Assembly (NCBI RefSeq): GCF_000317085.1 | Contig: NC_019702.1 | Span: 2,386,394 to 2,450,393 of the forward strand | Length of the DNA: 64,000 nucleotides | Source: Synechococcus sp. PCC 7502 | GTDB taxonomy: Bacteria; Cyanobacteriota; Cyanobacteriia; Pseudanabaenales; Pseudanabaenaceae | Direction: 5' to 3' | Shown: in pieces, positions 1 to 64,000 of the stretch | Numbering within the stretch: the stretch's first letter is position 1 | Layout of the letters: every line of letters starts with the position of its first letter | Made by a program: the position numbers and the translations under genes | Notes under the pieces: model-generated | Database searches by the model: none | Told to the model about the DNA's origin: nothing | The model's input: the letters and a program-made list of their open reading frames with translations, nothing else

Positions 1-1119
1 GGTACTAGGAGCGATCGCCTCTGGACTTGCACCAACCCCTGCTTCTGCCAACTTTTGGAGATTTTCTGGTAACGGCTCCTTAGAAACAATAAAAGCTTGG
101 GCAGTTTGGAACACATTGGCAACAAGCATATACAGCAGTACTCCTGCAGGTAGAGGAAAGAACAAAAACATCCCCGAGAAAATCACAGGTGTAATTTTAT
201 TCATCGTATCCTGCTGTTGATTCTCAGAGGGATTAGCAGGCTTACTACCAGAAATGTTTTGGTTAATGTAAAGACTAATGCCAAACGCCAAGATCATTGC
301 CAAAATATCTAACTTTAAGCTACCGTCTGGATTAGATACCCCAACTTCACCCAATGCCTTGATAAATAGAAAACCTTTATTAGCAGCTAAACCGGGAATG
401 GTTGCTTGAACTGTAGCTTCACCTTCTTTTAATGCCTTAACCGTACCATCGGGTAAAACCTCAACTACGCCTTCACCTTTGGTAATCTGCCATTTAGGAG
501 CTAGATCAATATCTGGAAATCTAGTGCTTACTTTAGTAAAATCTTCGACCTTACTTGCTTCTACTGCTTGGAGTAATACTTTAGTTTCGCTGCCTACAGC
601 CAAGTTTGTGCCAGTACTGACGGTTGCTTGAACGGGATAGTGGACTCGATCAGCAAAATAAATGTTTTGAGGAGGAGTAGTAAATGCCTCAGACTGAACC
701 TGTGTGGGCGATACTTGAAAATTAACGGCGTAGTTGATATCTGAAAAGGGTGAACCCCTTAGAGTGGCAAATAGGGCAAATAAAATAGGCATTTGTAGTA
801 GAGCAGGCAAACATCCAGCCAGAGGATTACCAAACTCTTTAAAGTTTTCAGAATTTACCTTAGCCATTTCCTGTTGCTGTTTAGCTGGATCGCCCTTGTA
901 TCGTTCTTGGACTTCCTTGATCCGCTTTTGCATGATTGGGTTAGCAATTTTCATATTTCGCATATTGCGAAGCTGATTAGCATTAACTGGAAATAGAGCA
1001 ATGCGAATTACTAAAGTAAGTGCCACGATCGCCAATCCATAGCTGGGAAACTTGCCATAGAAGAAATCCAAGATCGGCAACATGACGTTATTCGAGAGAA
1101 AACCTATACCAAAATCCAT
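1..1119 (-). CDS. yidC: YidC/Oxa1 membrane protein insertase (3' end outside window)
   Basis: This is the insertase that places proteins into the cytoplasmic and thylakoid membranes, alone or with SecYEG. The first 373 codons are open to the left edge, so the C-terminus is missing. The protein begins with a hydrophobic segment, then the typical YidC helix with [15 protein letters not shown] and a charged coiled hairpin ([14 protein letters not shown]). This is followed by the [20 protein letters not shown] stretch that marks the conserved core. A large insert of about 100 residues rich in V, T and K follows, as in cyanobacterial YidC. It is the last gene of the minus-strand block rpmH-rnpA-PH protein-yidC, an order common in cyanobacteria. 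The ATG at 1119 lies 23 bases after the preceding stop. Confidence 0.95.
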
Positions 1120-1142
1120 ATAGTTAGTTTGACTTGTATATC

Positions 1143-1538
1143 CTAAATTGCACCAAGAGCACCGCTAGAAGTTTGAGCTTTGAGAGTTAATTTAGACTCC
1201 ACAAATTCATAGACTTTACGAAAATTAGGCACTGCCCTCATTTCTAGGCGAGACCCGTCCTTAAGAGTTAACACCATATCTCCCCAACTGCCAATGCCCC
1301 GTGGCACAATTACCACTTTGACAATCTCAGCATAAACCACATCGACCCTTTGTCGTCCTAGCCAACCACCAGTGACGGTAATACGTCGATTAGTGATACT
1401 GTAACGCAACCACAAAGCTCTGACGATCGCTCCAATCGTAATTGGTAGGGTGATAATAAAAAATCCGACTAAAATGCTGATCAGCAAGTCCCCAATGTGG
1501 GGTCCACCTTCGTAAAATATTTCTTCTTTAATTGCCAT
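1143..1538 (-). CDS. PH-domain membrane protein of the rnpA-yidC block
   Basis: This small protein (131 aa) has a hydrophobic segment at about residues 16-44, followed by a bacterial PH-like fold (bPH2/YdbT type) with the signature [18 protein letters not shown]. Its molecular role is unknown. Its fixed position between rnpA and yidC in cyanobacteria suggests a link to membrane protein insertion, but that is inference from context only. It sits 42 bases after rnpA and 23 bases before yidC on the same strand, so it is probably co-transcribed with them. Confidence 0.8.
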
Positions 1539-1580
1539 ATACTTTTCTAATTTGAAACTATTAATTTGAAGTTACTAATT

Positions 1581-1937
1581 TCAACAATTACTTTGTAAAA
1601 TCTGAGCTTTAGTAAGTAGGTTTGTTAAATCTTCTTTCAATTCTAAGTACTTGGGAAGGGCGGAAACCGTAACAACAGTGATTACAATTTGTAAGCCTTG
1701 CCTTAATTGTGGCAGAAAAGCACGAAAAATTGCACGAATTTGTCTTCTGATGAGATTGCGGATTACAGCTTTTTTACTGAATTTTTTACTAACTACGATG
1801 CCGATTTGAGTCTCAGCCTCTGGATTATTGGTGTTGTAAACCCTAAGCCTTAAGTATTTTCCATAATGGCGATCGCCTTTGCTATAGACAGTGGTAAAGT
1901 CTTCTCGCCGTCTTAGGCGATTGGGAGCAGGCAACAC
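1581..1937 (-). CDS. rnpA: ribonuclease P protein component
   Basis: This is the protein subunit of RNase P, which binds the catalytic RNA and pre-tRNA 5' leaders. The 118-aa length is normal. The N-terminal LPAPNRLRRREDF and the RNR motif (RNLIRRQIR, about residues 60-68) are diagnostic of the family. It lies 34 bases downstream of rpmH, the near-universal bacterial arrangement. The RNase P RNA gene is not in this window. Confidence 0.96.
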   Translation of the reverse strand: MLPAPNRLRRREDFTTVYSKGDRHYGKYLRLRVYNTNNPEAETQIGIVVSKKFSKKAVIRNLIRRQIRAIFRAFLPQLRQGLQIVITVVTVSALPKYLELKEDLTNLLTKAQILQSNC

Positions 1938-1971
1938 AATAATTTACAATTGCTTAAAATATGCAAATAGC

Positions 1972-2112
1972 CTAAACGGTAGTTAGACGGAGACGACCTC
2001 TACTGCGACGAGCTTTAATTACAGCCCGACCAGTGTGGGATTTCATCCGAGCACGAAAGCCTGAAGTACGTCTTTTTTTGCGGGCGGTGCCGCCGAGAGT
2101 ACGTTGTGTCAT
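1972..2112 (-). CDS. rpmH: 50S ribosomal protein L34
   Basis: L34 is a 46-residue basic protein of the large ribosomal subunit. The sequence opens [19 protein letters not shown] and continues with [17 protein letters not shown], the canonical L34 pattern. The reading frame stays open upstream to about 2559, but the ATG at 2112 is the family start and the upstream part shows no homology. It is the first gene of the minus-strand block that continues into rnpA, the PH protein and yidC. Confidence 0.97.
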
Positions 2113-2262
2113 GGGATTATTACATGTAAATATTTTTAGGCTCTTTAATATAGCATTGTCGATATTGCTATGTCGAATCTCCAGTAAATTACTTTTGCTT
2201 TTGCGATGGTATTTGGTTAGATAATCTATAATGTGTCGTCGGTCGGTGCCGTTTTTAACGAT

Positions 2263-2286
2263 TCTAGTAAACCATCTAGTAAACCA
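2263..2286. repeat. perfect tandem 12-bp duplication before the RND gene
   Basis: The 12-mer TCTAGTAAACCA occurs twice back to back with no mismatch, ending 10 bases before the ATG of the RND transporter. It occupies the place where a ribosome-binding site would lie, and no Shine-Dalgarno sequence is visible there. It lies in the divergent region shared with rpmH. It could be a simple slippage duplication or a paired binding site. Confidence 0.75.
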
Positions 2287-2296
2287 AACATAGTGA

Positions 2297-4933
2297 ATGC
2301 GTAACCGTTTCAATATTTCCAAGTATGCAATTAAGTATTCATGGCTAACTTTAATTGTGTGGTTAATTATTAGTATTGCTGGTGTTTTTGCCTTCTCTTC
2401 CCTGAAATATGCACTATTCCCCGATGTAACTTTTCCAGTAGTTGTGGTCAATGCTTCGGCTAGAACAACATCCCAAACTGATACTGAAGCTCGTATTACT
2501 AATGCCTTAGAGCAAAAATTACAGGGGATAGAAGGAGTAAGTTCAATGCGTTCTTCCACCTATAGCGATCGCTCAGTAATTAGCTTAGGCTTTGATGTCG
2601 GTACAAATTTAGAGGCTTCTACGCAAAAGGTAGAGGAGATTGTCAAACAGGTAAAGCTTCCAGATAATGCCACATTTCAAGTAATTCCTATAAATCTGAA
2701 TGAAACGGCAGCAGTAAGCTATACCTTTACCTATAAAGCTTCTCCCAGTCTTGATTACGCTAAATTACAGGATTTAACCACACTGGCAAAGACCAGAATC
2801 TTACCCAAACTTCAGGCTCTTGAAGGAGTATTAAAAGTATCTCTCCTTGGTGCGCCCACCCCTCTACCCACCCAAATTAGTCCCCAAGCTTTTGGCGAGT
2901 TTATTAAAAATACGTTTACGAGTACCAAAATCAGAATTAATGGCAAAGATGCTTTGGCTATGGAGATCATTAAGCGTAGCAGTGCCAACACTTTGGAAGT
3001 AGTTGATTTAGCAGAAACCGCCGTTGAAAAATTGCGATCGCAGTTCCCAGATTTAGAAATTTCCCTTGCCTCTACCCAAGCTGAATACATTAAAGAAGCT
3101 ACCCATGCCACCATTGATTCTTTGGTTTTGGCGGTGATTTTATCGGTAGTTGTGATCTATCCTTTCTTAAAGGACTGGAAAGCTACGGTAATTTCGGCGT
3201 TGGCAATTCCCATGTCTTTGCTTGGCACCTTTGTGGTCATGGCTATTATGGGCTTTAATCTGGAGACTATTACTTTACTGGCATTGGCTTTGGTAATTGG
3301 GATTGTAGTTGATGATGCGATCGTCGATGTGGAAAATATTAGTCGCCACTTAGATCAAGGGGAATCTCCTTTTAGAGCCGCTATTACCGCCACTAGAGAA
3401 ATTGGTTTAACCGTAACCGCAGCGACTTTGACCATTGCCGCCGTGTTTCTGCCCGTAGGTTTAATGCAGGGTACCTTGGGACAGTTTTTTAAGCCCTTTG
3501 GTATTACCGTATCCGCAGCAGTTTTAATTTCCTTAGCAGTTGCCCGCACTCTTTCCCCTTTATTAGCAGCCTATTGGCTTAAGGGCAAACCTTGGGAACC
3601 ACAGGATCATAATCACCGTGATGGCATGAATGCAGCCTATGCCAAAATTTTAATTTGGTCACTGAATCATCGTTGGCTTGTGGTTGGGTTGGCGATTTTA
3701 ACATTCATTATCGGTTTAGCCTTACTGCCCTATGTGCCGAAAGCCTTTATTCCCAAACTAGATCGGGGTGAATTTAATATTACCTATACTGGCTCTATTC
3801 CCAAGGTTGCAGCCCCGCCCGTGGAATTATTTCGCCCTAGCCCCAATGTGAATCCTGCTAGTTTACTTTTAGCTGCTAGTCCTTTAGTTCAATCAGGTGA
3901 TGTTGCTAAACAATTAGAGGCATCTATCCTAAAGTCTCCTGAAGTTGAAACCGTATTTACCACCATTGGTAACGGACAAGGACAACCAAACAGGGGAAAT
4001 TTATATGTGAAATTAAGAAGCGATCGCACTCTGACAACCTCGGCAATGCAGGATCAATTGCGGGCAACTTTGCCAAGAATTCAAGATGTAACTACCAGTA
4101 TTGAGGATATTCAGTTTGTGGATACAGGTGGAGAAAAACCTTTGCAAATTTCCTTGGTGGGAGAAAACTTAGAGAATTTACGCCGAACTGCGATCGCCAT
4201 CAAAGCTAAAATCCAAAATCAAATAGGGCTGGAGGATATTAAAATCACTGGTGATAGTGAAGTTGATCATCTTAACGGTAAACGAGTTACTTACATTACC
4301 GCTAATCTAGGTAAAAATATTGCCCTTGGCACCGCAACCGATCAGGTCGTAGCGATCGCTAAACCACTTTTACCAGCAGGAGTAATCATCGATCTAGGTG
4401 GAGATTCAGGGCGATTAAATGCTATCCTCAACAGCTTTGCAGGTACTTTAAGCTTATCTGTAACCTGTATTGCTTTTGTTTTACTTTGCCTATTTAGAAA
4501 TTTAGTTGATCCTCTATTGGTAGTTTTTTCTTTACCTTTAGCATTGGTGGGGGCAATTCTATCTTTGCTGATCACAAATAGTGGTTTTGGTATGATTGCA
4601 GTGATTGGCATTATTCTGTTAATTGGAATTGCTAATAAAAATGCGATTTTAATCGTAGATTACATTAATCAAAGTCGAGAGCAGGGATTAACCCTAAAGG
4701 CAGCGATCCTTGCCGCTTGTCCAGTCCGATTACGTCCAATATTAATGACCACTGCTTCAACGGTTTTGGGAATGTTACCCATTGCCCTAGGAATTGGTGC
4801 GGGTTCAGAATTACGGGCTCCCATGGCGATCGCTGTGATTGGTGGATTAATTACTTCTACTGTTCTTAGCCTAATTTTTGTACCTGTGGTTTATAGTCTG
4901 TTGGATGTATTTAGAAAAAAAGTGGAAAAATAA
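2297..4933 (+). CDS. RND (HAE1/AcrB-type) efflux transporter, compact form
   Basis: This is a proton-driven inner-membrane efflux pump subunit. At 878 aa it is well below the roughly 1030-1050 aa usual for AcrB-type proteins. TM1 lies near residues 12-33. The proton-relay helix carries [14 protein letters not shown] with the paired Asp, and the second half repeats the fold with [13 protein letters not shown] including the relay Lys. The loss of length falls in the two periplasmic loops (about residues 34-270 and 480-700), so part of the porter or docking region is reduced. No adaptor gene is adjacent; the nearest candidate is the lipoprotein adaptor at 10521. Substrate is unknown. Confidence 0.88.
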
Positions 4934-4951
4934 CCCAGATTAATTCTGAGC

Positions 4952-5344
4952 ATGACAAGTCCTTCTCTTAAAACTCAAGCTGAAATTCAAACTCTACGGC
5001 AACAAGTCGAAACTATGCAAGTGTTACTAAAGCAAATGCGAGGCGTAACTGATGACTTAATTTCTGGGCAAGATCAAGTTAAAAATGAGCTTAAAAATTT
5101 AGAGCGATCGCATGAAGCTACCCAACAACTATTTCAAACCCAATTACTTGATCAAATTCTGCCAGAGCAAGACGAACTTGTGCCGCACTATGTGGAAATA
5201 AATAAGCAGTTACGGTTAGTTGGTGCTGATATTAATCTTTTGAAAACTACCCGTCAACCTGAAACCCTAAACCAGCGTATTGATAAAGCTGGTGATCGCC
5301 TAACTCTACTTTTAACCTACTGTGATGCTTTGTTAGCTTCTTAA
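4952..5344 (+). CDS. hypothetical coiled-coil protein
   Basis: I do not recognise a family. The 130-aa product is soluble, with no signal peptide or membrane segment. Residues 8-55 have heptad spacing typical of a coiled coil (repeated Q, L and E with hydrophobics at a and d positions). The C-terminal half is helical. It starts 18 bases after the RND gene on the same strand and is probably co-transcribed with it, but nothing in the sequence ties it to efflux. Confidence 0.6.
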   Translation: MTSPSLKTQAEIQTLRQQVETMQVLLKQMRGVTDDLISGQDQVKNELKNLERSHEATQQLFQTQLLDQILPEQDELVPHYVEINKQLRLVGADINLLKTTRQPETLNQRIDKAGDRLTLLLTYCDALLAS

Positions 5345-5349
5345 AATCT

Positions 5350-5390
5350 GTTATATTTTTATATAATAAATTGTTATCTTTTTATATAAC
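5350..5390. promoter_or_regulatory. paired operator-like repeats upstream of the toxin-antitoxin pair
   Basis: Two nearly identical 18-bp units (GTTATATTTTTATATAAT at 5350-5367 and GTTATCTTTTTATATAAC at 5373-5390) are spaced 23 bp apart. Each is itself an imperfect palindrome with GTTAT/ATAAC ends. They lie just upstream of the antitoxin start. AbrB-fold antitoxins usually repress their own operon by binding such repeats, so these are the likely autoregulatory operators. The binding is inferred. Confidence 0.55.
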
Positions 5391-5403
5391 AAAACAGAAT
5401 GCT

Positions 5404-5658
5404 ATGTACAAAACAAATTTACGCAAAGTAGGTGGATCAATTATGTTAGCGGTGCCGCCATCACTGCTTGATATGTTGCAGCTTCAGGCTGGATCAACTG
5501 TGGGAATTACCGTTGATGATGGGAAAGTTATTGTGACCCCACAACTAAAACCTGCTTATTCCCTAGATGAATTGTTAGAACAATGTGACCCAAATGCTCC
5601 GATTACAAATGAAGATCAAGAGTGGTTTGATTTGAGACCCATAGGGCTTGAACTATGA
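5404..5658 (+). CDS. mazE: MazE/PemI-like antitoxin (AbrB fold)
   Basis: The antitoxin binds and neutralises the adjacent ribonuclease toxin and normally represses the operon. The N-terminal half has the swapped-hairpin AbrB/SpoVT pattern, from TNLRKVGGSIMLAVPPSLLD to GITVDDGKVIVT. The C-terminal tail (about residues 55-84) is acidic with aromatic residues, suited to wrapping the toxin. The frame is open from a TTG at 5371, but that would place the operator repeats inside the gene, so the ATG at 5404 (84 aa) is preferred. It overlaps the toxin by 4 bases (ATGA), which indicates translational coupling. Confidence 0.85.
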   Translation: MYKTNLRKVGGSIMLAVPPSLLDMLQLQAGSTVGITVDDGKVIVTPQLKPAYSLDELLEQCDPNAPITNEDQEWFDLRPIGLEL

Positions 5659-5990
5659 AGAGAGGTGATATTTATCTGGTTTCGCTTGATCCCTCAGCAG
5701 GACATGAGCAACAGGGAACTAGACCAGTTCTTATAGTTTCACCCGATAAATTTAACGCTGTAACCAAAGTGCCGATTGTGGTGCCAATTACCTCAGGTGG
5801 AAATTTTGCCCGTTCCGCAGGTTTTGCAGTTCCCTTGGCAGGGATAGACATTCGTACTAAAGGTGTTGTGAGGTGTGATCAGCCTAGGTCGCTAGATTTA
5901 GGAGCTAGATCAGCTCGGAAACTAGAAAGTGTTCCCGAAGTTATCATAGAAGAGGTTTTAGCTAAAATTTGCACTTTGTTTAATAACTAA
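5655..5990 (+). CDS. mazF: MazF/PemK-family endoribonuclease toxin
   Basis: This 111-aa toxin cleaves mRNA at short sequence motifs. The N-terminus has KRGDIYLVSLDPSAGHEQQG followed by RPVLIVSPDKFN, the MazF active-site strand with the conserved Arg and the later VVPITS segment. VRCDQPRSLD is the second conserved strand. The start overlaps the antitoxin stop by 4 bases. Its stop codon directly abuts the stop codon of hisF on the other strand, with no base between them. The pair is intact and looks functional. Confidence 0.92.
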   Translation: MKRGDIYLVSLDPSAGHEQQGTRPVLIVSPDKFNAVTKVPIVVPITSGGNFARSAGFAVPLAGIDIRTKGVVRCDQPRSLDLGARSARKLESVPEVIIEEVLAKICTLFNN

Positions 5991-6758
5991 TTACTTCCTA
6001 ATTTTGATCTGCCGATCGCTCAAGTAATCTTTAATTTCGGCGATCGATAATTCCCCATAGTGCAGAAGTGAAGCCAATAGAGCCGCCTCAGCCTTACCCT
6101 TACTCACGGCATCATAGATATGTTCACAATTTCCTGCACCACCCGAGGCAATAATAGGCACTTCAACTAGATCGGCAACTTGGTGAGTTAGCTCCAAATC
6201 ATAGCCAGCCTTGGTACCATCGGCATCCATACTTGTTAACAAAATTTCCCCTGCGCCACGTTTCACTACTTCCTGCACCCAAGCTAAAACATCCAATCCT
6301 GTATTTTCCCTGCCCCCTCGCACATAGACATCCCAGCCTATATTTAAAGGGTCTGTTCGTCTGCGGGCATCGATCGCCACCACAATACACTGATTACCAA
6401 AGCGATCGCTAGCTCGATTAATTAAACTAGGGTCTTTTACCGCCGAGGAGTTAATACTAATTTTGTCTGCTCCCGCCCTTAATAGCTCTCGAATTGACTC
6501 CACATCTTTAATACCTCCACCCACAGTCAGTGGAATGAATACTTGTTCTGCGGTACGATAAACTACGTCTAAAATAATACTGCGGTCTTCGTGGGTGGCA
6601 GTTATGTCCAAAAAAACTAACTCATCTGCCCCAGCTTGATTATAAACCTCTGCTAACTCTACGGGATCGCCTGCATCTTTAAGATCAATAAAGTTTATGC
6701 CTTTGACCACTCGCCCTGATTTCACATCTAAACAAGGAATAATGCGTTTTGCTAACAT
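5991..6758 (-). CDS. hisF: imidazole glycerol phosphate synthase subunit HisF
   Basis: HisF is the cyclase half of IGP synthase. It uses ammonia from HisH and PRFAR to make imidazole glycerol phosphate and AICAR in histidine synthesis. The 255-aa (beta/alpha)8 barrel opens with the family start [20 protein letters not shown], with catalytic Asp11. It carries the second catalytic Asp in CIVVAIDAR and the phosphate-binding segments TVGGGIK and IIASGGAG. Other his genes are not nearby, as usual for cyanobacteria. Its 5' end overlaps the divergent gene at 6742 by 17 bases. Confidence 0.97.
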
Positions 6759-7422
6759 TGGATTTTCGTTTTTAATTCTTCTATTCAGCAGTGAGATTTG
6801 TGGGTATAGCCCTGCGTGGGGAGTACCGTGGCAGATATACAGACGAGAGGCGTTAAATTTAGAATTACCTGATGATCAAGCTACCCTTCGTATTAATAAG
6901 TTTAACCAAAAATTGACAGGAATCGTCCCTAGACTTAACCCAGATCAAAATTGGCGGATAGATATTCGTTATACCAATTACCGCCGATCGACAAGGGTTA
7001 AACAAGCTTTATTGCGACTAGAAGGATATAACCTCATTTTTATTACTGAAGCAGATGCCAAGGCTCAAGGCTTTAGTTCTGTACCTGCCCTTGCCAATAC
7101 CTGGGCGCAATCCCTGTCTAATTTGTTCAAAGACCCTATTCTCCGTAAGTTATTGATTGTAGGGATGGGAATGCCCCCGCAAATTAACTATCGGGGAGTT
7201 ACCTATTATCTTAAACCCGTCATTGCTGGCGATCGCGGTTTATTTCGTACAAGCGGTAGTCGGTTTATGGGTCGAGTAATCTACTGGGAAGTGCCTGCGG
7301 ATGATAAAACCTACCAAATTATCAGCACCAATAAATCCTTGGAGCCAAGTTCGCCGCCCCTATCAGTTTTTCTGCTAAATCGCAAGTTGCAATTTTTAAC
7401 CTATACGCTAGAGCCAAGCTAA
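6742..7422 (+). CDS. hypothetical exported protein
   Basis: I do not recognise a characterised family, although the protein looks like a conserved cyanobacterial hypothetical. An N-terminal hydrophobic stretch (about residues 5-25) looks like a signal peptide or anchor. A mature region of about 200 residues with mixed alpha/beta character follows. The ATG at 6742 is used because the in-frame codons after it offer no alternative start and the signal-like segment begins there. That start lies inside the hisF coding region, so the two genes overlap head to head by 17 bases. Confidence 0.6.
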
Positions 7423-7442
7423 TTTTTGATCTGAATTATTAT

Positions 7443-8084
7443 CTAGTTAGTAATCATTGCCCTAATCCATTTTCTGAGATTAACTTCAGCATTGATTTCA
7501 TCCTGTCTTGCTTCTGCCAAAAACTGATACAGTCTTGTCTTTGGAACTTGGGGAAATGTGGGGCTGGTTTCTACTTCTATGTATTCTTGCTGTAGTCGAT
7601 CAAGTTGATAAATTCTTAATATTTCACCGTTGTATCGCCAAAACTCTGGCACACCTAAAGCCGCATACAAAGATAATTTCTGAATATTTGTATGGGTAAT
7701 ATCGATCTCGATTACTAGATCGGGTGGTGGGTCTTGGCTAATACTTACATTGCGTCCAGAGACAAGGGGTTGATTCTGGAAATAGTAAGCATTATCAGGT
7801 TCTACAGCTCTGAGTAAGTCTTCTCGGTCTAGGGTAGTTGAACCCATAGTTTTAACCTTTAGTCCTAATTCTGTGACCAAAATTCGGATAAAAAACTCAA
7901 ACATCATCCGTGAAAATTCGTGCAGTTCTAAAGGCATAAGAATCTCTAAAGTCCCATTGTCGTAAGCCAATCTAGCGTGGCTGCTGGCACTGAGGGCATT
8001 AGCAATTTGTTTATAGGCTTGCCAGCTTAGACCGTGAAAGGTCATTCTCTTTTCAGCGATCGCCATTTCTAATTTCTCTGCCAT
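7443..8084 (-). CDS. Uma2-family (DUF820) putative restriction-endonuclease-fold protein
   Basis: This 213-aa protein belongs to the Uma2/DUF820 group, which is greatly expanded in cyanobacteria and has a PD-(D/E)xK nuclease-like fold. Visible markers are GTLEILMPLELHEF, then PDNAYYF, then PPDLVIEIDITHTNIQKLSLYAALGVPEFW with the probable metal-binding D and E. The cellular role of the family is unsettled; both mobile-element and repair roles have been suggested. It is convergent with the upstream hypothetical gene. Confidence 0.85.
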   Translation of the reverse strand: MAEKLEMAIAEKRMTFHGLSWQAYKQIANALSASSHARLAYDNGTLEILMPLELHEFSRMMFEFFIRILVTELGLKVKTMGSTTLDREDLLRAVEPDNAYYFQNQPLVSGRNVSISQDPPPDLVIEIDITHTNIQKLSLYAALGVPEFWRYNGEILRIYQLDRLQQEYIEVETSPTFPQVPKTRLYQFLAEARQDEINAEVNLRKWIRAMITN

Positions 8085-8157
8085 GGATTTTCAGGATGAT
8101 TATGAATCTATCTTAGCGAATCCTTGTTAAACTATTGGCATCTTCACCTTCAGAATT

Positions 8158-9600
8158 GTGGCTTTTAGTAATCTGTTCACCACGCCGATATTTTATATTG
8201 GGAACACGGCATTTTCTCTTTTATCCATTTTAATCCTGATTTTATTGAGCTTTGGGGTGTTTATCAGCTCCCATGTAATCAGTCAGATATTAAAGCGATC
8301 GCTCCTACGCCAGTTAGATCGGGGGGTCAAAGAAACAGTAACCTCAATTACTAATTACACCCTTTCAGTAATTGGCATGATTATTGTCCTACAGTCAGCG
8401 GGAATTAATCTCAACTCCTTAGCTGTAGTAGCAGGTGTACTAGGACTGGGAATTGGCTTTGGATTACAAAACTTAGCAGGTAATTTTATCAGTGGCTTAG
8501 CAATTCTATTTGAGCAGCCGATTAAAGTTGGGGACTATGTTGAACTGGATAAATTACTCGGCACTGTGGAAAAAATTTCGATTCGCTCTACGGTAATTCG
8601 GACAAATGACGATGTGTTTGTCATAGTTCCTAATAGCAAACTGATAGATAGCAATATCATCAACTGGAGCTACCAAAGACCAAGGTGCCGACTGCATTTA
8701 CCAATTTCCATCGCCTACGGTACAGACCCAATTATAGTGACAGAGATATTAGTTGCTTGCGCTCGCATTGAACCCAATGTTCTGTCCTATCCACCTCCCA
8801 AGGTATGGTTGAAGAAATTTGGAGACAATGGGCTTGAATTTGAAGTATTAGTTTGGATCGATCAACCCCACGAGGCTGAACCAATTAAAAGCTCCTTAAA
8901 TTTCCTGATCGAAGGAGAATTACGCCATCATGGTATTGAAATTCCTTTTCCCCACCGTGAAATTAGAGTGAGGGGTTGGGATGGTCAAGCTTTAGGGGCT
9001 ACTAATTTTAGTTCTAAGTCCAGCGATACCGAACTTAAAATCAAAACCGATGGTAATTTAACCTCGGAACCCAAAAAAGTAATTACCAAGTTACCCAATA
9101 AGCGTGCCTTACGAGACCTGTTACGGCGAATTACCTATTTTGAGCAATGTAGTGATTTGGAGTTGCGATCGCTAATTGAACAGGGTTATCGTCAATTTGT
9201 TAAGACTGGAGAAATTATTTGTCGAGAGGGAGATCCGGGGGATTCTTTATATATCGTGCTTGCAGGTTCCGTTGAAGTGGTTTCACTACGCACAGATCAG
9301 TATATTTATAGCTTTCAAGAGGGAGATTTTTTTGGTGAAATCGCCGTTCTCACAGGTACTCCACGCACTGCCACTGTTAGAGCTTTGCAGGATACTACTT
9401 TATTCGTGGTTGATCATGCCCACCTCCAAAAACTCTTAAAAAGTCATCCCAATTTAGCTGAACAGATTGCTGAAAAATTATCGGAACGCCAACAGGTTTT
9501 AATTGATATGGGACTGATTAACCCTGAAGATTTAAAGCAAAATGGTGAAACTCCATTTATTTGGATGAGAAGACATCTGCAAACCCTATTTGGTCTATAA
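8158..9600 (+). CDS. MscS-superfamily channel with C-terminal cyclic-nucleotide-binding domain (bCNG type)
   Basis: The first 110 residues hold two or three membrane helices. The pore-lining MscS helix follows, with GVLGLGIGFGLQNLAGNFISGLAILFEQPIKVGDYVE split over residues 99-130. The beta/alpha cytoplasmic domain extends to about residue 285. Residues about 322-430 form a cyclic-nucleotide-binding domain with the phosphate-binding cassette FFGEIAVLTGTPRTATVRA, including the phosphate-contacting Arg. This architecture matches the bacterial cyclic-nucleotide-gated (bCNG) branch described from cyanobacteria. A GTG start at 8158 is used; no upstream ATG keeps the frame. It is probably a ligand-modulated ion channel of the inner membrane. 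Confidence 0.9.
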   Translation: MAFSNLFTTPIFYIGNTAFSLLSILILILLSFGVFISSHVISQILKRSLLRQLDRGVKETVTSITNYTLSVIGMIIVLQSAGINLNSLAVVAGVLGLGIGFGLQNLAGNFISGLAILFEQPIKVGDYVELDKLLGTVEKISIRSTVIRTNDDVFVIVPNSKLIDSNIINWSYQRPRCRLHLPISIAYGTDPIIVTEILVACARIEPNVLSYPPPKVWLKKFGDNGLEFEVLVWIDQPHEAEPIKSSLNFLIEGELRHHGIEIPFPHREIRVRGWDGQALGATNFSSKSSDTELKIKTDGNLTSEPKKVITKLPNKRALRDLLRRITYFEQCSDLELRSLIEQGYRQFVKTGEIICREGDPGDSLYIVLAGSVEVVSLRTDQYIYSFQEGDFFGEIAVLTGTPRTATVRALQDTTLFVVDHAHLQKLLKSHPNLAEQIAEKLSERQQVLIDMGLINPEDLKQNGETPFIWMRRHLQTLFGL

Positions 9601-9825
9601 CTTCCTAGAATTGAAATACTCCTCAGTGCCAAGTAAGTCACAGTCGATTTTTTTATCTCTGGTAACAGAACATTAATTCAATAGATCGCTAATTTTGAAT
9701 GTCTCATTGCCATAAACTTTGTAAAAACATATCTACAAGTTTGATGTTAAAAGTATAAATAAATTTACAGAATTCTAATTTTTAGTTCAACTTTACTAAG
9801 GCGATCGCCACTCTTCAAATTATTT

Positions 9826-10329
9826 TTATCCTAAAAGATTGTCCAGTTCTCCAAATCCCACAGCACAAAAATCTCCCGATTTACCACCCATTTTACCGAC
9901 TAATCGCACATTAGAAATTATCATAGTTTTTTCCAACGCCTTTGCCATGTCATAGAGGGTTAGTGCAGCGATCGAGCAGGCTGTTAAAGCTTCCATTTCC
10001 ACCCCAGTTTCAGCCTTGGTTTTGACCGTAGCACGAATTTGATAGCCGGGGATATTTTCATCCATAGTGATCTTTACATCCACAGCACTAATTGGAATGG
10101 GATGACAGAGAGGAATCAGGTTAGCAGTTTGCTTGGCTGCCATAATCCCTGCAAGACGTGCAGTTCCTAACACATCACCTTTAGGGACATTACCATCTTG
10201 GATTGCATCAAGGGTGCTAGTTTGCATTGAGATTTCACAGATAGCGATCGCTGTTCTAAGGGTAGGAGCTTTTTCTGATATATCCACCATTTGAGCAGCA
10301 CCAGTTTTGTCTATGTGGCTGAGAGTCAT
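9826..10329 (-). CDS. moaC: cyclic pyranopterin monophosphate synthase MoaC
   Basis: MoaC acts with MoaA to make cyclic pyranopterin monophosphate, the first step of molybdenum cofactor synthesis. The 167-aa protein has the family opening [16 protein letters not shown], the conserved [11 protein letters not shown] loop and [13 protein letters not shown] with catalytic residues. The MsrP gene at 17939 in this window encodes a molybdopterin enzyme that depends on this pathway, but the two are not adjacent. The gene stands alone, divergent from the adaptor lipoprotein gene. Confidence 0.96.
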
Positions 10330-10520
10330 TATGAGTTTGGGTTACACTTTATTCTTAGTCTATGCCTAACTTGTTCAACTCCATAAGTTTTTTATCTATT
10401 GCGGTTTTCAGATAAGTACGGCACAGGTATCAACCACGAAGGGGTTCCATCTCTATCACCCCATACAATTTAGTAGTAGATTTTAAAATATATTAAAATT
10501 CACTGTAAAGTAGTCAGCGT

Positions 10521-11753
10521 ATGCAAATTTGGAAACCAATGAAAACTCAAATTCAGCAACGATACTTGATCGCATTAATTGGACTTTTTCTGGCATCTTG
10601 TTCTGCCAATCCCCCCCAAGCAGGAGTAAGAGCAGTTCCAGTTCCAATTGCTAACGTAGAATCTGGCACAATTACAGATAGTTCTGACTATGTGGCTAAC
10701 ATGGAATCCCGTCAGTCAGTTACTCTGCAACCAAGAGTTAGTGGCTATGTGCAGCAGATTTTTGTCAAAGCTGGGGATGCGGTTAAAGCTGGCAGTCCGA
10801 TTTTACTGATTGACTCTAGCCAACAACAGGCACTAGTGCAGCAAGTTAATGCCGCCGCCGCTACCACCGAGGCTGAATTGCAAAGTGCTAAAGCTACTCT
10901 AAATCAATTACTTGCCCAGCAGGAATCCATCATATCAAGTGTGGAATTTAATAAAGCTGAATTTAAGCGATATACCCAGCTAACATTGGAAGGGGCAACC
11001 TCAAAGCAAAAACTCGATGAGGTCTCTAACGAGCTTAGGGCTGCCAATTCTCAACTGGGACAAATTAAAGCTCAAATCAAATCCCAACAGGCAAATATTA
11101 ATAGTGCGGAAAAGCGCATTGATGAGGCGAAAGCAAATGTGGGTCAGCAAAGTGTACAGCTAAATTACTACACAATCGAAGCTCCATTCACAGGTACAGT
11201 TGGAGATATTCCAGTCAAAATCGGTGACTTTGTAAATAACAGCACCCCCTTAACTACCATTACCCAGAATCAAGTTTTAGAGGTGCAGGTAGCTGTCCCC
11301 GTGGAGAATGCCCCCCGCCTCAGGCAAGGGATGATCATGGAAATTCTTAATGCCCAAAATCAACCTGTAGCCAGTGGTAGAGTATTTTTTATTGCCCCCA
11401 GCATTAACCAACAAACCCAATCAGTTTTAGTGAAGGCTAATTTTAATAACGAAGGTAATAAATTACGAGCTAATCAGTTTGTGAGAGCTAGATTAATTTG
11501 GGATACCCGAACAGGTGTTTTAGTACCAACTTCAGCTATTTCCCGTCTTGGTGGACAGGATTTTATTTTTGTGGCTGAGAGTAAAGGTGAAAAAGGACAA
11601 TTGGTGGCTGTACAAAAGCCAATTAAACTAGGGAAAATTACTAGTAATAAACAAGAAGTGCTGTCAGGGCTTGAAGCAAAGGACAAAATCGTGATTTCAG
11701 GAATTTTGCAATTGCGTGATGGCGTGCCGATCGCCCCTGCTGAAACTAAGTGA
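10521..11753 (+). CDS. RND efflux periplasmic adaptor (HlyD/AcrA family) lipoprotein
   Basis: The adaptor connects an inner-membrane RND pump to an outer-membrane channel. A lipoprotein signal ends at the lipobox LASC (Cys about 27), so the protein should be membrane-anchored by lipid. Then come the biotinyl-lipoyl half-motif (QPRVSGYVQQIFVKAGDAVK), a long alpha-helical hairpin at about 95-215, the second lipoyl half (IEAPFTGTVGDIPVKIGDFV) and the beta-barrel and membrane-proximal domains. A second possible start is the ATG at 10539, which gives a more typical short lipoprotein signal. No RND gene is next to it; the compact RND at 2297 is the only one in the window. Confidence 0.9.
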   Translation: MQIWKPMKTQIQQRYLIALIGLFLASCSANPPQAGVRAVPVPIANVESGTITDSSDYVANMESRQSVTLQPRVSGYVQQIFVKAGDAVKAGSPILLIDSSQQQALVQQVNAAAATTEAELQSAKATLNQLLAQQESIISSVEFNKAEFKRYTQLTLEGATSKQKLDEVSNELRAANSQLGQIKAQIKSQQANINSAEKRIDEAKANVGQQSVQLNYYTIEAPFTGTVGDIPVKIGDFVNNSTPLTTITQNQVLEVQVAVPVENAPRLRQGMIMEILNAQNQPVASGRVFFIAPSINQQTQSVLVKANFNNEGNKLRANQFVRARLIWDTRTGVLVPTSAISRLGGQDFIFVAESKGEKGQLVAVQKPIKLGKITSNKQEVLSGLEAKDKIVISGILQLRDGVPIAPAETK

Positions 11754-11768
11754 TGAAATCAACAGATA

Positions 11769-14246
11769 ATGCTAAGTCCTGACCTGAAACGACTGCACAA
11801 ATGGCTTACACCTGGGCGATTAGTATTACTGGAAGCTTGTTTTATTGGGTTATTATCTGCACTCGCTGCTGTTGCGCTGAAAAAGTCAATAGGTGTATTT
11901 GGGGGATTGCGCGTCCAAATTTCCCACGACTTATCAGCAATTTTGGTACTGCCTCTGATTGGATTATGTGGTGGCTATTTATCGGGTTTTATAGTTGAAA
12001 AGTTTGCTCCTGAGGCTTCAGGTAGCGGCATTCCTCAAGTTAAAGCTGCTTTAGATTATGTCCCCGTAGTTCTAAACCTAAGAGTAGCAACAGTAAAATT
12101 AATTAGTACGATTTTAGCCTTGGGCTCAGGTTTAGCATTGGGAAGGGAGGGTCCATCTGTCCAAATCGGCGCATCTCTTGCCGCTCACCTCAGTCGCTGG
12201 GTACCCACTTCCCCAGATTATCGCAGACAGTTGATTGCCGCCGGAGCCGCCGCAGGTTTAGCCACAGCTTTTAATGCTCCCATTGCGGGAGTTATATTTG
12301 TGATTGAAGAGCTACTCCAAGATGTTTCCAGTCTGACTATAAGTACGGCGATTTTGGCATCATTTGTGGGTGGTGTAGTCTCTCACATTTTAGGGGGGAG
12401 CATTCTACCCGAAGGTACTTCTAAATTACAATTTTCCGCCCTTGATATTCCCTTCTTGATTCTGCTAGGAGCATTAGTTGGCTGCTTTGCCGTTCTATTT
12501 AATCGGGGAGTGATTGCTGGCATAATCTGGAATCGGCGCATATTTAAACTAGGATTACGTTGGCGGATTGCGATCGCTGGCTGCACCTGTGGTTTAATCG
12601 TAGGTTTATTACCTGAAACTTTTCGAGATTCTACAGCTTTACAAGAGTTTTTAGCCTCAGGAGGAAGCAACTGGCAGGCAACGGCAGTGGCATTTTTAGC
12701 AAGGTTTGTATTAACTTTAATTGCTTGCAGTGCCGAAACACCGGGAGGATTTTTTGCTCCAGCTTTAATTTTAGGGGCAGCCCTGGGTTCTATAGTGGGC
12801 AATTGGGAAAACGAGATCACTCATTCGGGTAGTTCTGCTATGTATGCCTTAGCTGGCATGGGGGGATTTTTTGGAGCAGTGGCAAAGGTACCAATTACCG
12901 CATTTGTGATTGTGTTTGAAATCACTATGGATTTTAATATTGTCCTACCATTGATGATTGTCACAGCAGTGGCTTATTTAGTGGCAGAAAAGTTTATAGA
13001 TGGCTCCCTCTATACTCAAATCCTCGAAATTAACGGAATTTTCTTAAATGCCCAAGCGCCTGCGGATGGACTGTGGTTAGACCTAAAAGCCGCAGATATT
13101 ATGCACCAAAAAGTAGAAACCCTAACTGTGGACATGACCCTAGATGAAGCTAAATTAATTTTCGGGCGATCGCATCATCGGGGGTTCCCAGTTTTAGAAG
13201 CAGGCAGTGTCGTGGGGATTATTACCCAAACAGATTTAGTCAAAATTAATGAGCGCAAACTCCAAGGCAATCAATCCCTGCGGGAAATTATGACCCCTAA
13301 TCCTGTCACTATTTCCCCCGAAGATAGTTTATCTCAGGTTTTATATTTACTTTCCTATTACAAACTGTCTCGTTTACCCGTCCTAGATGCCAATAGATTA
13401 GTGGGAATTATCACTCGCAGCGATATTTTACGCGTGGAAGTTGATAAGCTCAAGGGCGCAGACCATCAATATCTAGATCGTTCCTATGTGGTATATCAAA
13501 CCCGTGGTACCAGTACGGGCAGAGGTCGGCTTTTAGTTCCCCTGCAAGAGCAATGGGAGCAAAATATATATGTAATGGAGGTGGCAAAGGCGATCGCTAA
13601 ATCTTTAGATTATGAAATCGAGTGCTTAAGTACAATTACTATTTCCCCCCATTTACCTACTGCTAAAACCTCCGTTCCCATTACCAGTAGATTACATCTT
13701 TTACGCCAGGCAGTAAGCTTAGCGGAAGATAATCATATTCCGATTCATACGCAAATTCGGCTTTCCCATGATCCAATTGTCACGATTCAAGAAGTGATCG
13801 AGGAGCGATATACAGATTTACTTCTGCTTGATTGGGATCAAGGCTATATGTCGGTTCCCTGTGATTTAGTTATAGCCAGAGAAGCTCAAGAAATATTTCC
13901 TAATCTTAGCCATAGGTGGTTGATTGTAGTGGCAGATTGTAGTTCTCCTGATCGCGCCTTTAATCTACTTCCCCATTTAATTGCATCCGATGCCCAAGTA
14001 CATCTTTGTCATATTTTTCATAAACCTAATTTCGAGGAAGGTTTAATTAATCCGCAAAATTTAGCACGCAAACTGAAAAATCCTATTGAATCTACTGCCG
14101 TTTGTGCCAAGTCCATTGCCGACGCTGTAGTAGATATAGCTAAACAGGAAAACAGTGACGTGATTGTCCTAATTACTAAGCCCCATGAGATTAAGCAAAT
14201 TGCTGATGCCGTTGACTGTAGGCTGATTTTTATCGGCTGTGGTTAG
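11769..14246 (+). CDS. ClC-family chloride channel/antiporter with CBS pair and Usp domain
   Basis: Residues 1-425 form a ClC membrane domain with all three anion-path motifs: GSGIPQVK, GREGPSVQ with the gating Glu, and GGFFAPALILG. The proton-path Glu of exchangers is present in FVIEELL, so H+/Cl- exchange is more likely than simple channel activity. A CBS pair follows at about 437-560 (starting at the DIMHQKVETL strand), a typical adenosine-nucleotide sensor. From about 584 to the end there is a universal-stress-protein-like domain (RGRLLVPLQEQWEQN onward). The gene starts 15 bases after the adaptor gene and may be co-transcribed with it. Confidence 0.93.
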   Translation: MLSPDLKRLHKWLTPGRLVLLEACFIGLLSALAAVALKKSIGVFGGLRVQISHDLSAILVLPLIGLCGGYLSGFIVEKFAPEASGSGIPQVKAALDYVPVVLNLRVATVKLISTILALGSGLALGREGPSVQIGASLAAHLSRWVPTSPDYRRQLIAAGAAAGLATAFNAPIAGVIFVIEELLQDVSSLTISTAILASFVGGVVSHILGGSILPEGTSKLQFSALDIPFLILLGALVGCFAVLFNRGVIAGIIWNRRIFKLGLRWRIAIAGCTCGLIVGLLPETFRDSTALQEFLASGGSNWQATAVAFLARFVLTLIACSAETPGGFFAPALILGAALGSIVGNWENEITHSGSSAMYALAGMGGFFGAVAKVPITAFVIVFEITMDFNIVLPLMIVTAVAYLVAEKFIDGSLYTQILEINGIFLNAQAPADGLWLDLKAADIMHQKVETLTVDMTLDEAKLIFGRSHHRGFPVLEAGSVVGIITQTDLVKINERKLQGNQSLREIMTPNPVTISPEDSLSQVLYLLSYYKLSRLPVLDANRLVGIITRSDILRVEVDKLKGADHQYLDRSYVVYQTRGTSTGRGRLLVPLQEQWEQNIYVMEVAKAIAKSLDYEIECLSTITISPHLPTAKTSVPITSRLHLLRQAVSLAEDNHIPIHTQIRLSHDPIVTIQEVIEERYTDLLLLDWDQGYMSVPCDLVIAREAQEIFPNLSHRWLIVVADCSSPDRAFNLLPHLIASDAQVHLCHIFHKPNFEEGLINPQNLARKLKNPIESTAVCAKSIADAVVDIAKQENSDVIVLITKPHEIKQIADAVDCRLIFIGCG

Positions 14247-14285
14247 GTTGTTATAATTTTTATATACACCATTTATTTGAAACTG

Positions 14286-14903
14286 ATGAAATTAACCCCT
14301 TACCTATTTCTAACGATCACGGTTACAGCAATCATCGGTACTAGCGTATGGCAGTCCTCAGCCCAAATGAATAAAATGATGAATCATAATATGGATGAGA
14401 TGTCCATGGAATTGGGGGCGGCTGATGCTAACCTTGATTTGCGGTTTATTGATGCCATGATTCCCCACCACCAAGGTGCAGTCCAAATGGCAAAGGAAGC
14501 TTTAAAGAAATCTAAACGTCCAGAAATTCAGAAACTAGCGACAGCAATTATTAAGGCTCAACAGGAAGAAATAGCGCAACTACAAAAATGGCGGAAGCTC
14601 TGGTATCCCAACATGAGTAGTACACCAATGGCATGGCATGGCGAAATGGGACATATGATGACCATGTCTGCATCTCAACAAAAAGCAATGATGATGAGTA
14701 TGGACTTAGGTGCAGGTGATGCTAAGTTTGATTTGCGGTTTATTGATGCCATGATTCCCCACCACGAGGGTGCTCTGACTATGGCACAGGAAGCTCTAAG
14801 TAAATCTAAGCGTCCAGAAATTCAAAAACTAGCAAAAGCAATTATCACTTCCCAAAAAGCGGAAATTATAGAAATGCAGAAGTGGCGAAAAGCTTGGTAT
14901 TAA
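14286..14903 (+). CDS. DUF305 protein with two tandem domains
   Basis: A signal peptide (about residues 1-25) is followed by two copies of the ferritin-like DUF305 domain, each about 65 residues. Both contain DLRFIDAMIPHH, a Lys-Arg-Pro-rich helix (KRPEIQKLA) and the ending MQKWRK/LQKWRK. Family members are exported, His/Met-rich proteins often associated with copper. The Met-rich linker (HMMTMSASQQKAMMMSM) fits metal handling, which is inference. A 38-bp perfect DNA repeat within the copies shows the duplication is fairly recent. The frame opens at a TTG at 14277, but the ATG at 14286 gives the cleaner signal peptide. Confidence 0.9.
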   Translation: MKLTPYLFLTITVTAIIGTSVWQSSAQMNKMMNHNMDEMSMELGAADANLDLRFIDAMIPHHQGAVQMAKEALKKSKRPEIQKLATAIIKAQQEEIAQLQKWRKLWYPNMSSTPMAWHGEMGHMMTMSASQQKAMMMSMDLGAGDAKFDLRFIDAMIPHHEGALTMAQEALSKSKRPEIQKLAKAIITSQKAEIIEMQKWRKAWY

Positions 14904-14927
14904 TATAATTTGGTAGTTATAGTATTC

Positions 14928-15851
14928 CTAATTCCAGTCTTGAATGCCGTTGATGGCACTGCTTGTTACCCATACATCTATTTGATCGGGTTTATCTTGC
15001 TGATCTTGATTAATACTATCGGCAATGCGCTGGGCTGATTCTAAGTTGCGGGCGATCGCAAATACCGTTGATCCCGAACCAGACATTAAAACCCCCAGAG
15101 ATTCTTGGGCTTGAAGTTGTTTTTTAAGTTCAGCAATTTGGGGATAGGTAGGTAAAACTACCCGTTCTAAATCGTTATACAAAAGTCGGGCAATTTGATG
15201 GTGACTAGATTCATCCCTAGAGGCTATAGCTGCTAATATCTGGCTAGAATGGCTATGAGGAGTTTTTGTGGCTAAAAGTCCCTGGGCTCTAAAGGTGTTG
15301 TATGCCCATGCCGTAGAGATTCCTAAATTTCGGGGTTTACAAATTACTAAAGCCAAATTTTCCAATGGCGGTAATGGTGATAATACCTCACCTCTACCCA
15401 CAGCTAAAACCGTACCACCTCCAATGCAAAAAGGCACATCTGAACCTAATTGAGCCGCTAGTTCTTGCAATTCACCTTGAGTTAACCCCAAATTCCACAG
15501 TCGATCTATACCTACTAGTACCGCCGCCGCATCACTAGACCCCCCTGCTAACCCAGCACCTACGGGAATATTTTTAGTAATAAAGATTTCGACACCACCA
15601 AAGTCGGGATAGAGATTTTGCAGTAATTTTGCCGCTTTATGAACCAGATTTGTATGATCCGTGGGTACTTCAGGGTGATCACAGTGAACATGGATCTGAT
15701 CGGTGCCAGTGATCCGAATATCAATGCGATCGCTCAGGTTAATACTTTGCAGCACCATGACTAGATCATGATAACCATCGGGACGATTACCTGTAATCTC
15801 TAAATATAAATTGACTTTGGCAGGAGCCTTGAGCGAAAGACTAGACAACAT
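14928..15851 (-). CDS. ispE: 4-diphosphocytidyl-2-C-methyl-D-erythritol kinase
   Basis: IspE phosphorylates CDP-methylerythritol in the MEP pathway of isoprenoid synthesis, which feeds carotenoids, phytol and tocopherol. The 307-aa GHMP kinase opens with SLKAPAKVNLYLEITGNRPDGYH, has the ATP-binding PVGAGLAGGSSDAAAVL and ends with the conserved GVLMSGSGSTVFAI. Length and motifs are normal. It is convergent with the DUF305 gene. Confidence 0.96.
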   Translation of the reverse strand: MLSSLSLKAPAKVNLYLEITGNRPDGYHDLVMVLQSINLSDRIDIRITGTDQIHVHCDHPEVPTDHTNLVHKAAKLLQNLYPDFGGVEIFITKNIPVGAGLAGGSSDAAAVLVGIDRLWNLGLTQGELQELAAQLGSDVPFCIGGGTVLAVGRGEVLSPLPPLENLALVICKPRNLGISTAWAYNTFRAQGLLATKTPHSHSSQILAAIASRDESSHHQIARLLYNDLERVVLPTYPQIAELKKQLQAQESLGVLMSGSGSTVFAIARNLESAQRIADSINQDQQDKPDQIDVWVTSSAINGIQDWN

Positions 15852-15900
15852 GAATTATAGGTAGTGTTAATTGATCGTACTTTTTGTGGATATGTGATAA

Positions 15901-16245
15901 TTAGGAAATAGCCCCTAGTAGAAGCAGTCCAGCTATGAAAAACGCTAAAGATATGGATAGTTGAATTATGGAATAAATAGTGCGCTTTTGCCAAAGTCCT
16001 AGGGAAAAGAAAATAACTAAAACTAGACTAATTCCCAGTGCCAGATAGTAACTCAGAAATAATCTATTCAGATCGCTACTATCCATACTAAAGGCAATAG
16101 AGAGCAAGGCTAAGCCCGCTACGACTTCAAAGACTAATGATCCAACATCCTTACTAGCTTTAGTTGATGTATAAGATGCTTGATATTTCCAGATGCTATT
16201 GCCAATGAGTGCTAGGGCATAGATGATAGTGATAAGTTTAGGCAT
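15901..16245 (-). CDS. hypothetical membrane protein
   Basis: The 114-aa product has about four hydrophobic segments and no family I recognise. It sits one base from the end of the amidohydrolase gene on the same strand, so the two are likely co-transcribed, but nothing in the sequence indicates a function. An integral inner-membrane location is expected. Confidence 0.55.
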   Translation of the reverse strand: MPKLITIIYALALIGNSIWKYQASYTSTKASKDVGSLVFEVVAGLALLSIAFSMDSSDLNRLFLSYYLALGISLVLVIFFSLGLWQKRTIYSIIQLSISLAFFIAGLLLLGAIS

Positions 16246-16246
16246 A

Positions 16247-17533
16247 TTAATCTAGGTCTGCATAGTCGGGCAAAGCTGTATCAATGGCAATTCCCTTTCT
16301 CAGAACATGGCGATCACTTTGAGGTCGAGATAGTAATTCACTAAAGTAGCGGGCTTTAAAGATAACTAAATCCGCTGATGCCCCTACGGAAATATAGTTA
16401 GATTCTAAACCCATTAGTGCCGCAGGGGTGGTTGTAATTGCCTTAATCCAATCACCGTAGGGAGTATCTAGGTGGGCAATCTTCACTGCCATAGAAAATA
16501 CTTCTAAGCCGTCATGATTACCAAACCCAAAGAAAGGATCACGCACATTATCAGAAGCGATCGCAATGGGAATTTCAGCTTGTTTTAATTCATGGATTAA
16601 GGTTATCCCCCGCCACCGTGGAGTTTTTAGGGCATGACGATCTTGCAAATAGAGATTACACATAGGCAGAGACACAATGCCGATTTTTGCTGCCTTAAGC
16701 AGTTCCAGAGTTATGTTGACATCTTCATCCCTTTGTACCGCTAAACTACAACAGTGATCGCAAACTATACTGCCCTTAAATTGATGGCGTAATGCTGCTT
16801 CTGCTGTAGCTTTTAGGGTTTGGGAAGTTGGATCATCATTTTCATCGGTATGTAAATCTAAATCTAGGTTTCTGTCCTTTGCTAAGCTAAATAATCGATC
16901 TAACTGATGCTCTAAATTCGGATCAGTAAATGGTACTCCACCTACGACTCCTCCCAGTTCAGCAATCCGATCAGCAATCACCTCTCCTCGTTTGCCTGCA
17001 TATTCACCTAAAGTAATTAAAGAGACGGGCTGTAGAATTAGGCGATCGCTCCACTTAGTTTGCAGGTCTTTAAATACTTGCAAGGTTAAGTCAAAGTAAT
17101 CCCACGGGCAGTCCAGATGGGTGCGAATTGCCTTTGTGCCTTGGGCATAGCTAGACTTTAAGCCAAACTCCATGCGCCGATAGAGATCATCATAACTATT
17201 CGAGCGATCGCCTGCCACTGCCCTTAAAGCACTCTCAAAAGTTCCATCAGGATTAGGAGTTCTCTCCCAAATATGTCCTTTATCCAAATGGGTGTGCATA
17301 TCCACAAAGCAGGGTAAAACTATCCCTTTTTTTAAATCCCAACTCAAAACTGAATTATCGATAACGGGAGTAAGTTCCGATGGATAAATGGCGATAATCT
17401 TACCCGCCCTAATTTCTAGATCACAACAGACTAGACCTTCTTTAGTAATATGTTGTTGTGTGGATGGAATAGGACGGAGAAGACATTGGGGAATATGGGC
17501 ATTAATCAGCCAGTAATGTGAACTTATAACCAT
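16247..17533 (-). CDS. cytosine-deaminase-like amidohydrolase
   Basis: This 428-aa TIM-barrel metal-dependent hydrolase resembles CodA, which deaminates cytosine and related rings. The metal-binding HTHLDKG motif follows the N-terminal beta sandwich. FDLDLHTDEND supplies the further His and Glu positions, GSIVCDHCCSLA the next His, and IAIASDNVRDPF the catalytic Asp. The substrate could be a pterin or triazine relative instead of cytosine. Its start overlaps the end of the ycf35 gene by 10 bases, so the two are translationally linked. Confidence 0.82.
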   Translation of the reverse strand: MVISSHYWLINAHIPQCLLRPIPSTQQHITKEGLVCCDLEIRAGKIIAIYPSELTPVIDNSVLSWDLKKGIVLPCFVDMHTHLDKGHIWERTPNPDGTFESALRAVAGDRSNSYDDLYRRMEFGLKSSYAQGTKAIRTHLDCPWDYFDLTLQVFKDLQTKWSDRLILQPVSLITLGEYAGKRGEVIADRIAELGGVVGGVPFTDPNLEHQLDRLFSLAKDRNLDLDLHTDENDDPTSQTLKATAEAALRHQFKGSIVCDHCCSLAVQRDEDVNITLELLKAAKIGIVSLPMCNLYLQDRHALKTPRWRGITLIHELKQAEIPIAIASDNVRDPFFGFGNHDGLEVFSMAVKIAHLDTPYGDWIKAITTTPAALMGLESNYISVGASADLVIFKARYFSELLSRPQSDRHVLRKGIAIDTALPDYADLD

Positions 17534-17898
17534 CTGCCGACTACCACTCGCACTGTGCCATCTGCTAAGGTTTCTTGCTGCTCTAGGGTAAAGCCCTGAT
17601 TTTTTACCGTTGCCAATAGGGAATTATAGGCATATTTCTGAGTAACTAGCCGCACAAAATCCTGAGGATCAATCATTGCTCCCCAAAAATCAGCTATTAA
17701 CTCGTAGGTTTCTCCTTGGCGACGAAAGCCCAAGTCATAACCATGCTCCTGCTCAATCACATAGTCAGCCTCAACTTTACTGCCCATATAGCCTCGGACT
17801 GGGGCTTGGCATTTAACCTTAAAGCCCAATTCTTGCAGAGTTTTTTGCAGAATCTCACCGTTTTTAATTTCAACTTTAATGGTTGTAAAGTGGGACAT
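17524..17898 (-). CDS. ycf35: Ycf35 family (DUF1257) protein
   Basis: This 124-aa protein is a homologue of the plastid-encoded Ycf35/DUF1257 family found in cyanobacteria and algae. The N-terminus MSHFTTIKVEIKNGEILQKT and the later YELIADFWG are characteristic. Its function is unknown. It overlaps the downstream amidohydrolase gene by 10 bases. Confidence 0.85.
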   Translation of the reverse strand: MSHFTTIKVEIKNGEILQKTLQELGFKVKCQAPVRGYMGSKVEADYVIEQEHGYDLGFRRQGETYELIADFWGAMIDPQDFVRLVTQKYAYNSLLATVKNQGFTLEQQETLADGTVRVVVGRWL

Positions 17899-17938
17899 GA
17901 ATTTTTACAAGTGATTTAAGTGATTTACTAGAGATTTA

Positions 17939-18907
17939 TTAGGCTTTGTAAAGACCGCCAACGTAGTTAGCATAGCCATTGTAAATAGTAGTTTTACGTC
18001 TTTCCCCTGTACCCAACATTCTTTCCGTAGCCTGTGACCAGCGTGGATGGGGCTGATGGGGATTCACGTTTGCCTCAAAGTCATACTCATTTGCTACCAA
18101 AGTATTCCAAAAGGTGGCTGGTTGACGATCAATAAACTCAATTTTATCAATGGATTTAATACTCTTAAACCCGTACTTCCACGGCACAACTAAGCGAATC
18201 GGCGCACCATGCTGTTTTGGTAACTCATGCCCATAGATACCAACTGCTAAAAAAGCCAGATCATTCATTGCCTCTGCCATAGTTAAACCCTCCGTATAGG
18301 GATAGGGATAATTTTGCAGGTCTTGGCGACTTACTTGCTTTGGTCTAAAAAAGGTAGTAAATTTCACAAATTTGGCAGTAGATTTAGGTTCAACCCTTTG
18401 AATCAAGGACTTTAGGGAAAAGCCAACCCAAGGTACAGCCATTGCCCAAGTCTCCACACAACGATGACGATATAGGCGTTCTTCCATCGGCATTTTTGTA
18501 ATTAAGTCTTCGATCGCTAAGGTTTGGGGTTTATTGACCAAGCCGTTAATTTCCACTGTCCAAGGATGGGCTTCAAAGTTACCAACATACCGCCAGACAT
18601 CTTTACCAGAACTGAACTCATAAAAATTATTGTAGGTTGCTGCCACTGCCTCATCCGTAAGCGGGCGATCAAGAACAAAATTGGGATTTTTAGTAAAGTT
18701 CAAAGCCTGCAAATTAGCAGATTTAAGATTTTCCTTTACTGCCTCTTGATTTGTGCTGTTACAACCTAAAACTGTAGTAGATATACCTGTGCCGATTGCT
18801 CCCAAGCCCAGACCCTTTAAAAAGCGACGGCGATTGAGAAAAACTGATTCTGGTGTAGCATGATTTTCAGGCAGAAACCAATCGGGAAGTATTTTAATTA
18901 GGGTCAT
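17939..18907 (-). CDS. msrP: protein-methionine-sulfoxide reductase catalytic subunit MsrP (YedY)
   Basis: MsrP is a periplasmic molybdopterin enzyme that repairs oxidised methionines in exported proteins. A twin-arginine signal (RRRFLKGLGLGAIGTGIS) at about residues 26-43 directs folded export. The molybdenum-ligating Cys lies in YRHRCVETWAMAVPW (about residue 150). The motif KHGAPIRLVVPWKYGFKSIK follows. The membrane haem partner MsrQ is not adjacent, so another electron donor is probably used. The 322-aa length is normal. Confidence 0.95.
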   Translation of the reverse strand: MTLIKILPDWFLPENHATPESVFLNRRRFLKGLGLGAIGTGISTTVLGCNSTNQEAVKENLKSANLQALNFTKNPNFVLDRPLTDEAVAATYNNFYEFSSGKDVWRYVGNFEAHPWTVEINGLVNKPQTLAIEDLITKMPMEERLYRHRCVETWAMAVPWVGFSLKSLIQRVEPKSTAKFVKFTTFFRPKQVSRQDLQNYPYPYTEGLTMAEAMNDLAFLAVGIYGHELPKQHGAPIRLVVPWKYGFKSIKSIDKIEFIDRQPATFWNTLVANEYDFEANVNPHQPHPRWSQATERMLGTGERRKTTIYNGYANYVGGLYKA

Positions 18908-18924
18908 ATTTTAATTTTGTTTCT

Positions 18925-19593
18925 ATGATTAATGCTACCTCACTACCCCAGGGATGTGTATTACGTCGAGCGCAGGCGCAGGATAAATGGTATCTCCAAA
19001 AATTAGTTTGGCAGTTTGAAATCGAAGAAGTTTTAGAACTTGATGCCAGAGTACTGTTCTATAGATTCTTAACTTTATTAGCAGCTATTTTATTATTAAT
19101 CTTACAAATTTCTCTACTAGAATTTGCCTCTGTTTTGCTGAAATTATTATTAACCGTAGGAATTATTTATAATAGTTTTTTAATTATTGCGGTGATTAAT
19201 TCCTTAGTTATTATCATTTTGAATATATTTTTAGGCGCAGCAATAAACTGGTCAAGATTCTGGGTAATTGAATACGAGCAGGAGCTAATTGGTTGTGCTT
19301 CGGTTAATTTTTATTATAAAAACTCTAGTCTCGGTTATTTATATATTTCTCCTCGTTGGCGTAATCAAGGCTTAGGTTCCTATTTATTAACCTATTTAAT
19401 TCGCAAATCTTCCCATCCTATTTCCTTAATTTGCAAACCTAAATTAGTGGAATTTTATGCCACCTATGGTTTTATGCCTGTTGCATGGGAAAATATATCT
19501 CCCAGTTTAAAAAATATGTACAACATTTTTCGTCCCCATCCTAAATTAATTGGTTGCCCTTTAGTGCTAATGGAATATCGTCATGCTCCATAG
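18925..19593 (+). CDS. GNAT-fold acetyltransferase with embedded membrane segments
   Basis: The C-terminal half has a recognisable GNAT core: LIGCASVNFYYKNSSLGYLYISP, then RWRNQGLGSYLLTYLI with the acetyl-CoA pyrophosphate loop, then FYATYGFMPV. Between the first GNAT strand region (residues about 1-40) and this core lies a strongly hydrophobic stretch of about 65 residues that should form two membrane helices. The enzyme is therefore probably anchored with its active site at the membrane face. The substrate is unknown. The 3' end overlaps the creatininase gene by 11 bases. Confidence 0.75.
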   Translation: MINATSLPQGCVLRRAQAQDKWYLQKLVWQFEIEEVLELDARVLFYRFLTLLAAILLLILQISLLEFASVLLKLLLTVGIIYNSFLIIAVINSLVIIILNIFLGAAINWSRFWVIEYEQELIGCASVNFYYKNSSLGYLYISPRWRNQGLGSYLLTYLIRKSSHPISLICKPKLVEFYATYGFMPVAWENISPSLKNMYNIFRPHPKLIGCPLVLMEYRHAP

Positions 19594-20386
19594 TTATATT
19601 CCCCCGGAGCGTTACTTTGCATATCTCAGTTGGCAACAGGTGGCAGCGATGCCGAACAAAGAAAATGTAATTATTTTTCAACCGATGGGAGCGATCGAGC
19701 AGCATGGTGGGCATTTACCCTTAGCTGTGGATGCAATAGTTGCTGTGGGCGTATTAGGTAAAGCCTTGACACAACTAGATCATGCTATTCCTGCTTATAG
19801 CTTACCGCCCCTATACTATGGGAAATCTAATGAGCATATTGCCTTTGCGGGGACAATTAGTCTATCGGCTGAGACCCTGGGGCAGATATTAATGGAAATA
19901 GCTGAAAGTATTTACAGTGCTGGGTTTCGCAAATTAGTATTTGTCAATGCCCACGGCGGACAGCCCCAAATTTTACAAATCCTTGCTAGGGATATCCATG
20001 TGAAGTATCCAGATTTTATGGTTTTTCCCTTATTTGTCTGGAATGTGCCAAATGCTGCCCATGAGCTACTCAGTCCCAAGGAATTAGAAATTGGGATTCA
20101 TGCGGGGGATGCGGAAACTAGTTTAATGTTGGCGTTAATGCCCGAACGGGTAAATATGACTCAAGCGGTAATGGAGTATCCTCAAGGATTTCCCACCAAT
20201 AATCTGCTATCTCTGGAAGGGAAACTACCCTTTGCGTGGACAGTGCAAGAGCTAAGTAAAAGTGGGGTAATTGGTGATCCTACGGTTGCTACTAAGGCTA
20301 AGGGCGATCGCCTGCTTCAATCTTTAGCCACAGGATGGATACAGGTAATTAAGGATATTTACTTTTTTACCCAGCCACGAACTTGA
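19583..20386 (+). CDS. creatininase-family amidohydrolase
   Basis: This 267-aa metal-dependent hydrolase has the family marks PMGAIEQHGGHLPLAVDA with metal-binding Glu, His and Asp, then VNAHGGQPQILQ and IHAGDAETSLMLAL. Members include creatinine amidohydrolase, FAPy deformylase and MftE peptidase, and sequence alone does not settle which reaction this one catalyses. It overlaps the GNAT gene by 11 bases, so the two are coupled. Confidence 0.85.
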   Translation: MLHSYIPPERYFAYLSWQQVAAMPNKENVIIFQPMGAIEQHGGHLPLAVDAIVAVGVLGKALTQLDHAIPAYSLPPLYYGKSNEHIAFAGTISLSAETLGQILMEIAESIYSAGFRKLVFVNAHGGQPQILQILARDIHVKYPDFMVFPLFVWNVPNAAHELLSPKELEIGIHAGDAETSLMLALMPERVNMTQAVMEYPQGFPTNNLLSLEGKLPFAWTVQELSKSGVIGDPTVATKAKGDRLLQSLATGWIQVIKDIYFFTQPRT

Positions 20387-20442
20387 TGGAATCTTGAGCT
20401 AAAATTTTGATAATTTAGTCGGCATTAATAATTGGGTAAACA

Positions 20443-21693
20443 ATGCTTAAAACTTTTTATGTCGTTCCTGCAGTTGTGCTTAGTGTGATTTGGTCTCAGC
20501 CTGCGATCGCCGCTTTGAGTGCTGTTGAAATTGGCAAAATTGCTAAACAGGTGACAGTATTAATCAAAACCGATCAAGTTGGCTCAGGGGTAATTGTCTG
20601 CCGTGAGAAAAATACTTACTATGTGCTGACCGCTAAACATGTGATCGATCAAAAAGATAAATACACCATTGTGACTGCCGATGAGCAAGAATATCCCTTA
20701 GATTACAACACTGTAGAAAAACTACCAGATGTGGACTTAGCGATCGCTACATTTACCAGTGACCGTAACTACAATGTCGCTAAAATCGGCAACTCAAATA
20801 ATGCCCCTGAAGGTACTTCTGTCTATGTAGCGGGATTTCCCAAGGTAGGTAATGCCATCGATCGGTCTATTTATCAATTTACGCCCGGACAAGTGACAGC
20901 CAATGCTTCTAAACCTCTGGCATTTGGTTATGGGCTGGTTTATACCAATAAAACCCTACCTGGGATGAGTGGCGGTGCAGTTTTAGATGATAATGCCCAA
21001 CTTGTGGCAATTCATGGCAGGGCTGAGGGAGGTTCCCTTGAACGTCAAACCGACACTATCTACGTCAAAACTGGTTTTAATTTAGGTATTCCCATCAACA
21101 CCTTTATCCAAAAATCTCCAAAGCTTGCCTCTGGTTTTAGCAGCAGTTCTTTTGGTAGTATTCCTCCTGTGATTAAATCGATTGAGTCGGGAGCAGATAA
21201 CTTTTTCCTACAAGCTGGGGACAAATACCAAAAAGGAGATGTTAATGGTGCGATCAAAGATTTAAATCAAGCTCTAAGGCTAAATCCTAGATATGCTGCG
21301 GCTTATAGCAAAAGGGGAATTTTAAACTATGTACTGCGGGATCAAGATGCGGCAATTAGTGACTTTAATAAAGCTCTGCGCTTAAACCCCAGTGATGCCA
21401 TGACCTATGTGGGACGAGGACTAGCTCTTTCGGCAATTGGCAGTAAACGGGAGGCGATCGCAGACTATACCGAGGCAATTAACTATAACTCTTTACAAGG
21501 TTCTGCCTATTACAATCGGGGAGTTTTGTTTTATAACATGGGAGATACCCTTGCAGCTATGACTGATTTGCGTAAGGCGGCGGAAATATTTAATAGCCAA
21601 GGTGATGATGATGAGTATAAACGGGCAATGGAAACCATAGCGATCGCTTTAAAAACCTGTCGTCAGGCAATTAAAACCATGTGTGATTGGTAG
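20443..21693 (+). CDS. exported trypsin-like serine protease with TPR repeats
   Basis: A signal peptide (about residues 1-23, ending AIAAL) indicates export. The chymotrypsin-like domain has a catalytic triad of His66 in AKHVID, Asp96/98 in LPDVDLAI and Ser176 in PGMSGGAV. From about residue 245 three to four TPR units follow (for example GAIKDLNQALRLNPRYAAAY and AAISDFNKALRLNPSDAM), a protein-interaction scaffold. This fusion is common in cyanobacteria. The targets are unknown. Confidence 0.88.
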   Translation: MLKTFYVVPAVVLSVIWSQPAIAALSAVEIGKIAKQVTVLIKTDQVGSGVIVCREKNTYYVLTAKHVIDQKDKYTIVTADEQEYPLDYNTVEKLPDVDLAIATFTSDRNYNVAKIGNSNNAPEGTSVYVAGFPKVGNAIDRSIYQFTPGQVTANASKPLAFGYGLVYTNKTLPGMSGGAVLDDNAQLVAIHGRAEGGSLERQTDTIYVKTGFNLGIPINTFIQKSPKLASGFSSSSFGSIPPVIKSIESGADNFFLQAGDKYQKGDVNGAIKDLNQALRLNPRYAAAYSKRGILNYVLRDQDAAISDFNKALRLNPSDAMTYVGRGLALSAIGSKREAIADYTEAINYNSLQGSAYYNRGVLFYNMGDTLAAMTDLRKAAEIFNSQGDDDEYKRAMETIAIALKTCRQAIKTMCDW

Positions 21694-21761
21694 AATCAAT
21701 TTGGAACTAAGTTTAATTTAAGCAATCAAAACTACAAAATCAATTCTATAAAATCAAAACC

Positions 21762-22235
21762 ATGACTACACTCTACGATTTTTCAGTTAAAAATATTGAT
21801 GGCAAAGACACCAAACTTTCCGATTATCAAGGAAAAGTTGCCCTAATTGTCAATGTTGCTTCTAAATGTGGCTATACCCCTCAATACAAGGGCTTAGAAA
21901 ATCTCTATAAGGCATATAAAGATCAAGGTTTTGTGATCCTAGGATTTCCCAGTAACGATTTTGGCGCACAGGAACCTGGAACTGAAGAACAAATTAAGCA
22001 GTTCTGCTCCCTGACCTACGATGTCAGCTTTGATCTATTTAGTAAAGTCAAAGTTAAGGGTAAAGAAAAAGTTGATGTGTATAAGTATTTAACCGAAGCA
22101 ACTAAGGCTGAAGTGCAGTGGAATTTTAATAAGTTTTTGGTGGATAAATCGGGGAATGTAGTTAAATACTATGCCTCAGGTGTATCCCCTGATAGTCCAG
22201 AGCTTAAAAAAGATATTGAAGCTTTGCTTAGTTAA
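21762..22235 (+). CDS. glutathione peroxidase (Cys type)
   Basis: The 157-aa thioredoxin-fold peroxidase reduces hydroperoxides. The peroxidatic Cys lies in NVASKCGYTPQYKGLENLY (Cys36). The tetrad is completed by Gln in FGAQEPGT and Trp in WNFNKFLV. A second Cys in QFCSLTYDVSF is a candidate resolving residue, so thioredoxin may be the real reductant. No signal peptide is present, so the enzyme is cytosolic. Its stop overlaps that of the convergent DNA glycosylase by 4 bases. Confidence 0.93.
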   Translation: MTTLYDFSVKNIDGKDTKLSDYQGKVALIVNVASKCGYTPQYKGLENLYKAYKDQGFVILGFPSNDFGAQEPGTEEQIKQFCSLTYDVSFDLFSKVKVKGKEKVDVYKYLTEATKAEVQWNFNKFLVDKSGNVVKYYASGVSPDSPELKKDIEALLS

Positions 22236-22849
22236 GCTTTGCTTTTATTTGCAATATTTGCGTCTTTAGCCTGAACCGAAACTTCAGGATGGTCACCAAT
22301 ATACCACCGCCACGGAATCTCTGTACCCTTAGTTAAGCCAATTCTAGTAGTTTGAACGATCTGGAATTGGTTTGTTTGTAGCTCTAGCCATAGTCCCGAT
22401 CGCAGTGATAAGGGCATATTATTTAGCGATCGATCAATTTTTAAGGCACGGCAGAGTTTCCCTGGTCCCGATGCTAAACGCTGGATTTTATGATTCTTTT
22501 TCCCCTGTTTTCCCTGTATCCACGGTGGGACTTGATCTAGGGCTAAAGCTCGAATTAATACCGCACTGGCGACATCTTCTTGATCGGTCACGATGTTAAT
22601 ACAGTGATAAATTCCATAAATTAAATAAACATAGATAAACCCAGCTTTGCCAAACATTGCCGCATTGCGATCGCTTTTTTTCCCATAGGCGTGACAAGCA
22701 GGATCACCGGGCGCATAAGCCTCGGTTTCTACGATCATGCCCCGATATTTCACCCCGTCTATTTCTCTAACTAAATAACAACCTAGAAGTTCGGGAGCTA
22801 CTTCTGGAGCAGGGCGGTTTAGGAATAAAGAGACTACAGGATCGAGCAT
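22232..22849 (-). CDS. 3-methyladenine DNA glycosylase (AAG/MPG family)
   Basis: This enzyme removes alkylated and deaminated purines from DNA in base excision repair. The 205-aa sequence has the family pattern LLGCYLVREIDG, then MIVETEAYAPGDPACHAYG with the catalytic Glu, NAAMFGKAGFIYVYLIYGIYHC and SGPGKLCRALKID. Length is typical of bacterial AAG proteins. It overlaps the convergent glutathione peroxidase gene at the 3' ends. Confidence 0.95.
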   Translation of the reverse strand: MLDPVVSLFLNRPAPEVAPELLGCYLVREIDGVKYRGMIVETEAYAPGDPACHAYGKKSDRNAAMFGKAGFIYVYLIYGIYHCINIVTDQEDVASAVLIRALALDQVPPWIQGKQGKKNHKIQRLASGPGKLCRALKIDRSLNNMPLSLRSGLWLELQTNQFQIVQTTRIGLTKGTEIPWRWYIGDHPEVSVQAKDANIANKSKA

Positions 22850-22898
22850 TTTTAGCTAGGCAATTTTAGAAATAAATCAGGAAATAAATCCAGTATAG

Positions 22899-25205
22899 CT
22901 ATGCTTCAATAATCACCCGAATACTGCCCCGCTTTTTATTCACACGACAGGCAGTGGTATCCCCAGAACGTTCAAATTCAAGGTCTAAAAGTGTCTGTCC
23001 GATGCGTAAATTTTGAATCGATAGGCGATTAATGGAGTTTAGTAAAGTTGGATCAATGATGCGGAGTTGATTACCCGGAGCATTAGGTACTAGATTTACC
23101 ATGATCGAAATTAATTGGAAGATCGTCCCAGTTGCCCAAGCTTGAGGAGAACAGGCGACAGGATACTGCACGGGTGAACTAAAACCATCATGTTCATAGC
23201 CACAAAATAACTCTGGTGGTCGCTGATAGGGCTGTCCTATGGTCATATCGATCAGTCCCTGAGCTATGCGTAATGACTGCTTCACTAAGCTATGCGATCG
23301 CATTCCTAGGGCAATTAAACTATTATCGTGGGGCCAAACGGAGCCAATATGGTATCCCATCGGGTTATAGGCGGGCGAAAGACTACTTAGGGTGCGAATC
23401 CCCCAACCATTGAACATATCGGGAGCGTTTAAGCGGGCTGCTACCTTCAGTGCCTTTTCATGCTCAAATATGCCTAAATTCAAGCAATGACCGGGATTAG
23501 AAGTAATGCTATCTACAGGTTTGCCTTCACCGTCTAATGCTAAAGCACAATAGTCTTGATCGGTCACCCAAAAATCCTGATTGAAGCGTAATTTTAAATC
23601 CTTTGCCTGAGATCGCCATAGTTCTGCTAACTCAAATAACTGCTTTCTTTCTGCTAACTCACTCATCCTAATCTTGGCAGCATACACATATCCTTGGACT
23701 TCACACAGAGCGATCGCTCCCTCAGCTATTTCCCCCTTGCGATTGATAATACAATTCTCAGAGTCTTTCCAACCTTGGTTAAGTAATCCCCTCTTGGAAT
23801 GACGATAGTAACTAAGATAACCAGTTTCTTGGCAGTTGCGATCGATCCATGCCATAGCCGAGATTGCATTTGCCCATAGGCTATCTAAGATTGTATCGTC
23901 AGCCGTCCACGCATAATACTCAGCATAGAGCATCAACCAGAGTGGAGTGGCATCAACTGTGCCGTAATAAGGGGTATGGGGAACTTCATGACAGCGTGCC
24001 ATTTCACCCAGCCGAATTTCATGGAGAATTTTACCCCGTTGTTCATCTCGCCATTCATTATCTTCTTTGCCCTGAAAGTGAGCCAGAATAGAAAGAGTTT
24101 CGCGGGCGATCGCTGGGTCTAAAACCAAGGTTTGGGAAGCAGCAATGATCGAATCTCTGCCAAATAAAGTCGAAAACCACGGCACTCCCGCCGAGAGAAA
24201 ATTATGCTTTTCTGAGGTTTGTCTTAATAAATAAATATCCAGTACTGCCCGATCAATTACTTGATTCAGGGATTTGTTATCTGTTTGAATTTTAGTAATT
24301 TGCTCTGTCCAGATTTTCTCTTCCAATAACTCTTCTGCTTTTGCCTGTAGGAAGGTTTGTGGAACGCTGACCACAGAGGTGGGATGGTTATTGGTAAATA
24401 AGTGAATGCGGTATCCTAACGTTATGGATTCCCGCGCCCCTAGGTTTAATCGCCAAACTGCTGTATATCCATGAATTTCATCAGGCTGGTGGGAGTTAAA
24501 TTGAATGCGAGATTCCATTAGTACCCCATCTAATCCTTCGTAGGCAAGGACAATTTCCTTAGATAATACTTGCGTTAGTAATTGCTCTTGATTGGGGAGA
24601 TAGTTGAGTAATATTCCTCTTTTTTCCCGCTTCGCTCCTTTAACTTCAAATAAATCCAGAAAATCAGCATCAAAACTCAAACTAAAGGCAAAAACAACGG
24701 GATTGGTATTGTAGTTAGTTACTTGAATCTCCTCAAATAAGCCACCTTTAATCACAATTTCTCTGTGGATGCCAATGGTTTCTGCTTTAATCTGACCGAG
24801 ATTTTCATCGGAACCCAGATTGATATTGGGATTGTTAATCTCTGGATTTGAACATAAAACTGACATCGAAAACCCTTTGTGAGCAGAACTACTAAAGGAA
24901 ATTGGCGATCGCCCATCAATTTGCAACTCCAACCGACTGAGAAATCTGGTGTCTCGACAGAATAATCCCATGCTGTCTTCAATACCGCCAATGCGACAGC
25001 TTAGGTCAGAGATATTGCCTAACGTATCTGTAATCAAGAATAAATCGTCATCTTTCAAAGTCAGAGTGGAAATCGGATGTTCCCCAATTAGACAGTTCCA
25101 AGGGGTAACCAGCGTTTTATCAACAGGAATGAATGTTCTGCCATTAATTTCAATTGTGTTGGATTCATTGGATTGAGCTATGACTGGTTGAGTTAGGTCG
25201 GGCAT
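22899..25205 (-). CDS. amylo-alpha-1,6-glucosidase / glycogen-debranching-like protein
   Basis: The 768-aa protein has an N-terminal beta-sandwich domain (about residues 45-250, starting LKDDDLFLITDTLGNISD) of the GDE_N_bis type. An (alpha/alpha)6 toroid follows, with FLSAGVPWFSTLFGRDSII at about 338, GTVDATPLWL and YHIGSVWPHDN. These match the bacterial amylo-alpha-1,6-glucosidase family related to GH63/GH133. It is likely to act on glycogen or a related glucan such as a glucosylated osmolyte; the exact substrate is unproven. It has no signal peptide. Confidence 0.9.
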   Translation of the reverse strand: MPDLTQPVIAQSNESNTIEINGRTFIPVDKTLVTPWNCLIGEHPISTLTLKDDDLFLITDTLGNISDLSCRIGGIEDSMGLFCRDTRFLSRLELQIDGRSPISFSSSAHKGFSMSVLCSNPEINNPNINLGSDENLGQIKAETIGIHREIVIKGGLFEEIQVTNYNTNPVVFAFSLSFDADFLDLFEVKGAKREKRGILLNYLPNQEQLLTQVLSKEIVLAYEGLDGVLMESRIQFNSHQPDEIHGYTAVWRLNLGARESITLGYRIHLFTNNHPTSVVSVPQTFLQAKAEELLEEKIWTEQITKIQTDNKSLNQVIDRAVLDIYLLRQTSEKHNFLSAGVPWFSTLFGRDSIIAASQTLVLDPAIARETLSILAHFQGKEDNEWRDEQRGKILHEIRLGEMARCHEVPHTPYYGTVDATPLWLMLYAEYYAWTADDTILDSLWANAISAMAWIDRNCQETGYLSYYRHSKRGLLNQGWKDSENCIINRKGEIAEGAIALCEVQGYVYAAKIRMSELAERKQLFELAELWRSQAKDLKLRFNQDFWVTDQDYCALALDGEGKPVDSITSNPGHCLNLGIFEHEKALKVAARLNAPDMFNGWGIRTLSSLSPAYNPMGYHIGSVWPHDNSLIALGMRSHSLVKQSLRIAQGLIDMTIGQPYQRPPELFCGYEHDGFSSPVQYPVACSPQAWATGTIFQLISIMVNLVPNAPGNQLRIIDPTLLNSINRLSIQNLRIGQTLLDLEFERSGDTTACRVNKKRGSIRVIIEA

Positions 25206-25256
25206 ATTATTTGATTGTGATTATTTAATAAGATTCACTAAAATTTATTTCTGTGA

Positions 25257-26207
25257 TTACGATGCAAATTCATAGCTAATCTTGGAGATTTTTCCTTTAA
25301 AGTAGAGTTGAACACCTTCGGGATGCTCCCAACCCACTTCACCTGCTAAGGGAATCCGCATGCCATTGTGAACTGCATATTCTCTAAAATTACCGACCCA
25401 AGGCATAAACACCGATTTTCCACTAACTACCCGATAACAACGAGCATCGGCACGCATACTGGTAATTAATCCCTCAGCATCAAACTGAAATACAACCGAG
25501 GCAGTGGTTTCCCCATCGGTCAAAGTGGCACGGCTAGAATGCTGATCGATCGCTTCCCAGATCACCCCCTGACTGGGTAGCAATGATGTTGGATACCAAA
25601 CCGTTTCGGCAAGGAAGCGTAATAATTCGCCTTGATTTAATTCGGTCGTATTGTGCATTTTGGCAACCGTGAAAAGACCAACTATTGAGGCTTGTAAATT
25701 TCCTTCTCCTAACAGATAGGTATCATGAACAAATACATTTACGAATGGAATCATCTCAATTTTTGCATCCCAATCAAAACCTAGCCTTTGGGTAGCCACA
25801 AGTTGCGTAGCAGTGAACTTATGCCATTTATCTTCTGTTTCATTCATGTGGAACTGTCCATGCTGAGAGAACTCAACCTCGGTAACAATCGCTTGTCCAT
25901 CTTGAAGGACATTCTTAAAATATCGCTGCACAGGCTCTGGCAAGTCTAGAATTTCCTGAGAATCATAGGTTATAGGCTGAATTGATATTTGTCTATTTGT
26001 TTGTCCATTGGTTAATTTGACTCGTAATTTATCAGTCTCAGACTGCCAGCGATCGCTACCATACATAATTGCAATCACCAATAAAGCTAGAATCAGAAGG
26101 CTAATAATGATAATTAGTGGTAACTTCAGTAAATAGTGCATAGATAAACCTAAACTAAATACAGCCAGTATCAGTAATATAAATCGCCATGTTTGGATGA
26201 ATATCAT
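25257..26207 (-). CDS. DUF6544-like protein with N-terminal membrane segments
   Basis: The 316-aa protein has two hydrophobic segments (about residues 6-27 and 30-48). A soluble domain follows, with LPEPVQRYFKNVLQDGQ, then LLRFLAETVWYPTSLLPSQG and VPWVGNFREYAVHNG-like ending motifs (read as MPWVGNFREYAVHNG). This pattern resembles the DUF6544/DUF6920 group, whose function is unknown. The first 30 residues and their DNA resemble the start of the neighbouring gene at 26358 although the rest does not, so the gene looks chimeric. A leader element repeated at 28821 lies 19 bases upstream. Confidence 0.65.
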   Translation of the reverse strand: MIFIQTWRFILLILAVFSLGLSMHYLLKLPLIIIISLLILALLVIAIMYGSDRWQSETDKLRVKLTNGQTNRQISIQPITYDSQEILDLPEPVQRYFKNVLQDGQAIVTEVEFSQHGQFHMNETEDKWHKFTATQLVATQRLGFDWDAKIEMIPFVNVFVHDTYLLGEGNLQASIVGLFTVAKMHNTTELNQGELLRFLAETVWYPTSLLPSQGVIWEAIDQHSSRATLTDGETTASVVFQFDAEGLITSMRADARCYRVVSGKSVFMPWVGNFREYAVHNGMRIPLAGEVGWEHPEGVQLYFKGKISKISYEFAS

Positions 26208-26225
26208 TTTTTTATGTAAAACTGC

Positions 26226-26285
26226 AACTATGACAGACGATCGCTTGATTTAGAGAATAAGTTGATTGAATTGATTGCGTACGAT
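26226..26285. repeat. repeated intergenic leader element, copy 1
   Basis: This 60-bp segment aligns without gaps to 28821-28880 with 50 of 60 identical positions by direct comparison. It begins AACTATGACAG and ends TGATTGCGTACGAT. It lies immediately upstream of the DUF6544-like gene. It does not encode a peptide I can support. It may be a shared regulatory leader or the footprint of a segmental duplication. Confidence 0.75.
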
Positions 26286-26357
26286 ACAAAATTCAACTAA
26301 ATTCAAATTTTATGGGAGAGAATACCTATTATGTTTTTGAGTTCATAGCAACTCTTA

Positions 26358-26855
26358 TTATTGTTCAGAATGAATCGCTCTCTTTTTCGGCGTTTCTCCA
26401 AGTACAGAGATCACCAGCAAACTTAGTCCAATAATTTTGATCAAGGCGTTAATTGCGTGTGCATACTCCCATTGATCGCGATACTGTCTCCAATTTACTG
26501 GAATGGGATTCGTCAACCATTTAGCGAATTCAGTATTCATTGGCGCAACAAACATTATCCAACTCACAAATGCCAGCACCAAGAAAATTGCTCCGCCTAA
26601 TGTCCAGTAGAAGTTTAAAGCACATTTGCGAAGAAGAAATAACAACACAATTGCCGTTAGAATTGCCGTAATTTCAAAAACTGCGCCAACTGAGCCAAAC
26701 AACTTATAAACATTTTCAAAAACTGTGACTCTAACCCAAAGTTCCTGATCAAACTGCATTCGTTGCGGCAGTTCTAGCAAATGGGTCATAGACAAACTAA
26801 GACTAAAGGAATCTAACATAAGTGTTAGGAATCTACATGTTCGGATGAGTATCAT
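26358..26855 (-). CDS. DUF1772-like four-helix membrane protein
   Basis: The 165-aa product has four predicted membrane helices. It shows features of the DUF1772 (anthrone-oxygenase-like) family: an early SMTHLLELP segment after helix 1, a conserved FVAPMNTEFAKW loop, and NWRQYRDQWEYAHAINALI before the last helix. The biochemical role is unknown. Its first 30 residues resemble those of the adjacent DUF6544-like protein. Confidence 0.65.
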   Translation of the reverse strand: MILIRTCRFLTLMLDSFSLSLSMTHLLELPQRMQFDQELWVRVTVFENVYKLFGSVGAVFEITAILTAIVLLFLLRKCALNFYWTLGGAIFLVLAFVSWIMFVAPMNTEFAKWLTNPIPVNWRQYRDQWEYAHAINALIKIIGLSLLVISVLGETPKKRAIHSEQ

Positions 26856-26885
26856 TTTTTAATTAATAGTAACGTTGTGGTGCAA

Positions 26886-27695
26886 TCAGATATATCTATA
26901 TCGGGTTAATGTCTTTGATCCCCATAGAAAGACAATAATTCCTGCAGTAATGGCAATTATTGAGTAGTGAATATCAGGATAATTAACCAATGGATTATGT
27001 ATTCCATCCTTTGGAAATAGAATTCTTCCTACATTCATCAAGGTATGAAATAGAATACAAGCAAATAAACTTTTACCTGTGTTGTTGTAAATCCAAACAA
27101 TCAAAACTCTGACAGCGACTGTACCGAAAGTTGCCCAAGCTATCCAAGTTAGATTGTGTCCCTGTTGAATTATTGACGGGTAATGCCATACTGCCCAAGG
27201 TATACCCATAAGGATACTTGCTGATAAAGCACCAAACCGTTCTTGCATAGGATCGATCGCATAACCCATGTAGCCAGTTTCTTCCGCCACGGCTCCGATA
27301 AAAAATAGACAAAAAAGAAAAGGGATAGAAAGAAAAGGAATACAAAAATTGATTGCAAGTGGTAATCTGATGAGGTGAATTACTATGTATATCAATAAAT
27401 ACATGAAAAATGGTAGCAAAGTAATCGGCAGATACCATATTTTTTTTGTGATTCTTGAAAAATCTAAAATCCTCTTAAATAGTTTGTTAATACCAACATA
27501 TCCTTCTTCTTTGCAAGTGAGAATACTAGCTGCAATCAATGGTGTAAACGCAGCTAATATATCTGTTATGGGAATATCTAATGGTAGTCCTTTAACGTCA
27601 ATTCTTGTCTCAATTATCCATAAAGGGATAGAAAACCCATAAACAAATAGAAGGAATTTTAAGGGTGAGTGGTTTTCTAATTTGCTTTTATTCAT
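26886..27695 (-). CDS. CPBP-family intramembrane protease-like protein
   Basis: This 269-aa membrane protein of the CPBP (Abi, Rce1-related) family has about eight hydrophobic segments. Motif 1 reads AVAEETGYMGYA: the two Glu are present but the usual Arg of EExxxR is Met, a known variant. Motif 2 is AVWHYPSI, and motif 3 is FHTLMNVGR with the metal or catalytic His. Family members include bacteriocin-immunity proteins and prenyl-protein proteases; the target here is unknown. Its start codon overlaps the stop of the GIN-domain lipoprotein gene by 4 bases. Confidence 0.82.
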   Translation of the reverse strand: MNKSKLENHSPLKFLLFVYGFSIPLWIIETRIDVKGLPLDIPITDILAAFTPLIAASILTCKEEGYVGINKLFKRILDFSRITKKIWYLPITLLPFFMYLLIYIVIHLIRLPLAINFCIPFLSIPFLFCLFFIGAVAEETGYMGYAIDPMQERFGALSASILMGIPWAVWHYPSIIQQGHNLTWIAWATFGTVAVRVLIVWIYNNTGKSLFACILFHTLMNVGRILFPKDGIHNPLVNYPDIHYSIIAITAGIIVFLWGSKTLTRYRYI

Positions 27696-28372
27696 ATTTT
27701 TTTCTTAATTCCTCCTAGCCCTTTCACAGATTCTTTAACTTGAGGAGAGCCGATATACTCGATCGCTCCTATTCCTGATACAGATGCCTCTAATTGCTCA
27801 CTCACATTGACCACAGCATTCCCTACACCTTTATTGCGAACTTTAGCTTGCTTTGCTTTTAACTCTTCACCATTAAAGCTACCAACTCCTGAAAGATCGA
27901 GGTCTAATACATCCACATTTCCTGCGATCGCTACACTACCCACCCCATCAAGCGACACCGATAAACGTTTACCTTGAATACTACTAACTTTAATACTACC
28001 GACTCCATTGACCTCTAATTTCTCTAAACTCTTGACCTCAACTACGAATTCAATGGGCTTGGTAGGATTTATGCTTGACTTGTCCTCGTTGCTAATATAC
28101 AAGGTTTGATCAGACACATGGCTCTCTAAAATTGGCAGAATATTATCTTCAGCCATGATCGTAAGAGATTCTTTCCCATCCTGGATTACATTGAGCTTTC
28201 CTACGGATTTAAAAGAGATAGATGAGAATGTAGTTATTTCCCTAGATTCAGTTTTAAAGACTCCAGACCCTCTAGTTCCAAATAAGCTAAAAGAGCAGCC
28301 TGTCAGTATAATTAAAGAGATAATTAAAGAAGCTAAAAACAAAGTCGAACGGTATATCAACTTGTTTCTCAT
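27692..28372 (-). CDS. GIN-domain (DUF2807) lipoprotein
   Basis: The 226-aa protein begins with a lipoprotein signal ending at the lipobox LTGC (Cys about 26). The remainder is a putative auto-transporter adhesin head GIN domain. This is a right-handed beta-helix-like fold made of short repeats such as VNGVGSIKVSS and LDGVGSVAIAGNV, rich in G, V and S. Its role is unknown. A 4-base overlap couples it to the CPBP gene downstream. Confidence 0.85.
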   Translation of the reverse strand: MRNKLIYRSTLFLASLIISLIILTGCSFSLFGTRGSGVFKTESREITTFSSISFKSVGKLNVIQDGKESLTIMAEDNILPILESHVSDQTLYISNEDKSSINPTKPIEFVVEVKSLEKLEVNGVGSIKVSSIQGKRLSVSLDGVGSVAIAGNVDVLDLDLSGVGSFNGEELKAKQAKVRNKGVGNAVVNVSEQLEASVSGIGAIEYIGSPQVKESVKGLGGIKKKI

Positions 28373-28430
28373 TATATTGCTCCTTTCGCAATCATAATAA
28401 ATTGATATTTTTCCATAAGTGTGATGTTTC

Positions 28431-28769
28431 TCAATTTAGAATTTGATAGATGGTGATGAGCGCAATGATGCCGGAAATAGTTGTATAGATTAACTTTGTG
28501 TACTTGGCTAGCCAACTTGGCAAATAAATATCGAAGTTAGCATTTGTGGAGCTAGTGTACTTTCGAGCCATCAGATTTAAGGGACAATGAAGATTGAAAG
28601 TTAATAGGGTTAACCCTTCTAGAAATACAAAGCCATAACCAATCCAGAGCCAGATATTGAGCTTATTAGCGATCGCCGCATAAAGCATATAAAAAATCAC
28701 AAAGTTAAAAAATATCCAGATCGCAGTGTGAATAATTTTAATTAGAGTTAATTTCGTTATCCCTTTCAT
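28431..28769 (-). CDS. hypothetical membrane protein
   Basis: The 112-aa product has three hydrophobic segments (near residues 8-30, 38-57 and 92-110). The motif FNLHCPLNLMARKY lies between the second and third. I cannot name a family with certainty. It stands upstream of the GIN lipoprotein gene on the same strand and may belong to the same transcriptional unit. Confidence 0.55.
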   Translation of the reverse strand: MKGITKLTLIKIIHTAIWIFFNFVIFYMLYAAIANKLNIWLWIGYGFVFLEGLTLLTFNLHCPLNLMARKYTSSTNANFDIYLPSWLAKYTKLIYTTISGIIALITIYQILN

Positions 28770-28820
28770 TAGACTTATCCATATCTACTAACGATTTACC
28801 ATTTTTCGATCTAAAGTTCT

Positions 28821-28880
28821 AACTATGACAGGCGATTGCTTAATTTAAAGAATGAATTGAATAAATTGATTGAATACGAT
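28821..28880. repeat. repeated intergenic leader element, copy 2
   Basis: This is the second copy of the element at 26226-26285, in the same orientation and 83% identical over 60 bp. It lies in the divergent region between the hypothetical membrane gene (start 28769) and the His-tailed MFS exporter (start 28936), so it could serve either gene. Confidence 0.75.
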
Positions 28881-28935
28881 ATACAACGTAACGGTCTAAC
28901 ACCAAAATTGTTCATTTTGCGGATTATTTAAGATA

Positions 28936-30321
28936 ATGGCTAATCTTTCTCTATTTCAAAGCCTAAGAAAACCTACCTTTGCCCGACTCTATTTTGCTCA
29001 AACCATCAGCTTATTTGGTGATGCTCTAACTTGGTTAGGTTTAGCTTTACTAGCTTTTGAGCTAGCAGGGAAAGATAGTGCTGTAGTTCTGTCTGTGGCT
29101 TTGACCTTGCGGGTAACAGCTTTTGTAATTCTTTCCCCAATTGCAGGTGCGATCGCCGATCGCTTAGATCGCAAACTAATTCTCGTGATAACTCACATTG
29201 CTCGAATGCTAATTGTCGGGACGCTTCCATTTGTGAACGCAGTTTGGCAGATTTATGTTCTGGTCTTTGCCCTGAATGTTTTTAATGCTTTTTTTACCCC
29301 AACCTATCAAGCCACGATTCCCCTCGTTACAAGCAAAGCTGAATATGCAAGTGCGATCGCTCTCTCTGCCGCAACCTATCAACTATTAGGCGTTTTAGGA
29401 CCTGGTATTGCTGGCAGCGTATCGACATGGATTGGAGCAAGACAGATATTTTTTCTGGATGCAATTTCTTTCTTAATTGCCGCAGTTCTGATTTTCACTC
29501 TTCCCAATCAACTTAGAGTAAAGCAAAGTGAGCCTTTAGAAGAATCGAGAGTTGTCAGTAAAATTATTGGTGATGTCAAAGAAGGAACGATAAGGTTATT
29601 TGCTAATGCTTTTATTCGGTATGCTTTATTCCTACAACTGGTCGCATCGATCGCAGGAGCGCAAATTTTAGTAAATACCGTAGGCTACATCAAAGGAACT
29701 CTCCAACTGAGCAGTTTAGAATACGGCTGGGTAATGGCTGCGTTTGGCATTGGGGCAACTGTAGCGGCGGTTACTGTAGTAGCAATCGGCAAGAAATGGG
29801 AACACACTGCGATCGTTCCATTTGGGGCGATTTTGATTACTTCCGCAATTTTACCTGCCAATTATGTCGGGTTAGTGTCATTAATGTTGCTCTGGGCGAT
29901 CGCAGGCATGGGACAAGTTTTCGTAAATCTTCCAACCCAGACTCTCATCGCCGATCAGATTCCTTCTAACTTTCAAGGACGAGTTTATGGCGCACATTTT
30001 GCTTGGAGTCATCTATGGTGGGCAGTTTCCTATCCCATTGCAGGGTGTCTGGGAAGTCAAGGTAATATGTCTTTCCTTTATGGCAGCTTAATCGGATTTA
30101 CTGTTTTGACAGGAGTCCAGATATTGCTATCTCCCAAAACTCACGAACATCAACACGAATATCTCTCCCACGATCATGAACATATCCATGATGAACATCA
30201 TCAACATGATCATCATGAAGGGGTATTACTAACCGAGCCACATACCCATATCCACGAGCATTTACAAATTCGCCATCGCCACGCCCACTACACCGACATT
30301 CACCATTTACATAGTCATTAA
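28936..30321 (+). CDS. MFS exporter with histidine-rich C-terminal tail (NreB/NrsD-like)
   Basis: This is a 12-helix MFS protein. Its N-terminal half has FGDALTWLGLALLAFEL and GAIADRLDRKLIL, the drug- and metal-exporter style loop 2-3 motif. The last 59 residues contain about 23 His in patterns such as HDHEHIHDEHHQHDHH. Such tails are known in nickel exporters NreB and NrsD, where they bind the metal on the cytoplasmic side. Nickel or cobalt export is therefore the best guess, with zinc possible. No metal-responsive regulator gene is adjacent. Confidence 0.85.
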   Translation: MANLSLFQSLRKPTFARLYFAQTISLFGDALTWLGLALLAFELAGKDSAVVLSVALTLRVTAFVILSPIAGAIADRLDRKLILVITHIARMLIVGTLPFVNAVWQIYVLVFALNVFNAFFTPTYQATIPLVTSKAEYASAIALSAATYQLLGVLGPGIAGSVSTWIGARQIFFLDAISFLIAAVLIFTLPNQLRVKQSEPLEESRVVSKIIGDVKEGTIRLFANAFIRYALFLQLVASIAGAQILVNTVGYIKGTLQLSSLEYGWVMAAFGIGATVAAVTVVAIGKKWEHTAIVPFGAILITSAILPANYVGLVSLMLLWAIAGMGQVFVNLPTQTLIADQIPSNFQGRVYGAHFAWSHLWWAVSYPIAGCLGSQGNMSFLYGSLIGFTVLTGVQILLSPKTHEHQHEYLSHDHEHIHDEHHQHDHHEGVLLTEPHTHIHEHLQIRHRHAHYTDIHHLHSH

Positions 30322-30359
30322 AATTATGTCAATTATTTTCATTCTCTTACTGTGATCGC

Positions 30360-30992
30360 CTAATGATCTAAAAAATCCACAATCCCCGTTGCCAAATTGT
30401 AATAGGCGGGTAGAACTTTGAGATTACCTGTCCTATATTCATGGGCAAGGACGGGTTCAGACTTAGCAATCAGATTTACCATACGTTTAACATGAACCTT
30501 AATGGCATTTGTAAGTAGATTTCCCGACTGAGATTGCGCCACACCGATCGCTGGTTCGATATAGCTCAAGAGTGAATTGATCTTGCTACTGCCGACTTCA
30601 TGGGCGATTGCTGCCGTCACAGCCCCACACTTTTCATGTCCTAAAACCACTACTAATCGCACCCCTAGATGCTGAATTGCAAACTCAATACTTGCTATCA
30701 CTGCATCATCAGCAATATTACCCGCTATTCTTAAGACAAATAAATCTCCCACGCCTTGATCAAATATCATCTCAGGGATCACGCGTGAATCCCCACACCC
30801 TAGCACTACGGCAAATGGATGCTGGGCGATCGAAACATCAACTCTTCGTTGGGCTCCTTCATGGGGATGTTCTACATGGTCAAAAATATAGCGATCATTC
30901 CCTTCTTTTAATTGCTGGAGTGCCATCTCTGCATCCATGTTATCTACGGTGAAATAGGTAGCAGGAAGCGTGCAGGTATTATTGAGGTTCAT
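30360..30992 (-). CDS. beta-carbonic anhydrase
   Basis: This zinc enzyme interconverts CO2 and bicarbonate. The metal and catalytic residues are visible: Cys and the Asp-Arg dyad in GCGDSRVIPEMIFDQG, then His and Cys in GHEKCGAVTAA. The protein fits the bacterial beta class of about 210 aa when started at the ATG at 30992. The frame is open to 31082, but that extension lacks family similarity. A still shorter start at the Met before DAEMALQQLKEGNDRY is also possible. No carboxysome gene is adjacent. Confidence 0.93.
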   Translation of the reverse strand: MNLNNTCTLPATYFTVDNMDAEMALQQLKEGNDRYIFDHVEHPHEGAQRRVDVSIAQHPFAVVLGCGDSRVIPEMIFDQGVGDLFVLRIAGNIADDAVIASIEFAIQHLGVRLVVVLGHEKCGAVTAAIAHEVGSSKINSLLSYIEPAIGVAQSQSGNLLTNAIKVHVKRMVNLIAKSEPVLAHEYRTGNLKVLPAYYNLATGIVDFLDH

Positions 30993-31129
30993 TGATGCTC
31001 CATTTAGCTCACAGGTTCTGTAATAGCATTCTGAAGCAATCACTAAATAAAAATCATCATTTAAAGCACATTTAAGGCACAAATTATCGAAAATCCAGCA
31101 ATTATTTAGCTTTGATCACTCAAACGGAT

Positions 31130-32077
31130 TTACCCCAAACTAGCTAAAATCTGATCATCCACGGAAAAGTCTATATCGGCATTTTGGCGATCGCTTGGTA
31201 AATAATCCTGCTGAAAGGAGGTTACTAACCCATCAACCAAATCAAATTCTGGCTCCCAATCTAAATCCGTCATTGCCTTATCAACGGCTGCAAAGAAATG
31301 TTGACTACGCAGAGGAAATGCCTTCTTTTTGCCAAAATCAAAATCCTTGGGATTGTAATAGACGATTTTAATTTGATCGGGAGATTTCCCCGCCGCGATC
31401 GCCGTTGCCTGAGCCAAACCCGTAAACGTTACATAGCGAATATCGGAAATATTATAAATTTCTCCCAAGGTAATTGATTTATCTAAAACTGCTGCCATTG
31501 CTGCTACAAGGTCTTCCACATGCCCTAATTGAGTGATAAATTTGCCATTGCCGGGAATTGGAATCGGGCGATCGCGCACAATCCGATCAAAAAACCAAGC
31601 TTCTAAATCGTTATAGTTACCCGGTCCATAGATATAAGTGGGGCGAATGGAAGTAAAAGGAAAACCAATTTCATCATAAGCCTGCTTTAAGTACGACTCA
31701 GTGTGTAACTTTCCCTTATGACGGCTTTTGGGATCAACGGCATCACCTTCAAAATAGGGTAGAATCTCCGAATCTAAATATACCCCTGCCGAACTCATAT
31801 AGACAAAATGGCGAATGCGATCGCGAAATAAATCTACTAGAGGCTTAGTATCAGTTAGTTCACGCCCGTTATTATCAAAAATGGCATCAAACTGTTCATA
31901 TAATAATTTTTCTTTAATCTGGATCGGATCAGTGCGATCGCCAATAATCACCCGTACGCCTTCAGGGGCAGGCTTGTTACCCCGATTAAATAGCACCACT
32001 TCATGTCCCTGTGCCAAGAGTGTTTTAGTTAAAGCTACTCCTAGGAATCGGGTTCCGCCCATGATTAATATCTTCAT
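31130..32077 (-). CDS. NAD-dependent epimerase/dehydratase, CSP41-like
   Basis: The 315-aa atypical short-chain dehydrogenase has the Rossmann start MKILIMGGTRFLGVALTKTL and ends with the conserved FDLVDGL region. It resembles cyanobacterial homologues of chloroplast CSP41, an RNA-binding protein that associates with ribosomes and polymerase. The YxxxK catalytic pair of true epimerases is not clear (YLDSE and TYIYGPGN surround that region). An RNA-binding or structural role is therefore as likely as catalysis. Confidence 0.8.
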   Translation of the reverse strand: MKILIMGGTRFLGVALTKTLLAQGHEVVLFNRGNKPAPEGVRVIIGDRTDPIQIKEKLLYEQFDAIFDNNGRELTDTKPLVDLFRDRIRHFVYMSSAGVYLDSEILPYFEGDAVDPKSRHKGKLHTESYLKQAYDEIGFPFTSIRPTYIYGPGNYNDLEAWFFDRIVRDRPIPIPGNGKFITQLGHVEDLVAAMAAVLDKSITLGEIYNISDIRYVTFTGLAQATAIAAGKSPDQIKIVYYNPKDFDFGKKKAFPLRSQHFFAAVDKAMTDLDWEPEFDLVDGLVTSFQQDYLPSDRQNADIDFSVDDQILASLG

Positions 32078-32227
32078 ACGTTGGTTATTAGCTTGTTTTG
32101 ATTAATTAGTTTTGAATAATTAGCTTAAGAAAATATTACAGCCATTTCATAAGTCACAACATATTCTGTCCTGCTACAAGAAACATTGAGCCAGAATAGT
32201 TTCACCTTTTTGTCTTTGGGGAATTTA

Positions 32228-33235
32228 TTAATTTTGATCAGTTTTGGGCAGATTAACAATATTAGGGCAGGGTTTCCCCAGTTCAAAATCGGTAATATTA
32301 GCTAAGGTGGTTTGGGCTATATTTCGCAACGCATCCTCAGTAAAGAAAGCCTGATGTCCAGTAATCACCACATTAGGAAAAGTTAACAGCCGTTCAAATA
32401 CATCATCTTGGATTACGGTATTGGAGAGGTCTTCAAAGAATAAATCCGCTTCCTGCTCATAGACATCTAAACCTAAGTAGCCAACTTTCCCAGACTTTAA
32501 ACCCTTAGTTACTGCCTTCGTATCAATCAATGCCCTTCGACTGGTATTAATTAACATTACTCCTGGTTTCATCTGGGCGATCGCTTCTTTATTGATTAAA
32601 TGATGGGTTTCAGGGGTCAGGGGACAATGCAAAGAAATAATATCTGATTTATTTAGGAGTTCAGAAAGGCTTACATAGTTAGCGATCGCCTCACAGGTAG
32701 GATTAGGAAATTTATCGTATGCCAAAATATGACAACCAAACCCATTAAGAATCTGTGCTGTGATTGCCCCAATTTTACCTGTACCAATAATGCCGACAGT
32801 GCGATCGTGTAAATCAAATCCCAATAATCCGTCTAGGGAAAAATTACCTTCACGGACTCTGGCATAGGCACGATGAAACTTACGATTCAAGGTCAAAATT
32901 AAACCAACGGTATGTTCAGCCACCGCATAGGGCGAATAGGCGGGAACCCTCACTACGGTTAATCCTAGTTGTTTTGCTGCTCCTAAATCCACATTATTAA
33001 ACCCAGCACAACGTAGTGCAATCAGCTTAGTTCCACCCTCGGCGATCGCTTGTAAAGTCTTGGCATCTAGGCAGTCATTGACAAATACACAAATTCCTAA
33101 AAATCCGTCAGCTAATTTTGCCGTCTCAGGCTCAAGATTAGGGGCAAAAAAAGTTAGTTCATGTCCATAGTCACGATTTACAGTTTCTAAAGATGTGCGA
33201 TCATAGGTCTTGGCACTAAAAACAGCAACTTTCAT
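32228..33235 (-). CDS. D-2-hydroxyacid dehydrogenase (D-lactate dehydrogenase-like)
   Basis: The 335-aa NAD-dependent enzyme matches the LdhA type. It has [10 protein letters not shown] in the substrate domain, the dinucleotide fold [11 protein letters not shown], the catalytic Arg in [10 protein letters not shown], Glu in [13 protein letters not shown], and His in ITGHQAFFT. It probably reduces pyruvate to D-lactate during fermentation in the dark. It is a single gene. Confidence 0.92.
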
Positions 33236-33465
33236 GGATTAAACCTCAAATTATTAGACTTTATGGTTAATATTTGCAATACATTACAGATAGTGTTTTA
33301 ATTGTAAGATTTTTATTATTTCTACACTACTTATAGCGCAGTTATTTTATTTCTAATTAAGTCTATTGCGTATTAATTTCTGAATATTTTGAATTATCCG
33401 CAGCTTATACTAAATCGAGAAAGCAAAACTACAGATGATCTACTGCAAGATTTGATAGTCATATA

Positions 33466-33482
33466 GAGCCTGTTTCATATCT
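33466..33482 (+). repeat. left inverted repeat of the IS5-family element
   Basis: GAGCCTGTTTCATATCT is matched exactly by the reverse complement of 34355-34371. Together with the TATA that flanks each end the match extends to about 21 bp. Confidence 0.88.
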
Positions 33483-33512
33483 ATTATGAGCAAGATGTAT
33501 GATACTTAGAAA

Positions 33513-33824
33513 ATGCTAAATCCATACTCAAGTAGCCTAACAGATAAAGAATGGGAAATTATAGAACCATTGCTCCCAAAGAAAAAGCAAACTAGACCGC
33601 CAACTTGGACAAAAAGACAAATTTTAGACGGCATACTCTACCAACTCAAAAACGGTTGTAATTGGCGAGATATGCCCCGAGACTTACCACCATTCTCTAC
33701 AGTCTATCGATACTACAAGGAGTGGAAAGATACAGGTACATTTACTGCGATTATGGAAACCTTGCATTCAACAGCCCGTGAACAGTCAAAAAAAATCAAA
33801 ATGGACAACTTTAATCATCATTGA
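33513..33824 (+). CDS. IS5-family transposase, ORF A (N-terminal part)
   Basis: The 103-aa frame has the DUF4096-type start SSLTDKEWEIIEPLLPKK, then RQILDGILYQLKNGCNWRDMP and STVYRYYKEW, the DNA-binding part of IS5/IS427 transposases. Near its end a run of eight A (33788-33795) allows a shift into ORF B. The frame relation is +1 (or -2), so a transcript missing one A, or with two extra A, would join the two parts. The fusion is required for a full transposase. Confidence 0.9.
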   Translation: MLNPYSSSLTDKEWEIIEPLLPKKKQTRPPTWTKRQILDGILYQLKNGCNWRDMPRDLPPFSTVYRYYKEWKDTGTFTAIMETLHSTAREQSKKIKMDNFNHH

Positions 33825-34362
33825 CTCACAAGCAGTGAAAAATACTTGTAATGCAAGTATAGAATCCAAGGGCTTCTGCTCCTACAAAGCAACTAACGGG
33901 ATCAAAAGACATTTAGCCGTTGACACTCTGGGATTTCCTTTCTTTACCTATTTAACAAGAGCAAATGTATCAGATGACCAAGGACTGATTGAGATGTTAA
34001 CGATTAACATTGATTACTTCAAATCGAAACCAGATGACATTACGCTAACTACGATATTGCTGGATAGTGGTTATCATATCGAGAAACTGATCCAAGAACT
34101 AGAGAAGATATATCCTGAGATTATGACTAAGATTAGGTTTGAAATTTCTCCTAAGGTATCAAAGCAACAGAAGGCAGAAAAAGGTCTGTCTGGGTTTGTA
34201 GTTGTGCCGACAAGGTGGGTAATTGAAAGGTCAAATGCTTGGGTTGAAAGATGCAAAATCTTAGTTAAGAACTTTGAGAGAACTCTCGTTAATGCTACAG
34301 CTAAACTCAATCTTTGCTTTATTCGTTTGATGCTAAAAAGAATTGCTACTCATGAGATATGA
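33778..34362 (+). CDS. IS5-family transposase, ORF B (catalytic DDE part)
   Basis: This frame carries the catalytic core: the first Asp in LIIIDSQAVKNT, the second Asp in TILLDSGYH and the Glu in RWVIERSNAWVERC. The residues that follow ORF A in related single-frame transposases continue directly here. The ATG at 33778 precedes the A run, so independent initiation is possible but would lack the DNA-binding part. The stop codon lies inside the right inverted repeat. Confidence 0.9.
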   Translation: MNSQKKSKWTTLIIIDSQAVKNTCNASIESKGFCSYKATNGIKRHLAVDTLGFPFFTYLTRANVSDDQGLIEMLTINIDYFKSKPDDITLTTILLDSGYHIEKLIQELEKIYPEIMTKIRFEISPKVSKQQKAEKGLSGFVVVPTRWVIERSNAWVERCKILVKNFERTLVNATAKLNLCFIRLMLKRIATHEI

Positions 34363-34371
34363 AACAGGCTC
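34355..34371 (-). repeat. right inverted repeat of the IS5-family element
   Basis: This is the exact reverse complement of the left end over 17 bp; TATA follows at 34372-34375. The orf B stop codon (34360-34362) is embedded in it. Confidence 0.88.
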
Positions 34372-34666
34372 TATACTCTATGAAGTACCTGTAGCCAAAT
34401 CTTAAAAAATTGGTATGGCATTTAAAACGAATTGAAATAACGGCAAAACGCAGCGGCGGCAGATATAGTGAGGGACAGAATAGTTAAGACATCTATAAAA
34501 TTGGGTAGTAATAAACTTACATGATTTATTTGTCCTAATTTCTATGGCAGCTACTATAACTTTGACTATGTACCAGCGGATTAAGAGTCCGTTGCCGTGA
34601 AATGTTAGCTCTTGCTTACAGAGAGTATGAAGCTACTTTGACACCCCAAAAAGCCCCTTTACTTGA

Positions 34667-35929
34667 TTAACCATCCGTCTCTTCCCATGACCAAGATGGA
34701 TTTGCATACTTTCGGTAAAATAGAAACTCTCGGTCTACTAATTGTATCTTCTGTGTATTGGGATTATAAGAAAGAATAAGTGGCGAAATACTCCTGACTG
34801 CTTGAAGTTTGTCAATTTTATTCAATGCAGCGGATAAATCTGAAAGTCTAACTCGTGGCTCATAAGCTTGAACTCGTGTTAGAAGATCTGCACGGCTAAT
34901 TCCATCACGTAAATCCTGACTGCTTGCTTCTACACATACTCGGACGATTCTTTGATAAACTTTGAGTTCACTCTCTCCTGAGTCTCGAAGTCCTCGGCTC
35001 ACAACATCATCAAATAGCTGATAACGAACTGCTTCTTCACTACAAATGCTGGTTCTGGCTTTTGTTAATGGGTCTCGATTGTTAAGGAATTGTTTTTTCA
35101 AACTACTCTCATATATCTTTGATTCGTAACAGTATTTTTCTGCAACGCGTTGCAGGAGACCAACATTTTGATTGGCATCATCTATGATTTCCGCCTGAAT
35201 ATCTGGATTAAAACTAATGTTCAAGACCCTCGAACCTTTTTGAAGAACTTGATCTAGCTCCTCAAGGCTCCAGCGAATATCAATTTCTTCTACTCTTCCG
35301 CTTAAATCGCCGTTGTAGTAAGTTAATAAGTTTTGATCAGCCCAGATACCAATAATTATAAAAAAAACTTGGCTATCCCAAAATGCTTTTAGATCAAAAG
35401 CTAGGTTTATTTTTTCCTGTTCTGATAAGTAATGAAAATCTTCAATTACAACAATTTTATTAGATTGTTTTATCTCTTGAGCTATAAACCCAATACTTTC
35501 TGGAGCGATGCCAATGGGTGATAGTAATGTCCCTAATTCTCTTTCAACACTTCCGCTTCCATTCGTTTCTACTTCCGCAGAGCCAACAAAGGGTATATTT
35601 AATTGACTAGAGGCTTTGCCTTGAAGTTCAGCCCCTAATGTTAATTTTTTAGAGACTTCAGTAGGTATTTGTGAACCAAGCTTACGAAGTATTTCTAGAT
35701 ATATGAGATCACGACCTGAATTTGCACCACATTGAACAACAATACTTTGGTTCTCTGGTAAGTTTTTCTTCCGTAAAATCGTTTTACCTTGCTTGGATGC
35801 ACCATGAATAACTATATGCCTATCTTGTTTTACTAGATATGTAAATCGTCCGTCCAAACCAGCACGATCTACATATGTGTGTTTTGGAACGGAAGCAGCG
35901 ATTCCGAAAACTTCACCAAGTTGAGTCAT
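34667..35929 (-). CDS. P-loop NTPase with C-terminal winged-helix-like region (Orc1/STAND-like)
   Basis: The 420-aa protein has a Walker A motif GASKQGKT (residues 43-50) and a Walker B segment KIVVIEDFHYL (about 158-168, Asp164). Then comes an AAA+-like sensor region (FFIIIGIWAD) and an all-helical part. The last about 100 residues look like a winged helix followed by a beta-rich tail. The arrangement resembles Orc1/Cdc6-like or STAND ATPases. Such proteins occur in mobile-element and defence settings, but no effector domain or partner gene is visible here. It lies next to the IS element in a HIP1-free stretch, which hints at recent arrival. The function is unknown. Confidence 0.75.
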   Translation of the reverse strand: MTQLGEVFGIAASVPKHTYVDRAGLDGRFTYLVKQDRHIVIHGASKQGKTILRKKNLPENQSIVVQCGANSGRDLIYLEILRKLGSQIPTEVSKKLTLGAELQGKASSQLNIPFVGSAEVETNGSGSVERELGTLLSPIGIAPESIGFIAQEIKQSNKIVVIEDFHYLSEQEKINLAFDLKAFWDSQVFFIIIGIWADQNLLTYYNGDLSGRVEEIDIRWSLEELDQVLQKGSRVLNISFNPDIQAEIIDDANQNVGLLQRVAEKYCYESKIYESSLKKQFLNNRDPLTKARTSICSEEAVRYQLFDDVVSRGLRDSGESELKVYQRIVRVCVEASSQDLRDGISRADLLTRVQAYEPRVRLSDLSAALNKIDKLQAVRSISPLILSYNPNTQKIQLVDREFLFYRKYANPSWSWEETDG

Positions 35930-36362
35930 TGCTTGAGTCCTAAATATAACTTCATAGGGTTCATTTTCACTTAGAGCTTAGAAGTTTGAATGCTAACTAT
36001 GTATTAGACGGAAAATTTCTTTCTAATCTGACTATAGGGGATATAGGCTGAAAATTTTTGTATGGTTATCCTATATAAATTAACATCCATAGATTTAATT
36101 AATCAATAATTAAGACTTAATTAAAACCTCAACAATTTAATTATGTCAAAATAGTATGCTCAACTTTTCCTTATTTCTAATCTAAAACTATAACAAGGGT
36201 AATCACGCTCCTGAAATACTTAAATTTGTTAGTGGTATAAAGGAAAGGATAGGTTATATCAATATCTATAGCTTAATCTTTTCGATTTGGTATTAGCTCA
36301 GATTATCCATCTAATCGTTAACCCCCAAATCATAACTAACCCCAATTTAAAACTTCCAGACC
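35930..36362. other. 433-bp AT-rich intergenic region
   Basis: This stretch separates the divergent NTPase and DUF554 genes. It is AT-rich with several A/T tracts. I see no supported ORF, tRNA, terminator or repeat in it. It must hold the promoters of both neighbours, but no promoter can be named with confidence. Confidence 0.6.
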
Positions 36363-36368
36363 TTGCCC

Positions 36369-37106
36369 ATGGATTTTTGGTTTGCCACAAGCGGTACATG
36401 GATTAACGTTTCCACAATTCTAATCGGTACCATCTGCGGGCTGTTATTACAAGATCGCTTAGCAACCAGAATTCAAAGAGTCATGACTCAAGCGATCGCC
36501 CTAGTTTGTATCTTTGTCAGCTTAAATATGGCAGGTAGCCTCAGTCGAGTTAAAGCGGGATCATTAGACGGCACAATTTTGGCATTACTGGCAATGATTC
36601 TAGGTGGAATATTGGGCGAGTGGTGGCAACTGGAAAAAAGATTGGAAGACATCGGCGATTGGTTAAAACAAAAATTTAAAGGGACAGGTAAATTCACCGA
36701 CGGCTTTGTGGCAGCTAGTCTGCTATTTTGCATTGGACCGATCGCAATTATTGGCAGCTTAAATAATGGGTTAACTGGGGATAATACTTTGCTAGTCCTT
36801 AAGGCTGTGATGGATGGCATGATTTCGATTCCATTTACGACCAGTTTTGGTGTAGGTGTGGGATTTTCTGCCCTATCAATTTTGGCTTATCAAGGTGGTA
36901 TTTCTTTACTGGCAGGAGCGATCGCCCAAGTATTACCCGATCCTACCAATGCACCACAGGTTCTACTCATTTCTGGGATTGGTGGACTGTTACTATTGGG
37001 GCTAGGACTAAATCTATTGGAGGTCACTAAGATCAATTTAGCGGCTTTTTTACCTGCGCTTTTTCTTTCTCCGATTTTTTATGCGATCGCCATTTGGTTT
37101 AGCTAA
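36369..37106 (+). CDS. DUF554 family membrane protein
   Basis: This polytopic membrane protein (245 aa) of the DUF554 (YdfK) family has about seven hydrophobic segments. Markers are WINVSTILIGTICGLLL near the start, FVAASLLFCIGPIAIIGSLN and GVGFSALSILAYQGGISLLA. The function is unknown; a transport role has been suggested for the family. The frame opens at a TTG at 36363, but the ATG at 36369 is preferred. Confidence 0.88.
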   Translation: MDFWFATSGTWINVSTILIGTICGLLLQDRLATRIQRVMTQAIALVCIFVSLNMAGSLSRVKAGSLDGTILALLAMILGGILGEWWQLEKRLEDIGDWLKQKFKGTGKFTDGFVAASLLFCIGPIAIIGSLNNGLTGDNTLLVLKAVMDGMISIPFTTSFGVGVGFSALSILAYQGGISLLAGAIAQVLPDPTNAPQVLLISGIGGLLLLGLGLNLLEVTKINLAAFLPALFLSPIFYAIAIWFS

Positions 37107-37136
37107 CTTTTATGTTATGCTTAATTTCTCACTTAA

Positions 37137-37210
37137 GGGCTTGTAGCTCAGTGGACTAGAGCACGTGGCTACGGACCACGGTGTCGGGGGTTCGAATCCC
37201 TCCTAGCCCG
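37137..37210 (+). tRNA. tRNA-Arg (anticodon ACG)
   Basis: A full cloverleaf can be drawn. The acceptor stem GGGCTTG pairs with CTAGCCC with one T-T mismatch. The D arm is GCTC/GAGC, and the anticodon stem CGTGG/CCACG encloses loop CTACGGA with anticodon ACG. The T arm GGGGG/CCCTC encloses TTCGAAT, and the discriminator base is G. CCA is not encoded. ACG would be read as ICG after deamination, which serves the CGU/CGC/CGA codons. Confidence 0.95.
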
Positions 37211-37267
37211 TCCTTAACTGAAACAAAGTTTTTTATAACTGCCCTGAACATATTAATGGCTCAAATG

Positions 37268-37287
37268 GCAAGCATTGCAATGCTTGC
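37268..37287. repeat. perfect 20-bp palindrome downstream of tRNA-Arg
   Basis: GCAAGCATTG is followed directly by its exact reverse complement with no spacer. There is no T run after it, so it is not a typical rho-independent terminator. It lies between tRNA-Arg and sigF, about 180 bases before the sigF start, and could be a dimer-binding site. Confidence 0.7.
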
Positions 37288-37468
37288 TATGAGGTAAGCT
37301 CAGCATCTTTAATCTGAATAAAACCTAAATGAAATTAAGTGTGAATTTATAATTTCAAAGTCCTAACGCTGTGATAGGTGACTCCTGTATCTTTCCTCGC
37401 TATCTTTAATCTAGTCGCATTTCAAGACTAAAAGAAAAGATTAGTGATAGCCATCGGGAGTAGCAGCA

Positions 37469-38290
37469 ATGGAAAGTTATTCAGCCCTCAAAACAGAACA
37501 ATTAAATGCTGCCAAGGTGCGAGAATTTTCTGCCGAAGATAAGCAGCAAACCCTAGAAATCCTAAAGGCATATCGTTTAGCTCCCTGCGCTCGACTCCGT
37601 AATCAGCTAGTGCAGTTAAATATTGGCTTAGTGAAAAAAGAAGTTGGTTACTGGTTGCGTCAAAGTTCTGAAGGCTATGAAGACCTATTGCAAGTTGGTT
37701 GTATGGGTTTAATTGGGGCGATCGAACGATTTGAAATCAGTAAGGGCTACGCCTTTAGCTCTTTTGCTACTAGGTATGTGCGGGGCGAAATTCAACATTA
37801 TTTAAGGGATAAATGCTCTACTCTGAGAGTGCCAAGACGATGCCTAGAGCTATATCATCAAGCTACGCGTAAAGCTTCAGAACTGCGGTTTCAATTAGAT
37901 CGAGAACCCAGTGAGGCTGAAGTTGCTAATGCTTTGGGTGTAACTGCGATAGAATGGCAAGAAATTAAGTTAGCCAATCGCAACCGCTCGCTTTTGAGTC
38001 TTGATGCACCAATGCTATCCCTAGAAGAAGGGTCGGTAACCCTTTCAGACCTTGTGCCAGACCCTAAACAAAACTCAACAGTACAAGCAGAAGATATTAC
38101 CCCTCTATATCAGGCATTAAACATTCTGGAACAGCGTACCCGTAAAATTTTAGAATATGTATTTTTAGAAGATATTACCCAACGGGAAGTCGCAAAGCTG
38201 TTAGGTATCAGTACCGTCACTGTGTCCAGACAGGTAAAGAAAGGTTTATCTACTCTACGGAGTAACTTGGCATTGCAACAGGCAGCTTAA
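37469..38290 (+). CDS. sigF: RNA polymerase sigma factor, SigF-type (group 3)
   Basis: The 273-aa sigma-70-family protein has region 2 (EGYEDLLQVGCMGLIGAIERFEISKG region, about 69-95), region 3 around RVPRRCLELYHQATRKASEL, and a region 4 helix-turn-helix (EDITQREVAKLLGISTVTVS). Size and the lack of region 1 fit group 3. Cyanobacterial SigF controls motility and pilus genes in Synechocystis. The assignment to SigF over other group 3 members is by overall similarity. Confidence 0.85.
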   Translation: MESYSALKTEQLNAAKVREFSAEDKQQTLEILKAYRLAPCARLRNQLVQLNIGLVKKEVGYWLRQSSEGYEDLLQVGCMGLIGAIERFEISKGYAFSSFATRYVRGEIQHYLRDKCSTLRVPRRCLELYHQATRKASELRFQLDREPSEAEVANALGVTAIEWQEIKLANRNRSLLSLDAPMLSLEEGSVTLSDLVPDPKQNSTVQAEDITPLYQALNILEQRTRKILEYVFLEDITQREVAKLLGISTVTVSRQVKKGLSTLRSNLALQQAA

Positions 38291-38335
38291 GTAAGACATA
38301 GGCATAGATGTCATTACGGATTATTAGTTGGTAGG

Positions 38336-39139
38336 ATGAGAACAGTATTATCTGCCAAATTTATGTCTCCATCTGCATCTATATCTAAAAAAATCGCATA
38401 CTTTGATTGTGCCGTAGGAATTGCTGGTGATATGTGTCTTGGGGCATTAGTCAGTGCGGGGGTACCTTTAGAGTATTTTACAGAAATAATTGATCGGTTG
38501 GGAATTGGCGATGAAGTTAAATTAAGGTCGGAGCTTGTGAATCGGGGCGGACAGGAAGCAGTTAAAGTTCATGTAGATATTCGCCACCACGGACATCACC
38601 ATCGCCATTTACCTGAAATTGAAACCATTATTAAATCAGCCCAACTAGAGCCATTAATCGAAAAAAATAGTTTGGAGATATTCCAAAATTTAGCGATCGC
38701 CGAGGGTAAAGTTCACGGGATTCCACCCGAAAAAGTCCATTTTCATGAGGTTGGGGCATTAGATGCGATCGCTGATATTGTCTGTACCTGTGCAGGATTA
38801 GCATGGTTAGGAGTAGAACAAGTATTCTGTTCAGCACTGCCTACGGGAGGAGGGTTTGTTACCTGTGAGCATGGGCAGTTACCAGTTCCAGTTCCAGCAG
38901 TTTTAAAACTATGGGAAATGTTCAAAGTGCCTGTATTTAGTAATGGCATTGATCGGGAATTAGTTACACCCACTGGGGCAGCGATCGCTGTAAGTTTGAG
39001 TGCTCAGTTTGGAACGATTCCAGCTATGAGTATTAGCAAAATTGGTTTAGGTGCTGGTACCAGAGAGTTGGCTATACCCAATATTTTTAGACTGTGGATT
39101 GGCGAATCTACAGATCAAGATAAAAAAAAACAGAACTGA
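38336..39139 (+). CDS. larC: nickel-pincer cofactor synthesis protein LarC, N-terminal part (frame 1)
   Basis: LarC inserts nickel into the pyridinium-thiocarboxylate precursor to make the nickel-pincer nucleotide used by lactate racemase and related enzymes. The family start is [21 protein letters not shown]. The His-rich loop ([13 protein letters not shown]) likely handles Ni. [17 protein letters not shown] and [21 protein letters not shown] are conserved. The frame ends at 39139 just after a run of nine A, while the rest of LarC continues in the -1 frame. Alternative start: the ATG at 38363. It lies 45 bases after sigF. Confidence 0.9.
39122..39130 (+). promoter_or_regulatory. A9 slippery site joining the two larC frames (-1 frameshift)
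   Basis: Nine A follow a T. In the larC1 frame they read AAA AAA AAA CAG, so the heptamer A AAA AAA is in the correct phase for a -1 ribosomal shift. After a shift the next codons are ACA GAA CTG ATT, which lead straight into conserved LarC sequence. Polymerase slippage to ten A would give the same product. Confidence 0.7.
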
Positions 39140-39573
39140 TTGGGGTTTTAGAAACTCAGGTTGATGACTTAAGCAGTCAGGTGATTGGCTACGTGATGGA
39201 TTTATTACTGAGTCATGGTGCTTTGGATGTGTTTACCCAAGCGATCGGGATGAAAAAATCTCGTCCTGCGGTTTTAATTACAGTAATTTGTCCCTGCGAT
39301 CGCCTAGAAATTTGTGAGGATATTTTATTTCGAGAAACCACAACCTTAGGAATCAGAAGAAGATTACAAGAACGTAGGATTATCCCTAGAGAGATATTTA
39401 GCATCGAGACCAAGCTAGGAACAGCGAGGGTTAAAATTGCAGATCGGAATAAATTTAAAACTATCCAACCTGAATACGAAGATTGTGTACAGTTAGCAAA
39501 GATACACCAATTACCTTTATCTGAAGTGCAGGCAATTGTTCTCCAAATAGCCCAATCTATATTACAAGACTAA
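39124..39573 (+). CDS. larC: LarC C-terminal part (frame -1)
   Basis: This frame holds the C-terminal domain of Lar[21 protein letters not shown], then [20 protein letters not shown] and TTLGIRRR. The conserved residues begin upstream of any ATG or GTG start (the first GTG is at 39181), which shows the two frames belong to one protein. A full LarC made by a -1 shift would be about 410 aa, the normal family length. In Lactiplantibacillus plantarum, larC1 and larC2 are joined by programmed frameshifting in the same way. Confidence 0.88.
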
Positions 39574-39732
39574 ATTTGTGGTTTATGGATTCGCTCTGAG
39601 GATATGCACTGAGACTTTAGGAGCTATAATCTTTGAAGCTACAAGTTTTAAGAAGCTCAAGCTTTAGCAAACAAATTAATGGGCTGTTATGTTAAAACTA
39701 TTCTACTCAATTAATCAATTAGGGGATGATTT

Positions 39733-40146
39733 ATGGCACAAGCAACCAGTTTAGTATCTGTGAAAGAAACATTGCCCAATGGACTTAGTACAAATGCTAG
39801 TGATACCAGACCTTGGGGGTCTTTTACTATACTTGAAGAAGGGCGAGGCTATAAAATTAAGCGAATTGAGGTCAAGCCCGGACATCGCCTAAGTTTACAG
39901 ATGCACCATCACCGTAGTGAGCATTGGATCGTAGTTTCAGGTACGGCAAGGGTAACCTGTGGGGATCAAGAAATTATTATTGGACATAATCAATCTACCT
40001 ATGTGCCTCAATGCACTTTACATCGGTTAGAAAATCCTGGGGTGATTCCTTTAGTAATTATTGAAGTTCAAAATGGGGAATATCTAGGCGAAGATGACAT
40101 TATTAGATTCCATGATGACTATTCTAGGGTTGAGCCTAGATCTTAA
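39733..40146 (+). CDS. cupin, mannose-6-phosphate isomerase type II-like
   Basis: The 137-aa single-domain cupin matches the C-terminal isomerase domain of ManC/AlgA-type proteins. It opens RPWGSFTILEEGRGYKIKRI, has the metal-binding MHHHRSEHW and later PQCTLHRLENPG. Isomerisation of mannose-6-phosphate is the expected reaction, feeding GDP-mannose for glycans. A pyrophosphorylase domain is lacking. Confidence 0.87.
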   Translation: MAQATSLVSVKETLPNGLSTNASDTRPWGSFTILEEGRGYKIKRIEVKPGHRLSLQMHHHRSEHWIVVSGTARVTCGDQEIIIGHNQSTYVPQCTLHRLENPGVIPLVIIEVQNGEYLGEDDIIRFHDDYSRVEPRS

Positions 40147-40202
40147 TTCTAGCAACAAAATTTAGCTGGTTTTCTATCAACCACATCACTACCTCTGTGA
40201 CT

Positions 40203-40229
40203 CCTAGCAACTAGGCATGGCGGTTTTTT
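40203..40229 (+). terminator. possible terminator after the cupin gene
   Basis: A short stem CCTAG-CAA-CTAGG (40203-40215) is followed, after eight bases, by a run of six T (40224-40229). The stem is weak and the spacing to the T run is longer than usual, so confidence is low. Confidence 0.3.
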
Positions 40230-40330
40230 AGTGGTTTATTTCCTCAAGCTTGGCTAATTAAAAAAGAGTTTGGTATTGAGGTTTGCAGAATAATTGTTTC
40301 ATAGATAAAACACTATTGTCTCCATTAAAA

Positions 40331-40346
40331 AGATTGATTTTAATCT
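40331..40346. promoter_or_regulatory. inverted-repeat motif upstream of ndhF
   Basis: AGATTGATTTTAATCT has 5-bp arms AGATT/AATCT. It ends 62 bases before the ndhF ATG. A near-copy lies at 45856 at a similar distance before the CO2-hydration gene, and conservation extends some bases on each side. LysR-type regulators of carbon-uptake genes (NdhR/CcmR, CmpR) are the obvious candidates. The binding is inferred. Confidence 0.55.
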
Positions 40347-40408
40347 ATAAGTTTTATGGATATGATTAATTTCAATCAATAAAAAATTTAGTAAACAACT
40401 TTAAAATT

Positions 40409-42232
40409 ATGAGCCAAATTCTCTTTGAGAGTGCTTGGTTAATTCCTTGCTACCCATTAATTGGGGCGATCGCTTCCGTAATTTGGTTTCCATCACTGAC
40501 TAGATTAACTGGTCCTCGTCCTGCGGGATATGTAAATTTAATTACGACGCTGTTTGCCTTTCTGCATGGAGCGATCGCTCTTTTCCAAAGCTTGGAGCAA
40601 CCTGCTTTAAAATTTTCTTGGCAGTGGCTACAAGTTGCTGATTTGAATCTTAGTTGTCCCATTGAAATTTCTGCTTTAACTATTGGTGCCATGGTTTTGG
40701 TTACGGGCTTAAATCTTTTGGCTCAGGTTTATGCGATCGGTTATATGGAAATGGATTGGGGCTGGGCAAGATTTTTTGCGCTTTTGGCATTCTTTGAGGC
40801 AGGAATGTGTGCTTTGGTATTGTGCAACTCTCTATTTTTTGCATACATTATTTTAGAAATTCTGACCTTAGGTACCTATTTGTTAGTTGGGTTCTGGTTT
40901 AATCAGTCCCTAGTGGTAAGCGGAGCCAGAGATGCTTTCTTAACAAAACGGGTGGGTGATTTAGTATTGCTGATGGGGGTAGTGGCATTACTACCTTTGG
41001 CAGGAACTTGGGATTTTGATCAGTTAGTAATTTGGGCAGAGAATACCAATATTGATCCTAATCTCATTACTCTGGTTAGTTTGGCTTTGATAGCAGGTCC
41101 AATGGGTAAGTGCGCTCAATTTCCCCTGCACCTGTGGCTAGATGAAGCGATGGAAGCTCCGATTCCCAGTACGATTTTACGAGCTTCAGTAGTAGTACCA
41201 ACGGGAGCATGGATATTGATTAAATTAGCACCTGTGCTTGCACTTTCCCCTACGGCGATGTCAGCATTGATCGCTATTGGAGCTATTACCAGTCTAGGAG
41301 GAGCTTTAATTGCGATCGCCCAAATCGATGTCAAACGCACTCTTTCCTACGCGGTTAGTAGTTACATGGGTTTAGTATTTATTGCGGTGGGGACTGGTCA
41401 AACTGATGCAGCTTTATTACTCGTTCTGGTCTATGCTGTAGCGATCGCTTTGTTATATATGGCAGTGGGAGCAGTTATTCTGAATAGTACAACTCAAAAT
41501 GTTACCCAGTTAGGAGGTTTATGGTCTCGTCGCCCCATTTCAGGATTGGGACTACTAATTGGAGCCGCAGGCTTAGTTGCTTTTCCACCCCTAGGAGGCT
41601 TTTGGGCATTTTTAAAACTGGGAAATGGTCTATGGACAGATTATCCGTGGTTGGTGGGATTTATTTTGGTTGTGAATGGACTTACTGCCTTTAGCCTAAG
41701 TAGGGTGTTTTGTTTGATATTTGGGGGTAGTGCGAAGGAAATGGCACAGCGATCGCCTGAAGTTAATCAGTTTGTGATCCTGCCTTTAGTAACTTTAAGT
41801 GGCTTTGTATTGCACTTACCCCTAGTTTTACAGTCCTTGAATTTCTTACCTCTTTGGGTAAATTTGAATAAAGATGTGGCACTGCTTCTGATCTGGTCAA
41901 CCATTTTTGGCTTTAGCATCGGGGCAGTAACTTATCTCAGTAACTCTATTCCCAAACCGATTCGCTTTCCATGGAAAGGTTTACAAGACTTACTGGCAAA
42001 TGACTTCTACACTCCTAAAATTTATCGCCAAACTATCGTATTCACCGTTGCTGTCATTTCCCAAATTGCCTTTTGGGTTGATCGATATATCTTTGATGCC
42101 CTTGGTAATTTATTCGGTTTGATTGCAATTTTTAGCGGTGAGGTGCTGAAATATAGTACCTTTGGCAAAGCCCAAGCCTATTTATTAACGACAGTGATTG
42201 GGATTGGCATAATTCTGTTGATGAATTTCTAA
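40409..42232 (+). CDS. ndhF: NAD(P)H-quinone oxidoreductase subunit F (CO2-uptake type, NdhF3/F4)
   Basis: This is a membrane arm subunit of NDH-1 that pumps protons in the complexes that drive CO2 hydration at the thylakoid. At 607 aa it is the shorter form seen in the NdhF3/NdhF4 group. It has about 15 or 16 membrane helices and the antiporter-like core LITLVSLALIAGPMGKCAQ and LWLDEAMEAPIPSTILRAS. The order ndhF-ndhD-...-cup is that of NDH-1MS or NDH-1MS' loci; which paralogue cannot be fixed without a tree. The paired regulatory motif at 40331 fits carbon-responsive control. Confidence 0.92.
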   Translation: MSQILFESAWLIPCYPLIGAIASVIWFPSLTRLTGPRPAGYVNLITTLFAFLHGAIALFQSLEQPALKFSWQWLQVADLNLSCPIEISALTIGAMVLVTGLNLLAQVYAIGYMEMDWGWARFFALLAFFEAGMCALVLCNSLFFAYIILEILTLGTYLLVGFWFNQSLVVSGARDAFLTKRVGDLVLLMGVVALLPLAGTWDFDQLVIWAENTNIDPNLITLVSLALIAGPMGKCAQFPLHLWLDEAMEAPIPSTILRASVVVPTGAWILIKLAPVLALSPTAMSALIAIGAITSLGGALIAIAQIDVKRTLSYAVSSYMGLVFIAVGTGQTDAALLLVLVYAVAIALLYMAVGAVILNSTTQNVTQLGGLWSRRPISGLGLLIGAAGLVAFPPLGGFWAFLKLGNGLWTDYPWLVGFILVVNGLTAFSLSRVFCLIFGGSAKEMAQRSPEVNQFVILPLVTLSGFVLHLPLVLQSLNFLPLWVNLNKDVALLLIWSTIFGFSIGAVTYLSNSIPKPIRFPWKGLQDLLANDFYTPKIYRQTIVFTVAVISQIAFWVDRYIFDALGNLFGLIAIFSGEVLKYSTFGKAQAYLLTTVIGIGIILLMNF

Positions 42233-42300
42233 ATAACTTCTTAAGTAATTCCTGCAATAACTTCTAAATACAAATTCTATAGACAACTTGTAAATAAATT

Positions 42301-43812
42301 ATGCTAAGTATTCTAATTTTACTTCCCTTACTTGGGGCTATTTTCATTGGGCTCTATCCTAAACTAACTGCTGCTCGTACCTATGCCTTGGTGATCGCTT
42401 CTATCAATTTAATAGTGACTTTATCTCTCTTTTTTCAGTTTGATCCAACGGTTTCAGGTTTGCAAATGGAGGAATATCTACCTTGGGTTCAAGAAATCGG
42501 CTTGAGTTATCGCCTAGGTGTAGACGGAGTTTCCTTACCTTTATTAGCTTTGAATAGTTTTTTAAGTTGGATTGTGATCTATGGTAGTAAGGCTAAAATT
42601 GAGCGATCGCAGTTATACTATGCCTTGATTCTAGTAGTATCGAGCGTTGTTGCTGGTGCCTTCGTAGCTCAAAATCTTTTATTATTTATACTTTTCTATG
42701 AATTGGAGCTAATTCCTCTGTATTTAATGATTGCCATTTGGGGAGGCGAAAAGCGAACCTATGCTGCTATGAAGTTTCTGATTTTTACGGCAATTTCGGG
42801 ATTTCTAATTTTGCTAGGATTCTTTGCCATGCGATGGTTAAGTAGTTCAGCTAGCTTTGATTATGATGCGAATTTACAGGCGATCGCTTCTATCCCTTTA
42901 CCAACTCAAATTATTATTCTTACAGTTCTCTTAATCGGATTTGGGATTAAGACTCCCCTAGTACCTCTGCATACTTGGCTCCCCGATGTTTATGTGGAAT
43001 CTTCACCAACAGTAGCTATTCTTTTAGGAGGAGTATTAGCAAAGTTAGGAACCTACGGTCTAGTTCGCTTTTGCTTGCAGTTACTTCCTGATGCTTGGGC
43101 AGTGCTTTCTCCAACTCTCGGCATCATTGGGACAGTCAGTGTTTTGTATGGGGCTTTAACAGCGATCGCCCAAAAGGATATAAAAAGAATGGTGGCATAC
43201 AGTTCCATCGGACACATGGGTTATGTGCTTGTTGCTCTTGCGGCGGGAACCAAGTTGAGCCTAGTTGGAGCAGTGGGACAAATGGTAAGTCATGGTTTAA
43301 TCTTGGCAGTTTTGTTTTACCTAGTAGGCTTAATTGAAGATAAAGTCGGCACCAGAGATTTGGATGCTTTGAATGGATTACTAAACCCGATCCGTGGTCT
43401 TCCTTTAACCAGTACTTTACTAATTGTGGGTGGCATGGCAAGTGCAGGGATACCCGGACTAGTTGGCTTTGTTGCTGAATTTTTAGTTTTCCAAGGTAGC
43501 TTTAGTGTTTTTCCGATTCTGACCCTACTTTGTATTATTGCCAGTGGACTAACGGCAGTATATTTCGTGATTCTGCTGAATCGTACCTGCTTTGGAAAAC
43601 TTGATAATGCTACTGCCTATTATCCCAAAGTAACTTGGACAGAACATACTCCTGCTTTGATTTTAGTAGCTTTGATCTTCTTTCTGGGCATTCAACCATC
43701 GTGGCTTCTGAAATGGAGCGAACCGACTACTAATTCTTTAGTTGCGAGTTTAGTTGAGACTGGATTAGGAAGCGATCAGCTCATTGCTATTAGTAAAGTT
43801 AATAATTTATGA
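42301..43812 (+). CDS. ndhD: NAD(P)H-quinone oxidoreductase subunit D (CO2-uptake type, NdhD3/D4)
   Basis: This 503-aa proton-pumping subunit is homologous to NuoM. Visible landmarks are the LFILFYELELIPLYLMIAIWGG helix with the key Glu, KTPLVPLHTWLPDVYVESSP, and AIAQKDIKRMVAYSSIGHMG with the relay Lys. It lies 68 bases after ndhF, so they form one operon. In other cyanobacteria the CO2-hydration protein gene usually follows at once; here unrelated genes intervene. Confidence 0.92.
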   Translation: MLSILILLPLLGAIFIGLYPKLTAARTYALVIASINLIVTLSLFFQFDPTVSGLQMEEYLPWVQEIGLSYRLGVDGVSLPLLALNSFLSWIVIYGSKAKIERSQLYYALILVVSSVVAGAFVAQNLLLFILFYELELIPLYLMIAIWGGEKRTYAAMKFLIFTAISGFLILLGFFAMRWLSSSASFDYDANLQAIASIPLPTQIIILTVLLIGFGIKTPLVPLHTWLPDVYVESSPTVAILLGGVLAKLGTYGLVRFCLQLLPDAWAVLSPTLGIIGTVSVLYGALTAIAQKDIKRMVAYSSIGHMGYVLVALAAGTKLSLVGAVGQMVSHGLILAVLFYLVGLIEDKVGTRDLDALNGLLNPIRGLPLTSTLLIVGGMASAGIPGLVGFVAEFLVFQGSFSVFPILTLLCIIASGLTAVYFVILLNRTCFGKLDNATAYYPKVTWTEHTPALILVALIFFLGIQPSWLLKWSEPTTNSLVASLVETGLGSDQLIAISKVNNL

Positions 43813-43820
43813 TTTATGAT

Positions 43821-43833
43821 GTTCATAAGTGAT
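43821..43833. repeat. direct repeat flanking the 5'-nucleotidase gene, left copy
   Basis: GTTCATAAGTGAT lies just after ndhD. A copy with one mismatch (GTTCATAAGTAAT) occurs at 44911-44923 just after the 5'-nucleotidase gene. The two copies bracket a 1.1-kb segment, as expected of an insertion or duplication footprint, though chance cannot be excluded. Confidence 0.5.
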
Positions 43834-43844
43834 TCATTTAGCAG

Positions 43845-44879
43845 ATGCCATATCCAATAGAGAAAAAGTTAGTGGTAGGAGTTGCATCAAGTGCACTCTT
43901 TGCTCTTAGCGAGTCCGATCTTATATTCTCAACCAAGGGAGAAGAAGAGTATAAAGCATATCAAGAAAGAAACATTGATAATGTTTTAGAGAGAGGTGTG
44001 GCATTTCCTTTTATTAAGAGGCTGTTAAATATTAATGATGTTTTCCCTGAGATAATGCCTGTAGAAGTTGTTCTTTTTTCTAAGAATTCTCTAGAAACAG
44101 GTCTAAGAATTTTCCGTTCCATTAGGCATTATAAACTCGATATAACTCGAGCTGCTTTTACATCAGGAAAATCACCCTATCAGTATATTCCTGCATTCAA
44201 TATCTCTCTATTTTTAAGCGCAAATAAAAATGATATTGATCAAGCTATCAATGCAGGTTACGCAGGTGGTCTCGTGATTGCATCAGAGATTAGTGATAAT
44301 CTAAATGACAAACAGCTAAGAGTTGCTTTCGATTTTGATGGGGTTATTGCAGATGATGAATCTGAAGCAGTATTCACAAAAACAGACCTTAAAGGATTTC
44401 AAGACTACGAAATAGAAAATTCTCACATACCCCATAAACTTGGACCACTTGGCGACCTTTTTAAGAAGCTTTCCTTAATGCAAAAAATGGAAGATCACAA
44501 GTTAAAAAATGATTCTAGTTATGAACAAATACTTAGAATTATCATTGTTACATCAAGAAATGCTCCTGCTCATGAACGAGTTGTGACTACCTTGAAGAAC
44601 ATGGGTGTTAGTCCAGATGAAGCTTTTTTCTTAGGAGGCATGGAAAAAAGCAGGGTGCTAAATATCCTAAAGCCTCACATTTTCTTTGACGATCAACTTA
44701 GTCATCTAAACTCTTCTGTGGAAAATATACCTATGGTTCATATACCCTTTGGAATAGCTAATAAAGAGAAACCTGTAACTCCTCGACCAACTGGTTTATG
44801 CGATGGCGAATTTGTAGTACCTGATGACTTTGATGAGCCATTACCCGAAGATATTTTGAGTACTTTTGAGGGCAGATGA
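43845..44879 (+). CDS. 5'-nucleotidase family protein (PF06189-like)
   Basis: This 344-aa protein matches the cytosolic 5'-nucleotidase family related to eukaryotic cN-I. The N-terminal half has MPVEVVLFSKNSLETGLRIF and FTSGKSPYQYIPAFNISLFLS. A HAD-type nucleophile motif lies in RVAFDFDGVIADDESE (about residues 159-174), and a late acidic motif in HIFFDDQLSHL. The expected reaction is dephosphorylation of nucleoside monophosphates. It sits inside the NDH-1/Cup locus without functional connection to it and probably arrived by insertion. It starts 32 bases after ndhD and could ride on that transcript. Confidence 0.88.
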   Translation: MPYPIEKKLVVGVASSALFALSESDLIFSTKGEEEYKAYQERNIDNVLERGVAFPFIKRLLNINDVFPEIMPVEVVLFSKNSLETGLRIFRSIRHYKLDITRAAFTSGKSPYQYIPAFNISLFLSANKNDIDQAINAGYAGGLVIASEISDNLNDKQLRVAFDFDGVIADDESEAVFTKTDLKGFQDYEIENSHIPHKLGPLGDLFKKLSLMQKMEDHKLKNDSSYEQILRIIIVTSRNAPAHERVVTTLKNMGVSPDEAFFLGGMEKSRVLNILKPHIFFDDQLSHLNSSVENIPMVHIPFGIANKEKPVTPRPTGLCDGEFVVPDDFDEPLPEDILSTFEGR

Positions 44880-44910
44880 AGGTTCCACTAGATACGCGTA
44901 TCTTTCTGTG

Positions 44911-44923
44911 GTTCATAAGTAAT
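44911..44923. repeat. direct repeat flanking the 5'-nucleotidase gene, right copy
   Basis: GTTCATAAGTAAT is the partner of 43821-43833 with one difference in 13 bases. Confidence 0.5.
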
Positions 44924-44928
44924 GCTGA

Positions 44929-45273
44929 TTATTTATTACGATTACTTCCAAAATAGAAACCTAAAACTGCTCCAATTAAACCTGTTTGAGTTGTGATTAG
45001 GAGTGAAAGAATATCTTTTGTGTAAGTGTACCTTTCTTTCCTATCCTCTGTTTTGTCTAATGGTAGAAATATTACCAATCCCATAATTACAAATGCTCCG
45101 ATGTAACTTGCAGCAAGTAACCCATACAACCACCAAGCTAAATTTGATCTAGTATCTTCCCTTTTTATATCCAGTGTGTCAGCTAAAGAGCGTTCCTCTT
45201 TCTCTGTAATAGGAGATTCAAATTCCTTTAATAAGTCATTATCTTCAGGAATTTGCTTATTATCTTCTGGCAT
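44929..45273 (-). CDS. hypothetical protein with two membrane segments
   Basis: The 114-aa product has an acidic N-terminal 40 residues and two membrane helices (about 46-70 and 88-110). It ends with GLIGAVLGFYFGSNRNK. Similar short proteins with a closing GFYFGS motif occur in many bacteria without known function. It is transcribed opposite to the NDH-1 genes, between ndhD and the CO2-hydration gene. Confidence 0.55.
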   Translation of the reverse strand: MPEDNKQIPEDNDLLKEFESPITEKEERSLADTLDIKREDTRSNLAWWLYGLLAASYIGAFVIMGLVIFLPLDKTEDRKERYTYTKDILSLLITTQTGLIGAVLGFYFGSNRNK

Positions 45274-45349
45274 TTTACTAACTCGAATATTGTTAAAGAA
45301 GGTTTAGCTTATTCAAAAGGTTTTGGAAGGAGAAGTTGTTAGCCTATCT

Positions 45350-45619
45350 TTAATTAATTTCTTCTAGAAAAGCAACCCGTTTCAAACCCTCATTAGGTCT
45401 TTTAACATAAATTTTACTTTCAGAACTTTCAGCATCTAGGAGATAGTCTATTAATTTATTCCCCTCTTGAGAGTGAATTTGTGAGGGATCAAACTTAATA
45501 GACATAATAGGCTTACCACGTCGATGAATGTAAAACTCGGAATCTAAATTAGTAGCCTTTTCTAGATATAAACGAATTCGACCACGCTCTACAGGAGAAA
45601 GTGACTTTCTACGTCTCAT
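45350..45619 (-). CDS. hypothetical protein
   Basis: The 89-aa soluble protein begins with a basic stretch (MRRRKSLSPVERGRIRLYLE). I recognise no family. Its size and basic start could suit an antitoxin or DNA-binding role, but there is no toxin-like partner beyond the small membrane protein downstream, so I assign no function. Confidence 0.45.
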   Translation of the reverse strand: MRRRKSLSPVERGRIRLYLEKATNLDSEFYIHRRGKPIMSIKFDPSQIHSQEGNKLIDYLLDAESSESKIYVKRPNEGLKRVAFLEEIN

Positions 45620-45941
45620 ATAGGTTAAAACTCAATTATTTCTATACTATCGAACTCTAACACAAGTTATTATTGGTTTGCCGTATTAAGTGCCATATAA
45701 AACCTTATTTCATTTTTCAAGCTTAGTTATCTGGATGAATTTTATGTCAGCATTTCTGAAACAGCTAAGAAACAAATAATAACCTTATTACTGATTACTT
45801 GATTGTTAGCTGAAAAATATATTAAATAGACTAAAGACTATGAACTGTATTGAAAAGATTGATTCTAGTCTATGTTAATTACTAATATTATTGATCTCAA
45901 ATATTAAAAATAACTTTTTATAAGCGATCGCCATAGTTTTT
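45620..45941. other. 322-bp promoter region of the CO2-hydration gene
   Basis: This is AT-rich and divergent. It contains the inverted-repeat motif at 45856-45871 that matches the ndhF upstream motif, TA-rich possible -10 elements near 45883-45892, and a HIP1 octamer at 45924-45931 just before the start codon. There is no supported ORF in it. Confidence 0.6.
45856..45871. promoter_or_regulatory. inverted-repeat motif upstream of the CO2-hydration gene
   Basis: AGATTGATTCTAGTCT differs from the ndhF motif (40331-40346) at two of 16 positions. Matches continue on the left (ATT, A or G, AAA) and right (AT). It ends 70 bases before the start codon, against 62 in ndhF. Confidence 0.55.
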
Positions 45942-47246
45942 ATGACAATTACCATAACCGACCCCATAACTGAAAAAACAACTCTTCCCCCCTCAACCCA
46001 TGAACTTGCTGATGTGGTTCACCGCTTAGAAGCAGGTGGGGCAATGCTCCCCGATACTCCAGAGAATCTGATGCAGATAATTGGTTTATATAAGGCATAT
46101 GCTGTGCCTATGGACTTTTACTGGCGGGATTTGCTTTATATTGCCGAACAAGTATTTCTCGATCCTCTGCCTTTCTTTAAATATTTCCTCCCGCAAGAAT
46201 ACCTAGAACTGCACAATCACTATGCTGGGGATGATGCCGATTTACGGATTTGGCGAGGTGAAGCAACTGCCCATCCAGAGTTATTAGCATTTATGGAAAA
46301 GGGCGAAACCATGAAGATGCCTAAAATTTTTCATCATCTGTGGCACGATCGCATCAATATGGAATTTGCGGAAGAATGTATGCGGGCTATGCTGTGGCAT
46401 CGGGGTATGGGCGGACAATTCGATCCGTATTTAGATAGTGATGAATATAAGGCAAATGCAGATAAGGCAATTCGGGCATATTTCAAGTTCAATCCTGTGA
46501 TGATGGGGTTATATCAACTTTTCCCTGATATGTTTTTAGAACAAGTACGTCAAATGTCCTATTACTCTAATCTAGGGTTATTTTGGGAAGTGATGGCTCC
46601 AGTATTTTTTGAAATGAGTGACCTTTACGATGAAGGTAAGATTACTAGCGTTCCCGAAGCGATGAATTTTCTTGTTAATGGGATTTTTGCGATCGCTGGT
46701 CGTCCTATTTATCACCATGTTCATATTCGAGGTGAAGTCTATGAGATCATTCCTAAATCAAAGGGCTTTATGTGGCTATACGAAGCAGCTTTACCCTATG
46801 TAGAAGCAGTTTTTTATCGTACTTCTCCATTTCGAGGTACTAAGTCCTATAATGCCCAAGCAGGACAAGTTCCAGATGAGCAGAAGGATTTTCATTTTGG
46901 TATTCTCTATGCCGATGTTTTTCCCGTTGGCACTGCTGGAATTCCACCCACGTTGTTAATGCAAGATATGCTGCATTTTCTGCCCCCCTATTTAGTTGAA
47001 TATTACTCTAAATATTGCCGTGGTCAGGATGATATGCTAATTCAGTTGGGGATTAGTTTTCAGCGATCGATGTATTGTGTCACTTCTGCTGTAATTCAGG
47101 CTTTGCGAACTGCTCTACTCTATCCCCTAGACGATCCTAACCCTAGACATTTAGCAGCAAATCGGGCATTTTTTGAGGCTCAATTAGATCGATTTAAACG
47201 CCCAGAGGCAAGAATAAGGAATATCCAGAGTCAAGATTATCGTTAA
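45942..47246 (+). CDS. CO2 hydration protein (CupA/ChpY or CupB/ChpX family)
   Basis: This protein joins the NdhD/NdhF tip of NDH-1MS complexes and converts CO2 to bicarbonate using the redox-driven proton flow. The 434-aa sequence has the family landmarks LEAGGAMLPDTPENLMQIIG, YAVPMDFYWRDLLYIAEQVF, FLPQEYLELHNHYAGDDADL and GTAGIPPTLLMQDMLHFLPP. Its length suggests the CupA form, but CupB cannot be excluded. No cupS gene follows. It is separated from ndhD by 2.1 kb holding three unrelated genes, yet has its own copy of the ndhF upstream motif. Confidence 0.9.
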   Translation: MTITITDPITEKTTLPPSTHELADVVHRLEAGGAMLPDTPENLMQIIGLYKAYAVPMDFYWRDLLYIAEQVFLDPLPFFKYFLPQEYLELHNHYAGDDADLRIWRGEATAHPELLAFMEKGETMKMPKIFHHLWHDRINMEFAEECMRAMLWHRGMGGQFDPYLDSDEYKANADKAIRAYFKFNPVMMGLYQLFPDMFLEQVRQMSYYSNLGLFWEVMAPVFFEMSDLYDEGKITSVPEAMNFLVNGIFAIAGRPIYHHVHIRGEVYEIIPKSKGFMWLYEAALPYVEAVFYRTSPFRGTKSYNAQAGQVPDEQKDFHFGILYADVFPVGTAGIPPTLLMQDMLHFLPPYLVEYYSKYCRGQDDMLIQLGISFQRSMYCVTSAVIQALRTALLYPLDDPNPRHLAANRAFFEAQLDRFKRPEARIRNIQSQDYR

Positions 47247-47274
47247 TTTGGTAGTCCTAATCAAGTAAGGATGA

Positions 47275-47742
47275 ATGGAAATTAATTGGTATTGGCAACA
47301 ATTTAGCGACATCTCTGGAGAGGAAATGCACGAAATCCTCTCCTTGCGACAGAAAGTTTTTGTTGTGGAGCAAAGGTGTGCATATTTAGATGCCGATGAG
47401 TTGGATAAACAGTCGTGGCATCTGTTGGGTCGGAGAAATGATAGACAACTAATAGCGTACGCACGATTAAATTTCCCCAATACTAGATACTCAGAACCTT
47501 CTTTTGGGCGCGTTATTACCACTAAAGAAATAAGAGGAATTGGGGCGGGGCGAAGGGTAGTAAAAGCTTGCATCGAGAAGAGTACGCAAGAATATCCAGA
47601 TTTGAATATTCAAATTTCAGCCCAGACTTATCTCGTCAGGTTTTATCAAGAATTCGGCTTTACAAGTGTCGGGGTTCCCTATGATGATGCAGGAATAGAA
47701 CATGTAAATATGATTTTAGAAACACGACGATATCTAGCCTAA
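47275..47742 (+). CDS. ElaA-like GNAT acetyltransferase
   Basis: This 155-aa acyltransferase matches the ElaA family: INWYWQQFSDISGEEMHEILSL at the start, then RQKVFVVEQRCAYLDADELD, FGRVITTKEIRGIGAGRRVV with the CoA loop, and FYQEFGFTSVGVPYDDAGIEH. The substrate is unknown. It starts 28 bases after the CO2-hydration gene; co-transcription is likely, but a shared role is not evident. Confidence 0.9.
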   Translation: MEINWYWQQFSDISGEEMHEILSLRQKVFVVEQRCAYLDADELDKQSWHLLGRRNDRQLIAYARLNFPNTRYSEPSFGRVITTKEIRGIGAGRRVVKACIEKSTQEYPDLNIQISAQTYLVRFYQEFGFTSVGVPYDDAGIEHVNMILETRRYLA

Positions 47743-47834
47743 ATTTGCACATCTAATTTTTCTTTTAGACAAAATAGGGGGTAGAAACATTATTTTAGTT
47801 ATTGGGACTTAGTTTGGAAGTTTTTGAGAATTTT

Positions 47835-48722
47835 TTAGATATCACTGGCGGTAGGGATATTCAAGGATTGAGAATTAATAAACTTAAAAGTAGTAATAGA
47901 TACTAAGAAGATAGCCATGAAAACCACAATACCAATGGCAGAAGCATAACCCATTTCTAAGCTACCAAATCCCTTTTCATACAGATAATAAACAATGGTC
48001 TTAGTACTATTAGCGGGTCCACCACGGGACATAATAAATACTTCTTCAAATATCTTCATCGCTGAAATTGATGACATTACAGCCACTAGGATAATATAGG
48101 GCTTGAGTAAAGGAATAGTGATGTCAAAATGCTTTAGCCAACCATCGGAACCATCGATCGCTGCGGCTTCATATAAATCTGGAGGGATGGATTGCAAACC
48201 TGCCAAATAAATCACCATGTAATAGCCCAGACCCCTCCATACGGTTACAGCAATAATGGCAAAAATTGCGGTTTTAGAATCAGTTAGCCAATTAATTTTA
48301 ATTGATTGCCAGCTAATAGCGGAAATAATAAAGTTAAGTAGTCCATTTTCGGCGTATATCCACTTCCAAGCTAATCCCGCTACCACTACAGAAATCACTA
48401 CAGGAAAGTAATAAATTGCTCTAAATAATTGCATACCTCTTAGTTTTTGATTAACTAAAATTGCCAAAAATAGGGGAATTACTATTAATAAAGGTACTGC
48501 ACATACCAGATAGATAATTGTATTAAGTAAAACCTGCCAAAATAGGCGATCGCTACCCAAATTAATATAGTTTTGCCAACCGATGAAATTAGGTTTATTA
48601 ATAAGGTCGTAATTAGTAAAGCTCAAATACAACGCCTGAATAATCGGCAAAAAAGCAGTAATTCCAAAGGCTAAAAGTGCAGGTAGTAAAAATAGATATG
48701 GAATTAATTTATTGATCTTCAT
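47835..48722 (-). CDS. sugar ABC transporter permease (MalF/UgpA type)
   Basis: This inner-membrane permease has six hydrophobic segments. The EAA loop that docks the ATPase reads EAAAIDGSDGWLKHFDITIP. The frame extends to 48773, but the ATG at 48722 is chosen since MKINKLIPYLFLLPALLAFG is a typical start and it avoids overlapping the upstream gene. No second permease, binding protein or ATPase gene is adjacent, so its partners must be elsewhere. Confidence 0.9.
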   Translation of the reverse strand: MKINKLIPYLFLLPALLAFGITAFLPIIQALYLSFTNYDLINKPNFIGWQNYINLGSDRLFWQVLLNTIIYLVCAVPLLIVIPLFLAILVNQKLRGMQLFRAIYYFPVVISVVVAGLAWKWIYAENGLLNFIISAISWQSIKINWLTDSKTAIFAIIAVTVWRGLGYYMVIYLAGLQSIPPDLYEAAAIDGSDGWLKHFDITIPLLKPYIILVAVMSSISAMKIFEEVFIMSRGGPANSTKTIVYYLYEKGFGSLEMGYASAIGIVVFMAIFLVSITTFKFINSQSLNIPTASDI

Positions 48723-48742
48723 CGATTGCTTAGTTATAGTTA

Positions 48743-49786
48743 CTAACTCGATCTTTGTAGTTTTCTGTACCAAATGGTATCCCCTTCCTCACTCTGAGTA
48801 ATAATATCTTGGACTACTTCCACAACATTTTGCCATGTTAAATCTGGAAGTTCTAAACAAGTTCTCAGTTCCGATAAGGCTAAGTCTCGCTCTTTTGTGA
48901 ATTTCTGGATGGTTAAAGGCGGTAAAAGTCTTTGGGGATATTCCCGAACTCTAACTACTGCTTCTCTAACTAGAGCGACGATTTGGTGTGCCATTTCCGT
49001 TTTTGCGCGGATGCGTAATTGTTGTAACCCTTTATTGCTGGTAGCATACATGGGTGGTAAGCGATTTAAGGTGTAAGCAGCAACCTCATTAAGGGTAATC
49101 CTCTCTTTGGCAGCAGGTTCCATCCGCTTTAATTGTAATTCTGCCACTGCCATAACTAAGTTTTCTAAAATGTTGGTGTAATTCCAGTAGGCTCGCAGCA
49201 TATAGGAAGCAAATTCTTTTTCATCTTGAGATGACTGAATAGCATGTTCTGAAAGGGCAACCGTAATTTGGCGACTTTTCCAGCCTGGATCATGGGACTT
49301 AGAACGCTTGAGATAACTTTTAATGGTCAAAGCATTTTTCCTTGCCATGCTGACATGACCAGTGGATAGTGCACCTCGATCATGAATGTTAATCAGTGTG
49401 TCTTGGAGAGCTTCGTGCAATTCTCGCCAGCGCAAATCTGGTTTACCGAGGATTTTTTGGAGTTTTGCTAAAGACCGAGCTTCAGTTTCTAGCTCTTCTT
49501 CAGGCAAGGGTTGCGATTCACGCAGGACATCTTTTCTGATCCCCAGCATTCCTTGACGAACAGCACCTTTAATTTGATCCCCAAATTCTTCCCTTGCCCT
49601 GCGGCGTTGCTGTGACCATCCTCTTTGGGTTGTAGCATACATAGTTGGAAGACGATTAAGCGAGTAGGCAACAATTCCGCGTACATCAACTTGATTTTGG
49701 AGAGCAGGGCTTAAGGATTTAACTTGAGCTTTTACTTCTTCAATGACTGGTTCTTCGATCGCATTTCTACAGCTAGCTAATTCCAT
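48743..49786 (-). CDS. protein with two ComFB-like domains
   Basis: The 347-aa protein contains two similar segments: VRGIVAYSLNRLPTMYATTQ at about residues 34-53 and LNEVAAYTLNRLPPMYATSN at about 226-245. Each is followed by a basic helix (QRRRAREEFGDQIKGAVRQG and RIRAKTEMAHQIVALVREAV). This pattern fits the ComFB family. Single-domain ComFB proteins of cyanobacteria have been reported to bind cyclic di-nucleotides and affect competence and motility. The four-Cys motif of Bacillus ComFB is absent. A charged middle region links the two halves. The gene lies 20 bases before the ABC permease gene. Confidence 0.75.
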   Translation of the reverse strand: MELASCRNAIEEPVIEEVKAQVKSLSPALQNQVDVRGIVAYSLNRLPTMYATTQRGWSQQRRRAREEFGDQIKGAVRQGMLGIRKDVLRESQPLPEEELETEARSLAKLQKILGKPDLRWRELHEALQDTLINIHDRGALSTGHVSMARKNALTIKSYLKRSKSHDPGWKSRQITVALSEHAIQSSQDEKEFASYMLRAYWNYTNILENLVMAVAELQLKRMEPAAKERITLNEVAAYTLNRLPPMYATSNKGLQQLRIRAKTEMAHQIVALVREAVVRVREYPQRLLPPLTIQKFTKERDLALSELRTCLELPDLTWQNVVEVVQDIITQSEEGDTIWYRKLQRSS

Positions 49787-49857
49787 AGTAATTCCATAGT
49801 TATGATGTGATGAGGCTTGCTGCTGAAATTATACTAAATAGCTTATATTTACAAAGT

Positions 49858-50547
49858 CTATGTAGATATTTGCTGACATATTTCTTGCCAAACAGCCAAG
49901 GGATTTGGGGCTTGGGTAATGGGACGACCAATCACTAAGTAATCTGCACCAAGAGCGATCGCCTGCTTCGGAGTCATGACTCGATTTTGATCTTGATTTA
50001 TCCCACCTCCCAACCGAATACCAGGGGTAACCAAATAAAAATTAGACTGGATATGCGATCGCAAAACTTTTAATTCATGGGCAGAACAAACACAACCAGC
50101 AATACCGCTAGCTTGAGCCATTAATGCCAATGTTAAAACGTAGTCGGAAAGCTCTAGGGGAATTTTTAGATCAGCACCTAATTCTTGGGCAGAAATACTG
50201 GTGAGGATGGTTACGGCTAAAAGTTGGGTGGAACTTCCTTTAATTTCAGATTGAGCAGCTTCTAGCATGGCTCTGCCGCCGATCGCATGCACAGTTAAAA
50301 AGTCCACTTCATATTTGGCTAAGACCCGACAGGTGGCGGCTACGGTATTGGGAATATCATGTAGCTTGAGGTCTAAAAATACTTTTTTATTTCGAGATTT
50401 TAAATAGCGAATTATTTCAATGCCACAGCTAGTAAATAACTCTAGTCCAACTTTCCAAAATGTAACTGTGGGTAACTGCTCGACAAGGGCGATCGCCTGA
50501 TCCAAGCTAGGCACATCAAGAGCAATTATGATTTGATCTGTATTCAA
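49858..50547 (-). CDS. pyrF: orotidine 5'-phosphate decarboxylase
   Basis: PyrF makes UMP from OMP, the last step of de novo pyrimidine synthesis. The 229-aa barrel starts IIIALDVPSLDQAIALVEQL, has the catalytic Lys-Asp array in FLDLKLHDIPNTV and closes with VTPGIR and YLVIGRPIT for phosphate binding. Length and motifs are normal. Confidence 0.96.
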   Translation of the reverse strand: MNTDQIIIALDVPSLDQAIALVEQLPTVTFWKVGLELFTSCGIEIIRYLKSRNKKVFLDLKLHDIPNTVAATCRVLAKYEVDFLTVHAIGGRAMLEAAQSEIKGSSTQLLAVTILTSISAQELGADLKIPLELSDYVLTLALMAQASGIAGCVCSAHELKVLRSHIQSNFYLVTPGIRLGGGINQDQNRVMTPKQAIALGADYLVIGRPITQAPNPLAVWQEICQQIST

Positions 50548-50631
50548 GGATTTCCTATTAAACTAAATTTCTAAGCCATTAAATTTTTAAGTCTTTATTT
50601 TAAGTCTTTTTGAATCATACAGTAATCTCAG

Positions 50632-51588
50632 ATGGTACAGTTCTTCATTCAGCCAGATAGCGAGATTTCCCCTGCGGTACAGTTATTTGATCAGATTAGT
50701 TTTGCCATTACGTCCTGTGCCTATGCTAGTGGTGAACAACTCCCCAGCACTCGCCAATTAGCTCAACAGACTGGGTTACACCGCAACACTATCAATAAAG
50801 TCTATCAACAGCTTAAGAAGGCAGGCTTAGTCACGGCAAAGGGTGGTTCAGGAATGTATGCGGCTCCTCCCAAGCAGGAACTAGTCTCAGAAGAGGCATC
50901 TGTACAAATTATTCGTCAGACCTTAAATCAGCTTTTAAGCTTAGGATATTCCCTCGCTCAGGCACAAACATTATTTAATCATGAAGTTAATTGGCGACTA
51001 AGTTGTAGTGCTAAGCTCATTGTTACCTCTGGGAAAGAAGATGCAGGCGTGGCTCAAATTATTGCCGCAGAGTTAGAAGAAGCTCTTGATATTCCCTTAC
51101 AAATTATTGCGATCGAAGAACTTGGCAAAACTCTAGATCAGCTTGAGCAAAATATTAGGGCTAGTACAATTGTCACCAATCGCTACTTTGCGGAAACCGT
51201 GCATAGACTGGTAGGCGATCGCCCCATCCGCATATTTACCATTGATATTTATAACTACAGCCCCGAAATTGCCCGCATTAGAAAACTGCCCTTAAATAGT
51301 TCTGTTGGTTTAGTGTCAATCAGTACAGGAGTGCTAAGACTAGCAGAAAGCTTAATCCAAAGTATTCGCAAAGATGTTTTGGTAATTGCAGTTTTACCCC
51401 AAGATACCTATAGGCTGCAATCAATGCTAAAAACCGTAGATTTAGTTATAGCTGGACATTCTTTGGCTGCTGTTAAACAGGCGATCGCCGATGTGGATAG
51501 AATTCGCCCCTTAGAGGTGATCTATTCGGGTAAGTATGTGGCGGCGGAGTCGATTAAGGCTCTTAAGTTAGAACTGGGGATTGATTAA
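50632..51588 (+). CDS. plmA: GntR-family regulator, PlmA type
   Basis: The N-terminal winged helix (about residues 10-78) has GEQLPSTRQLAQQTGLHRNT and VYQQLKKAGLVTAKGGSGMY. A C-terminal domain of about 230 residues, unlike metabolic GntR effector domains, matches the cyanobacterial PlmA group. PlmA is known to associate with the PII-PipX nitrogen-signalling proteins, and its Synechocystis homologue affects photosystem stoichiometry. The 318-aa length fits. It is divergent from pyrF. Confidence 0.85.
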   Translation: MVQFFIQPDSEISPAVQLFDQISFAITSCAYASGEQLPSTRQLAQQTGLHRNTINKVYQQLKKAGLVTAKGGSGMYAAPPKQELVSEEASVQIIRQTLNQLLSLGYSLAQAQTLFNHEVNWRLSCSAKLIVTSGKEDAGVAQIIAAELEEALDIPLQIIAIEELGKTLDQLEQNIRASTIVTNRYFAETVHRLVGDRPIRIFTIDIYNYSPEIARIRKLPLNSSVGLVSISTGVLRLAESLIQSIRKDVLVIAVLPQDTYRLQSMLKTVDLVIAGHSLAAVKQAIADVDRIRPLEVIYSGKYVAAESIKALKLELGID

Positions 51589-51789
51589 ACTCAAGCTAGG
51601 ACTGGATTTGGTTTGGTTAAATTAATTTACTTGGAAAGATTTGCGCTGATTTTAAACTTTTTATTTTGAACCATTATGGATTAATTACAGTCTGATATAC
51701 CAAATTAAGTTTGCTAAATACTTAGAAATTTAGAATCGAACTTTAGAATTGAAATTTAAAACTAAATGAACTAAATAGAAGGTAATAGT

Positions 51790-52056
51790 ATGAAAAATCT
51801 TACATTTTTGGCATTATCCGCCGCAGCTATGGCACTTTTTCCTATGGCAGTATCTGCTCATCCCCAGCGCGATCGGGTAGTTATTATTAGAGAATCGGAT
51901 CGCTTCCGTGATCGCAACTGGAACAACTATCGCAGAGAATACGTTGCCGATCGCTATTACCGTGATTACGATCGCCGCCGTTACTATGAATATGAAAATC
52001 GTCGCATTTATCAGAATCGTCCATCAGTTAACATCGACCTAAGTTTTGGTTTGTAG
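51790..52056 (+). CDS. small exported Arg/Tyr-rich protein
   Basis: The 88-aa product has a clear signal peptide (about residues 1-23, ending AVSAHP). A mature part of about 65 residues rich in Arg, Tyr, Asp and Asn follows (for example YYRDYDRRRYYEYENRR). I do not recognise a function; such composition suggests a disordered cell-wall or RNA-binding-like peptide. GAAGG lies upstream of the ATG as a ribosome-binding site. Confidence 0.6.
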   Translation: MKNLTFLALSAAAMALFPMAVSAHPQRDRVVIIRESDRFRDRNWNNYRREYVADRYYRDYDRRRYYEYENRRIYQNRPSVNIDLSFGL

Positions 52057-52114
52057 GATTGTACTTAGGGTCGTGCCATGAAGTGTGAAATAAGTATGGC
52101 GGAATTATCGAACT

Positions 52115-53437
52115 TTAGCTACGGAGCCTAAACCACAATGATTTCCAGTTTCTAGCCCAGATTTCTGTGGAAATTTCTTGACATAGCTCAGCGATCGCGC
52201 CATTGGGTAAATTAGCCACATCCGTAACCTTAATTTTTTTGTGGATCATAATTGCTACAGATGCCAATAGCTCTTGGGCATAGGCTTCCATAAAGTGCGC
52301 TCCCACAATTTCCCCATTATCTCGATACAGAACTTTATAAAACTCCCCGCCATCGCTTTGACTGTATCTCTGCCATACATATACATTCTTCCCGTACTGC
52401 AATCTTGCTGCGAGTTCGCTTAAGCCAATACTTGCTAGTTGTGGTTGAGTGTAAGAAATTTGGGCAGGAATAGATGGTTTAAGCGCAAAAATCTTCCAAA
52501 ATAAGGCATTTTTTAAAATGATGTCTATATCGTTCAACTGATGACACAAATAAATATTAGGGTTTGTGGTTTGTAGTTTAGAAGTAATCAGAATTTCCCC
52601 TTGATTAGCCCCTTGATAAGTCTGAATCCCTGCGGCAGTCAGGTTGAGATCGGGAATATGGGCAGAACTTGGCAATAATATATCTCCATCCCGGTCTAAA
52701 GCATGAGTTCCTAATGATGTCGTAATCCAAATTTTCTGATCGGAAATCGCCGTGACAATGGTACCAGTGTAAATTTCGATACCTTGAATTTCTAAATGTG
52801 CTTGGAGTATGCGCGCAATATCCAGATCGAACTCAGGTAAAATCGAACCCGCCGTGATAATTCGGACTTTAATTCCTAATTTATGCAAAATCTGGGCGAT
52901 CGCACAACCTAGAGCATCTTCTGCCAAGATCGCAATGGAACTTAATCTACCTGTGGGTAATAGCTTAAATAGGGAGTCATAGGTTAAATAGCTAATTTGA
53001 TCTAAGCCTAAAATTCTGTGTCGTTGGAGAATGGAATCTTGGACAATTACAAATCGTCGAGATGTTAACTTCCTATTGATTGGATTATGGTTTTGATCAA
53101 CTTGCGTTAAGGACTGGATGATTATGGTGCGGCGATCGCTAAATTGGACTTTACCTAAAATTACATCTACACCACAGGTTTGTAAAAACTCGATCTGTTC
53201 TTTCTGGGCAAAAAGTAGGGATTCTAAAATTTGATCTATTTGTTCTAATTGATCTAAAGATTTTAAAGAATGCGTACATAACTGAAATCTTCTCACAACT
53301 TGCTCAAGCTGATCCAAATCCCATCTTAGAGAAGTTGCCAGAGCCACCCTAGCTCCAATTTTTGCTGCCTTAAGAGCGATCGCTCCTGCCTTTTTGCCAT
53401 CACCTATTACCACCAAATCATAATCACCAAGGGGCAT
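52115..53437 (-). CDS. pyridine nucleotide-disulfide oxidoreductase-like flavoprotein lacking the redox cysteines
   Basis: The fold and 440-aa length match the dihydrolipoamide dehydrogenase/mercuric reductase family. There is an FAD-binding start YDLVVIGDGKKAGAIALKAA, an NAD-binding middle (SIAILAEDALGCAIAQILHK) and a C-terminal dimerisation domain (QPQLASIGLSELAARL). The CxxxxC redox pair that should follow the first strand pair is missing. The catalytic His-Pro near the C-terminus is replaced by NGAIAE. The ordinary disulfide chemistry is therefore unlikely. It leads a minus-strand group with no other redox partner. Confidence 0.8.
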   Translation of the reverse strand: MPLGDYDLVVIGDGKKAGAIALKAAKIGARVALATSLRWDLDQLEQVVRRFQLCTHSLKSLDQLEQIDQILESLLFAQKEQIEFLQTCGVDVILGKVQFSDRRTIIIQSLTQVDQNHNPINRKLTSRRFVIVQDSILQRHRILGLDQISYLTYDSLFKLLPTGRLSSIAILAEDALGCAIAQILHKLGIKVRIITAGSILPEFDLDIARILQAHLEIQGIEIYTGTIVTAISDQKIWITTSLGTHALDRDGDILLPSSAHIPDLNLTAAGIQTYQGANQGEILITSKLQTTNPNIYLCHQLNDIDIILKNALFWKIFALKPSIPAQISYTQPQLASIGLSELAARLQYGKNVYVWQRYSQSDGGEFYKVLYRDNGEIVGAHFMEAYAQELLASVAIMIHKKIKVTDVANLPNGAIAELCQEISTEIWARNWKSLWFRLRS

Positions 53438-53460
53438 AATTTATTTCCTAGATTTCCTAG

Positions 53461-54639
53461 TTACTTGTTATTCCACAGATAACTGCACATCTCTACTGCC
53501 AAGGCTGAAAGCTCCACCTGCTGTTTTTTCACCAGACTAGGGTCTAAATTAAAACTCACAAACGGTGTACACGCATTCATAAACTCAATTTTACCAACCT
53601 TACTGTTTTTCAAGTCCCGCATCTCTGACTGAATAGCCATGCCCGTATCAGTTTTGAGAACAAAGGAGATCGCCTCAGTAATTAACTGTTTTTTTAGCTG
53701 TAACTTCACAGCCGCATATCTCATACTGTAATCCTTAATCTTTTCCTGTGCCTGAATGCCCGCAAATGTTGAGTTAGGAATAGTTTTGAGAATTGCTACA
53801 GACTCCAACCACTTAGTTTGAGCTAATCGCCACTTTTGAGCTGTTTGGGGAGAATTTTGGATGATCGCCTCGGCATTTACAGCGATTTTGGTAGCAATAT
53901 CAAGGGTATTAGCAGCACTACGTTCGATTTGTAATTTTTGATTAATTTGGTTGATCCGTATATCTAGGGGAGAAATTAAAGATTGAGCCTCAGCATAGGC
54001 AAATACAGGAAAGTTGGGAATTGTTTTGAGCCTTAGTAACTTACCATTAACATTTTGGCGATCGCCCTCAAGGGTATCTGGGTTATAGGGACGATTCAAA
54101 TCAAAAGGTTGCTTTTTAATACTTTGCGCCTGATCAATTAGCTCCTGTTGCTGCGATCGCTCCCAGACTAACCAAATTGCCAAGATCATACTAGAAACCG
54201 CAAATGCCAGTAGAAAACCCTGCTTGGGATGAAGTCGAATATTTTTAATGTATTGAATCTTCTTAATATTTTGAGGCTGGAATTTAACAGCTTGAGAAGT
54301 TCGATTACTTGTCTTTTTCGTTTGGGAAGATTTAGGTAAATTAATAGTCCCGATGCGCTTCCACTCAGGCTCCTGACTACCGCTAACTTTGCCATACACT
54401 GTAAATACGGCGATCGGTACTTGTAATTGTTCTAAGCGGGTCTGAATTCGAGCAAATAAAAGGTCATAGTTAATAGCCTGCCCCTGATTCCTACTTGCTA
54501 AAATATATAACTGACTCTCAACCCACTTAACTTGAATTCTAACCTTGGACAAGTTCAAGTCCGTTTGTAAAGCTTCTGTGACCGCAACCTCGTCCATCTC
54601 GTTAATACATACAAAACCTAAAGCAGCAAAATAGCCCAA
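53461..54639 (-). CDS. hypothetical protein with one membrane segment
   Basis: I know no characterised family. The N-terminal 90 residues (VRIQVKWVESQLYILASRNQ) form an alpha/beta module seen in other cyanobacterial hypotheticals. A basic linker follows, then a single membrane helix (about residues 148-166) and a helical, probably extracytoplasmic, C-terminal half of about 220 residues. The ATG at 54597 (MDEVAVTEALQ) is a likely alternative start. It lies 23 bases before the flavoprotein gene. Confidence 0.55.
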   Translation of the reverse strand: MGYFAALGFVCINEMDEVAVTEALQTDLNLSKVRIQVKWVESQLYILASRNQGQAINYDLLFARIQTRLEQLQVPIAVFTVYGKVSGSQEPEWKRIGTINLPKSSQTKKTSNRTSQAVKFQPQNIKKIQYIKNIRLHPKQGFLLAFAVSSMILAIWLVWERSQQQELIDQAQSIKKQPFDLNRPYNPDTLEGDRQNVNGKLLRLKTIPNFPVFAYAEAQSLISPLDIRINQINQKLQIERSAANTLDIATKIAVNAEAIIQNSPQTAQKWRLAQTKWLESVAILKTIPNSTFAGIQAQEKIKDYSMRYAAVKLQLKKQLITEAISFVLKTDTGMAIQSEMRDLKNSKVGKIEFMNACTPFVSFNLDPSLVKKQQVELSALAVEMCSYLWNNK

Positions 54640-54678
54640 ACCTAGTTGGATAATATCACAATGGGGATTTAACCTAGG

Positions 54679-55671
54679 TTAAATACTCGCTGACTTAAAC
54701 TGCCAAGGTGTGTACCAAGTCTTACCGCCAACTTCCAAGGCAGCTTGATTACTACTGGCTTGGATCGTCTTACCATCATGCACCAAAGTTAACTTAATTT
54801 TTCCGATCGCCGTATCCCGACAGCTAAATTTCAAGCCCCTGGCTGTAGGTACCATAATCCATGTGCCTAAGCTATCAGTTTTACCCCTAAGCTCTACTCG
54901 CTGCCTACGGTTGTTATATGCCTGAATTTTCCAACTTCCCCAAGGCTCAATATCACAATAAATCTCACTTTGATCGGGCATAAAGTTATATACCTTACCA
55001 TTATGGTAAACAGCAACCATGGCAACATCACTTGAAATCCCCAAGGTCTTACGTTTGCCACCTGCACATACTACGCTGAGATTACTATTCCCATCAAAGG
55101 CATTGCACTGTACCCAAAACCATTGCTCTGGAAATGCTCCACCCCAGTTTTTTTCCATATATACTGGTGCATCTTCAAAGTCATAGAAGTGATCGCCCCA
55201 AGCCACACACCCTGAGCCCAAGCCATGCAGCTTTAAAATCTGCCAACCAGGAGCAAATACAGAAAAGTAAGATAACCAGCCCATGGTTGCTGATCTGTCA
55301 TTACTAATTGCCTGCATCCGATAATCCCAAGTACAGGTAAGGTCTTTTACGGGGTCATAAATTCTGCCTTGATTATGGCGATCGCTAGCAGAATAACCCT
55401 CCCCAGAGTGCCAATGGCTAAGATTAAGTCGTTCCCAACTAGCATAAAAACCTTGAACACTAGGCAAAGTTCGCCAAATATGCTGATCATTCACTCCTAA
55501 TACTTGCACTGATCCGCCACTATAGGCTGTCCCACCTTGGGGATCATCAATGGCATACATAAAGGCAAAGGATTGTTGAAACTGGGGTAAAGTTAAGCGG
55601 TAGTACCACCCCTCAAAGAATCTCCCTAAGCCACGGTTCCAGTGATAACCTTGATGGGCAACTTTCATCAT
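54679..55671 (-). CDS. tocopherol cyclase
   Basis: This enzyme closes the chromanol ring of tocopherol (VTE1/Slr1737 type). The 330-aa sequence has the family pattern GYHWNRGLGRFFEGWYYRLT near the start, MEKNWGGAFPEQWFWVQCNA in the centre and a beta-sandwich fold throughout. It acts on 2,3-dimethylphytylbenzoquinol or similar at the thylakoid membrane. The 4-base overlap with the upstream small gene makes the two translationally coupled. Confidence 0.93.
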   Translation of the reverse strand: MMKVAHQGYHWNRGLGRFFEGWYYRLTLPQFQQSFAFMYAIDDPQGGTAYSGGSVQVLGVNDQHIWRTLPSVQGFYASWERLNLSHWHSGEGYSASDRHNQGRIYDPVKDLTCTWDYRMQAISNDRSATMGWLSYFSVFAPGWQILKLHGLGSGCVAWGDHFYDFEDAPVYMEKNWGGAFPEQWFWVQCNAFDGNSNLSVVCAGGKRKTLGISSDVAMVAVYHNGKVYNFMPDQSEIYCDIEPWGSWKIQAYNNRRQRVELRGKTDSLGTWIMVPTARGLKFSCRDTAIGKIKLTLVHDGKTIQASSNQAALEVGGKTWYTPWQFKSASI

Positions 55672-55952
55672 TGATTAGGATGCTCGATATTATCAATAGT
55701 ACTAGCAATAAAAGTCACAGCACAAGTATTAGTCTCTGCTCCCTTTCCCAAGTGATAAAAAGTAAATTTATAATTTGGAAACTTGCCCGACTTCTGTAAT
55801 AAATCCGTTGCTACCCACAGGGCATTGCGATCGCTACTAGGTAAGTGAAATAAGCCATTTTTAATACCCTCCGCCAGACTTTCCTCGACTGCCTTGGTTA
55901 ACTGTGCCAAGACTCGATCCAAACTTGCCCTATCTATAGATACCTTAGCCAT
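55668..55952 (-). CDS. hypothetical protein coupled to tocopherol cyclase
   Basis: The 94-aa product is soluble and mixed alpha/beta (VLAQLTKAVEESLAEGIKNG). I recognise no family. It is sandwiched between the methyltransferase-like gene (9 bases away) and tocopherol cyclase (4-base overlap), so its regulation must follow theirs. Confidence 0.55.
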   Translation of the reverse strand: MAKVSIDRASLDRVLAQLTKAVEESLAEGIKNGLFHLPSSDRNALWVATDLLQKSGKFPNYKFTFYHLGKGAETNTCAVTFIASTIDNIEHPNQ

Positions 55953-55961
55953 ACTCTCCCC

Positions 55962-56606
55962 TTAACTTAAAACCTTAGTCGCAATTACAGCATAGAAAGG
56001 GTCGCCACTACTGGGGTTTAGCCACTGCCACAATAGGTTATGGGAATTAGCAGTTACCACCTCAGGTTCACTAAATCCCTTCACCGCCTTAAAATACGCC
56101 TTAACTAACTCTACCCGTTGTTGCTCTGAACTATCCCGCCAAGCTTGAATTGCCTTTTGATAAAACATCCGATTAGAGAAACTAATAATTGCGATGCCAT
56201 TGGGCTTTAATATTCGATAAATCTCCGTAAAAATCGCATCGGGATACTGTAAATACTGCACAGATACCGTATTGAGAATTGCATCAAACTCACAATCAGT
56301 AAATGGTAGATTTAAATTTTGATTTAGATTCTGGACAAAAAAATGATCCAAACGGGGATTACGCTGGAGTTCTTCAGCATTTAAGCCATGTCCCTCCACA
56401 TGATTAAACTTCATAGTCTCTGGCAAATGGGAAACCCAGCTACTCATTAAATCTAAAATTCGAGTGTGAGGTTTTAGGCGATCGCTATATAAATTAGTTA
56501 ATTGTCGAATAAAGCCATCATCGACGTGGGTGACAAATCGAGGATACTCATAAAAAAGGGCATCGTCACTGGGATCTAACTTTGTCCGCTCATGGGCTAA
56601 AAGCAT
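55962..56606 (-). CDS. SAM-dependent methyltransferase-like protein
   Basis: The 214-aa Rossmann protein resembles the type-11 methyltransferase family: a motif-I position reading ILDLMSSWVSHLP, then FDAILNTVSVQYLQYPDAI and ILKPNGIAIISFSNRMF. The usual GxGxG in motif I is missing, a trait of a related cyanobacterial and plant group. It lies upstream of the tocopherol cyclase gene on the same strand. A role in tocopherol methylation is possible but unproven. Confidence 0.75.
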   Translation of the reverse strand: MLLAHERTKLDPSDDALFYEYPRFVTHVDDGFIRQLTNLYSDRLKPHTRILDLMSSWVSHLPETMKFNHVEGHGLNAEELQRNPRLDHFFVQNLNQNLNLPFTDCEFDAILNTVSVQYLQYPDAIFTEIYRILKPNGIAIISFSNRMFYQKAIQAWRDSSEQQRVELVKAYFKAVKGFSEPEVVTANSHNLLWQWLNPSSGDPFYAVIATKVLS

Positions 56607-56662
56607 TGTTCTGTATCTCTAAAACCTGTGTAACTAGTGTTACATATTGTCAAAACTTATGA

Positions 56663-57295
56663 ATGGCAAATACTATGACTACATCTTCATTAAAACTAGA
56701 ATCAACTCAGATCGCTGAAATAGTCGAAACCGCCTCAACGGAATACATTGCCCAATGTCTAGAACCAAAACATTTAAGCTTTCCTGTCGTACCTGCCTTT
56801 GGTAGTTGGGTTAAAGCGATCGCTGAGGATCAGATAATTATCTATGGAGTGGTTTACCATGCCACAACTATGCCCATTGACTCAGTTCATCGAGCCGTTG
56901 CCCTTGGTTTATCTTTAACTGAACTCCAAGAACAACAACCGCAAATCTTTGCCATGCTCAAAACAGAAATTAAGGTAGCAATTCTTGGTTTTCAGGCAGA
57001 AAATAATATCTATCAACATTTGCCATCCCAACCACCACAAATTCATCAAGCCGTCTATGCCTGTAGCAGCAATGAAATCAACAAATTTACGGATGAGCTA
57101 CATTTCTTACGCACCCTCATCCAGATTACCAATGCTCCCACCGATGAACTCATAGCTGCCATACTCCGTAATACGTATCAATCTCGTCAAGGCGATCGCC
57201 AGTGGCTTGTAGCATCTGGACGCAAACTCAGTATCCTCTTAAAAGATGACTATGATCGCCTAGGTGCAATTCTTAACCAAGTTCATCTAATCTAA
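56663..57295 (+). CDS. HAS-barrel domain protein
   Basis: The 210-aa protein has an N-terminal HAS-like beta barrel (IAEIVETASTEYIAQCLEP, then VPAFGSWVKAIAEDQIIIYG) and a helical C-terminal half. Similar proteins are conserved in cyanobacteria. HAS barrels occur in HerA and F-type ATPase N-termini, but no ATPase domain follows here. The function is unknown. It stands upstream of the str operon in the same direction, 117 bases away. Confidence 0.75.
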   Translation: MANTMTTSSLKLESTQIAEIVETASTEYIAQCLEPKHLSFPVVPAFGSWVKAIAEDQIIIYGVVYHATTMPIDSVHRAVALGLSLTELQEQQPQIFAMLKTEIKVAILGFQAENNIYQHLPSQPPQIHQAVYACSSNEINKFTDELHFLRTLIQITNAPTDELIAAILRNTYQSRQGDRQWLVASGRKLSILLKDDYDRLGAILNQVHLI

Positions 57296-57345
57296 AAACT
57301 TTTCTAAAAATTTTACTCTACAGTTTATACAGATAAAATTAATAG

Positions 57346-57375
57346 TTGACTTCCACAATACAATATTGCTAAGCT
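57346..57375 (+). promoter_or_regulatory. possible promoter of the str operon
   Basis: TTGACT (57346-57351) and TAAGCT (57370-57375) are spaced by 18 bases, about 37 bases before the rpsL start codon. The -10 match is poor, so this is a weak call. Confidence 0.35.
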
Positions 57376-57412
57376 AGATAGCCGTTGATTTAATCTAAAA
57401 CTCTTAGAGTAT

Positions 57413-57826
57413 ATGCCCACAATCCAGCAGCTCATTCGCACTGAGCGTCAAAATGCTAACCAAAAAACAAAGTCACCAGCCCTCAAAAGCTGTCCACAAA
57501 GGCGTGGAGTTTGCACACGTGTATATACAACCACCCCGAAAAAGCCCAACTCCGCCTTGCGTAAAGTAGCACGGGTACGTTTAACCTCTGGCTTTGAAGT
57601 GACAGCATACATTCCCGGAATTGGGCATAATCTTCAAGAACACTCAGTAGTTATGATTAGAGGCGGAAGAGTTAAAGACCTTCCTGGAGTTCGCTATCAC
57701 ATTATCCGAGGCACCCTTGATACTGCTGGAGTTAAAGGAAGGATGCAAGGACGCTCAAAATATGGTGCCAAAAGACCGAAACCAGGACAAGCTGCCGCAG
57801 TTCCTACCAAGGGCAAAAAGAAATAG
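57413..57826 (+). CDS. rpsL: 30S ribosomal protein S12
   Basis: S12 lies at the decoding centre. The 137-aa sequence has [11 protein letters not shown], then [20 protein letters not shown] with the Lys that sets streptomycin response, [15 protein letters not shown] and [10 protein letters not shown]. The basic C-terminal extension is common in cyanobacteria. It is the first gene of the rpsL-rpsG-fusA-tufA operon. Confidence 0.97.
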
Positions 57827-57910
57827 CTACAAATTGCTATTAAATCATTTGACAAGTTTTGACAGATCCAAGTTTTGACAAATTTAAATTAATCTCTATC
57901 CCTATATCAA

Positions 57911-58381
57911 ATGTCTCGCCGCACAAAAATCACCAAACGTATTACCCCGCCCGATGCTGTCTATAGCAGCCGCCTAGTTAATATGCTTATTCGTCGCCTC
58001 ATGGTATCAGGAAAATTTTCCTTGGCATCAGGCATTGTTTATGATGCTTTTAATGTCGTAGCTGAGCGCACAGGTAATCCAGCCATTGAAATCTTTGACC
58101 GAGCAGTTCGTAATGCTACTCCCTTAGTGGAAGTTAAAGCTCGTAGAGTTGGTGGAGCAACCTATCAAGTTCCCATGGAAGTTAGAACTGATCGCGGCGT
58201 TGCCTTAGCTTTAAGATGGCTAGTGCAGTACTCTCGCTCTCGCCCTGGACGTAGTATGTCTAGCAAATTAGCAAATGAACTTATGGATGCTGCTAATGAA
58301 ACTGGAAGTGCTGTGCGTAAGCGTGAAGAAACCCACCGTATGGCTGAAGCGAATAAGGCATTTGCCCATTACAAGTACTAA
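57911..58381 (+). CDS. rpsG: 30S ribosomal protein S7
   Basis: S7 nucleates assembly of the 30S head. The 156-aa sequence has [20 protein letters not shown], then [19 protein letters not shown] and [20 protein letters not shown]. Length and residues are normal. It lies 84 bases after rpsL. Confidence 0.97.
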
Positions 58382-58480
58382 GCCTAGGTACTTTCAAAAA
58401 GTTACGGATCAGAATCTGTGACTATAACTATGCTATGCTGAAGATAATTTTTGTATTCCTGTAGACCCGAGGAAAAATCC

Positions 58481-60556
58481 GTGACGAGAACCATTCCCTT
58501 AGATAAAGTACGCAATATCGGTATAGCCGCACATATAGATGCTGGTAAAACAACCACCACCGAGCGTATCTTGTTTTACTCTGGCATGGTACATAAAATT
58601 GGTGAAGTGCATGAAGGTACGGCTGTAACCGACTGGATGGTGCAAGAACGGGAGCGAGGAATCACTATTACTGCTGCCGCAATTACTACCAGTTGGCAAG
58701 ATCACAAAATCAATATTATAGATACACCTGGTCACGTTGACTTTACAATCGAAGTTGAGCGTTCTATGCGTGTACTCGATGGTGTTATTGCTGTTTTTTG
58801 TTCTGTAGGTGGTGTTCAACCCCAATCAGAAACTGTATGGAGGCAAGCTGATAGATATAAAGTTCCTCGTATTGTCTTTGTTAATAAGATGGATCGAACT
58901 GGAGCTAACTTTTATAAGGTTTATGGTCAAATCCGTGATCGCTTACGCTCCAACGCAGTTCCTATCCAACTACCTATTGGCAGCGAAGACAAATTCAAGG
59001 GTATTGTCGATTTAGTAAAAATGCGAGCTTTTATCTACAATGATGAAATTGGCAAAGATATCACTGAATCCGACATTCCCTCAGACCTAGTAGAAGTAGC
59101 CAACGAATATAGATTAAAACTTATAGAATCAGTAGCTGAAACTGATGATGTATTGACTGAAAAATATTTAGAAGGCGAAGAATTAACTGAAGAAGAAATC
59201 AGAATTGGGTTACGTCGTGGCACTATCAATGGCACAATCGTTCCCATGGTTTGTGGTTCTGCTTTCAAAAATAAAGGAGTACAGTTACTCCTAGATGCAG
59301 TTATTGACTATCTACCATCTCCTCTTGAGGTTCAAGCAATTCAAGGACAACTTTTGGATGGTACAGAGGTAATTAGACCCTCTGATGATAATGCCCCGAT
59401 GTCAGCGCTAGCATTTAAAATAATGGCTGACCCCTATGGTAGGCTAACTTTTATTCGAGTCTATTCAGGGATTATTTCTAAAGGTTCATACGTTCTTAAC
59501 TCATCTAAAAATAAGAAGGAACGTATATCACGGTTAATTGTCCTAAAAGCAGATGATCGGATTGAAGTTGACGAGCTAAGAGCAGGTGACTTAGGGGCTG
59601 TACTAGGACTAAAGGATACCTTTACGGGTGATACCCTCTGTGATGATAAATCCCCTGTCATACTTGAGTCACTATTCATTCCAGAACCTGTAATTTCAGT
59701 TGCCGTCGAACCCAAAACTAAGCAAGACATGGAAAAGCTTTCCAAAGCACTGCAATCCTTGTCTGAGGAAGATCCAACCTTTAGGGTTATGGTTGATCCA
59801 GAAACAAACCAAACGGTAATTTCAGGTATGGGTGAGCTTCATCTAGAAATTCTTGTGGATCGTATGCTTCGAGAGTTTAAAGTGGAGGCTAACGTTGGAG
59901 CGCCACAAGTAGCATATAGAGAAACCATTCGTAAATCCGTTAGGGCTGAAGGCAAGTTTATTCGGCAAAGTGGTGGTAAAGGTCAATATGGTCACGTTGT
60001 GATTGAACTTGAACCTACCGAGCCTGGAACTGGATTTGAATTTGTTTCTAAAATTGTGGGTGGCTCTGTACCGAAAGAGTATGTTGGACCTTCGGAGCAA
60101 GGGATGAAAGAGGCTTGTGAATCTGGTATTCTGGCAGGCTATCCCGTGATTGACCTAAAAGCTACACTTGTTGATGGTTCATTTCATGATGTTGACTCGT
60201 CAGAAATGGCTTTCAAGATAGCTGGCTCTATGGCAATCAAGGAAGCTGTTTTGAAGGCATCTCCAGTTTTACTCGAACCGATGATGAAAGTGGAAGTGGA
60301 AGTTCCAGAGGATTTCATTGGTACAATTATTGGTGATCTCAATTCCCGTCGAGGGCAAATTGAGGGTCAAGCCTCTGAACAAGGTATTGCCAAAGTATCA
60401 TCAAAGGTTCCTTTAGCTCAAATGTTCGGATATGCTACTGATATTCGTTCTAAGACTCAAGGAAGGGGAGTTTTCACAATGGAATTTAGCCATTATGAAG
60501 AAGTCCCTCGCAACGTAGCTGAAGCTATCATTGCAAAAAGTAAAAGTAAAGATTGA
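58481..60556 (+). CDS. fusA: elongation factor G
   Basis: EF-G is the translocation GTPase. The start is a GTG at 58481, preceded by GAGGA; the open frame reaches 58451 but has no family homology there. Markers: [20 protein letters not shown] (P-loop), [33 protein letters not shown] and [12 protein letters not shown] near the end. The 691-aa length is canonical. Confidence 0.97.
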
Positions 60557-60587
60557 AGGAATTAACAGGACAAGGAATATAAGTTAA

Positions 60588-61820
60588 ATGGCACGCGCAA
60601 AGTTTGAAAGAAATAAACCCCACGTTAACATCGGTACCATTGGTCACGTTGATCATGGTAAAACAACCCTAACTGCTGCAATTACGATGACTTTGGCAGC
60701 AATCGGTCAGGCAGATGCTAAAAAGTATGCCGATATTGATGCTGCTCCTGAAGAAAAAGCTCGTGGTATTACGATCAATACTGCTCACGTTGAATATCAA
60801 ACTGAGGAGCGTCATTATGCTCACGTTGACTGTCCAGGGCATGCTGACTATGTTAAAAATATGATTACTGGTGCGGCTCAAATGGATGGTGCTATCCTTT
60901 TAGTCTCAGCAGCAGACGGTCCTGAACCTCAAACTCGCGAACACATTCTTCTAGCTCGCCAAGTTGGAGTACCTAACTTAGTTGTCTTTTTGAATAAAGA
61001 AGATCAAATGGAAGGTGAAGAAGAACTAGTCGAACTAGTTGAACTTGAAGTTCGGGAATTGCTATCTTCCTATGATTTTGATGGAGATAATATTCCAATT
61101 ATCAAAGGTTCCGCACTCAAGGCTGTTGAGGCTTTGACTGCTAACCCCAAGATTCAAAAAGGTCAAGACCCTTGGGTTGATAAGATTCACGCCCTAATGG
61201 CTGCTGTTGATGCTTATATTCCTACCCCTGAACGGGCTGTCGATAAACCCTTCTTGATGGCGGTGGAAGATGTATTTACAATTACTGGTCGTGGTACTGT
61301 TGCTACTGGCAGAATTGAAAGAGGAAAAGTCAAGATTAACGAAACCGTTGAATTAATTGGTCTTCGTGAAACTCGAACTACTGCAGTAACTGGGATCGAA
61401 ATGTTCAAGAAAAGTCTTGAAGAAGGTTTGGCTGGTGATAATGCTGGCTTACTATTGCGCGGTATGAAAAAAGAGGATATTGAAAGAGGCATGGTAATTG
61501 CTAAGCCTGGCTCAATTACTCCTCATACTGAATTTGAAGCTCAAGTTTATATTCTTCAGGAAAAAGAAGGTGGGCGTAAAACTCCTTTCTTCCCTGGTTA
61601 TCGTCCTCAATTTTATGTACGTACTACTGACGTAACTGGTACTATCAAAGCATTTACAGCCGATGATGGAGCAGATGCAGAAATGGTAATGCCCGGAGAC
61701 CGCATTAAAATGACAGTTGAGCTTATCAACCCTATTGCGATCGAAAATGAAATGCGTTTTGCAATTAGAGAAGGTGGAAGAACTGTTGGTTCAGGTGTAG
61801 TTACCAAGATCATTAAGTAG
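60588..61820 (+). CDS. tufA: elongation factor Tu
   Basis: EF-Tu delivers aminoacyl-tRNA. The 410-aa protein has [18 protein letters not shown], then [20 protein letters not shown] and [20 protein letters not shown], with the cyanobacterial insert [19 protein letters not shown] region. It ends with the expected [13 protein letters not shown]. It is 31 bases after fusA. The rpsJ gene, which often follows tuf, is not present. Confidence 0.97.
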
Positions 61821-61854
61821 TCAAATTATCTGAGTTAATCCTATTAATTTATTG

Positions 61855-61882
61855 GTGCTGTGGGGACTTTACCTTACGGCAC
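61855..61882 (+). terminator. possible terminator of the str operon
   Basis: GTGCTG and CGGCAC could form a 6-bp stem with a 16-base loop, followed by a T-rich stretch at 61884-61906. The loop is large and the stem short, so this is tentative. Confidence 0.3.
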
Positions 61883-61943
61883 TATTTATTTTTTAGTTTA
61901 TTTTTTGACAGATGTATTTTGACAAGCTTATTTTGAGAAATAT

Positions 61944-62426
61944 ATGCTTAGCCTTATTGCTAATAATCTATCTGATACTCAGACGATCGCTAGAATCATT
62001 GCAAATTTATTAGAAGCAGGTTCTGTTTTATTATTACAGGGTAATCTGGGTAGCGGCAAAACTACATTTATCAAGGAACTAGCTGCATCTTTAGGGGTAA
62101 AAGCATTGGTCACAAGTCCAACTTTTACAATTATTGATGAGTACGATTGTGGTAGATTGCCTCTGTATCACATGGATTTATATAGACTCAGTAACCAAGA
62201 GGTGAATGAACTACATTTACAAGAGTATTGGCGGGGAATTGATTTTCCTTTGGGGATCGTAGCGATCGAGTGGGCGGAAAGATTAGAACTATTACCTGAA
62301 ACATATTTAAGTTTAAACTTCTCTCTTCTTGAGGGTAGCGATCGCCGTAGGATCGTTATTTCCGCTAAAGGTGAGCAGTACCTCAAGATCATTTCATGTC
62401 AACGCTTATTGGATTTTAATGTTTGA
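61944..62426 (+). CDS. tsaE: tRNA threonylcarbamoyladenosine synthesis ATPase TsaE
   Basis: TsaE is the small ATPase of the t6A37 tRNA-modification machinery with TsaB, TsaC and TsaD. The 160-aa protein has the Walker A LLLQGNLGSGKTTFIKELA (about residues 30-48), SPTFTIIDEYDCG and LYHMDLYRL. It ends with IVAIEWAERLELLPE. The length is typical. The next gene starts 7 bases later. Confidence 0.94.
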   Translation: MLSLIANNLSDTQTIARIIANLLEAGSVLLLQGNLGSGKTTFIKELAASLGVKALVTSPTFTIIDEYDCGRLPLYHMDLYRLSNQEVNELHLQEYWRGIDFPLGIVAIEWAERLELLPETYLSLNFSLLEGSDRRRIVISAKGEQYLKIISCQRLLDFNV

Positions 62427-62433
62427 AATTATC

Positions 62434-63279
62434 ATGTCACAACCACTGATTCAATGGTATCCGGGGCATATTGCAAAAGCAGAAAAAGCCTTATCTGAGC
62501 AATTAAAACGTGTAGACGTGGTAATCGAGGTGAGAGATGCACGGATTCCCATTGCCAGCACTCACCCCAAAATTGCTACTTGGACTGAAGGGCGTAGTCA
62601 TCTTTTAGTCATGAATCGCCTTGATATGATTTCTGGATTACATCAAAAGCAGTTGCAAAGATGGTTTAACCAACAAGAGCAGGAGGTATTTTTTACCAAT
62701 GCCAAGGATGGAGACGGCATTAAGCAATTATTGAAGGCGGCACAGGTGGCGGGGATTAGGGTTAATGAGCGCAGGCACAGTCGAGGGATGTTACCCCGAC
62801 CTGTAAGAGCGGCGGTAATTGGATTTCCCAATGTTGGTAAGTCGGCATTGATTAATCGGCTGCTAAATCGGAGGGTAGCAGAAAGTTCTAACCGCCCCGG
62901 AGTTACTCGGCAATTACGCTGGATCAGGATTTCCGATGCCATTGAACTTTTAGATACGCCGGGTAATTTACCATCTCTATTGGGAGATCAAGATGCGGCA
63001 GTGAAATTGGCAATTTGTGATGATATTGGACAGGCTGCCTATGACAATGTTTTGATTGCGGCGGCGGCGGTGGATAAATTTAAGGAAATTGGCGTGCCTT
63101 TACATATCAAGTATGGAATCTCGGCAAAGGAACTTAGCGGGATGGAATATATTGAAGCTGTAGCTAAGAGCGATCGCTATAATGGTGATTTTAAAAGAGT
63201 TGCCGATTTAATTTTGCATGATTTTAGAAAAGGTAGGCTTGGTGCAATTGCCCTTGAGTATCCATTTACAGAAATATAA
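62434..63279 (+). CDS. rbgA: circularly permuted ribosome-assembly GTPase (RbgA/YlqF)
   Basis: RbgA promotes late assembly of the 50S subunit. The order of GTPase motifs is permuted: NRLDM (G4) comes first, then GFPNVGKSALINRL (G1), then LLDTPGNL (G3). The N-terminus IQWYPGHIAKAEKALSEQLK is the family start, which supports the ATG at 62434; the open frame reaches 62329 inside tsaE without homology. Length about 281 aa. Confidence 0.94.
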   Translation: MSQPLIQWYPGHIAKAEKALSEQLKRVDVVIEVRDARIPIASTHPKIATWTEGRSHLLVMNRLDMISGLHQKQLQRWFNQQEQEVFFTNAKDGDGIKQLLKAAQVAGIRVNERRHSRGMLPRPVRAAVIGFPNVGKSALINRLLNRRVAESSNRPGVTRQLRWIRISDAIELLDTPGNLPSLLGDQDAAVKLAICDDIGQAAYDNVLIAAAAVDKFKEIGVPLHIKYGISAKELSGMEYIEAVAKSDRYNGDFKRVADLILHDFRKGRLGAIALEYPFTEI

Positions 63280-63482
63280 ATATCAGACTAGAAGTCATAC
63301 TCTACATAAGTGCATAAATTTAGTTGTTTGAGGGATTAGTTGAAAAATTACTTGATAAATTACCTAAGGTGTTGACAGCTACAAAATAAACTTAAAAGTT
63401 TTGCTAACTTCAAGGTAGGTAAATCATAGTAACTTTTATTAACAGTAATTAACCCAAATTTTATAAGCAGGAGCCGACCAGT

Positions 63483-64000
63483 TTGATCCCTCTTAGCCTT
63501 CTCATTATTGCTAATAATACTAATCTTAGTTCCTTACTAAGTTGGCACTTACAACAGGTTGGTTATTCTGTATATCAAAGTTTAAATTTAGGGCAGGCAA
63601 GGTCACTTTTACCTCAGTATCAGCCCAGCATCACGATCCTAGATTTAGATATATCTGATGAAAGCCTAGAGTTCTGTTATTGGTTGGCTAAACAAAAACG
63701 TACCATCATATTTCTAATCTCGAGCCGTAGTTCCGAAATGCAAATAGTTGCCGGGTTAAAAGCGGGAGCAGATGACTTTTTAGCTAAACCCTTTGGGATT
63801 CAAGAGTTTCTAGCACGGGTGGAAGTTCTTTCTCGCCGCATTAAAGTTGCAAGTTCATCTACATATTTAGACTACGGACATTTGAAAATTGATCTAGTGC
63901 AGCGTAGAGTACGCCTTAAGGGGAGCATAATTGACTTAACACCCCAAGAGTTTGTATTGCTGTATGTGCTGGCTCAGGCAGAGGGTGAACCTATTAGTCG
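63483..64000 (+). CDS. OmpR-family response regulator, atypical receiver (3' end outside window)
   Basis: The first about 120 residues form a receiver domain: LSLLIIANNTNLSSLLSWHL, then ITILDLDISDE and KAGADDFLAKPFGIQEFLAR. The conserved Lys and a phospho-acceptor-like Asp are present, but the acidic pair of the first strand is Asn-Asn. From about residue 135 an OmpR-type winged helix begins (LTPQEFVLLYVLAQAEGEPI). The start is a TTG with AGGAG nine bases upstream; a stop codon lies upstream in frame with no other usual start. Atypical receivers of this sort include NblR, which governs phycobilisome degradation, but the identity is not certain. Confidence 0.82.
   Translation, partial: MIPLSLLIIANNTNLSSLLSWHLQQVGYSVYQSLNLGQARSLLPQYQPSITILDLDISDESLEFCYWLAKQKRTIIFLISSRSSEMQIVAGLKAGADDFLAKPFGIQEFLARVEVLSRRIKVASSSTYLDYGHLKIDLVQRRVRLKGSIIDLTPQEFVLLYVLAQAEGEPIS

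Follow-up and report, generated by a model that had tools for sequence, protein, structure and literature searches.

How does a cyanobacterium translate the C-terminal half of a metal-insertion enzyme when that half lies in a different reading frame from the start of its gene? The larC locus of Synechococcus sp. PCC 7502 raises this question within the 64-kb stretch of DNA that we analysed (the window). The original prediction was that two larC frames are joined at a slippery run of nine A (A9) in the right phase for -1 frameshifting, with a sequencing error or natural indel as the alternative.

A larC gene in two overlapping frames

The forward-strand frame 0 starts at an ATG and encodes LarC1, a protein of 267 aa (38336-39139) that matches TIGR00299 with 214 bits and covers PF01969 profile positions 1-244. 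It ends in the residues D, K, K, K, Q, and N followed by a TGA (39137-39139), at which the short product terminates. The three lysines are the AAA AAA AAA codons of the A9 run (39122-39130), and the junction codons, GAT AAA AAA AAA CAG AAC TGA, are identical in a genome of the same genus (G001). Six nucleotides before the frame 0 stop ends the heptamer A_AAA_AAA (39124-39130), which has the X_XXY_YYZ form of -1 frameshift sites, in the phase of frame 0 and within the overlap of the two frames. The -1 frame is open from 39124 to 39573, so that both frames are open together for only 16 nt (39124-39139), around the A9. Because a TAA of the -1 frame (39121-39123, gaTAAa) lies just 5' of the heptamer, a shift is confined to 39124-39136.

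Conserved LarC sequence resumes in the -1 frame directly after the run, and the LarC2 domain extends from 39130 to 39573 (ACA GAA CTG ... TAA). As originally claimed, this happens ahead of any usable start codon: the first ATG, GTG, or TTG of the frame is a GTG at 39181, inside the conserved domain, and no start codon precedes the conserved LETQ motif. We found no candidate in the window for a LarC2 with its own start, and the domain is reachable there only via a frame change. The product of a -1 shift, previously put at about 410 aa, is computed at 412 aa. It scores 213 bits against TIGR00299 (LarC1, cut-off 90) and 138 bits against NF052512 (LarC2, cut-off 50), and aligns over residues 18-408 with full-length LarC (PDB: 12bi, E-value 2e-88), an alignment that places the KKK of the A run between the LarC1 and LarC2 domains. 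The window LarC2 also matches the C-domain of LarC that was solved alone (PDB: 6bwo). With both domain models above their curated cut-offs, the protein is LarC, the nickel-pincer cofactor nickel insertion protein, and by homology it is predicted to carry out the last, nickel-insertion step of nickel-pincer nucleotide synthesis. The same genome encodes LarB (288 bits, C3:1585698) and LarE (311 bits, C3:1164938), both unlinked to larC, and no LarA (PF09861) was found in it. Nickel insertion by Synechocystis LarC has been shown in E. coli; LarA is absent from most cyanobacteria, in which the cofactor is still made (PMC11796402).

The A9 is the sole run of at least nine A (or T) within the window. 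In-phase A_AAA_AAA occurs five times in the roughly 16,000 codons of the window's long ORFs, so the heptamer by itself proves little and conservation carries the case. One long ORF that resembles a membrane transporter (RND-type in appearance, 2297-4933) has an in-phase A7 seven codons 5' of its stop; a -1 extension after this A7 yielded nothing meaningful.

Conservation of the split in the Pseudanabaenaceae

We compared 38 genomes of the family, the window's included, 37 of which have larC; the family also includes the Pseudanabaena records lw0831, SR411, FACHB-1998, UWO311, and "Roaring Creek". The gene is split in 34 of the 37 larC-bearing species, in the same inter-domain linker. In-phase A_AAA_AAA is present in 31 of these 34 (27 runs of A9 and four of A10), and two more (G007 and G012) have A_AAA_AAG (A6G) at the junction. 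The last, from a fragmented assembly (G011), has an A8 run and is the only one in which LarC2 is not in the -1 frame. Slippery site and downstream frame are thus kept in 33 of 34. None of the A9 and A10 runs is interrupted by a G, though AAG makes up 35% of lysine codons outside the junction, and the linker sequence that flanks the run diverges freely on both sides. The overlap of the open frames is at most 28 nt in 25 of 42 cases and always surrounds the A run. As in the window, many relatives lack a conventional start ahead of LarC2.

Both halves of the gene are under purifying selection. Over eleven pairs, dN/dS is 0.05-0.14 for the N-terminal part and 0.06-0.20 for the C-terminal part, and between the window and its sister genome G001 it is 0.13 and 0.08, respectively. 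The low values of the C-terminal part indicate that selection maintains a domain to which only a change of frame gives access.

These observations bear on whether larC was simply broken by a homopolymer indel or consists of two separately started genes. Most cyanobacteria do have an uninterrupted larC, as does genus g2, and the three unsplit family members, all of one genus, have no A run. A lone indel is exemplified by G068 (L071, G068:C73), whose larC breaks in the linker, where it has neither an A run nor a heptamer; we rejected it as a programmed case, and it is probably a plain indel or an assembly error. Against this explanation, split, phase, and motif are shared across genera of the family, selection acts on both halves, and neither a start codon nor an initiation site precedes LarC2 in the window, which makes a broken gene or a gene pair highly improbable. 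The original prediction had counted unsplit relatives without an A run as evidence against programming. Such relatives do exist, namely a single genus within the family and almost every cyanobacterium outside it, but the conservation of the split state from genus to genus means that they date the event and do not refute it.

A sequencing or assembly error is hardly credible. Homopolymers are error-prone, and the A8 of G011 may be one such error, but the site is exactly the same in the window and in G001, which was assembled separately, despite a dS of 0.85-1.46 between them, and the same frame relation recurs in more than 40 genomes, several of them in few contigs. The indel alternative, whether artefactual or natural, is therefore contradicted by the conserved split, phase, and motif together with purifying selection. 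A programmed frame change, ribosomal or otherwise, is well supported by these sequence comparisons, and the proposal of -1 frameshifting in a cyanobacterium gains support from relatives that keep an in-phase run and an intact downstream frame.

Split larC in other lineages and in the literature

In a survey of the phylum that covered 386 genomes and 80 named loci, larC outside the family is almost always encoded in a single frame. A second cyanobacterial clade, from another family, comprises G190, G602, and seven species of genus g177, all with split larC and LarC2 in the -1 frame; all nine have an A9, in a codon phase different from that of the window's family. Nested within this clade is a single-frame larC (L190, G615:C111), in which GTG ACA AAA AAA AAC AGT reads into LarC2 and which, judged from its sequence, looks like a reversion by natural fusion. 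In Clostridia, six larC genes are split at the same LarC1/LarC2 boundary, with runs of A7 to A10. The split larC genes cannot all go back to one origin, as the LarC tree needs at least five changes (gains or losses) between the split and unsplit states. One unsplit cyanobacterial larC (L115) has an in-phase A_AAA_AAG just 5' of LarC2, a possible precursor state.

In Lactiplantibacillus plantarum, larC1/larC2 reportedly changes frame at the junction of LarC1 and LarC2. The break in the window is at this same boundary, and NCBIfam has separate LarC1 and LarC2 models; the window's genome differs in having LarB and LarE without LarA, and the likeness concerns the position of the break. Antonov et al. 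2013 list the DUF111 cluster (PF01969, now LarC) among four newly found families with programmed frameshifting, and give up to 39% frameshifting for DUF111 cassettes in an E. coli reporter (PMC3711429). That cluster, which came out of a screen for conserved frame transitions with A-rich heptamers, resembles the window's larC in protein family and in its two annotated pieces. The main text contains no cyanobacterial case, downstream hairpin, or comparative survey of larC, nor does it name the species or slippery sites behind the DUF111 constructs that were assayed (PMC3711429). The chlD gene of magnesium chelatase is also a metal-insertion enzyme gene in which -1 frameshifting on an A run gives a short and a fused product, but the protein is unrelated to LarC and its two products are separate chelatase subunits (PMC3711429, PMC9227772).

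We found no literature on frameshifting of larC in cyanobacteria, in a search hampered by the use of LARC as a cancer abbreviation. Frameshifting in the LarC family is already known, and the clade-wide cyanobacterial cases, the repeated origin, and the covarying hairpins described below appear to be new within the searchable literature. The split also matters for annotation: gene callers may log such a larC as a pseudogene or as two proteins, and, with LarC2 lacking a start of its own, the nickel-insertion step could go unannotated across a whole cyanobacterial family.

The proposed slipping step and the hairpins of relatives

We consider it probable that larC is expressed by programmed -1 ribosomal frameshifting, which would yield both LarC1 (~267 aa) and full LarC (412 aa). 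Ribosomes that stay in frame 0 would terminate two codons past the A run and release LarC1, which lacks the C-terminal domain. A fraction of them would instead move back by one nucleotide on A_AAA_AAA, where both Lys-tRNAs would pair anew with AAA, and then translate the -1 frame into the 412-aa LarC, which would include the CTP-dependent C-terminal half of the nickel-insertion enzyme. We infer slippage on the ribosome rather than on RNA polymerase, along with its efficiency and the use of both products; the ribosomal step is suggested by the phase of the heptamer, by the A6G and A7 cases, and by hairpins that lie downstream of the run.

The main rival is programmed transcriptional slippage, in which RNA polymerase adds or drops A residues on the A9, such that some mRNAs encode full LarC in a single frame and the rest LarC1; the protein outcome is nearly alike and the step differs. 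It draws on the presence of A9 or A10 nearly everywhere, across three codon phases and across clades that became split independently, and on the report that nine A/T suffice for efficient slippage by bacterial RNA polymerase (PMC5009743), a length that the window's A9 reaches. Run length is almost always nine even in phases where seven or eight A would suffice for the ribosome, which speaks for the polymerase as well. However, the long run is not kept by all, given the A6G of G007 and G012 and the A7 of two Clostridia, and covarying hairpins lie 3' of the run. Since this downstream RNA is not yet made when the polymerase slips, the hairpins fit a ribosomal stimulator better. We consider transcriptional slippage a rather unlikely explanation, and both kinds of slippage may contribute.

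Many Pseudanabaena carry such hairpins, with stems of 17-24 bp, directly 3' of the A run. They were detected by folding the 70 nt past the A run at junctions of genus g4, with a threshold of z below -6. This value was reached at 11 of 25 junctions versus none of 273 further segments taken from these larC genes. Seven genomes share a 24-bp stem that starts no more than about 2 nt after the run, in which nine of 24 pairs are changed on both sides with pairing kept. In five other genomes, a 17-bp stem starts 9 nt past the run, and eight of its 17 pairs are changed two-sidedly and still paired. The covariation scores of both groups were reached in none of 500 shuffles, a significance that is overstated because the sequences are related; the signal was lost when the partner was slid by one column. 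One hairpin, searched for in ten genomes, was present only at larC, which rules it out as a dispersed repeat, and inspection by eye showed no T tract 3' of most stems, which makes terminators unlikely. No Rfam family was found at the site. In the window itself, the RNA downstream of the A run has no unusual structure above chance (z 0.1 to 0.5), and a comparable hairpin is also missing in several relatives; the hairpin would accordingly be an addition in some lines and no requirement.

The dnaX gene of E. coli combines A_AAA_AAG with a downstream hairpin. Its likeness to larC lies in the A-rich -1 heptamer (A_AAA_AAG itself in G007 and G012), the short and long products, and the hairpin of many larC relatives. 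Unlike in dnaX, the larC frameshift would yield the long product, and the window is without a hairpin; no Shine-Dalgarno-like stimulator was noticed by eye 5' of the larC site. In Thermus thermophilus dnaX, transcriptional slippage on an A9 gives two products, of which the long one is in frame 0. Both genes thus share an A9 and two products, whereas the long product of larC depends on a net change of -1, and the run is only A6G in some larC relatives.

A further, tentative reading, doubtful as a whole, takes several proposals jointly: that free LarC1 plays a separate role, that slippage evolved repeatedly and independently at the LarC1/LarC2 boundary and leaves LarC1 in excess over full LarC, that Pseudanabaena lines tune the LarC1:LarC ratio by fast-evolving hairpins, and that frameshift efficiency sets cofactor synthesis in cyanobacteria without LarA. 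A conserved LarC1:LarC ratio would be a clue to the control of the LarA-less cofactor pathway in cyanobacteria (see PMC11796402 for the pathway). Across the family and its counterparts, this one site exists in dozens of natural versions that span three codon phases, runs from A6G to A10, and the presence or absence of a hairpin, and these are useful to tell ribosomal from transcriptional slippage. In one genome, a second, stand-alone LarC2-like domain (L069, G036:C17:476624-477040) lies 7 kb from the split larC; its homology sets in at the 3' arm of the linker hairpin, and it has the look of a partial duplication.
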